Position numbers and translations under genes: made by a program
Notes under the pieces: generated by a model
The model's database searches: none
Told to the model about the DNA's origin: nothing
The model's input: only the letters and a program-made list of their open reading frames with translations
Assembly: GCA_009886125.1 (NCBI GenBank)
Contig: VFJK01000183.1
Span: 1 to 36,261 of the forward strand
Source of the DNA: Geobacter sp.
GTDB lineage: Bacteria; Desulfobacterota; Desulfuromonadia; Geobacterales; DSM-12255
Reading direction: 5' to 3'
DNA: 36,261 nt
In this document: positions 1 to 36,261 of the stretch, piece after piece
How positions within the stretch are numbered: position 1 is the stretch's first letter
Layout: the number at the start of each line of letters is the position of its first letter

Positions 1-341
1 CCGGTTGAAGGGCCGCCACGCATGACGTTATAAATAACGCACGGGATCTCGGCAATACAGCCATAACCAATGAGCTCCTGCTTAAGAGAAAGACCAGGGC
101 CTGAAGTAGACGTAAGAGCCTTGGCACCGGTAAGTGCGCCGCCAAGAAGAGCAGCCATTGCACCTATCTCATCTTCCATCTGAATGAACTTCCCGCCGAT
201 CTTTGGAAGCTCAATTGACATTACCTCTGCAACTTCGGTAGAGGGTGTAATAGGGTATCCGGCGAAAAACTTGCAGCCGGCGTAGAGTGCGCCTTGAGCA
301 GCTGCCTCGTTACCCTGAAGAAATGCTACTTTCTTTGCCAC
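1..341 (-). CDS. korA: 2-oxoglutarate:ferredoxin oxidoreductase, alpha subunit (N-terminal part, cut by window edge)
   Basis: The first 113 residues of the alpha subunit of a 2-oxoacid:acceptor oxidoreductase, most likely the 2-oxoglutarate-specific Kor enzyme, which makes succinyl-CoA and reduced ferredoxin (or runs in reverse). I translated the edge fragment by hand. It starts with a GTG codon at 341 and reads MAKKVAFLQGNEAAAQGALY, then FFAGYPITPSTEVAE and TSTSGPGLSLKQE, the typical opening of the pyrimidine-binding subunit. The GTG is chosen because an AGGAGG ribosome-binding site (350-355) lies 8 bases upstream. It follows korD by 22 bases, the usual korDABC arrangement, and neighbours mdh and icd, which supports 2-oxoglutarate over other 2-oxoacids. 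Substrate choice is inferred from context; the family is clear. Confidence 0.9.
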   Translation of the reverse strand, partial: MAKKVAFLQGNEAAAQGALYAGCKFFAGYPITPSTEVAEVMSIELPKIGGKFIQMEDEIGAMAALLGGALTGAKALTSTSGPGLSLKQELIGYGCIAEIPCVIYNVMRGGPST

Positions 342-363
342 GGTAAATACCTCCTGTAAAATG

Positions 364-558
364 TTAAGCCGTAACTTTGATAGCGAAATCCGGGCAACGG
401 AGTTCGCACTGCATGCACTTGATACAGGCTTCGAGGTTCTTGACAGCAACCACGAATCCTTTCATCTCAAGCACCTGCTTGGGACAGAATTCCACACAGA
501 TGTGGCAACCCTTGCAGTACTTCTCGATAATCTCGATAGTCGGAAGTTTGTTTTCCAT
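364..558 (-). CDS. korD: 2-oxoglutarate:ferredoxin oxidoreductase delta subunit (2x[4Fe-4S] ferredoxin)
   Basis: A 64-residue bacterial-type ferredoxin. It has two complete CxxCxxCxxxCP motifs, Cys15/18/21/25 and Cys45/48/51/55, each able to hold one [4Fe-4S] cluster. It is a separate small subunit that carries electrons between the thiamine-diphosphate centre of the Kor complex and free ferredoxin. It starts with ATG after an AAGGGGTG-type ribosome-binding site and lies 22 bases ahead of korA, so it should be the first gene of a kor operon continuing beyond the window. A terminator after mdh and a candidate promoter upstream suggest it is transcribed independently of icd-mdh. An indolepyruvate or isovalerate oxidoreductase delta subunit would look similar; the TCA-cycle neighbours favour 2-oxoglutarate. 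Confidence 0.9.
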   Translation of the reverse strand: MENKLPTIEIIEKYCKGCHICVEFCPKQVLEMKGFVVAVKNLEACIKCMQCELRCPDFAIKVTA

Positions 559-601
559 CTACTTTCACCCCTTGTAAAATAATAAGCCCACAGGCAAAAA
601 A

Positions 602-636
602 CGTGTGAATCTAACACGGTTTATGAAATAAATCAA
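602..636 (-). promoter_or_regulatory. Candidate korD promoter with overlapping inverted repeat
   Basis: On the minus strand TTGATT (636-631) and TAGATT (613-608) are separated by 17 bases, a plausible sigma-70 promoter about 50 bases ahead of the korD start. The -10 box lies inside an inverted repeat, CGTGT-N7-ACACG (602-618), which could be an operator. It is downstream of the mdh terminator, so korD would need it. Seen by eye only. Confidence 0.45.
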
Positions 637-642
637 CTCATG

Positions 643-672
643 AAAAAAGAAGAAGGGCATGAGCCCTTCTTC
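643..672 (-). terminator. Rho-independent terminator of icd-mdh
   Basis: A perfect 10-bp stem (GAAGAAGGGC at 649-658 with GCCCTTCTTC at 663-672) closes a 4-base loop. Read on the minus strand it is followed by TCTTTTTT-like sequence (A run 643-648 on the plus strand). It begins 28 bases after the mdh stop codon and separates icd-mdh from the kor operon. Confidence 0.85.
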
Positions 673-699
673 AGATTCAAGTCAGTTGGAGGGATATTC

Positions 700-3965
<3,266 letters not shown>

Positions 3966-4058
3966 TTATGTACCAGTATTCCCGGAAGATTTATTTAAGG
4001 AATTCCTGTAATTTACTAAAACTAAAACGGATTTATTTTAATTAATGGAAGGAAAAAG

Positions 4059-4094
4059 TTTGTATACAGTATACAAAGCAGAAAATAGTGTCAA
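4059..4094 (-). promoter_or_regulatory. icd promoter with palindromic operator over the -10 region
   Basis: On the minus strand a consensus TTGACA (4094-4089) is followed by TATACT after 15 bases or TACTGT after 17. Both candidate -10 boxes lie inside a perfect inverted repeat, TTTGTATAC-A-GTATACAAA (4059-4077). A 9-bp half-site palindrome at this spot is the classic layout for a dimeric repressor. Half-sites of the TTGTATAC type resemble those of some GntR-family regulators; the actual regulator cannot be named from sequence. The icd start codon is about 110 bases downstream. Confidence 0.65.
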
Positions 4095-4187
4095 GGAAAA
4101 ATCAGGTTCCCAAAGAAGGGAAACTTTTGATTTTATACACAATATTATCTTGGAGCTTGTCAGTAAATAACGTTATGAGAGATCGTG

Positions 4188-4298
4188 CCCGGATTTACAG
4201 CAGATTTGACCCGGCCGATTGAGCAAAACCGCAGGCATAGCAAGGCTACGTCGAGGATTTTGTGATTGAGACATGGGCAAAGATGACGTGAAGACGGG
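4188..4298. repeat. Long imperfect inverted repeat between lysM gene and icd
   Basis: Two arms of about 50 bases are imperfect reverse complements of each other around a short centre (TAGC-AAG-GCTA, 4238-4248). One arm runs from CCCGGATTTACAGCAG, and the other ends in GATGACGTGAAGACGGG. The transcript of either strand would fold into one long hairpin. No reading frame was found across it. It has the look of a dispersed intergenic repeat; whether it recurs in the genome cannot be seen here. The rest of the 369-base gap (3951-4319) holds the icd promoter and a small palindrome ATAACGTTAT (4167-4176). Confidence 0.6.
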
Positions 4299-4319
4299 AT
4301 GCGAGCCTGTAATGCTTAT

Positions 4320-5042
4320 TTACGGATAAGCTCTTAGTGATCGTTCTGAAGCGAAACGCCGTGCTTCGTTGATATCATTCTTGTCTGAGTTGCGGGGGAT
4401 TCGGAGTACCTGACCGGGCCACAGGACTCCCGGGTTGCTTATCTGGTCCCGGTTAGCCTTGTAGATAAGCGGCCATAATGAGGCATCACCATATACTTCA
4501 GGCTGCGCTGCTATCTGAGGGAACGTTTCACCGCGCTTGACCGTATGACTCGGAACGAGCTGGGCCTCTTTCTCCTGCCTGACTTTTTCCGTTTTTCTAC
4601 GGCTCTCAGCTCTTTCAGCCTCAAGCCTCTTTACTCGAGCTGCTTCCCGTACAGACTCTTCAGCTTTCGCGCGTTCTTTCAGTTTTTGACGTTCAAGATC
4701 AGCTTCAGCCTGACGCTTCATCTCTCGTTCAAAACTGGCTGCCTCTTCTCTTCTCTTAAGCTCTTTCAGGTAGAGCTTGTCAAGGATGTCCGCCTTGCCG
4801 AGAGCAAAGTTATAATATTCATCAGCAGCAGCAATATCTCCTTTTTCAAGTGCAAAATTTCCATGATGTACAGTGCTGTATAAATCCATGGCTTCCAAAG
4901 GGAAAAGAGTTTCCATGCCGGAAACTCTTACCTTTTCAGCAGCCAGATCGGATTCTACCTTGAATCGTGCTGTCGGTGAAACACAGGCAGCAACAATAAG
5001 AAGGAGTGCACCGCTCAGGAATAACCGGGAGATCGGCTTCAA
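4320..5042 (-). CDS. LysM-domain lipoprotein with coiled coil
   Basis: A 240-residue putative envelope lipoprotein. Residues 1-20 form a lipoprotein signal (hydrophobic GALLLIV then AAC, lipidated Cys20). Residues about 92-162 are a highly charged Lys/Glu/Arg coiled coil. Residues 166-216 are one LysM domain (HTVKRGETFPQIAAQ ... LWPGQVLRIP), a peptidoglycan-binding fold. A tether between membrane and cell wall is a reasonable inference; no enzyme domain is visible. The start is TTG at 5042, chosen because AGGAG lies 5 bases upstream and the lipobox is then correctly placed. It begins 8 bases after the aspS stop, so the two are probably co-transcribed. No specific gene name is justified. Confidence 0.88.
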   Translation of the reverse strand: MKPISRLFLSGALLLIVAACVSPTARFKVESDLAAEKVRVSGMETLFPLEAMDLYSTVHHGNFALEKGDIAAADEYYNFALGKADILDKLYLKELKRREEAASFEREMKRQAEADLERQKLKERAKAEESVREAARVKRLEAERAESRRKTEKVRQEKEAQLVPSHTVKRGETFPQIAAQPEVYGDASLWPLIYKANRDQISNPGVLWPGQVLRIPRNSDKNDINEARRFASERSLRAYP

Positions 5043-5050
5043 TAAGTCTC

Positions 5051-6832
5051 CTATTTGGCTAACGTTTTAATACCAAGCTCCCTCAACTGCTTGTCATCAA
5101 CAGTAGAAGGTGCTTCAGACATGAGACAGGTTCCTTTCTGGGTCTTTGGAAAGGCGATGACATCGCGGATCGAATCACTTCCGGTCAGAAGCATCACAAG
5201 TCGATCCAGACCGAAGGCTATCCCTCCATGAGGAGGAGTCCCATATTCAAGCGCATCAAGCAGGAACCCGAATTTCTCACGTTTGTCCTCTTCAGAGTGT
5301 CCCAGCATCTTGAACATCAGGGACTGTATAACCTCCTGGTGGATCCTGATGGAACCGCCGCCGATCTCATTCCCATTCAGGACAAGATCGTAAGCCTTCG
5401 CACGACAACGTCCCGGATCAGACTCGACATAATCGACATCTTCATCCATCGGAGCGGTGAACGGGTGGTGTACGGCAGCCCAACGTTTTTCATCCTCGTC
5501 CCACTCAAGAAGCGGGAAGTCGGTGATCCAGACAAAAACAAAGTTGTTCTTGTCGAGGAGGCCGAGATTCTTTGCAAGCAGGTTTCGAAGTTTGCCGAGT
5601 GAGTCGTTTACGACTTTGGGCTTGTCAGCGACAAATAGAAGAAGATCCCCTTCCTCTGCCCCATATGCCTTGTTCATAGCAGCAATCTCGTCTGCGGTGA
5701 AAAACTTGGCAATAGGTGAATGCCATTCACCATTTTCAATCTTTACATACGCAAGACCCTTGGCGCCGTAGATCTTCACAAACTCCGTGAGGTCGTCTAT
5801 CTCCTTGCGCGAGAAGGTCGCGCATTTCTTCGCATTGAGCCCCTTGATGATGCCTCCGGAAGCGGCAACATCGGCAAAGACCTTGAATCCTGAACCTTTA
5901 ACGACATCGGTCAATTCTACAAGTTCAAGTCCGAAACGAAGATCGGGGTTGTCGACACCGAATCGTCTGATAGCTTCCTGATAAGTCATCCGGGGGACAG
6001 GAAGTTCTATTTCCACACCTTTTGCTTCACGGAAAATAGTCGCCATCAGCCCTTCCATCATCTTTATAATGTCATCACGATCGATGAAAGACATTTCGCA
6101 GTCTATCTGGGTAAATTCAGGCTGACGGTCAGCCCTCAGATCCTCATCCCTGAAGCAGCGAACCACCTGGAAATACCGATCGTAACCGGAGATCATCAAT
6201 ATCTGCTTGAAAATCTGGGGAGACTGGGGAAGAGCATAGAACTGTCCCTTGTTTATTCTCGAAGGCACAAGGAAATCTCGAGCACCTTCCGGAGTCGATT
6301 TTGTGAGAAAAGGAGTCTCAATCTCCAGGAAACCGTTATCACTGAGATATTTGCGGGTCGTCTGCGCGACCCTGGAGCGAAGTATGATGCTCTCCTGAAG
6401 CTGAGGTCTACGGAGATCGAGGTATCGATACTTGAGACGAAGGTTCTCTGCTACATCCACATATTCGTCAAGCGTGAACGGAAGGGTTTTTGAGGGATTC
6501 AGAATTTTGCATTCACTGACTACTATCTCTACAGCTCCGGTTTTGAGATTCGGATTTACCGTCCCTTCGGGTCTTGGAATAACCTTGCCCTTCACTGCCA
6601 GAACAAATTCGCTTCTGACATCTTCAGCCTTTCCGTGAGTCTCTTTACTGACTTCAGGGTCAAAAACTATCTGGGCAAGACCTTCCCGGTCTCTCAGGTC
6701 TATAAATATAAGCCCGCCATGATCCCGTCTGCGATGCGCCCACCCCATCAAAGTCACTGAAGAGCCGATATCAGCAGCAGTCAGATCACCGCAGTATCCT
6801 GTTCTCTTCCAATCGCCAAGAAACTCTATCAT
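5051..6832 (-). CDS. aspS: Aspartyl-tRNA synthetase
   Basis: Class II aminoacyl-tRNA synthetase of 593 residues, charging tRNA with aspartate in the cytoplasm. The N-terminal OB-fold anticodon domain ([20 protein letters not shown]) is followed by the class II core. Motif 2 is [18 protein letters not shown], the bacterial GAD insertion follows, and motif 3 is [13 protein letters not shown] near the end. The His in [10 protein letters not shown] is typical of non-discriminating bacterial AspRS, which also charges tRNA-Asn for later amidation by GatCAB. This is suggestive only, since gatCAB and asnS lie outside the window. ATG start with CGGAGG upstream. A weak promoter (TTGCAG, 16 bases, TAATTT at 6884-6857) lies between the tRNA terminator and the gene. 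The LysM gene follows 8 bases later. Confidence 0.97.
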
Positions 6833-6886
6833 GTAAAACCTCCGAAAAAGGTGAGTAAATTAATCTTGTATGAAACTTCTGCAACC

Positions 6887-6927
6887 GAAAAAGGCTTTGC
6901 GGCGCAAACCCCACAAAGCCTCTTTTT
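6887..6927 (-). terminator. Intrinsic terminator after tRNA-Leu
   Basis: An 8-bp stem (AGGCTTTG at 6892-6899 with CAAAGCCT at 6914-6921) has a 14-base loop and an A run before it and a T run after it. It can work on either strand. On the minus strand it lies just past the tRNA-Leu 3' end and should end the rpsA-ihfB-tRNA transcript ahead of aspS. Confidence 0.75.
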
Positions 6928-6931
6928 CTTC

Positions 6932-7018
6932 TGGTGCCCGGAACCGGAATCGAACCGGTACAGCATTTCTGCCGAGGGATTTTAAGTCCCTTGCGTCTAC
7001 CAATTCCGCCATCCGGGC
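6932..7018 (-). tRNA. tRNA-Leu (anticodon UAA)
   Basis: An 87-base class II tRNA including an encoded CCA end. Read on the minus strand it starts GCCCGGATGGCGGAATTGG, which pairs with TTCCGGGC before CCA as the acceptor stem. The anticodon arm AGGGA-CTTAAAA-TCCCT gives anticodon UAA. It has the long variable arm of leucine tRNAs (CGGCAGAAATGCTG) and a GGTTCGATTCC T arm. It lies 22 bases after ihfB and may be processed from that transcript. Confidence 0.96.
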
Positions 7019-7040
7019 CTGCGGGAGACATAATCAGGAG

Positions 7041-7322
7041 CTAGAGAGCGTTAACCCTCTCACGCAGCTCCTTGCCGGTCTTGAAAAAAGGTGTCCTTTT
7101 TGCGGGGATACGGACGACATCTCCGTTCTTGGGATTTCTTGCCTCGCGTGAATCCCTCTCACGGACGGTAAAGCTCCCAAAACCCCGTATCTCTACCTTG
7201 TCGCCTTCCATCAAGGCCTTTGCCATTGAGTCAAAAATTATATTAATGACGAGTTCGGACTCTTTACGATTCAGGAATCCGTTTGTCTCCATGATCTTTT
7301 CAACAAGTTCACTCTTGGTCAT
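7041..7322 (-). CDS. ihfB: Integration host factor beta subunit (HU/IHF family)
   Basis: A 93-residue DNA-bending protein of the HU/IHF family. The body GDKVEIRGFGSFTVRERDSR followed by EARNPKNGDVVRIPAK is the beta-arm region, with the Pro-Lys-Asn-Gly tip that inserts into the minor groove. Position directly after rpsA is the conserved place of ihfB (himD), which favours the beta subunit over HU. Two ATG codons are adjacent (7325 and 7322). I prefer the second, because AGGGG then lies 6 bases upstream instead of 3. A partner ihfA is needed for the heterodimer and lies outside the window. Likely co-transcribed with rpsA (50 bases apart). Confidence 0.92.
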   Translation of the reverse strand: MTKSELVEKIMETNGFLNRKESELVINIIFDSMAKALMEGDKVEIRGFGSFTVRERDSREARNPKNGDVVRIPAKRTPFFKTGKELRERVNAL

Positions 7323-7372
7323 CATGTACCCCTGTCATTTTGTTAGTATAGCGATTCGTCCAGCCGGGTATC

Positions 7373-9115
7373 TCAGTTCTTATTCAATTCACTTTTGAAT
7401 ATTTCGCCAAGGCTTGAGAACGATTCGTTCTGCCCGCCCATATACCCTTTTATCTCCTCTTTCTCGATGGCAGCCTGCAAAGCCTTCAGAGAGAGTGCAA
7501 TTTTACGGTCATGAGTATCAACCGAAAGGACAACGGCCTCAAGCTCGGTACCGACAGTTGTAAACTCTTTTGCAGAGGCGACCTTCTCCTGTGAGAGTTC
7601 CGAGACATGGATAAGCCCTTCGATACCGTCCTCGATTTCTATAAATACACCGAAATCCATAAGAGAAGTGACTTTCCCCGTGACTCTCGTACCAGCCTTG
7701 TATTTATCCGGGACAAGGGTCCATGGGTCCGGAAGGAGCTGCTTTACCCCGAGAGAGAGCCGCTCATTTGCCGGATCGACGTTAAGGACAACAGCCTGGA
7801 TAGTCTGTCCCTTGGTAAAAACTTCACTTGGATGCTTGATTCTCTTGGTCCAGGATATGTCGGAAACGTGGACGAGACCATCGATTCCGTCTTCGACACC
7901 AATGAATGCGCCGAAATCGGTGATGTTCTTGATCTGCCCCTCAAGCTTGGTTCCAGCAGGATAGCGCTCCTCAAGTTGAAGCCACGGATTAGCTTCAGTC
8001 TGCTTGAGTCCGAGGGAAATACGACGGTTTCCGGTATCAATTCCGAGAATGACCGTCTCAACGGTATCCCCGGCCTTGAGAATCTCGGACGGATGCCGTA
8101 CTCGCTTTGTCCAGGACATCTCGGACACATGAATAAGTCCCTCTACTCCATCTTCAAGAGCGATAAATGCACCGTACTCCATAAGACTGACGACTCGCCC
8201 TGTCACCCGGTCACCGACTGAGAACTTGGATTCAACGGTGAGCCATGGGTCCGGCAGTGTCTGCTTCATGCCGAGAGAGATCTTCCCTTTTGCGCTGTCA
8301 TATTTGAGCACCTTGACGGTAATCCTTTCAGCAACCTTGATACGCTCGGAAGGATGATTGATCTTGCCCCAGGACATATCGGTAATATGAAGAAGTCCAT
8401 CTACTCCGCCTACATCGACAAATGCGCCGTAATCGGTGAGATTCTTGACAATACCTTCAAGAACCTGCCCTTCTTCCAGAGTGGTAAGCGTTTGATCGCG
8501 CACCTGACCGCGCTCGTCCTCAAGAATTGCCCGGCGGGAAAGGACTACGTTGCCGCGCTTCCGGTTCAGCTTCAGAATCCTGAACGAGCAGGTCTGCCCG
8601 AGATAACGGTCGAGATTGCCGCCGGGACGAAGATCGACCTGGGATGCCGGAAGAAAAGCAGGCAGCCCGATATCGACGGTAAGGCCTCCCTTGACCTTCC
8701 CGACGATCTTCCCTTCTATGATCCCGCCCTCACCACCGGCCTCTGCTACATTGTCCCAGCCGATAAGCTGTTCGGCCTTGCGCTTGGAAAGGACAAGATG
8801 CCCCTTTGCATTTTCATTCCGCTGGAAAAGAACCTTGACCTTGTCACCGGGCTGGACAGTTACGACCCCGTCTTCATCCATGAACTCTTCAACATACACA
8901 CACCCTTCGGATTTGTAGCCGACATCGATCATGACGAAATCCTGGGTGATCTGTACAACAGTACCCTCAACAACTTCGCCTGCACGAGGCTGATTCAGGC
9001 TCCCCTGAAACATCTCGGCAAATTCACCGCCCGCACTTTCTACTTCATCGTCCATATCCTTGAAGCGCTTTATCGGCGCGTCATTTCTTCTCTGTTGCTT
9101 GGAATCCGCTGTCAT
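7373..9115 (-). CDS. rpsA: 30S ribosomal protein S1
   Basis: A 580-residue protein with six consecutive S1 (OB-fold) RNA-binding domains starting near residues 44, 130, 218, 304, 391 and 477. The last four are the most regular (GAFVDVGGVDGLLHITDMSW and close copies). S1 binds mRNA on the small ribosomal subunit and helps initiation. The acidic N-terminal stretch contains EFAEMFQGSL (31-40), resembling the E. coli S1 segment SFAQLFEESL that docks on ribosomal protein S2. A similar motif recurs at the C-terminus (SLGEIFKSELN). I choose ATG at 9115 instead of TTG at 9118: AGGGGGT lies 8 bases upstream. Downstream of ispH by 62 bases and upstream of ihfB. Confidence 0.96.
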   Translation of the reverse strand: MTADSKQQRRNDAPIKRFKDMDDEVESAGGEFAEMFQGSLNQPRAGEVVEGTVVQITQDFVMIDVGYKSEGCVYVEEFMDEDGVVTVQPGDKVKVLFQRNENAKGHLVLSKRKAEQLIGWDNVAEAGGEGGIIEGKIVGKVKGGLTVDIGLPAFLPASQVDLRPGGNLDRYLGQTCSFRILKLNRKRGNVVLSRRAILEDERGQVRDQTLTTLEEGQVLEGIVKNLTDYGAFVDVGGVDGLLHITDMSWGKINHPSERIKVAERITVKVLKYDSAKGKISLGMKQTLPDPWLTVESKFSVGDRVTGRVVSLMEYGAFIALEDGVEGLIHVSEMSWTKRVRHPSEILKAGDTVETVILGIDTGNRRISLGLKQTEANPWLQLEERYPAGTKLEGQIKNITDFGAFIGVEDGIDGLVHVSDISWTKRIKHPSEVFTKGQTIQAVVLNVDPANERLSLGVKQLLPDPWTLVPDKYKAGTRVTGKVTSLMDFGVFIEIEDGIEGLIHVSELSQEKVASAKEFTTVGTELEAVVLSVDTHDRKIALSLKALQAAIEKEEIKGYMGGQNESFSSLGEIFKSELNKN

Positions 9116-9180
9116 CAATCACTACCCCCTGGCAATTCATCTTCAGAATTTTCCTAAACTATCAACAAAATATTAAAAGT

Positions 9181-10035
9181 TCAATCTTTTTTGTCCCCGC
9201 CAAACGCTTTGATACGGTCAACAACCTCATCTATCAGCCATTTCGGTGTTGAAGCTCCTGCTGTTATGCCGACCGACTTAATACCCTTAAACCACTCTCC
9301 CGATAGCTGGTCTGCCGTCTCGACATGATGGGTGTTCTGCTGCAGTTCAAGGCATATCTCTGCAAGTCTCCGCGTATTGGCACTATTGAAGCCGCCGATC
9401 ACGACCATGCACTCGACCTGCCTTGCAAGAATCTTTGCTTCATCCTGGCGCACAGAGGTTGCATCACATATCGTATTAAAGACACGTAATTCCTGTACTT
9501 TTGCGAGACATACCTCAACAACTGCTTCAAGTGTTTCGTACGATTGTGTCGTCTGTGCAACCACGCCAAGCCTTTTCATCTTGGGAAGAGAACTCGCTTC
9601 TTCAGGCGAGGCAACCACTGTTACCGCCTTGCTCGCATACGAGACGATTCCTTCGACCTCCGGATGGTCCCTGTCACCGACAACCAGAACTTCATATCCC
9701 TGATCAGAAAGTAACTGTACATAACTCTGGGCCTTCCTTACAAAAGGACAGGTTGCATCAATGACCTCGAGCCCCTTTTCATGAGCCTCTTTCATCTCGG
9801 TTGAGGTGACTCCGTGAGAACGCAGGATTATTCGCCCTTTTTCGATCTGGGAAAGGTTATTGACGACCCGAACCCCCTTCTCTTCCAGCCTTTGCACTAC
9901 CTGTGGAGAGTGAATGATCGGTCCGAGGGTACAGGTCTCACCGGTTGCGCCGTCCGAGGCCTTCTCAAATGCCAATAAAGTAGCCCTCTTAACCCCGAAA
10001 CAGAACCCTGCATGTTTTGCGATGATTAATTCCAT
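9181..10035 (-). CDS. ispH: 4-hydroxy-3-methylbut-2-enyl diphosphate reductase
   Basis: Last enzyme of the MEP isoprenoid pathway, an iron-sulfur reductase that turns HMBPP into IPP and DMAPP. The 284 residues keep the three cluster cysteines Cys12 (AGFCFGVKRA), Cys96 (DATCPFV) and Cys190 (NTICDATS). They also keep His74 and the catalytic pair His124/Glu126 (GDRDHPEVEG). No extra domain is present; in some relatives IspH is fused to S1, and here rpsA is a separate gene immediately downstream. ATG start; only 3 bases separate it from the end of cmk, so the two are translated from one message. Confidence 0.96.
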   Translation of the reverse strand: MELIIAKHAGFCFGVKRATLLAFEKASDGATGETCTLGPIIHSPQVVQRLEEKGVRVVNNLSQIEKGRIILRSHGVTSTEMKEAHEKGLEVIDATCPFVRKAQSYVQLLSDQGYEVLVVGDRDHPEVEGIVSYASKAVTVVASPEEASSLPKMKRLGVVAQTTQSYETLEAVVEVCLAKVQELRVFNTICDATSVRQDEAKILARQVECMVVIGGFNSANTRRLAEICLELQQNTHHVETADQLSGEWFKGIKSVGITAGASTPKWLIDEVVDRIKAFGGDKKD

Positions 10036-10038
10036 TAC

Positions 10039-10737
10039 TTATCGATTCTCCCGTGTGCGAACCAGACTCTCCATTCCGGAGATGACCGTTTCAAGCGTAA
10101 GCCCGGTCGAATCAATCTCGACGGCGTCATCTGCCCGGCGCAGAGGCGCGATCTCCCGGGTAAAATCCTGTTGATCCCGCATCTGAACTTCCGCAACAGT
10201 CTGCTCAAGAGAAACGTGTTCACCTTTTGCCTTCAACTCTTCATAACGCCTTCTCCCTCGCTCTTCAGCCGAAGCAGTCAGATAGAACTTGGCTTCAGCA
10301 GCAGGAAAAACGACCGTCCCGATATCGCGCCCCTCAAGGACAACCCCGCCTCTCGCCCCTAACATCTGCTGCTGAAGAAGAAGATGACTTCGTACCGAAG
10401 GCATTGCCGCAATCTTTGAAGTAAGAAGGCTTATCTCCGGGCTTCTGATAGCGCTTGTAACATCTTCACCATTTGCCAGGACGCGGCTGGATCCGTCAGA
10501 AGAGTCGAATTCAATGATGAGCTGACTACAGAGACGGGTAAGCGCGGCATCATCCTGTGGATCAATACCCTGGCGGGAAACAAGCAGAGCAACCGTCCGG
10601 AACATGGCTCCCGTATCGATGTGAATGTATCCCAGACGCTCAGCCAGTGCTTTTGTAACACTGCTCTTCCCGGCACCTGAAGGGCCATCGATTGCGACAA
10701 TAAGTTTACGCCTTCCTGAAGGGCCGCTCCTGCTCAT
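10039..10737 (-). CDS. cmk: Cytidylate kinase
   Basis: Phosphorylates CMP and dCMP with ATP in pyrimidine salvage. The 232 residues carry the P-loop GPSGAGKSSV (18-27), the opening LGYIHIDTGAMFR that holds the nucleotide monophosphate, and GRDIGTVVFPAAEAKFYLTA. The LID-type segment ARRRYEEL-like (RGRRRYEELKAKG) and MRDQQDFTREIAPLRRADDA complete the CMP-kinase signature. Its start codon overlaps the aroA stop (ATGA, 10734-10737), which suggests translational coupling. The aroA-cmk-ispH-rpsA order recurs in many bacteria. Confidence 0.96.
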   Translation of the reverse strand: MSRSGPSGRRKLIVAIDGPSGAGKSSVTKALAERLGYIHIDTGAMFRTVALLVSRQGIDPQDDAALTRLCSQLIIEFDSSDGSSRVLANGEDVTSAIRSPEISLLTSKIAAMPSVRSHLLLQQQMLGARGGVVLEGRDIGTVVFPAAEAKFYLTASAEERGRRRYEELKAKGEHVSLEQTVAEVQMRDQQDFTREIAPLRRADDAVEIDSTGLTLETVISGMESLVRTRENR

Positions 10738-12035
10738 CTTACTGAGACCTGCTTGAACAGCTCAAGAAAAGTAGGAAATGAAGTGGCAATGCAGCCGGTA
10801 TCATGAACAGTGCACTCTCCGTCCGCAAGCAGTGATGCGATCATCATCGACATGGCAATTCTGTGGTCACCCTGACTGTCTGCCGTGAATGCCTTGAATC
10901 CATTCGCCCCGTAAACCGTCATCCCGTCATCTGCCTCATCGACCGTGACCCCGGCAAGCCTGAGGTTGTCAGCCATCGCCTTGATCCGGTCAGTCTCCTT
11001 GACCCTGAGTTCCCGTGCATCACTGATCACGGTTTTTCCCTCTGCAGCTGCAGCAGCAACCGAGATAACCGGAAACTCATCAATGGCACGCGGCACCAGA
11101 TCGCCCGAGATCTCGATACCTTTGAGCCTGGATGACCTGACGAGGATATCCGCAACCGGTTCACCGGAAACGTCCCTGCTGTTCAGCAGAGAGATATCTC
11201 CTCCCATAAGCCTCAGTATGTCGAGGATCCCTGTCCTGGTCGGATTGACCCCGACACCCTTTATCAGGATCTCGGAATCAGGGACAATAAGCCCTGCCAC
11301 CATGAAGAACGCTGCAGAAGAGATATCTCCGGGGACGGCAATAGCCTGACCATTCAGTTCGCGCCCCCCCCTGATCCTGACGACTCTCCCTTCAGCTTCG
11401 ATATCAGCGCCGAAATGCCTGAGCATCCGCTCCGAATGATCCCGGGAAAGGTGCGGTTCCGTCACTTTTGTCTCACCTTCGGCATACAGACCTGCAAGGA
11501 GAACAGCTGACTTTACCTGGGCACTGGAAACAGGCGATTCATAGGAAATCCCCTTAAGAGAGGAGCCGGTTATTGCCAGCGGGGCCTTCTCCCCTCCGGC
11601 ACGGCCTGCTATGGTAGCCCCCATCGCAGCAAGAGGTGTCACAACCCGCCTCATCGGCCTTTTGCGAAGATACTTGTCACCAGTCAGGACCGCAAAGAAA
11701 GTCTGCCCGGCAAGAAGTCCGGTCAGAAGCCGTATCGAAGTCCCGGAATTTCCGCAGTCGAGCATATCCTCAGGCTCTGAAAGACCATGCAGACCTCGTC
11801 CATGGATCTTCAACGTCGTGCCGTCATCCTCGATCTCGACCCCCATGGCCCTGAATGCATTAAGGGTCGCCATATTGTCTTCACCGCGGAGAAATCCGGT
11901 AACGGTGGTAACGCCCCGGGATATCGACCCGAGCATGATCGAACGGTGGGAAATGGACTTGTCTCCGGGCACGGTTATCTCACCGCAGACCGCTTTTGCA
12001 GGATGTGTACTGTAGCTTTCCAATTGCGTCTCCAT
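10734..12035 (-). CDS. aroA: 3-phosphoshikimate 1-carboxyvinyltransferase (EPSP synthase)
   Basis: Sixth step of the shikimate pathway: joins shikimate-3-phosphate and phosphoenolpyruvate. The 433 residues contain the substrate-binding GDKSISHRSIMLGS near residue 24, LDCGNSGTSIRLLTGLLAG, the PEP-binding arginine region RELRVKETDRIKAMADNLR, and GDHRIAMSM near the C-terminus. The segment with LDCGNSGTS, where many class II enzymes differ from class I, suggests a class II-like EPSP synthase, but inhibitor sensitivity cannot be read safely. Its ATG overlaps the last base of the tyrA stop (TAATG) and its own stop overlaps cmk. All three genes are therefore translationally linked. Confidence 0.97.
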   Translation of the reverse strand: METQLESYSTHPAKAVCGEITVPGDKSISHRSIMLGSISRGVTTVTGFLRGEDNMATLNAFRAMGVEIEDDGTTLKIHGRGLHGLSEPEDMLDCGNSGTSIRLLTGLLAGQTFFAVLTGDKYLRKRPMRRVVTPLAAMGATIAGRAGGEKAPLAITGSSLKGISYESPVSSAQVKSAVLLAGLYAEGETKVTEPHLSRDHSERMLRHFGADIEAEGRVVRIRGGRELNGQAIAVPGDISSAAFFMVAGLIVPDSEILIKGVGVNPTRTGILDILRLMGGDISLLNSRDVSGEPVADILVRSSRLKGIEISGDLVPRAIDEFPVISVAAAAAEGKTVISDARELRVKETDRIKAMADNLRLAGVTVDEADDGMTVYGANGFKAFTADSQGDHRIAMSMMIASLLADGECTVHDTGCIATSFPTFLELFKQVSVR

Positions 12036-12895
12036 TAACGAATACTCTCCCTGTGATTCTTCGATGATCTAAAAAAACTCTCCAGCCCCTCAGAATCTGA
12101 CTTCTCGACCAGCGACCGCAGCTCGGCGCAGGTTGCAGCGAAGAAATCCATCATCTCCAGAACTGCCGATCTGTTCTGCAGAGCGATGTCACGCCACATG
12201 GTCGGGTCTGAAGACGCGATCCTTGTGAAATCCCGAAAGCCGCCTGCAGAATATTTGAGGATATTCTCATCACAGCCGTCATACTCTCCTACCGCATTGA
12301 CAAGACTGTAGGCTACCATATGGGGCAGATGCGAGACCGCGGCAAAGACCTTGTCATGCTTCCGGGGATCCATCAGCACGACTTCACTCCCTGCAATCTC
12401 CCACATTCTCTTGACTCTTCCCAGAGCCACACTGTCGGAGCGGGGAGTAGGGGTCAGGATGCAGCGTTTGCCTTTGTAAAGTGCCGAAAACGATGCGTCA
12501 ACACCTGAGTTCTCCGTGCCGGCAATCGGATGACCACCTATGAAATGCGCCCGGGCAGGGGTCAACCCCTCGCAACGGAGCGTGATCTCCTCCTTGACGC
12601 TTCCGCCGTCAGTCAGGACAGCTCCGTCTGCAAGCGCAGGAGCGATCTCCGCAACGATGTCGGCAATAGTACAGACAGGCGTTGCCAGAAAGACCATGTC
12701 AGCATCTGCAACTCCGCTTTTCAGGTCATGCTCATAACGGTCGATAACGCCGAGTTCGACTGCTCTCTGGAGATTCGCCGCACCTCGCCCTATTCCGACG
12801 ATCTCGCCGACTTCACCTTTTTCACGAAGTACCCGGGCTAGGGAGCCGCCGATCAGACCGACACCTATGACAGCAAGACGATTTATAAGAGGCAT
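12035..12895 (-). CDS. tyrA: Prephenate (or arogenate) dehydrogenase
   Basis: Makes 4-hydroxyphenylpyruvate (or tyrosine, if arogenate is the substrate) by NAD(P)-dependent oxidative decarboxylation. The 286 residues begin with a Rossmann motif GVGLIGGSLARVLR (12-25). They contain the catalytic-region sequence HFIGGHPIAGTENSG and the helical dimer domain with VSHLPHMVAYSLVNA. There is no fused chorismate mutase or ACT domain, so feedback control by tyrosine through an ACT domain is absent. Length is normal for the stand-alone form. ATG start with GGAGAG upstream. Last base of the stop overlaps the aroA start. Confidence 0.94.
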   Translation of the reverse strand: MPLINRLAVIGVGLIGGSLARVLREKGEVGEIVGIGRGAANLQRAVELGVIDRYEHDLKSGVADADMVFLATPVCTIADIVAEIAPALADGAVLTDGGSVKEEITLRCEGLTPARAHFIGGHPIAGTENSGVDASFSALYKGKRCILTPTPRSDSVALGRVKRMWEIAGSEVVLMDPRKHDKVFAAVSHLPHMVAYSLVNAVGEYDGCDENILKYSAGGFRDFTRIASSDPTMWRDIALQNRSAVLEMMDFFAATCAELRSLVEKSDSEGLESFFRSSKNHRESIR

Positions 12896-12925
12896 TTACT
12901 CTCCTGAAAACTTCATCGTAAAATT

Positions 12926-13004
12926 AAACCCAACCCCCCTAACTCCCCCCTTGTCAGGGGGGAAGCCTTTAAGCCTCCCCTGACAAGGGGAGGTTTGGAG
13001 GGGT
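12926..13004. repeat. GC-rich double-hairpin repeat between pheA and tyrA
   Basis: The sequence holds two reverse-complementary halves, each itself a small palindrome. One half is CCCCCCTTGTCAGGGGGG (12945-12962) and the other is CCTCCCCTGACAAGGGGAGG (12974-12993), joined by GAAGCCTTTAAGC-like sequence and flanked by AACCC/GGGTT ends. Either strand folds into one long or two short very stable hairpins. No T run follows, so it is not a standard terminator. It resembles a non-autonomous (MITE or REP-like) insertion inside an operon; recurrence elsewhere was not checked. Confidence 0.7.
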
Positions 13005-13062
13005 TCGCGTTGCAGTGAGAGACGGCTCTCATCGGCACGGACCTTGATGTCCGGAAACCGGA

Positions 13063-14142
13063 CTACTTTGACCGCGGATATGAACCTAATAATTTCACAA
13101 ACTGGCAGTACCCCTTGAGCTCCTGCACAGCTGCCTCGACAATCGGGTCCGTGATGTGGCCGACCAGATCGAGAAAGAAGATGTATTCCCATGCCTTCTT
13201 CTTCATCGGTCGTGATTCGATCTTGCAGAGGTTGACACCGCGGCCGGCGAACGGCTCCAGCATCCGGTAGAGAATCCCGGGCTCGTCCTTCACCGCAAAC
13301 ATGAGAGAAGTCTTGTCATCCCCGCTGGAATCCGTGAGTTTTTTCCCTATAACGAGAAAACGGGTGAAGTTGTTCACCTGGTCCTCGATCCTCTCCCTGA
13401 CGACCTTGAGATCGTACACAGAGGCAGCATACTCGCTGGCAATAGCTGCTGCCGAGTAGTCCTCACTGACGATCTGGGCAGCCATTGTCGTTGAAGCGAC
13501 ATCGACGACCGGGATGTGCGGGAGATTCTCCTCAAGCCAGTTTCGGCACTGCGCCAGAGGTTGGGGGTGGGAGTAGACCTTTTTGATATCCTCCATCCTG
13601 CCGGTCTTGGAGAGCAGATAGTGCGAGACCTCAAGAAGGATCTCCGACTGGATCTTCAGTTCGCTCTCCATGAACATATCAAGCGTATGGGAGATTACCC
13701 CTTCAGTAGAGTTCTCGACCGGGACGACGCCGTACAGTGCACGGTCTTTTTCGACCTCCTCGAAAACCGCAGGGATCGATTTTTGCGGGACAAGCTCAGC
13801 CGACAGGCCGAACTGCTCCATTGTGGCAAGATGTGAAAAAGTCGCTTTGGGCCCGAGGAACGCCACCCGCATAGGTGCTTCAAGAGCCAGTGAAGCGGAG
13901 ATGATCTCCCTGAACACACTTTTCAGCGCTTCGTTCGAAAACGGTCCGGGGTTTTCAGACGTAAGCCGTTCGTAGATCTCTCTTTCACGGTTCGGCACAT
14001 GGAAATCTCTACTCTGGGACTGTTTCAGCTTACCCACTTCAAGGACAAAATGAGCCCGTTCATTCAGAAGCCTCATGATACGGTCGTCTATCGAATCGAT
14101 GGAGCTGCGCAGTTCTGCGAGAGAAAGCTGTTTTTCCGGCAT
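13063..14142 (-). CDS. pheA: Bifunctional chorismate mutase / prephenate dehydratase (P-protein)
   Basis: Two consecutive steps to phenylpyruvate. Residues 1-85 are an AroQ-type chorismate mutase (LRSSIDSIDDRIMRLLNERA). Residues about 92-275 are prephenate dehydratase (VAFLGPKATFSHLA near the start, NNFTRFLVIGKK near the end). Residues about 285-355 are an ACT regulatory domain with GVNLCKIESRPMKKK, where ESRP is the phenylalanine-binding motif, so feedback inhibition by phenylalanine is expected. ATG start with a modest GTGAGG ribosome-binding site. First gene of the aromatic run; a weak promoter-like pair (TTGCCT 14216-14211, TATAAA 14195-14190, 15 bases apart) lies upstream. 167 bases with a hairpin element separate it from tyrA. 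Confidence 0.96.
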   Translation of the reverse strand: MPEKQLSLAELRSSIDSIDDRIMRLLNERAHFVLEVGKLKQSQSRDFHVPNREREIYERLTSENPGPFSNEALKSVFREIISASLALEAPMRVAFLGPKATFSHLATMEQFGLSAELVPQKSIPAVFEEVEKDRALYGVVPVENSTEGVISHTLDMFMESELKIQSEILLEVSHYLLSKTGRMEDIKKVYSHPQPLAQCRNWLEENLPHIPVVDVASTTMAAQIVSEDYSAAAIASEYAASVYDLKVVRERIEDQVNNFTRFLVIGKKLTDSSGDDKTSLMFAVKDEPGILYRMLEPFAGRGVNLCKIESRPMKKKAWEYIFFLDLVGHITDPIVEAAVQELKGYCQFVKLLGSYPRSK

Positions 14143-14231
14143 GGATGCCTCACAGGTAATAATATGGGGTAAAAAGGAAAGGGTGCTAATTTATAGCATT
14201 AGAGGGGAAAAGGCAATGGTTACTGAATTAA

Positions 14232-14573
14232 TTAAGTTAGCAAAATAATCTGTCGATCGGTTTCCCAAAGGAGCTTCACTGTTACCTTCTGCTGAATGTT
14301 GTGGGGAAGAAGCAGATCGGTAAGACGTACCGGATTGCCGACCCTGTCAATCAGGTCTGGGCTGATGATTATATTGAACGATCTGAGCGTACTTCTGATG
14401 CCGGCCCGGTAGGTCTCCCCGTTCATGGAGAGCGGGACCGGAACTCGCTCCCCGTCCTGCCAGGGGAGCTGTGCCGCCTCCTCTTTGAGAATGGAGATGA
14501 CCAGCAGCGGCAGGGTATCCCGGTAATAACCGACCCGGGTAACCCTGCCGTGTATGATTGGTGATTGAGTCAT
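14232..14573 (-). CDS. Small protein of unknown function downstream of the giant secreted protein
   Basis: A 113-residue protein I do not recognise. It has no signal peptide, no membrane segment and no cysteine. The composition and spacing (RVTRVGYYRDTLPLLVISIL, GERVPVPLSMNGETYRAGIR, VGNPVRLTDLLLPH, KVTVKLLWETDRQIILL) suggest a small beta-rich cytoplasmic domain. It begins 8 bases after the stop of the 3005-residue protein, so it probably shares that riboswitch-controlled transcript. No clear ribosome-binding site precedes the ATG at 14573, which would fit translational coupling or a wrong start. The frame stays open across the whole span and ends cleanly. Confidence 0.65.
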   Translation of the reverse strand: MTQSPIIHGRVTRVGYYRDTLPLLVISILKEEAAQLPWQDGERVPVPLSMNGETYRAGIRSTLRSFNIIISPDLIDRVGNPVRLTDLLLPHNIQQKVTVKLLWETDRQIILLT

Positions 14574-14581
14574 GAATTCAG

Positions 14582-17500
14582 CTATTGGATGACAATATTG
14601 TCGAAAGTCACAGTACCAGCGGTTATGATAACTGTGCCCTGAATAGCAGTAGTGCCGTTCCTGCTTGCATAATTCGTATCATAACCACCAATAAGTGAAT
14701 ATGAAGCCGCCCGGTTCAGGATCAGGTCACCACTAAAAACTGTGCTGCGCAGCTTCAGCTCCCCTCCTTCGGCAATTGCTCCGACTGCCGCAGCCAGTGT
14801 GCTGTAATACGTCCCGCCAATGTTGATATCAGTGCTGGCCGAATTAATTGTCCAGCCATAGGTCGCAGGAGTTTGATCGTAGTTACCAGCCGTGTCTTTA
14901 GCCTTGACTTCGAAGGTGTGGCTTCCAACAGAAAGCCCGGTGTAGTTGATCCCGGTTGTGCAGGCGGTAAACGAGCCGCCGTCTATCTTGCACTCGAAGG
15001 TGGCAGTGCCATCGGAAGAGGTGAAGGTGAATGTTGCTGTTGTTTCAATAGTCGAGTTGGCAGGTTGACCGGTGATGCTGGTATCAGGTGCTACTGTGTC
15101 GATGCTCCAGGTGTAGCTGGCTGGTGTCGTGTCGAAGTTGCCGGCGAGGTCTTTTACCCGTACCTGGAAAGTGTGGCTCCCCTCTGCCAGTGACGGGAAG
15201 CTATGCGGTGAAGTACAGGTGCTATACGAACCACCGTCGATGCGGCACTCGAAGGTTGCCCCGGCCTCGGAGCTGAAGCTGAAGCCAAAAGGTGCTAAGG
15301 TGGCCGGGTTTGCCGGTTGAGCGGTGATGCTGGTTTCCGGCGGTGTGGTGTCTATTGTCCAGCTGTAGCTGGCCGGTGTGGCCTCCGAATTGCCAGCAGG
15401 GTCGGTAGCGCGGACCTGGAAGGTGTGGCTGCTGTCCGCAAGTGCCGTAAATGAGTACGGGCTGGTGCAGGTAGAAAAGTCTGCACTGTCCATCCTACAG
15501 GCAAAAGTGGAGCCAGCTTCGCTGACAAAGGAGATGGTGCCTGAGGCAGAGTTGTAGAGGCTGGCCGGCTTTCCGGAGAGGATGGTTACCGGCGGGGTGC
15601 CGTCATAGATGATAGTGTCCTTTGAGGGAGGGTTAGAGACGTTCCCTGCTCCATCCCGATACCGGACAAAGACCGATCTTGCTGTGCTGCCAATAGAGAG
15701 TGTCCACTCCTTGCTGGTTCCGTACGCCTCCCAGTCGCTCCAGGTGCTGTTGTTGTTGGAGAATTGCATCTCGGCAACAGTGCCGCTGTTGTCGTATGCT
15801 GAGAGGGTGAGCGTGACAGCCAATGTTCTGGTATAGGTAGCACCACCGTTGATGATGATAGTGCCACTCGGCGGCGGATCGAAGCCCGTCCCGGAGAGAG
15901 TTAAGTAGCTGTAAGGGGTTACGGAATCGTTGGAGGCGATTCTGACCACGGCATTCCTGAGCCCGGAGGATGTGGGGATGAACGAGAGCAGCACCGTACA
16001 GCTTTCAGCCGGTGCCAGGGTCGGCGTGAGGCTCGGGCATGTCCCTGGCTCGACCGTGAAGTCGGTGGTGTCCCCGGTTACTACGGTTACTGCGCTGACT
16101 ACGAGGCTTGCGTTGCCGGTGTTGCTGATGGTTACTGTCTCCGGAGAGGAGAAGTTGCCGATGGTGATGGTGCCGCCAGAATAGGATGAAGGCGACACTG
16201 AGATGACCGAAGAACCAAATGACCCGGACTGGCCGCCGCGAACTGGCCAGACATAGTTGATGTCCGTCATAACGTTGTAGCCCACGTAGCCATAGCTCAT
16301 ATCGACGACCCAGGCGATGGTTGTATCGGCCGCGTAGGTACTGGAAGACCAATAGTAGTTAGACTGGACATTGCTAAATCCTTGTGCGTTCAAAAATGTG
16401 GAGCTGTGGAATTGTTCACGGTTAACAAGACTTGAAAGTTCATTGATATTCGGGAAGCGCCAGTCAGTATGATTCAGATAGTTGTTGGTATTTAGACAGG
16501 CAATATAATCAAGCGCCCCCTGCCAAGTCATCTGGCCGCCACTACAGCTTGTAAATGTCGGCGTTCCACCATCCTGTGACCACTCGAGTCCGGTCAGTTT
16601 ATCAAGAACAACGGCTCCGCTGACCGGACTGCTGCCGTCCGGATTGGTAAAGCGAGTCTCCGGCCAGGCAATCCCTTTCTCCAGATCGCCGTCATCACCG
16701 GTTGCAAAACTGGTAGTCTGCCCGGTTTTAGGGATTGAAATACCCGAATTACCAAATGATCCGGACTGTCCGCCGCGAACAGGCCAGACATAGAAGTAGA
16801 GCATCTTATGGCCGCGGTACACGCTGCCATTGAGCATATCGACGTACCAGGCGTAGGCTTCTTGATAGGCCGCGTAGGTACTGGAAGACCAATAGGCGCT
16901 AGCGCTAGACTGGACATTGCTAAAGCCTTGTGCATTCAAAAATGTGCTGACATTGGTTTCTTCACGGCTAACAAGACTTGAAAGTTCATTGATATTCGGC
17001 AAACGCCAGTCAGTATGATTCAGATAGTTGTTGGCATTAAGACAGGCAACATAATCCAATGCCCCTTGCCAGGTCATCTGACCGCCGGTGCAACCAACTG
17101 CAGTCGGCGTGCCACCATCCTGCGGCCACTCCAGACCGGTCAGCTTATCGAGCACGACGGTGCCACTCACCGGGCTGCTGCCGTCAGGATTGGTAAAACG
17201 CGTCGCAGGCCATGAAATCCCTTTTTCCAGATCGCCGTCATCACCGGTCGCATAGCTGGTGGTCTGACCGGTTTTGGGAAGCATAGCTGGCGGCACGTAC
17301 GCAGCCATCAGGATATACTCGGCCGTAACACTCTTCAGCCCGTTCATGCTTACTGTGCAGACATTTCCATTCACGCTGTCGCAGCCGGTCCAGATGTTGA
17401 AGCTGGAGCCGGGATCGACCGTGGGAGTGAGACTGACGGTCGTGCCGCTGCTGTAGGAATTGGCACAGAAGCCGGTGCAGCTGCCGCCGGTGGAGAAGGC

Positions 17501-20500
17501 AACCGAGCCGGTCCCTTCCCCCTGTATGTCGAGAATCAATGCAAAATCCTGAATTATTCCGTTGCCGGTCAAAGTAGCGGTGACAAGAGGATAGACCGGA
17601 TCATCGGAGGCGACCTGAAGGATTGCACTCCGGCCACCGGAACTGGTAGGTGTAAAGGCTACATTGACTGTGCAGCTTGCGCCTGATGCCAAAGTGGGGG
17701 TAAGAGTTGCACAAGTTCCAAGTGTAACGCTGAACATGGCGCTGTCAGTGCCGGTCAGAGTGATGGCGCTGGTGGTGACAGTTGAAGTAGTTCCATTTCT
17801 GAGGGTAAAGGTGCTGCTGGCTGAAATAGACAGGGCGACATTACCGAAATCGTTAGATGGCGAGGAAAGTGAAAATATTCCCCTGGCAGAGCATGTCGTG
17901 CTGTCACTCCCGCCACTGCTGCCGGTGCATGTCCAAGACCATGGGCCATAGCCAGTCGGAGTAGCAGATACAGTGCCCCTGGCACAGAGATAATTGGTCG
18001 GTGCTGAGCTAAAGGTCTTGCTATGGCTGCTCCCGCAGACACCGCTCACCGGACTTGTTATTGCCTGATCAGCATCATTTAAGTCACAATTGGAAGCATA
18101 GCCATCATTATCAACGTCAGTCAGACTGGCATAGTTGAGGCCAGGCTGGTAACCGACCATCACCGAACGGCTGACGTTGTTATAGGTTGTGCCGTTGCTG
18201 CCGTCGAACGCCACGATCCGGAAGATCACCCCCTCCTGCATATACGATGCAGGAACCGTAACCGATGCCTGCTGCATCATTGTGCCAGCCGTAGAAGGGA
18301 AAGTAACCGGAGTCAGATTGTTCGCAGAATCATACGCTTCAATGTAGTACCAAAGCCGCAGATCGCTGGCTACCGGCGCCCAGGAGATACGAAGGTCGCC
18401 GCTAGGCTCCGGATCAATCTGGAAGGTGTGGTAGTCCACGGATGGAATGGCATGGGGAGCAGGCTGAAACTTGTAGCGAACCGCGCTTTTAGTCGTATCA
18501 TCAAGCACAGTAAAAGTATAAAGACCGGTTGCCGGGCTTCCGGCTTCAGTCAGACTATATCCGCCACTGCCCGAGATATCCGGGATTGTGAGGGTACGAG
18601 TATACTCGCCTGGGCCATCAACACGTTGCTGGGTTATAGTTTCGTTCCCGTCCGGATCGGAAGCGTTGATCAGAAGGTGTGTCGCACTGACGCCATCGGA
18701 ATTGATCTGGTTACGAACCTTGTAGCTGTTGATGACCGGTCTGGCGGCATCATAAGCAACCGGAACAAGGGGGATGTAGGCGCTGTTGGAGCGATTGCGC
18801 TGGGTGTAGTTAGTATCACTGTCGTAGGCCTCGACACGCCACCGTTTGTTCTCCAGACTGCCAAGAGAGGCAACCGTCATATCGACAAAGGTTTGATTTT
18901 TGCGGGCCGAAGTGGTCATAATACCGGTGGTGGTATCATTGACCATGACCTGGTAATAAAGAGCGCCTGTGTGGTCCACACTTGCCCAGCTGAAGCGTAT
19001 GTCGCCATTATTCAGGTATTCGGCCTGCATGGTAGAACTATCAGGTGTCGGGTAGGAAACCGGAGCCGTCAAAGTTGCATACGCATTGTGGGTAACTCCG
19101 TTTGCCACAAAGCGGATAGTGTATGCACCCGGAGTGAGTGGTGGGTTGAATACATGGAAAATGTCGGTGCCGGAGGGATTCATGTCAGCGATTGTATCGA
19201 ATGTGTAAACAACCGCACTCGTCGCATCAAGCAGTTGCGCAGAACTGACAACAGCAGGATTATTCACATTCAGAAAGACATCTGTCGAAAGGGCGCCCTC
19301 TGGTGGGCTAAAACGATTATAAAGAATGGCATAGTCAACCAGCAGTCTGTTGGGATCGTAATCCCTCGAATCCGGGCCGAATAACTTCCAAGCCGAATTC
19401 GAGCGCTTTGTCACCAGATCATAGTTTAGCGAATCGCCTGCCTCTATAACCAGCTTGTACATGGAATCATCAAACAGCACCCCAACCCCAAGATCCACAT
19501 ACGTTGCTGAGCTTCGAGCGCTGTCATACACAATGGTGCTGGCAGCATCATTGCGGTATATGCGGACACGATAAAAGTAGGTCTGTGTATCATTCACCGG
19601 CGCCCAGCTTATCCGGTATGATTCGTTTGTCTCCGACTTCCGCTGTATCTGGATCGTTGCGCTGTCAACCCGCGGCATACTGTTGTTGGCAACGGTGACG
19701 TGAGTATCGACCCGGTGGCTGATGTTCCCATTGCCATCGTTAAGGGAAAAGGTGTAGATGCCCGGTTCAAGGGGTGTGTCAGGAGTCGGATATTTTTTTG
19801 TCACATTCATCTGGCCATTGATGTAGGTGTCCATGTCAGCATCAGTAAAGGTGTAGTTGAATCCATTCGGCCCGCTGACACTCATGCTCATACCGGCAAG
19901 AGTTGTTGCGTAGCTGGACATCCCGGCATTCAGAACATCATACTCGCTGCCATCTGATTCAATTTTGTGGGTGACTCCGGCCCAGGTCAGGATAGCCGGT
20001 GGTGTGCCAACATTAGGGGTGAAGCTCTGGGCACTGGTAGCTGTTCCGCCGAAGTGGGTAACAGTTATAGTCCCGGATGTCGCACCGGACGGTACAAGTA
20101 CGAACAGTTGATTGTGACGCGCACCGGTAACAACAGCAGGGGTTCCGTTGAAAAGAACCGTGTTGTCGGAAAGCATCGGGCTGAAATTGTTGCCGTTTAT
20201 GGTAATCAGATTGCCAGGCATGCCGCTCAAAGGGCTGACTGAATTAATGGTTGGCGGCCAAATGTCGGTGCACTGACTGATGTTAGCGGAAAGGGATATT
20301 GTGCCGTCACTATCGAGAGTCAGTGTATAGACCCCTGAAGAGGTGGTTGAACTCCAGATTCCAACGATATCGCCGGGGATTCCGCTGGCTCGTGTAAAAT
20401 AACTGATATCTTCAGGACTTGACTGGAAGATCAAAGAAGTAGCTGTTAGTTCTGTGACGGTAATATTTATTGGGCCAATACCCGTACCGTCACAGAGGAA

Positions 20501-23500
20501 ATCTGAGCTTGTAAAGCTTCCTGTAAGGGGTTGCGGCAGTGTTCCGGGAGTATACGAGTAAGTACCGGTTGACGTATACAGAGGGTGCAGATTAAAGGTT
20601 GCGGTCACACTCTTTGCAGTTGACATGGTCACGGTACAGACATTCCCGTTCACACTGTCGCAGCCGCTCCAGGCTGAGAAATAGGAAGAACCGTTTGCCG
20701 TGGGGGTGAGTGTAACAACTGTTCCCGGAGTATAGCTCTGATTGCAACTGCTGGTGCATGCCAGATCAGTGCCGGGGGAGGAGTGGACTGTGCCGCTACC
20801 GTTGACAGTAAGGGAGAGAGAATTCATCCCTGAGAGGATGGTATAAACCACGGTTTGCACCGCTTCGCTATTGGTGGCGATATCTTTCGAAAAGTATTTG
20901 AGCGTTGTCGTCTGGTTGATGTTGACGGCGCCAGTGTAAGGAGTCGAAGCGGTGGTCGGGACAGTGCCATCCGTGGTGTACCAGGTGCCGCTACAACCGG
21001 AGGTGTTATCGCTACAGGAAAGCTGTACGCTCTGGCTGCTGGCGTAACTGCCCCCCGGAATATCAGCAGAGGTCACCGGCGGGATAGTGTCGATGGTCCA
21101 GGTGTAACTTACCGGCGTCAACTCCTTGAATCCATCCGGGTTGGTGGCCTGTACCCGAAAAGTGTGATTACCTTCACCAAGAGCGGAAAATTCATAGATG
21201 ACCTCGGCGCACGGGGATAAGCTGGCGCTATCCATGCTGCATTCAAAGGTGCCGCCTCCGCTGGAAGAGAATACGAAACTCCCTGATGCTAACGTGGAAA
21301 TACTGGCAGGCTTGTTCCAGATTGTGGTTACCGGCGGTCTATTATCATAGCCAGTGCCGGTGACATTAATAAAGCTAGTCGGGTTAGCAGGATCGTTGGA
21401 AGAGATAGAGACCTGATCAGACCTGGCTCCAGAATACTCAGGCGTAAAGGTGATCACAACTGTACAGCTCTCTGCAGGAGCCAGGGTCGGATTCAGTTTT
21501 GGGCAGCTGCCAAGTGAGACGGTGAACCCAACAGGAGACCAGATATCACTTACAACCAGATCGGAGCTGCCACTGTTGCTGACAGTAATAGTCTGCTGAG
21601 TGGAGGAGTTGCCAACGGTGACCGTGCCGCCTGCGAAAGTTGTTGGAGAAACATCGATACTGGGAGCGGGGGTAATCACTGGGGCAAACTTGAACACACC
21701 CTTTTGATCTATCCCGGCGTAGACTTTTGCCGGGTTTAAAGGATCTATGACGAGTGTCTGCACATTACTGTACAACGCGACGCTGTTTGGCAGCCCGTCG
21801 TTCATGAAATTCCAGCTAGAACCGCTGTCGATCGACTTTAAGACGCCGCCACCGCCTTCTGTGCCAGCAAATATAGTTGCTGGAACAAGTGGATCAATAA
21901 CGAGTGCCGGGACATTAGTACCGTTCGGCATGCCGCTTTCGTACCAGCTAGCACCACCATCTATTGTTTTGTAAACACCAGCATCCATCCCGGCATAGAT
22001 GGTCGCCGGGGTAAGCGGATCGATGACAAGGGTCAGCACATTTGGGTACGACAGGCTATAGTCCATGGAGTTCCAGGTGTCACCACCGTCAATCGACTTG
22101 AAACCGCCGGTCGCTGCCACGGCATATATGGTTGCCGGGGCAAGAGGATCAATGGCAAGGAGCCGCGGAAAATCTCCCGACAAACCACTGATGCTCCAAC
22201 TAGTTCCACCATTAATTGACTTGAAGACACCGCCACTTGTCGCGGCATAGATGACGTCTGGAGTAGCAGGATTTATGACGAAGGCCTCCGCATATAGCTG
22301 ATAAATACCGTCATTCAAGTCACTATCAATGGCGCTCCAGCTATCACCAGCGTTGGTAGATTTGAAGAGGCCGTCAGATGTCGCGGCATAAATGGTCGCC
22401 GGGTTAACAGGGTCTATGGCAAGTAGCAACACATTGCAGGAGATCTGACAGAGACCGCTATTCCTGGCGCTCCAGCTGTTGCCGCTGTCAAGCGATTTGA
22501 AGACGCCGCCACTTGTCCCGGCATATATGGTCGTCGGAGTAAAACGATCTATGGCAAGTGCAGCTACGTCACTGTTTGTCAAGCCGCTGCTCATGATGTT
22601 CCAACTACCCGCACTGTCAGTTGTTATGAAAACGCCGCCATTATCCGACGTCGCAGCGTAGATGGTCGCCGGAGTAAAACGATCTATAGCAAGAGCCCAC
22701 ACAATACTGTTTGATTGCAGACCACTGTTCACTGCGATCCAGCTGTCGCCACTGTCGATTGTTTTAAAAACTCCATTATCCGTCCCGGCATAGATGGTCG
22801 CCGGGGAAAGAGGGTCTATGGCAAGTGCCCAAACATAACCGTTTGACCAGCCGCTGTTCACGGCGCTCCAGCTAGCGCCGCTGTCAATAGATTTGATGAC
22901 GCCTACCCAGGTCCCGGCGTAGATGGTCGTCGGGGCGAGAGGATCTATTACGAGTGACAATACACTGCCTGTCGGGCCACAGTTCATGTTGTTCCAGCTG
23001 TTGCCAGCGTCATTCGACTTAAAAACACCACTATCATCTGTCCCGGCATAGATGATCGCCGGGGCAAGTGGATTTATGACGAGCGTCAGCACACTACTAT
23101 CCGGCGACAGACCGCTGTTGATGGCACTCCAGGTAGTTCCACCATTGATGGATTTGAAGACGCCTTCAACAGTCCCGGCATAGATGGTCGCCGGGGTAGC
23201 AGGATCTATTGCAAGTGCCAGCACACTACTGTCCAGCGGCAGGCCGTTGTTCATCGGGCTCCAGCTGTCTCCACCGTCAAGCGATTTGAAGATGCCACCA
23301 ATTGTCCCGGCATAGATGGTTGACTGGTTTGCAGGATTGATGGCAAGTGCCTGCACAGTCCTATGGGTCAGACCGCTGTTCATGGCGCTCCAGGTATTTA
23401 CACCGTCAATCAGTTTGAATACACCGGCATTTGTCCCGGCATAGATGGTCGTCGGAGTTACCGGGTCTATAGCGAGAACAGATATTTTACCAGGAGGAGT

Positions 23501-23599
23501 TGAGTTGGTCTGCACCCACCGCTCTCCCGTTTGATCAGCAGCCACCAGATTAACTGATGACAGTATTAGTAATACAATTATGTGTAATTTGAATTTCAT
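14582..23599 (-). CDS. Giant secreted multi-domain protein (BNR/sortilin-like repeats, ASH, Ig-like, IPT/TIG, two Lcl/DUF1566 domains)
   Basis: About 3005 residues. I start at ATG 23599 because AGGAGGG (23604-23610) precedes it and it exposes a signal peptide (MKFKLHIIVLLILSSVNLVAA, cut after residue 21). In order: about 40-640, fourteen BNR/sortilin-like repeats (IYAGT-GVFKSIDGG-SW); 648-755, an ASH/choice-of-anchor D domain; an Ig-like and a chitobiase-C-like domain; an InlB-B-like repeat; about 1116-1197, IPT/TIG; FnIII-like stretches; about 1823-1850, a DVDNDGYASNCDLNDAD calcium-type motif; a second ASH and InlB-like pair; 2107-2283 and 2288-2463, tandem Lcl/DUF1566 domains; a third ASH; three Ig-like repeats (TTPPETSIT); a C-terminal domain ending DNIVIQ. 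No sortase, PEP-CTERM or transmembrane anchor is visible. A role in surface binding is inferred. The leader has a cyclic-dinucleotide riboswitch. Confidence 0.9.
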   Translation of the reverse strand: MKFKLHIIVLLILSSVNLVAADQTGERWVQTNSTPPGKISVLAIDPVTPTTIYAGTNAGVFKLIDGVNTWSAMNSGLTHRTVQALAINPANQSTIYAGTIGGIFKSLDGGDSWSPMNNGLPLDSSVLALAIDPATPATIYAGTVEGVFKSINGGTTWSAINSGLSPDSSVLTLVINPLAPAIIYAGTDDSGVFKSNDAGNSWNNMNCGPTGSVLSLVIDPLAPTTIYAGTWVGVIKSIDSGASWSAVNSGWSNGYVWALAIDPLSPATIYAGTDNGVFKTIDSGDSWIAVNSGLQSNSIVWALAIDRFTPATIYAATSDNGGVFITTDSAGSWNIMSSGLTNSDVAALAIDRFTPTTIYAGTSGGVFKSLDSGNSWSARNSGLCQISCNVLLLAIDPVNPATIYAATSDGLFKSTNAGDSWSAIDSDLNDGIYQLYAEAFVINPATPDVIYAATSGGVFKSINGGTSWSISGLSGDFPRLLAIDPLAPATIYAVAATGGFKSIDGGDTWNSMDYSLSYPNVLTLVIDPLTPATIYAGMDAGVYKTIDGGASWYESGMPNGTNVPALVIDPLVPATIFAGTEGGGGVLKSIDSGSSWNFMNDGLPNSVALYSNVQTLVIDPLNPAKVYAGIDQKGVFKFAPVITPAPSIDVSPTTFAGGTVTVGNSSTQQTITVSNSGSSDLVVSDIWSPVGFTVSLGSCPKLNPTLAPAESCTVVITFTPEYSGARSDQVSISSNDPANPTSFINVTGTGYDNRPPVTTIWNKPASISTLASGSFVFSSSGGGTFECSMDSASLSPCAEVIYEFSALGEGNHTFRVQATNPDGFKELTPVSYTWTIDTIPPVTSADIPGGSYASSQSVQLSCSDNTSGCSGTWYTTDGTVPTTASTPYTGAVNINQTTTLKYFSKDIATNSEAVQTVVYTILSGMNSLSLTVNGSGTVHSSPGTDLACTSSCNQSYTPGTVVTLTPTANGSSYFSAWSGCDSVNGNVCTVTMSTAKSVTATFNLHPLYTSTGTYSYTPGTLPQPLTGSFTSSDFLCDGTGIGPINITVTELTATSLIFQSSPEDISYFTRASGIPGDIVGIWSSTTSSGVYTLTLDSDGTISLSANISQCTDIWPPTINSVSPLSGMPGNLITINGNNFSPMLSDNTVLFNGTPAVVTGARHNQLFVLVPSGATSGTITVTHFGGTATSAQSFTPNVGTPPAILTWAGVTHKIESDGSEYDVLNAGMSSYATTLAGMSMSVSGPNGFNYTFTDADMDTYINGQMNVTKKYPTPDTPLEPGIYTFSLNDGNGNISHRVDTHVTVANNSMPRVDSATIQIQRKSETNESYRISWAPVNDTQTYFYRVRIYRNDAASTIVYDSARSSATYVDLGVGVLFDDSMYKLVIEAGDSLNYDLVTKRSNSAWKLFGPDSRDYDPNRLLVDYAILYNRFSPPEGALSTDVFLNVNNPAVVSSAQLLDATSAVVYTFDTIADMNPSGTDIFHVFNPPLTPGAYTIRFVANGVTHNAYATLTAPVSYPTPDSSTMQAEYLNNGDIRFSWASVDHTGALYYQVMVNDTTTGIMTTSARKNQTFVDMTVASLGSLENKRWRVEAYDSDTNYTQRNRSNSAYIPLVPVAYDAARPVINSYKVRNQINSDGVSATHLLINASDPDGNETITQQRVDGPGEYTRTLTIPDISGSGGYSLTEAGSPATGLYTFTVLDDTTKSAVRYKFQPAPHAIPSVDYHTFQIDPEPSGDLRISWAPVASDLRLWYYIEAYDSANNLTPVTFPSTAGTMMQQASVTVPASYMQEGVIFRIVAFDGSNGTTYNNVSRSVMVGYQPGLNYASLTDVDNDGYASNCDLNDADQAITSPVSGVCGSSHSKTFSSAPTNYLCARGTVSATPTGYGPWSWTCTGSSGGSDSTTCSARGIFSLSSPSNDFGNVALSISASSTFTLRNGTTSTVTTSAITLTGTDSAMFSVTLGTCATLTPTLASGASCTVNVAFTPTSSGGRSAILQVASDDPVYPLVTATLTGNGIIQDFALILDIQGEGTGSVAFSTGGSCTGFCANSYSSGTTVSLTPTVDPGSSFNIWTGCDSVNGNVCTVSMNGLKSVTAEYILMAAYVPPAMLPKTGQTTSYATGDDGDLEKGISWPATRFTNPDGSSPVSGTVVLDKLTGLEWPQDGGTPTAVGCTGGQMTWQGALDYVACLNANNYLNHTDWRLPNINELSSLVSREETNVSTFLNAQGFSNVQSSASAYWSSSTYAAYQEAYAWYVDMLNGSVYRGHKMLYFYVWPVRGGQSGSFGNSGISIPKTGQTTSFATGDDGDLEKGIAWPETRFTNPDGSSPVSGAVVLDKLTGLEWSQDGGTPTFTSCSGGQMTWQGALDYIACLNTNNYLNHTDWRFPNINELSSLVNREQFHSSTFLNAQGFSNVQSNYYWSSSTYAADTTIAWVVDMSYGYVGYNVMTDINYVWPVRGGQSGSFGSSVISVSPSSYSGGTITIGNFSSPETVTISNTGNASLVVSAVTVVTGDTTDFTVEPGTCPSLTPTLAPAESCTVLLSFIPTSSGLRNAVVRIASNDSVTPYSYLTLSGTGFDPPPSGTIIINGGATYTRTLAVTLTLSAYDNSGTVAEMQFSNNNSTWSDWEAYGTSKEWTLSIGSTARSVFVRYRDGAGNVSNPPSKDTIIYDGTPPVTILSGKPASLYNSASGTISFVSEAGSTFACRMDSADFSTCTSPYSFTALADSSHTFQVRATDPAGNSEATPASYSWTIDTTPPETSITAQPANPATLAPFGFSFSSEAGATFECRIDGGSYSTCTSPHSFPSLAEGSHTFQVRVKDLAGNFDTTPASYTWSIDTVAPDTSITGQPANSTIETTATFTFTSSDGTATFECKIDGGSFTACTTGINYTGLSVGSHTFEVKAKDTAGNYDQTPATYGWTINSASTDINIGGTYYSTLAAAVGAIAEGGELKLRSTVFSGDLILNRAASYSLIGGYDTNYASRNGTTAIQGTVIITAGTVTFDNIVIQ
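16245..16378 (-). other. Candidate DGR-type variable region, copy B (second Lcl domain)
   Basis: This 134-base end of the second Lcl domain (residues about 2408-2451) starts with TTTAGCAATGTCCAGTCT and ends TATGTCTGGCC, both identical to copy A. Between them 19 codons differ from copy A, always at codon position 1 or 2, with position 3 kept. Variable codons here include AAC, TAC, GAT, ACA, ACC, ATC, GTC, AGC, TAT, GGC and GAC. That is what random replacement of the adenines of AAC/AAT-type template codons would give. It lies in the lectin-like loop part of the fold (YWSSSTYAA to YVWPVR). Confidence 0.6.
16782..16924 (-). other. Candidate DGR-type variable region, copy A (first Lcl domain)
   Basis: The 143-base end of the first Lcl domain (residues about 2226-2272), partner of the region at 16245-16378. 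It is 9 bases longer (three codons, in frame). A 27-base core (TAT TGG to GCG GCC, encoding YWSSSTYAA) is identical in both copies. Variable codons here include AGC, GCC, TAT, GAA, TAC, CTC, AAT, CGC, GGC, CAT, AAG and TTC. With the single-codon gap placed to best advantage, no third-position difference occurs inside the region, unlike its flanks. No reverse transcriptase or template copy is present in the window. Confidence 0.6.
21680..23480 (-). repeat. Fourteen tandem units of about 130 bases encoding BNR/sortilin-like repeats
   Basis: The units encode 43-45 residue repeats of the form V-ALAIDP-TPATIYAGT-GVFKSIDGGDSWSAMNSGL. I count thirteen full units and a short fourteenth (VQTLVIDPLNPAKVYAGIDQ). 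At the DNA level the phrase GGCATAGATGGTCGCCGG (plus strand) and close variants recur in most units. Repeats of this type form blades of beta-propellers; fourteen would fit two seven-bladed propellers, which is an inference. Confidence 0.85.
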
Positions 23600-23635
23600 C
23601 TGACCCTCCTCGAACAACAATAAATTGTACAAAAC

Positions 23636-23714
23636 AAAAAAAACCCGACTACGGAAAATCCGAAGACAGGTGAACGGAAAGATGCAGACAGCATCTCCAT
23701 TTTCTCTTCGGCGG
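23636..23714 (-). terminator. Probable riboswitch expression platform (conditional terminator)
   Basis: Directly after the aptamer the transcript can form a large imperfect hairpin: CCGA and GAAAAT pair with ATTTTC and TCGG. Alternatively CCGAAGA pairs with TCTTCGG, with AGATGC-TGTCT-GCATCT inside. It ends in eight U residues (A run 23636-23643 on the plus strand). The CCGAAG strand overlaps the 3' side of the aptamer, so ligand binding could decide whether the terminator forms. The giant gene starts 37 bases after the U run. Confidence 0.55.
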
Positions 23715-23780
23715 CTGGGCTGTCTACGGGAGGCCCCTGGCTCTGCGTCACCGGATCGCTCCGGTTTTGCTCTGATCGAT
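23701..23780 (-). promoter_or_regulatory. GEMM-I cyclic dinucleotide riboswitch, variant with A at the ligand-discriminating position (GEMM-Ib like)
   Basis: Read on the minus strand the leader has AGAGCAAAACC, a hairpin ACCGGA-GCGA-TCCGGT with a GNRA tetraloop, GACGCAGAGCC, a second stem built on GGGC/GCCC, and a closing AGCCGCCGAAG. This is the GEMM-I layout (family sequence GGGCAAACC, GNRA hairpin, GACGCAAAGCC). Vc2 A47 is kept in GACGCA. Vc2 position 20 is A instead of G (minus-strand base at 23771: AGAGCA instead of AGGGCA). In published GEMM-Ib riboswitches of Geobacter this A goes with 3',3'-cGAMP sensing. It is about 100 bases ahead of the giant secreted-protein gene and behind a good promoter. 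Confidence 0.85.
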
Positions 23781-23823
23781 GAGTATTAATTTATTAAGAT
23801 TAAAAACAACTATCGGTTCAGAA

Positions 23824-23853
23824 ATTATTACGGATAGTTTACTGAATTGTCAA
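23824..23853 (-). promoter_or_regulatory. Promoter for the riboswitch-controlled giant gene
   Basis: TTGACA (23853-23848) and AATAAT (23829-23824) on the minus strand are 18 bases apart, close to the sigma-70 consensus. Transcription would start near 23817, about 40 bases before the riboswitch aptamer. The remaining sequence up to the toxin gene stop at 24127 shows no gene; it is AT-rich and contains a GAA microsatellite. Confidence 0.65.
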
Positions 23854-23978
23854 ACAGTATTTTATTTAGCTGGCTTCATTAAGAAGAAAGGGATTAGGCT
23901 GCTGCTAGACAGGTATGCAAGAGGAAGTACATTGGTATAAGGTATCATTTATTAGGGCAGCAGAAACATGTTACTTAG

Positions 23979-24002
23979 GAAGAAGAAGAAGAAGAAGAAG
24001 AA
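23979..24002. repeat. (GAA)8 microsatellite
   Basis: Eight perfect GAA units in non-coding DNA, about 125 bases upstream of the promoter at 23824-23853. Such runs change length by slippage. No reading frame uses it. Confidence 0.9.
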
Positions 24003-24126
24003 CAGTGTATCAGATCATGATTGTCAGATTCGCTAATCATCTTTATCTCAAGCATGTTTTTATCTGACGCAATTTTATATAATTGGGTCAATTATGTGAC
24101 TAAATAATATTGAATTGCGTTTGAAA

Positions 24127-24540
24127 TCAAGAAGGAGCAATTAAGGAAAGAGCCGGGAAGTAGGTACGATAACGGGTGGCATCGCGGGTCAGCAGGGTCA
24201 GACCTTCTATCGCTGCATGAGCTCCTATGAAAAAGTCCGGCAAAGGTGATCGGCGCACTCCACCTTGTTGCCGATAACGGAGAAAACACTTTCCGGCAAG
24301 GAAAGCCGCCTCCCAGGGGAGCGGGCGTCTTTGAAAGATATCTGCTCTGACAACAGCTTCAAGCTCCTCAATTCGTTGAAAACCCACTGATATTTCGGCG
24401 TAAATCACGGGATTGATAATCAGAGACGAGCTATCAGCGGCCTTTTGCAGCTGCTCTGCGGACCAGTCGTACCACTGCGGGTCATTTTCCAGCAGATCCA
24501 GCAGAACATTGCTGTCAACAAGAACCCCTCTTTCGCTCAA
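24127..24540 (-). CDS. vapC: PIN-domain ribonuclease toxin (VapC type)
   Basis: A 137-residue PIN-domain protein, expected to be a Mg-dependent RNA-cleaving toxin. The four acidic metal ligands are visible: Asp9 (VLVDSNVLLD), Glu49 (VIYAEIS), Asp102 (LPDFFIGAHA) and Asp120 (LLTRDATRY). It starts with TTG at 24540; no ATG or GTG is available at the N-terminus, and AGGGGTGAAGG lies just upstream. TTGA overlaps the stop of the antitoxin gene by 4 bases, the usual translational coupling in such pairs. The partner is an AbrB-type antitoxin. The symbol follows the family; the RNA target is unknown. Confidence 0.9.
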   Translation of the reverse strand: MSERGVLVDSNVLLDLLENDPQWYDWSAEQLQKAADSSSLIINPVIYAEISVGFQRIEELEAVVRADIFQRRPLPWEAAFLAGKCFLRYRQQGGVRRSPLPDFFIGAHAAIEGLTLLTRDATRYRTYFPALSLIAPS

Positions 24541-24767
24541 CCTTCACCCCTGGTCAAAGCCATGATCTCATCTGTCGTCATCCGGACCGTCGCCCGGCCT
24601 CTCAAGGCGTCAACAATGCGCTTCCCTTTACTGACCGCCACATCGGCAGTTCTCAAGAGAACAGTATTCCCTTCAACAACAAATTCAACCTCACTTGACG
24701 GGACTATTCCGAGTTTCTGACGAATAGTGCGCGGGATTGTTACCTGCCCTTTGCTGGTGACTCGCAT
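24537..24767 (-). CDS. vapB: AbrB/SpoVT-type antitoxin (VapB type)
   Basis: A 76-residue antitoxin with an N-terminal swapped-hairpin AbrB DNA-binding domain, MRVTSKGQVTIPRTIRQKLG, followed by a short C-terminal tail (residues about 50-76) that would wrap the toxin. ATG start with GGAGGGG upstream. The stop overlaps the start of the PIN toxin. The complex probably represses its own promoter at the inverted repeat 24787-24808. Confidence 0.9.
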   Translation of the reverse strand: MRVTSKGQVTIPRTIRQKLGIVPSSEVEFVVEGNTVLLRTADVAVSKGKRIVDALRGRATVRMTTDEIMALTRGEG

Positions 24768-24786
24768 GACTGTACCCCTCCAAAAA

Positions 24787-24829
24787 GTAATACCATTGAA
24801 AGTATTACATTACACTTTCCACTAGTCAA
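24787..24829 (-). promoter_or_regulatory. vapBC promoter and operator
   Basis: A perfect inverted repeat GTAATAC-N8-GTATTAC (24787-24793 and 24802-24808) lies 20 bases ahead of the antitoxin start. On the minus strand TTGACT (24829-24824), 16 bases, then TAATAC gives a promoter whose -10 box overlaps the upstream half-site. This is the expected layout for autorepression by the antitoxin-toxin complex. Confidence 0.7.
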
Positions 24830-24871
24830 GAAAATGGTGAAATCACAAATACTGCTGAAGGAAATAAACCT

Positions 24872-27391
24872 TCACTTTTTCCTTTTTGTTGTGAAACGGG
24901 TCGGATTGGCTGTCCAGGGATCGTCAGGCCATGGGTGCCGGGGGTAACGCCCTTTCAGCTCCTTTTTTACCTCCGGATAGACAGAGTCCCAGAAACTGCG
25001 CAGGTCCCGTGTCACCTGCATCGGCCTGCCTGCCGGTGACAGGAGGTGCAGCAAGACAGAATGCCTTCCCTTGGCGATTGTCGGAGTATCTGCCTGTCCG
25101 AAAAGTTCCTGCAGCTTGACTGCCATCACCGGTCCGCCTTCAGCAGTATAATCAAGTTTTACCCGTGATCCTGAAGGGGCCGCGATATGGGTCGGAGCTG
25201 CCTCTTCCAGCATCCTTTCCAGTTTCCATCCCACAAGACCTTTCAGAATCGGAAGAATATCATGAACACCACCCTTTACCGGACGGTCAAGGAGATCAAA
25301 GAGACGCGGAACCCACTCGATGGCCGATCCTGTCAAAGCAGGGACGGTAATATCAGGCCACTCCTGATCTGGAAAGAGCTCTCTCATAAGGAGCACTCTC
25401 GACTGATACTGAAGTGCTTCGGGAGAGAATGAGAACATATCGAGTGTCCCGTTTTTCTCGATATGATGCAGAAACGCCGCCTTGATATCGTCGGCTCCTG
25501 CCTTGTCAGGCCAGCTGCCGAGGAGAAGCGCGCCGAGGTACTCTTCTTCCCTGACGATAACCTTCTGTACCGATGTATCCCAGAGAACGGTGCGCTTTTT
25601 GTCTACATCGCCGGAAAAGAGGGTCCGGATATCTGCCAAAGCAATCTCTGCACCCAGAAAGATCCTCCCGTCACCGCTCTCCCCGCCGTCTAAATCAGCA
25701 ACGACAAGGAATTCAGGCGGGGAGAGGACACTGCTGCGATCAAGTACCCCTCCCCTGCCATTCGAAAGGAGATAACGGTTCGATCCAGGCTCTCTCTGCA
25801 TTGCTATCCTGTCCGGAAAAGCAGCTGCCAGGAGAGTTCCGGCACATCTTCGATCGGTTGGTGACCCTGAACTGCTGATCCCTGCGATTCGCCTGAGTTG
25901 AGAAGAGATACGGTCAACTGCTCTGAGAGCACCTTGATCGACAGAGTCGGTCGTATCAAGCCTGCCTGCTCTCCATCCGGCAACTGCATCCAGCCGACAG
26001 GTGAGGTCGAATGAGCGGAAGAGATTGCGGGACCTGTCTGACCGAAGAACATCCCGTTCCGAGAGGATGGCCGCACAATCTGCCGCGACATCGCCGATCC
26101 CGAGTTGGACACCGGTCACCAGCAATCTGGCAAGCCGCGGATGGAGAGGCAGTTCGGCCATCCGCCTCCCGACAGACGTTATCATCAGCTTTTCATCCAG
26201 CGCTCCAAGAGTCATGAGAAGCCGCCGTGCATCCGTTACGGCAGGAGCAGGAGGCGGGTCAAGCCAGCAGAGCGACAGCGGGTCACTGACCCCCCAAAGT
26301 GCCAGACTCAGCATAAGCTCTGACAGATCTGCAATCTGTATCTCGGGAGGGTTGAACGGGACCAGACCTGTCTGCTCGAATTCGCTCCAGAGTCGGTAGC
26401 AGACCCCGGGAGCCAGGCGCCCGGCACGACCGACCCGCTGCGCAGCAGATGCAGCAGAGATCCGCTCCGTGACAAGGCGGTTCAGAGACTTTGCCGGGTC
26501 AAAACGGAGCCTTCTGCAGTAACCGCTGTCGATGACAACGGTTATCCCTTCGATCGTCAGGCTTGTCTCGGCAATGTTGGTGGCAAGTACGACCTTCCTG
26601 ACGGAAGCAGGCCTGATGGCAGCCTCCTGCTCGCTGAAAGGGAGATCTCCGTAAAGAGCTGCCACTATGACACCCTTCGCTTCGGGTCGCTCCTTGAGCA
26701 GAGCAAGAGTACGGCGGATTTCACCTGCTCCGGGGAGAAAGACCAGGATGTCCCCCTGGCACTCCTTGATCGCTTTGCAGACGGCATCTGCAGTAGCGGA
26801 GGTGATGTCAGGCTTTCCAGCAGGGGAATAAACAATTTTGACCGGGAAAAGGGCTGACTCGCAGGTAATAACGGCTGCTATCGGGATGGCTCTCAGAATC
26901 GGGGCGGGGTCCAGAGTAGCCGACATGATGATGATTTTCAGATCGCTACGCAGGGACTTCTGGATATCAAGGCAGAGTGCCAGAGCTGTGTCGGTGTAAA
27001 GGCTTCTCTCATGGAACTCGTCGAAGATGACGATCCCGACACCTTCAAGAAGGGGATCTGTCTGCATCCTGCGGGTCAGGAGCCCTTCAGTGAGGATCTC
27101 CAGGCGTGTCTTCCCGGACACCTTGCGATCAAAACGGACCGCGTAACCGACCGTTCCACCGACAGCCTCACCCATTTCCGAGGATATCCAGCGGGCTGAA
27201 TTGATCGCGGCGAGACGCCTCGGCTCGAGCATTATGATTTTATTGTTCTGGAAAAGAGAGGATAGAAGTAAAGCAGGCGGGATCCGGGTCGTCTTGCCTG
27301 AACCCGGGGGAGCCTGGAGGACAACCGTAGAGGAGATCTCCAGTGAGCGGATCAGTTCGGGAATGACCTCATCTACCGGATAGCGGATCAT
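24872..27391 (-). CDS. hrpB: ATP-dependent RNA helicase HrpB
   Basis: An 839-residue DEAH/DExH-box helicase of the HrpB family. Visible motifs are Walker A APPGSGKTTRIP (about 34-45), DEFHERSL as motif II, MSATLDP as motif III, LATNIAETSLTIEG as motif V and QRVGRAGRLAPG as motif VI. The helicase-associated and HrpB C-terminal domains follow and end with a basic tail (TTKRKK). HrpB is widespread in proteobacteria, with an RNA-related role that is poorly defined. ATG start overlaps the HAD gene stop by 4 bases (27388-27391). It is the last gene of the lepA-lepB unit; only a weak hairpin follows. Confidence 0.95.
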   Translation of the reverse strand: MIRYPVDEVIPELIRSLEISSTVVLQAPPGSGKTTRIPPALLLSSLFQNNKIIMLEPRRLAAINSARWISSEMGEAVGGTVGYAVRFDRKVSGKTRLEILTEGLLTRRMQTDPLLEGVGIVIFDEFHERSLYTDTALALCLDIQKSLRSDLKIIIMSATLDPAPILRAIPIAAVITCESALFPVKIVYSPAGKPDITSATADAVCKAIKECQGDILVFLPGAGEIRRTLALLKERPEAKGVIVAALYGDLPFSEQEAAIRPASVRKVVLATNIAETSLTIEGITVVIDSGYCRRLRFDPAKSLNRLVTERISAASAAQRVGRAGRLAPGVCYRLWSEFEQTGLVPFNPPEIQIADLSELMLSLALWGVSDPLSLCWLDPPPAPAVTDARRLLMTLGALDEKLMITSVGRRMAELPLHPRLARLLVTGVQLGIGDVAADCAAILSERDVLRSDRSRNLFRSFDLTCRLDAVAGWRAGRLDTTDSVDQGALRAVDRISSQLRRIAGISSSGSPTDRRCAGTLLAAAFPDRIAMQREPGSNRYLLSNGRGGVLDRSSVLSPPEFLVVADLDGGESGDGRIFLGAEIALADIRTLFSGDVDKKRTVLWDTSVQKVIVREEEYLGALLLGSWPDKAGADDIKAAFLHHIEKNGTLDMFSFSPEALQYQSRVLLMRELFPDQEWPDITVPALTGSAIEWVPRLFDLLDRPVKGGVHDILPILKGLVGWKLERMLEEAAPTHIAAPSGSRVKLDYTAEGGPVMAVKLQELFGQADTPTIAKGRHSVLLHLLSPAGRPMQVTRDLRSFWDSVYPEVKKELKGRYPRHPWPDDPWTANPTRFTTKRKK

Positions 27392-28068
27392 GGTAAAAGC
27401 TGACGAAGATCCTCTAGAGTCAGAGATGCAAGCGAGTCCACGACCCTGTCAGCACTCTGCAGCTCTTCAGCCGGATAGCTGTTTGTAACGGACAGGACCT
27501 TGAGCCCGGCGCCCTTGGCAGAACTTATGCCTGACGGTGTATCCTCAATTGCAACCGAGGATGAAGGGGTGATCTGCTGTCCGGGGAAAAGCTGCTGCAG
27601 CCTCAGGATTGCCAGCGAATAACTTGCCGGGTCCGGCTTGCTGGCAATGACATCATCGGCAGTCACGACAGAGTCAAAAGCGTCCTGAATAGAGAGCATC
27701 AGGAGCAGAGGTTCGATATCCGATCTCAGCGCACCGCTGCATATAGCCAGAGGGATCTTCCCTGAAAGAGACCTGATCAGCTCCACAACGCCGGGATAAG
27801 AGCTCACACCCTCTGAAGCGACTTCCTGAAACAGGGTTGCCTTTTGGGAGACAAGATGAACAAGCTTCTTGTCATCCAGCTCCAGGCCGTTGCTTCTGAA
27901 CGCTTCCCTGAAGGCATCCCGGTCATCGAATCCCATGTATTTTTCTACATATTCGTCCCAGGAGAAACCCGCACCCAAAGACTCCAGGATCTTCTGAAAA
28001 GTTTTGTAGTGTAAAGGTTCAGTGTCTACAATAATACCGTCAAAATCAAAGACGACCGCCTTGAGCAT
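27388..28068 (-). CDS. HAD-superfamily phosphatase / beta-phosphoglucomutase-like
   Basis: A 226-residue HAD subfamily I hydrolase with a four-helix cap. Motif I is VVFDFDGIIVDTEP, with nucleophile Asp8 and acid/base Asp10. Motif II is CSGALRSD, motif III Lys is in ASKPDPASY, and motif IV is AIEDTPSG. It resembles the beta-phosphoglucomutase/CbbY/phosphoglycolate phosphatase group; the substrate cannot be decided. It overlaps hrpB by 4 bases at its end and begins 13 bases after the S1-domain gene, so it sits inside the same operon. Confidence 0.9.
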   Translation of the reverse strand: MLKAVVFDFDGIIVDTEPLHYKTFQKILESLGAGFSWDEYVEKYMGFDDRDAFREAFRSNGLELDDKKLVHLVSQKATLFQEVASEGVSSYPGVVELIRSLSGKIPLAICSGALRSDIEPLLLMLSIQDAFDSVVTADDVIASKPDPASYSLAILRLQQLFPGQQITPSSSVAIEDTPSGISSAKGAGLKVLSVTNSYPAEELQSADRVVDSLASLTLEDLRQLLP

Positions 28069-28081
28069 AGAGACTCCGGGG

Positions 28082-29281
28082 CTATTTGTTGAATTTCGCC
28101 TTCAGCAGGTCTGCAAAAGTTCCCATCGTGGCAGTGGTCTCAACCGACTGCTGACGGAACGATGCCAGATCAGCTTCAGCTTCGGCTGCAGCACGGACCG
28201 TTTCTGCGATCGCCAGCGATATACGCTTGTTTTCGCGGTCGATACCTTCGACAATCACCTCGACACTCTCTCCCTCTTTCAGGATCTCGCGCGGATGATT
28301 GATCCTTTTGCCTTTGCCGATTTTGGAAATATGCAGCAGTCCGTCTACTCCATCGGCAATGGTAACAAAAGCACCGAACTGTGCAAGTCTGGAGACAATA
28401 CCGGTATGAACAGATCCGATCGGCAGATTTTGAAGCATTGCATCCCACGGGTCCGGGAGGGTGTCTTTGAGACTGAACGAGAACTTGTCGTTCTCCCAAT
28501 CGATGGATTTAAGTACAACGTTGATCTCATCACCGACTGAAAGGATATCGGAAACATCCTTGACCCGTTTCCAGGCGATTTCTGAAACAGGAAGAAGCCC
28601 TTCGATGCCGCCTGCACGGACAAATGCACCGAACTTCTGTAGAGATGTCACCGTGGCAGGCAAGGTCATACCGATTGCCAGTGACTCTTTCAGCAGCTCT
28701 TTTTCCTGCTGCGCCGCTTCTTCGAGGATCGCACGGTGAGAGACGATCAGGTTACGTCCCCCTTCGGCATATTCGGTGATCATGAATTTGAGTTTCTTCC
28801 CTATAAAGACGGAACTGTCACTTACGCGACGGAGGGCCATCTGGGAAAATGGCGCAAAAGCCCGGTTCGAACCGATCTTCACTTCAAACCCGCCTTTCAC
28901 CTCCTTTTCGACAGTTCCTTCAACAGGTATACCTGCCCTCCAGGCATCTTCGATAAGTGAGCGGTCAGCAGCACCTATCCCGCCGATCTTCGTGGAGAAT
29001 CTGAGCTCCCCCTTTCCCCCGCCAATAAACCAGGCAGTCACTATATCCCCGGAAGAGACGACCAGATTACCGTCAGCATCGGAAAGCTCGCGCTTGTCCA
29101 GAACCCCTTCACCCTTCATACCGATATCAAGAAACACCCATTCGCCCGAGACATGAAGGACTTTTGCCTTAACCTGCTCACCCGGTTTGAGCTTTCCGGA
29201 GCCGGATTGGCTTGCAGCAAAAAGATCTGCAAAACTCTCTTCTTTCTCCTCGCCCGACTCATCATCAATAAACCTGACCAT
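28082..29281 (-). CDS. S1-domain RNA-binding protein (second S1 paralogue)
   Basis: A 399-residue protein built of four S1 (OB-fold) domains starting near residues 33, 118, 203 and 290. The last two are canonical (KFGAFVRAGGIEGLLPVSEI; QFGAFVTIADGVDGLLHISK). It is shorter than ribosomal S1 (rpsA, also in this window) and has no other domain. The N-terminus carries ESFADLFAASQ, very close to the E. coli S1 segment ESFAQLFEESL that docks on S2, and the C-terminus repeats it (TFADLLKAKFNK). It may therefore bind ribosomes or act as an S1-like translation or stress factor; that is inference. ATG start with AGGGG upstream. Confidence 0.85.
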   Translation of the reverse strand: MVRFIDDESGEEKEESFADLFAASQSGSGKLKPGEQVKAKVLHVSGEWVFLDIGMKGEGVLDKRELSDADGNLVVSSGDIVTAWFIGGGKGELRFSTKIGGIGAADRSLIEDAWRAGIPVEGTVEKEVKGGFEVKIGSNRAFAPFSQMALRRVSDSSVFIGKKLKFMITEYAEGGRNLIVSHRAILEEAAQQEKELLKESLAIGMTLPATVTSLQKFGAFVRAGGIEGLLPVSEIAWKRVKDVSDILSVGDEINVVLKSIDWENDKFSFSLKDTLPDPWDAMLQNLPIGSVHTGIVSRLAQFGAFVTIADGVDGLLHISKIGKGKRINHPREILKEGESVEVIVEGIDRENKRISLAIAETVRAAAEAEADLASFRQQSVETTATMGTFADLLKAKFNK

Positions 29282-29309
29282 AAAAACCCCTTTTATCCTG
29301 AAATATTAT

Positions 29310-30197
29310 CTACTTATCCATATCCTGTCTGAGCTCGTCATAAGCGACAAGCGCGGCAATAATCGGCGTTATTCTGCTGATAGTTTCACTGTAAACCTTC
29401 AAGTTTATATTGAATACTTCAGCCTTTGACCTCAGACCGTTGATGCTCCCTGCCAGTGCACCCTTTTCGGCACGTTCAGCCTCTTTACGGCTCACGAGTG
29501 ATTTGGTCTTCTGCCAGTATTCATCTGTAGTCCCGAGGTACTGCTGGAGACTCACCAGAAATGAGAGTGCAGAGGTAGAAAGCTCTGATGTTGCTGCCAG
29601 CCTTCCCTGAAGATCGAGCATATCTCTTGACAGCTGCTGATCAGCATAAAAAGTGAGTGACGCGATCTCCGCTTCCCTCCCCTTGCCTGCTCCGCCAAGC
29701 GCTTCGACACGTGAGACAAACTGTTGGGATGTCGAAAGATACTGCTTCACTGCTGCGGATGTCCCACTCAGAGAGAGGGCGAAATGGGAGATGAATTTGG
29801 AGAGTTGCCCGGCCTGACCGGCATACGGTATCGGCAGGAGCTTCGCGAATCCCGCAGCAAAAGAGCCGGCTTCAACATATTTCGAGTAGCCGGCTATAGC
29901 TCCACCCATCCACTTGACATACCCTTCGAATTCGAGCATGGTCTCGCGCTGGCCGGCAACTGATCGGGAAACATCTTTCAAGCGGTTGAAGCTTTTCTGA
30001 TTCAGACCTTCCAGGGTCAGCACCTTGTGCGTCGGCAACTCCTTGAGGCAGTCGAAGAGCGGCTTTTCTACCTGGACAGGAGTCTCCCTGATGAGGATCT
30101 GCTTTTCGGAAGGTGGTAGGGACAGAGATGTTTCGGCAGCCGGAACAGCGGCTGGAAGAGTCATTAATAATAAGGAAGCAAGCAAGTATCTGAACAT
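29310..30197 (-). CDS. Exported protein of unknown function
   Basis: A 295-residue protein that I do not recognise. Residues 1-20 are a clear Sec signal peptide (MFRYLLASLLLMTLPAAVPA, then AET). The mature part is largely helical with many Ser/Ala/Leu heptads (for example SKFISHFALSLSGTSAAVKQ and YSETISRITPIIAALVAYDE) and a single Cys (DCLKEL). A periplasmic, partly coiled-coil protein is likely. It begins 3 bases after the lepB stop and ends 28 bases ahead of the S1-domain gene, so it is cotranscribed with signal peptidase I. Codon use looks like its neighbours. Confidence 0.8.
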   Translation of the reverse strand: MFRYLLASLLLMTLPAAVPAAETSLSLPPSEKQILIRETPVQVEKPLFDCLKELPTHKVLTLEGLNQKSFNRLKDVSRSVAGQRETMLEFEGYVKWMGGAIAGYSKYVEAGSFAAGFAKLLPIPYAGQAGQLSKFISHFALSLSGTSAAVKQYLSTSQQFVSRVEALGGAGKGREAEIASLTFYADQQLSRDMLDLQGRLAATSELSTSALSFLVSLQQYLGTTDEYWQKTKSLVSRKEAERAEKGALAGSINGLRSKAEVFNINLKVYSETISRITPIIAALVAYDELRQDMDK

Positions 30198-30200
30198 TGT

Positions 30201-30854
30201 CTAGTTTATGAGTCTCCCGATATTTCTGAAACGGACTCTGAACTTATCACTGTCCCAGGACCAGTATTTGATGAATGCTTTGCCTTTGATTTTGGAACTT
30301 TTTACAAAACCCCAGAAACGGCTGTCATAAGAGCGGTCACGATTGTCGCCCATGACAAAGTAGGAGTCTGCGGGGACAGTAACCGGTCCGAAGGTATCCC
30401 GCGGGTTCTGGGCTTTCGGAATGACTTCCTGCTCTTTGTGTATCTCATACGGGTTCTCGAACGGTTTGCCGTTGACAAAAACCTTCTTCTCTTTACCTTC
30501 GACGACATCTCCCGGAAGGCCGACAACACGCTTGATGAAGTCTTTGCTGGCATCTTCAGGGTATTCGAATACAACGACATCACCGCGCCGTGGATCACGG
30601 ATTGTCAGGATCTTTGTATCGGTGAAAGGGATTTTCGTGCCGTAAAGAAACTTGGTCACCAGAAGGTGGTCACCGATAAGCAGGGTATCTTCCATGGATC
30701 CGGACGGAATCTTGAACGCCTGAACAACAAACGTCCTGATGACAAGCGCCAGAAGGATCGCAACAATTATCGACTCCGCATACTCACGGAGAATATGCTT
30801 TTTCCTGAACGGCTGCTCTTCTACAGAACCTGCCTTGATATTACTCTCTTCCAT
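30201..30854 (-). CDS. lepB: Signal peptidase I
   Basis: A 217-residue membrane-bound serine protease that removes Sec and Tat signal peptides. One N-terminal membrane segment (SIIVAILLALVIRTFVVQAF, about 28-47) is followed by the catalytic Ser53 in IPSGSMEDTL. The catalytic Lys108 is in DFIKRVVGLPGD, and GDNRDRSYDSRFWGFV is a conserved C-terminal box. ATG start with GAGG 5 bases upstream. It lies 15 bases after lepA, the conserved lepA-lepB pair. Confidence 0.97.
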   Translation of the reverse strand: MEESNIKAGSVEEQPFRKKHILREYAESIIVAILLALVIRTFVVQAFKIPSGSMEDTLLIGDHLLVTKFLYGTKIPFTDTKILTIRDPRRGDVVVFEYPEDASKDFIKRVVGLPGDVVEGKEKKVFVNGKPFENPYEIHKEQEVIPKAQNPRDTFGPVTVPADSYFVMGDNRDRSYDSRFWGFVKSSKIKGKAFIKYWSWDSDKFRVRFRNIGRLIN

Positions 30855-30869
30855 GAGAACCTCGGCTCA

Positions 30870-32681
30870 TTAATCTTCTATTTTAAGGATTGCCAGAAAT
30901 GCTTCCTGCGGCAGCTCCACGTTCCCCACATTTTTCATCCGCTTCTTCCCTTCTTTCTGCTTTTCGAGAAGCTTGCGCTTACGGCTGATATCTCCGCCAT
31001 AGCATTTTGCAAGGACATCCTTGCGAAGCGCCTTTACAGACTCCCGTGCAATCACCTTGTTTCCTATGGCTGCCTGAATGGCAACCTCGAACATCTGCCG
31101 GGGGATCAGCTCTTTCATCTTCTTAACCAGATCGCGGCCACGGTAGTATGCCTTGTCACGGTGGATAATGAGTGACAGCGCATCGACCGTTTCGTTGTTG
31201 ATCAGGATATTCATCCTGATCAGCTCGCTTTTGCGGAAGTCGAGATGTTCGTAATCCAGTGATGCATATCCTTTTGATATCGATTTCAGGCGATCATAGA
31301 AATCAAGGACGATCTCGTTCAGCGGGAGTTCATAAATGATCATGACGCGAGTCTGGGTAAGAAACTTTATCTCACGCTGGACGCCCCGCTTCTCTTCGCA
31401 GAGAGCAAGTACGGTCCCGATGTAGTCGTTCGGGACATGGATGTGGGCAAGAATGAACGGCTCTTCGATATAATCGATAAACTGCGGCTCAGGCATTCTG
31501 GCTGCACTCTCGATCTGGGTCATGGCCCCGTCAGTCCGGTGTATCCGGTAGACTACCGTAGGGGCGGTGGTGATCAGATCGAGATTGAACTCCCTCTCAA
31601 GCCTCTCCTGAATGATCTCCATATGAAGGAGCCCGAGGAAGCCGCATCTGAAACCGAATCCGAGCGCAATAGATGTCTCCGGCTCGTAAGAGAAGGACGA
31701 ATCGTTCAGCTTCAGCTTTGCCAGCGCATCCCGCAGCTGTTCATACTGGGAGGTATCTATCGGGTAAAGTCCCGAAAACACCATCGGCTTGACCTCTTTG
31801 AAGCCGGGAAACGCAGCTGCGCAGGGCTTTTTGCCCTGAATTGGGACGTGAGTGACCGTATCGCCGACCTTGGCATCGGCAACGTCCTTTATACCGGCGA
31901 TGACGAAACCTACTTCACCGGCTGAAAGAGATTTGACCTCGGTCATGACCGGAGAAAAAACGCCGACTTTCAGAGCTTCATAGCTGCTGTTCGTCGCCAT
32001 CAACTGAATCCTGTCACCTTTAGTCAGGATGCCGTCGAAGATCCTGACCAGGATAATGACCCCCTGATACTGGTCGTACCACGAGTCAAACAGCAGCGCT
32101 TTTAAAGGTGCAGCAGGATCACCCTTTGGGGCGGGGATCTTCGAAACGATCTCCTCAAGTATCTCATGGGTGCCGATGCCTTCTTTTGCACTCGCGAGGA
32201 CTGCACCATGTGCATCGATCCCGATGATATCCTCGATCTCCTGAATGACCCGCTCTGGCTCGGCAGCAGGAAGATCGATCTTATTGAGAACAGGAAAGAC
32301 CTCGAGATTGTTGTCAAGTGCAAGATAGACGTTCGCCAGGGTCTGTGCCTCGACCCCCTGTGAAGCATCGACGACAAGCAGACCACCCTCGCAGGCGGCA
32401 AGCGAGCGGGAGACCTCGTAGGTAAAATCGACATGACCCGGAGTATCTATGAGATTGAGTATGTAGGTCGTCCCGTTATTGGCGGTGTAATTGAGGCGGA
32501 CGGTCTGAGCTTTGATGGTGATACCGCGCTCACGCTCCAGATCCATCTTGTCCAGGAACTGATCCTGCTTCTCCCTGTCGGAAAGGGCGCCGGTATACTC
32601 CAGAAGACGATCTGCAAGTGTGGACTTGCCGTGGTCGATATGGGCGATAATGGAAAAATTGCGGATATTTTCGATGGACAT
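30870..32681 (-). CDS. lepA: Elongation factor 4 (LepA GTPase)
   Basis: A 603-residue translational GTPase that binds ribosomes. Motifs: G1 AHIDHGKST near residue 12, a G2 region with [11 protein letters not shown]3 DTPGHVDF and G4 NKIDLP. Domains II, III and V resemble EF-G, and the LepA-specific C-terminal domain follows ([20 protein letters not shown]). I choose ATG at 32681 ([18 protein letters not shown]), the normal LepA start, over an upstream TTG at 32729 that would add 16 non-conserved residues. The ribosome-binding site is weak (AAAGAG). First of a tight lepA-lepB-unknown-S1-HAD-hrpB run. Confidence 0.97.
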
Positions 32682-32790
32682 AGGCTCTTTACAAAACTGC
32701 GGCCGAGAAGTACAGCCAGTATATTTCAATTAATCGATGAAATATAGACCGACTACTGCCGTCTTGTAAAGGCAATTATGGAGGGAAGCA

Positions 32791-33543
32791 TCAAAGAAGG
32801 CCTATAAATCTGTGTGTCTGAGGAATGACCCTGACATCATCGACAAGAGCGGATGCGATCTCCTGAAGTTCAAGCAGCCCAAAAGAAGAGATATTCAGAG
32901 AAAGGTTTTCTGCAGTCTCCGGCTGAATTATAAAGGGGATATCAGAAGATACGCCGGCTATAATCTCAGCCGCACGCTGGATCTCCCAATGCTCGGTAGA
33001 GGAATTCACAACGATCTTTACGGAAACGTCGGTAGCTGCAGCAGTTTCAAGAAATTCGCGATGATCCTCCCATAAACCGGTCTCACCTGAGGAAGAAGGG
33101 AGTTTGATATCCATACTGACATGATCGATATCTTTTATGACCCTGGACAGGGCAAAATGAAGGACCCCATTGGTTTCCAGATGGATCGGAAGGATCTCGC
33201 GTAACTCCGGGAGCCAGCGATGAAGATGATCCACATGAAGAAGCGGTTCACCACCGGTTAGAGAGATTGAGTGATGGATAGACGGCCAACCTCTGCCCCA
33301 CCGGTGCAGAAGATTAAAGACTGCTGTCATGGGGACCGGATTCGCCAGCTCCTCAAAATCAAGACGACCCGGTGTCAGTTCGATCCGGCATTTTGAAGCG
33401 TCGTTTCCGCTATTTGTGTCACAGTAGTCACAGGAAAGATTGCACCCCATAAAGCGGATGAAAACCTGCCGGTGGCCGATCAGAACACCCTCCCCCTGAA
33501 TCGAGGAGAATATCTCGATCAAATCTGCTGCATCACTGCTCAT
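32791..33543 (-). CDS. queE: 7-carboxy-7-deazaguanine synthase
   Basis: A radical SAM enzyme of queuosine biosynthesis, converting 6-carboxytetrahydropterin to 7-carboxy-7-deazaguanine. In the 250-residue form starting at ATG 33543 the cluster cysteines are Cys34, Cys38 and Cys41 (FMGCNLSCDYCDT, the CxxxCxxC pattern). They are preceded by EIFSSIQGEGVLIG and followed by the glycine-rich SLTGGEPLLH. A TTG at 33561 with a better GGGAG ribosome-binding site is a real alternative and would add six residues. The gene overlaps the end of queD by 11 bases (29 with TTG), which suggests coupled translation. Confidence 0.93.
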   Translation of the reverse strand: MSSDAADLIEIFSSIQGEGVLIGHRQVFIRFMGCNLSCDYCDTNSGNDASKCRIELTPGRLDFEELANPVPMTAVFNLLHRWGRGWPSIHHSISLTGGEPLLHVDHLHRWLPELREILPIHLETNGVLHFALSRVIKDIDHVSMDIKLPSSSGETGLWEDHREFLETAAATDVSVKIVVNSSTEHWEIQRAAEIIAGVSSDIPFIIQPETAENLSLNISSFGLLELQEIASALVDDVRVIPQTHRFIGLL

Positions 33544-33904
33544 AGTAGCTTGCACAGGCAAAATCCGACTCCCAGACCGTTATCATATCCACTTTGACAT
33601 TCCCGTTATTCAGCCTGCTGTTCAACTCCTTATAGATATATCTGGATATGTTCTCCGAAGAAGGCGAGTCTCCCTTGAAACAGTCGAGTTCATTAAGATA
33701 CTTGTGATCAAGGGTAGCAAGAAGCTCTTTCGTCTCTGACTTGAGGATCTTGAAGTCGATACAAAGCCCTGCCTTGTCGAGCTCTTTTGCAGTCACCGAA
33801 ACCTCCACCCGCCAGTTGTGCCCGTGAAGATTTTCACACTCACCCTGATAATTGTTAAGATTGTGAGCTGCTGCGAAGGATGTGACAACTTTGAGTTTAT
33901 ACAT
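33533..33904 (-). CDS. queD: 6-carboxy-5,6,7,8-tetrahydropterin synthase
   Basis: A 123-residue member of the PTPS/QueD family, converting dihydroneopterin triphosphate to 6-carboxytetrahydropterin for queuosine. The zinc ligands His14 (SFAAAHNL), His27 and His29 (NLHGHNW) and the catalytic Cys23 (GECENLHGH) are all present. The C-terminal glutamate is in TVWESDFACASYYE. ATG start with AGGGA upstream. It precedes queE with overlap, so the pair supplies two successive steps of the pathway; queC and later genes are not in the window. Confidence 0.95.
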   Translation of the reverse strand: MYKLKVVTSFAAAHNLNNYQGECENLHGHNWRVEVSVTAKELDKAGLCIDFKILKSETKELLATLDHKYLNELDCFKGDSPSSENISRYIYKELNSRLNNGNVKVDMITVWESDFACASYYEQ

Positions 33905-34078
33905 GGATAGTCCCTTTTTGGATCAGAATTTGATTTTAAACTCTACCATGAAGCAAAAGAAAAAATCCACAGACAACTCGTCAGGAAGCTGGCCTGATAT
34001 ATTTTTGAGGACTCTAGGCGATTCAAAAAATCGAAAAAAAGCTCGAGTTATGACCCCTATTAGTGAAACGAATTCCAC

Positions 34079-34117
34079 AAAAACAAAGTGGGTTACAGCT
34101 TGGCAGCTGTAACCCAC
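34079..34117 (-). terminator. Intrinsic terminator downstream of the BIG2-repeat gene
   Basis: A perfect 13-bp stem, GTGGGTTACAGCT (34088-34100) with AGCTGTAACCCAC (34105-34117), and a TGGC loop. On the minus strand it is followed by CTTTGTTTTTG. It lies about 60 bases past the stop of the BIG2 gene and insulates queD-queE. The rest of 33905-34177 shows no gene; the 64-residue frame there has no ribosome-binding site or family resemblance. Confidence 0.8.
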
Positions 34118-34177
34118 AGGTTAATCGTGATCATGAATCACATGACCAGAAAATTCTGGAATACTGAGAACCTATGC

Positions 34178-34765
34178 CTACTCGACTTCAATTTCGGTCG
34201 GGTCGGAGGAGATGCTCCCTGATGTCGCGGTGATAGAAGATGTCCCCACGGCAACTCCAGATACAAGTCCATTGATGACCGTTGCTTTGGAAGTGTTCGA
34301 TGAACTCCATGTCACCAGTGAAGAGAGGTCCAGAGTTGAGCCATCACTGTAGGTTCCAGTAGCGGTCAATTGGATGACACCTCCGACAAGGATCTGCGGA
34401 TCGACAGGCGTTACTGCAATGGAAAGCAGCGTTGCACTGGTGACGGTCAGAGTGGTTGTGCCGAAAACAGAACCCAGAGTGGCAGTGATAGTTGTCGTTC
34501 CAGCTGCCAGGGAAGTGGCTTTGCCATTTGTGCCGGCAGCATTGCTGACCGTTGCCTTGGTCGCATCGGCTGAACTCCAGGAAACCAGAGAGGTCAGATT
34601 CTGTGTGCTGCTGTTACTGTAGGTACCTGTTGCGGTGAATTGCAGTGTCGTACCGGTTGGATTAACTGATATGCCGGGGTTACCTCCTTGCACAGATTTG
34701 TGTAAGGAAGCAAAAAAAGTAAAGTTTTTAAATGTTATGCCGAATAGTAGTGTACACCGTGACAC
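34178..34765 (-). pseudogene. Two-repeat BIG2 (bacterial Ig-like) protein, probably a 5'-truncated remnant
   Basis: The frame encodes two BIG2 Ig-like domains of about 85 residues each (LQFTATGTYSNSSTQNLTSLVSWSSAD and the copy LTATGTYSDGSTLDLSSLVTWSSSN). These are usually found in tandem in surface adhesins. The start is doubtful. The only long start is GTG at 34765, giving an N-terminus (SRCTLLFGITFKNFTFFASL) that is not a good signal peptide. The first BIG2 repeat also seems to lack about seven residues (SVNPTGTTLQF, where the family normally has SVTP-N-SIA-GTTQQF). A strong AGGAGG near 34680 is followed by no start codon. I read it as a gene remnant; a short intact secreted protein remains possible. 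Confidence 0.55.
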
Positions 34766-34791
34766 AGCGATAAAGTGCCGATCAGGTTTTT

Positions 34792-35655
34792 ATGGATAAA
34801 GTTATGAATAGTGAACTTGAACATGCAATAAAAATGGCTGGAGATCTTCCAACAATTCCAGTTGTTGCCACAAGGGTTATGCAGCTTATCGAATTGGAGA
34901 ATGTCACTATAGATGAGATTGCCCGTGTAGTAATGACAGACCCAGCAGTAGCGGCCAGAGTAATCAAAATCTCAAACTCAGCCTATTACGGCTGCCAGCG
35001 ACAGATCCAGAGTTTACCTCGGGCAATAGTCTTACTAGGACTCAATACTCTGAAGACAATTATTGTAACTGCATCGGTTAAACAGGTGTTTCAACCATTC
35101 GGACTAACTGAAAAACTTCTTTGGGAGCACTCATTCGGAGCTGCACTCGCTGCCCGAATAATTGCCGGCACTACTCATATTGTTAATGAGGAAGAGGCAT
35201 TTCTAGCCGGCCTCTTTCATGACATAGGCAAGATTGTTATGCATACTTTAGATCAGAGCAAATTCCAGAAAGTCATGCAGAACTGTTATAATGATAAAAT
35301 TTGCTTTTCTGAGGCAGAAAAAAACTTCTTTCCATTCAGCCATGAAGAAGTAGGCGCTTTTGTCATCAATAAATGGAATTTCCCTGAAACACTGATTGAA
35401 GTTGTCAGGCAGCATCATAGCTTTAATTCCGAAGTTAAAAATGATCATTACGTTACTCAGTTAACTTCCATAGTAAGCCTTGCTAACCTTTTCTGTCATA
35501 AACTAGGTATTGGGATCAGAGAACCACAGAACGAACTGGATCTGGGCAAATCTACAGGGTCTCGATTATGCAATCTAAGCGAGGATCAAATCGATTCTAT
35601 GCTAATGAGGTTCGAGGAAACTTACGAAAATAGCAAAATTAGTTTCATGTCTTAA
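34792..35655 (+). CDS. HDOD-domain signalling protein
   Basis: A 287-residue single-domain HDOD protein, the first plus-strand gene of the window. The family acts in signal transduction and is often linked to c-di-GMP, chemotaxis or stress control. Family features are LPTIPVVATRVMQLIE at the start, VMTDPAVAARVIKISNSAYYG and LFHDIGKIVMH in the middle. Possible metal-binding residues are retained (His113, His143-Asp144, His184, His208-209), so it is not visibly degenerate. No receiver, GGDEF or PAS domain is attached. Start at the first ATG; a second ATG four codons later is possible, and neither has a strong ribosome-binding site. It is divergent from the BIG2 remnant and ends 16 bases before an insertion sequence. 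Confidence 0.88.
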   Translation: MDKVMNSELEHAIKMAGDLPTIPVVATRVMQLIELENVTIDEIARVVMTDPAVAARVIKISNSAYYGCQRQIQSLPRAIVLLGLNTLKTIIVTASVKQVFQPFGLTEKLLWEHSFGAALAARIIAGTTHIVNEEEAFLAGLFHDIGKIVMHTLDQSKFQKVMQNCYNDKICFSEAEKNFFPFSHEEVGAFVINKWNFPETLIEVVRQHHSFNSEVKNDHYVTQLTSIVSLANLFCHKLGIGIREPQNELDLGKSTGSRLCNLSEDQIDSMLMRFEETYENSKISFMS

Positions 35656-35671
35656 CCTCTCGTGTGATCAT

Positions 35672-36261
35672 GGAGCCTGTACAATCGTTTGTGTAAATGC
35701 TGAAATTCGGTAAAACAACCCACAGGAGGGATATACCGATGGCTACCACAGACGAACTGCTCGACAATTTAATGAAGGATTACAAAAAACCCGAAGATTT
35801 GATAGGCGAGAATGGACTTCTGAAACAACTTACAAAGAGGCTCTTAGAACGGGCAATGCGGGCTGAGATGACTGAACATCTTGGTTATGAGAAGCATGCT
35901 CCAAATGGCAGAAACAGTGGAAATTCCCGAAACGGTGGCTACAAGAAAACCATCACTGGAGAATTTGGCAGCCTCGAAGTTACTACCCCCCGTGACCGCA
36001 ACTCAACGTTTGAGCCAGTCATCCTTCCCAAAGACGAAACCCGCTTCACAGGCTTTGATGACAAGATCATCTCAATGTACGCCCGTGGCATGACCACCCG
36101 TGACATTCAGGGACATCTGGAAGAGATTTACGGTATTGATGTTTCCCCAACATTGATTTCCCAAGTTACCGATGCAATCAGTGAAGAGGTAATGCTTTGG
36201 AAGAACCGACCACTGGACGAAGCCTATTCCATTGTCTATCTTGATGCTGTTCGGATCTTCG
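35672..36261 (+). mobile_element. IS256-family insertion sequence, left end (right end outside window)
   Basis: The left end is probably near 35672: GGAGCCTGTACAATCGTTTG then TGTAAATGC is the style of IS256-family terminal inverted repeats, which often contain TTTGTGTAAA. The transposase follows 67 bases later. The right end, partner repeat and target duplication lie beyond the window, so the exact boundary is an estimate. Confidence 0.75.
35739..36261 (+). CDS. IS256-family transposase (N-terminal part, cut by window edge)
   Basis: The first 174 residues of a mutator/IS256-type DDE transposase, translated by hand because the frame runs off the window. It reads MATTDELLDNLMKDYKKPED, then LLERAMRAEMTEHLGYEKHA, GRNSGNSRNGGYKKTITGEF, GFDDKIISMYARGMTTRDIQ and YLDAVRIF at the edge. 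The Asp in YLDAV is the first acid of the DDE triad. ATG start with AGGAGGG (35724-35730) 8 bases upstream. No stop or frameshift was seen in the visible part. It is on the opposite strand to most of the window and directly downstream of the HDOD gene. Confidence 0.93.
   Translation, partial: MATTDELLDNLMKDYKKPEDLIGENGLLKQLTKRLLERAMRAEMTEHLGYEKHAPNGRNSGNSRNGGYKKTITGEFGSLEVTTPRDRNSTFEPVILPKDETRFTGFDDKIISMYARGMTTRDIQGHLEEIYGIDVSPTLISQVTDAISEEVMLWKNRPLDEAYSIVYLDAVRIF

Follow-up and report, generated by a model that had tools for sequence, protein, structure and literature searches.

An A20-GC variant of the GEMM-I riboswitch, possibly a cGAMP-responsive OFF switch, heads the gene for a giant secreted protein in a Geobacter sp.

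The gene for a 3005-residue secreted protein in a Geobacter sp. (order Geobacterales) is preceded by a leader with the appearance of a GEMM-I riboswitch, which raises the question of which second messenger this RNA senses and whether the messenger promotes or prevents expression of the protein. The window analysed here is the whole 36,261-nucleotide contig VFJK01000183.1, one of the 192 contigs of a 3.57-Mb genome (assembly GCA_009886125.1). A sequence-only reading had proposed that positions 23701–23780 hold a riboswitch of the cGAMP-sensing GEMM-Ib kind that places an adhesin-like protein under cGAMP.

The Rfam covariance model RF01051 (GEMM-I/c-di-GMP-I) matches the minus strand of the window at 23707–23781 with 44.8 bits against a gathering threshold of 35 (E 9.2e-6 over the entire window), and the match spans model positions 1–87, i.e. 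the full length of the P1-P2-P3 architecture. The covariance search suggested in the sequence-only reading was thus positive on the expected strand, and the coordinates given there were right to within a few bases. The leader contains the GEMM-I elements AGAGCAAAACC, a GCGA-capped hairpin, GACGCAGAGCC and the closing strand GCCGCCGAAGAG. As had also been claimed, the counterpart of Vc2 G20 in this leader is an A (23771); Rfam aligns it to model position 11, where it is unpaired and immediately precedes the lower P2 pairs (G-C/C-G) on the 5' side. The same position is occupied by G11 in Cd1 (PMC9262584) and by A14 in the cGAMP riboswitch 4YAZ (numbering from PMC6274999). Two other assignments were considered and rejected. 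A register shift, with G23772 as the ligand base and the A as an insertion, disagrees with a J1/2 equal in length to that of G20 aptamers and with an Rfam alignment that requires no insertion; membership of RF03167 (c-di-GMP-I-GGC), a family of the same clan as RF01051, disagrees with both the score (46.6 against a threshold of 59) and the consensus, which is G20/G47 in that family and A20/A47 in the window. We have hardly any doubt that the window aptamer is a functional GEMM-I riboswitch. The features of the locus are as follows.

23824–23853, minus strand: sigma-70-like promoter TTGACA-N18-AATAAT, 11 of 12 consensus positions (consensus match only)
23707–23781, minus strand: GEMM-I (c-di-GMP-I) riboswitch aptamer, A20-GC subtype (RF01051 score; subtype covariation)
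23777–23783, minus strand: P1 5' strand CUCAUCG, with one A.A mismatch against the 3' strand
23771, minus strand: ligand-contacting base A (Rfam alignment, model position 11)
G23770-C23745 and C23769-G23746, minus strand: lower P2 pairs
23750–23765, minus strand: P2 hairpin with GCGA (GNRA) loop
23744, minus strand: A, equivalent of Vc2 A47 (invariant alignment column)
23711, minus strand: C, equivalent of Vc2 C92 (invariant alignment column)
23705–23711, minus strand: CCGAAGA, 3' strand of P1, which would also supply the 5' half of the antiterminator
23674–23700, minus strand: spacer hairpin AUGGAGAUGC-UGUCU-GCAUCUUUCCGU between aptamer and terminator (MFE folds)
23660–23666, minus strand: UCUUCGG, terminator 5' arm, 7 bp complementary to the P1 3' strand (p 0.024–0.034 against shuffles, this leader alone)
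23643–23671, minus strand: intrinsic terminator hairpin ACCUGUCUUCGGAUUUUCCGUAGUCGGGU, −12.2 kcal/mol
23636–23643, minus strand: U8 tract at the end of the terminator hairpin (sequence)
23604–23610, minus strand: Shine-Dalgarno-like AGGAGGG (sequence)
14582–23599, minus strand: 3005-aa ORF, secreted protein (ATG start, AGGAGGG upstream, signal-peptide-like N-terminus)

The promoter, previously placed 44 bases upstream, runs from 23853 to 23824 and ends 43 nt before the aptamer, and the hairpin described downstream does end in U8 (23643–23636). A further 107 nt separate the aptamer from the ATG of the ORF (23599–14582), whose signal-peptide-like start agrees with the secreted 3005-residue product that had been proposed.

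The GEMM-I aptamers of the Geobacterales fall into a group with A20 and a C-U/G-G lower P2 (the 4YAZ type), a group with G20 and mainly G-C/G-C, and a smaller group with A20 and G-C/G-C, here termed A20-GC, to which the window aptamer belongs. Model-based searches gave 70 aptamers, comprising 38 A20 C-U/G-G, 11 G20, four A20-GC and minor types; a larger A20-GC tally from another aptamer set carries a bias from the searches behind it. All 26 aligned members of the subtype keep A20 and the equivalents of A47 and C92, and their helices contain 50 double-change cells against 21.3±4.7 after shuffling, a count reached in none of 500 shuffles. Because these 26 relatives covary, the window aptamer is not a chance structure. 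The subtype is found in Geobacterales, in Desulfuromonas and its relatives and in some Chloroflexi/Anaerolineae bins, and G20-GC aptamers coexist with it in the same genomes (e.g. G059). It is a little-described subtype that recurs in Geobacterales/Desulfuromonadales, and it may already figure in the 2015 aptamer lists of Kellenberger, Nelson and Ren. Two further kinds of GEMM-I variation were seen in these searches. Three aptamers from Geobacterales family f4 (L062, L074 and L075; genomes G108 and G106) have C at the Vc2-G20 position (CGCAAA), with L062 belonging to RF03168 (c-di-GMP-I-UAU) and the other two to RF01051, and a different ligand specificity is possible for them. Tandem GEMM-I arrays that mix A20 and G20 within a leader occur in Chloroflexi/Anaerolineae bins ahead of response-regulator or ruvB genes (L114, 3572–3319, minus strand; L127, 5399–5658, plus strand; L137, 883–620, minus strand), where two-messenger logic is a possibility.

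Judged by its sequence, the window riboswitch quite likely responds to cGAMP. Replacement of A20 with G is alone sufficient to convert the Gmet_0970 riboswitch from cGAMP to c-di-GMP (PMC6456294), and a natural single-base A-variant from Desulfobacca acetoxidans has a marked gain of c-AMP-GMP binding, with ‘perhaps a slight weakening’ at most of its affinity for c-di-GMP (PMC9481103). Because comparable A-variants can retain c-di-GMP affinity in this way, the window aptamer may not recognise cGAMP exclusively, plausible as a response to it is. The characterised GEMM-Ib aptamers of Geobacter (4YAZ; Gs1761, Gm0970, pilM) share with the window the RF01051 fold, A at Vc2-20, A47 and C92, and their hosts are of the same order and likewise have Hypr GGDEF enzymes. 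They differ from it in the lower P2, which is C-G/U.G (C-U/G-G by strand) in that scaffold and G-C/C-G (G-C/G-C) in the window, and in J1/2, which is AUAAUA in the former and AUCAGA in the latter; changes in the lower P2 influence ligand selectivity (PMC9262584). Nearest in kind to the window are the Vc2 G20A mutant (4YB1) and the D. acetoxidans cluster-3 aptamer (PMC9481103), both with A20 in a canonical GEMM-I scaffold, although the mutant is engineered, unlike the window aptamer, and the D. acetoxidans aptamer differs in lying within an AdoCbl tandem array and being predicted to be ON. It is possible, if somewhat doubtful, that the window switch is dual or prefers c-di-GMP, with an A that tolerates both ligands, c-di-GMP as the usual messenger in vivo and cGAMP incidental. 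A canonical GC/GC lower P2, the same as in c-di-GMP aptamers, would fit such a switch, as would the c-di-GMP affinity kept by the D. acetoxidans variant, the response of the G. sulfurreducens omcST switch to both cGAMP and c-di-GMP (PMC6456294) and the presence in the genome of about 18 canonical GGDEFs against two of the Ser type. It fits poorly with the fixation of A20 in the subtype although G20-GC aptamers occur in the same genomes (G059), with a host genome that has no G20 GEMM-I and with the flip of Gmet_0970 to c-di-GMP by the single A20G change.

A cGAMP synthase encoded in the same genome is the usual partner of a GEMM-Ib riboswitch, though not one that strictly defines it. The mark of Hypr GGDEF enzymes is a GGDE[F/Y] motif combined with Ser or Thr, instead of Asp, at position 348 (PMC6456294), and of about 20 GGDEF proteins checked in the genome, two (L014 and L012) combine Ser at the diagnostic site with this motif. 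The first, a Rec-GAF-GGDEY protein with Ser348 (GHLIGS...GGDEY) encoded next to hisS, has as its best PDB match 6d9m, a Gmet GacA construct (E 2.4e-65), and carries the GacA-like Hypr signature, so that it is a predicted cGAMP synthase; the second is a Ser-type GAF-GGDEF protein whose best PDB match is again 6d9m. The search for a Hypr enzyme proposed in the sequence-only reading was therefore successful, but in an order where 137 of 141 genomes carry such signatures its outcome does not discriminate. For the same reason co-occurrence of Hypr enzymes and A20 was rejected as uninformative, and two good genomes (G005 and G006, family f2) in which neither a pattern nor a GacA search found a Hypr GGDEF nevertheless carry canonical GEMM-Ib aptamers, which may reflect draft gaps or another source of cGAMP. 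A genome search found one other GEMM-I aptamer in the source genome, a canonical Geobacter GEMM-Ib (C143:8477–8553; AAUACUCAACC...GGGCGGAAAGCC) ahead of an XRE-like gene and pilM, in agreement with the cGAMP ON switch known for pilM in G. metallireducens (PMC9262584). The label of cGAMP-sensing GEMM-Ib thus holds for the window as far as A20 and the Hypr GGDEF are concerned; it does not extend to exclusive cGAMP recognition, and the scaffold is not of the characterised GEMM-Ib type, which is common in the class but no strict requirement for it.

As to the direction of control, we lean towards an OFF switch, in which ligand would bring about termination. The prediction rests on a terminator that is separate from the aptamer and whose 5' arm can pair with the 3' strand of P1, a layout like that of Cd1. 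In Cd1, the c-di-GMP-I OFF switch of Clostridioides difficile (PMC9262584), aptamer and terminator likewise coexist and compete with an antiterminator, although it differs from the window in having G at the ligand position, c-di-GMP as ligand and an unrelated gene. A simple-hairpin search showed a stand-alone terminator in the window and in nearly all A20-GC leaders where a terminator was found, and antiterminator pairing exceeded that of dinucleotide-shuffled 5' arms over 17 A20-GC leaders (combined p 4.7e-6, which is too small a value as the leaders are related; L093 and L100 were mis-segmented). Eight G20 leaders showed no excess over shuffled 5' arms (p 0.6), and the pairing is absent from the A20-GC members L096, L101 and L103. 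A larger and looser terminator search, which fused A20-GC terminators with upstream structure, gave no clean split for these leaders (10 terminators separate from the aptamer, nine overlapping it); only its GEMM-Ib result is used here, and for A20-GC that of the simple-hairpin search. In stepwise MFE folding, which takes no account of ligand energy, tertiary contacts or kinetics, the window leader passes from P1 to the antiterminator, which is the MFE structure at 126–132 nt (−39.9 against −35.4 kcal/mol), and from 144 nt onwards to P1/aptamer plus terminator (−48.2 against −44.3 kcal/mol). Most other leaders transit the same antiterminator state.

Our working model, held with moderate confidence, is that the A20-GC riboswitch controls the 3005-aa gene as an antiterminator-based OFF switch with cGAMP as its most likely ligand. 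3',3'-cGAMP, made by the GacA-like Hypr GGDEF enzymes of the same cell, would be bound, perhaps with some residual binding of c-di-GMP. When ligand is absent, the emerging UCUUCGG would pair with the P1 3' strand CCGAAGA and open P1, and this antiterminator pairing would delay the terminator and allow read-through into the 3005-aa gene; when ligand is bound, P1 would be kept closed, leaving UCUUCGG free to form the terminator. The aptamer, its A, the terminator, the recurrent complementarity and the Hypr signature genes are seen in the sequences themselves; which ligand is bound, which way control runs and that the switch is used in vivo we infer.

The more conventional possibility is that cGAMP switches the giant protein on by blocking termination. 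In G. sulfurreducens, deletion of gacA lowered every gene under GEMM-Ib control (PMC6456294), the characterised cGAMP switches in the cited literature are all ON, which counts against an OFF reading although the platform does not enter into the definition of the aptamer class, and reviewers predicted the D. acetoxidans A-variant to be ON (PMC9481103). We nevertheless regard an ON switch as unlikely in this leader. The known ON switches use the aptamer strand AGCCGGGUUGCC as terminator 5' arm, and in 17 of the 18 canonical GEMM-Ib leaders with a terminator found this arm (AGCCGGGUUGCC...) lies within the aptamer, so that ligand blocks termination, whereas the aptamer and terminator of the window coexist in the MFE structure, as in the OFF switch Cd1 (PMC9262584). 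The cGAMP-driven expression implied by the sequence-only reading is therefore probably wrong, the expression platform predicting OFF. It is also conceivable that the leader is decaying or constitutive, its structure recognisable and its ligand response lost: there is one mismatch in each of P1 (A.A) and P3 (C.A), the genome has two GEMM-I aptamers compared with 6–8 in three genus-mates and 11–30 in others, and the giant gene has no ortholog in the genus. This we consider very improbable, given that the pocket bases, GNRA loop, promoter, terminator, antiterminator and Shine-Dalgarno sequence are intact and the full-length Rfam match is far over threshold.

Returning to the protein that the predicted OFF switch would control, Pfam/NCBIfam searches assign to it a BNR/Vps10-like propeller, three choice-of-anchor-D/HYDIN Ig domains, OmpL47/CHB_HEX_C and TIG domains, an InlB-like domain, two Lcl_C domains and Big-like repeats; a match to the Ca_tandemer adhesin repeat fell under the cut-off. 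The propeller, choice-of-anchor D, TIG and Lcl_C domains do not specifically support the description ‘adhesin-like’, and an adhesin role is a guess. The idea that the giant gene is conserved with its switch was rejected, as no ortholog was found among genus-mates and the sister aptamer (L029/L048, in G002) heads an unrelated 1494-aa MBG-domain protein; the conserved link is for this reason with a kind of protein and not with one gene. Other A20-GC leaders precede genes for proteins of this kind, with sizes of 2705 aa (Kelch/Ig; G053), more than 1253 aa (Kelch/HYDIN; G009), 984 aa (RCC1; Geomobilimonas luticola), 841 aa (TIG/fn3) and 1123 aa (with a subtilase domain). This link is only a tendency, because the leaders L096, L098 and L101 head ordinary-sized genes; RCC1 proteins are also found downstream of GEMM-Ib leaders. 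Elsewhere in the genome, a second giant ORF (G000:C179, L104; 3266 codons open) has weak propeller similarity to the 3005-aa protein and no GEMM-I ahead of it, and the window also contains an ordinary tRNA-Leu-like gene with a long variable arm (6935–7018, minus strand).

Known cGAMP signalling in Geobacter is an all-ON regulon of pili, cytochromes and polysaccharide genes. With its OFF layout and its repeated occurrence ahead of very large secreted proteins, the A20-GC subtype would extend the action of cGAMP to the repression of surface proteins, and its aptamers would offer a natural test of the bases other than position 20 that determine selectivity. We suggest, tentatively and with more doubt than confidence, that the A20-GC aptamers may constitute a separate class of cGAMP OFF switches, widespread in Desulfuromonadia, by which giant secreted propeller/Ig surface proteins are shut off while canonical GEMM-Ib switches turn on pili and cytochromes. 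If this were true, a single messenger would reciprocally remodel the cell surface.
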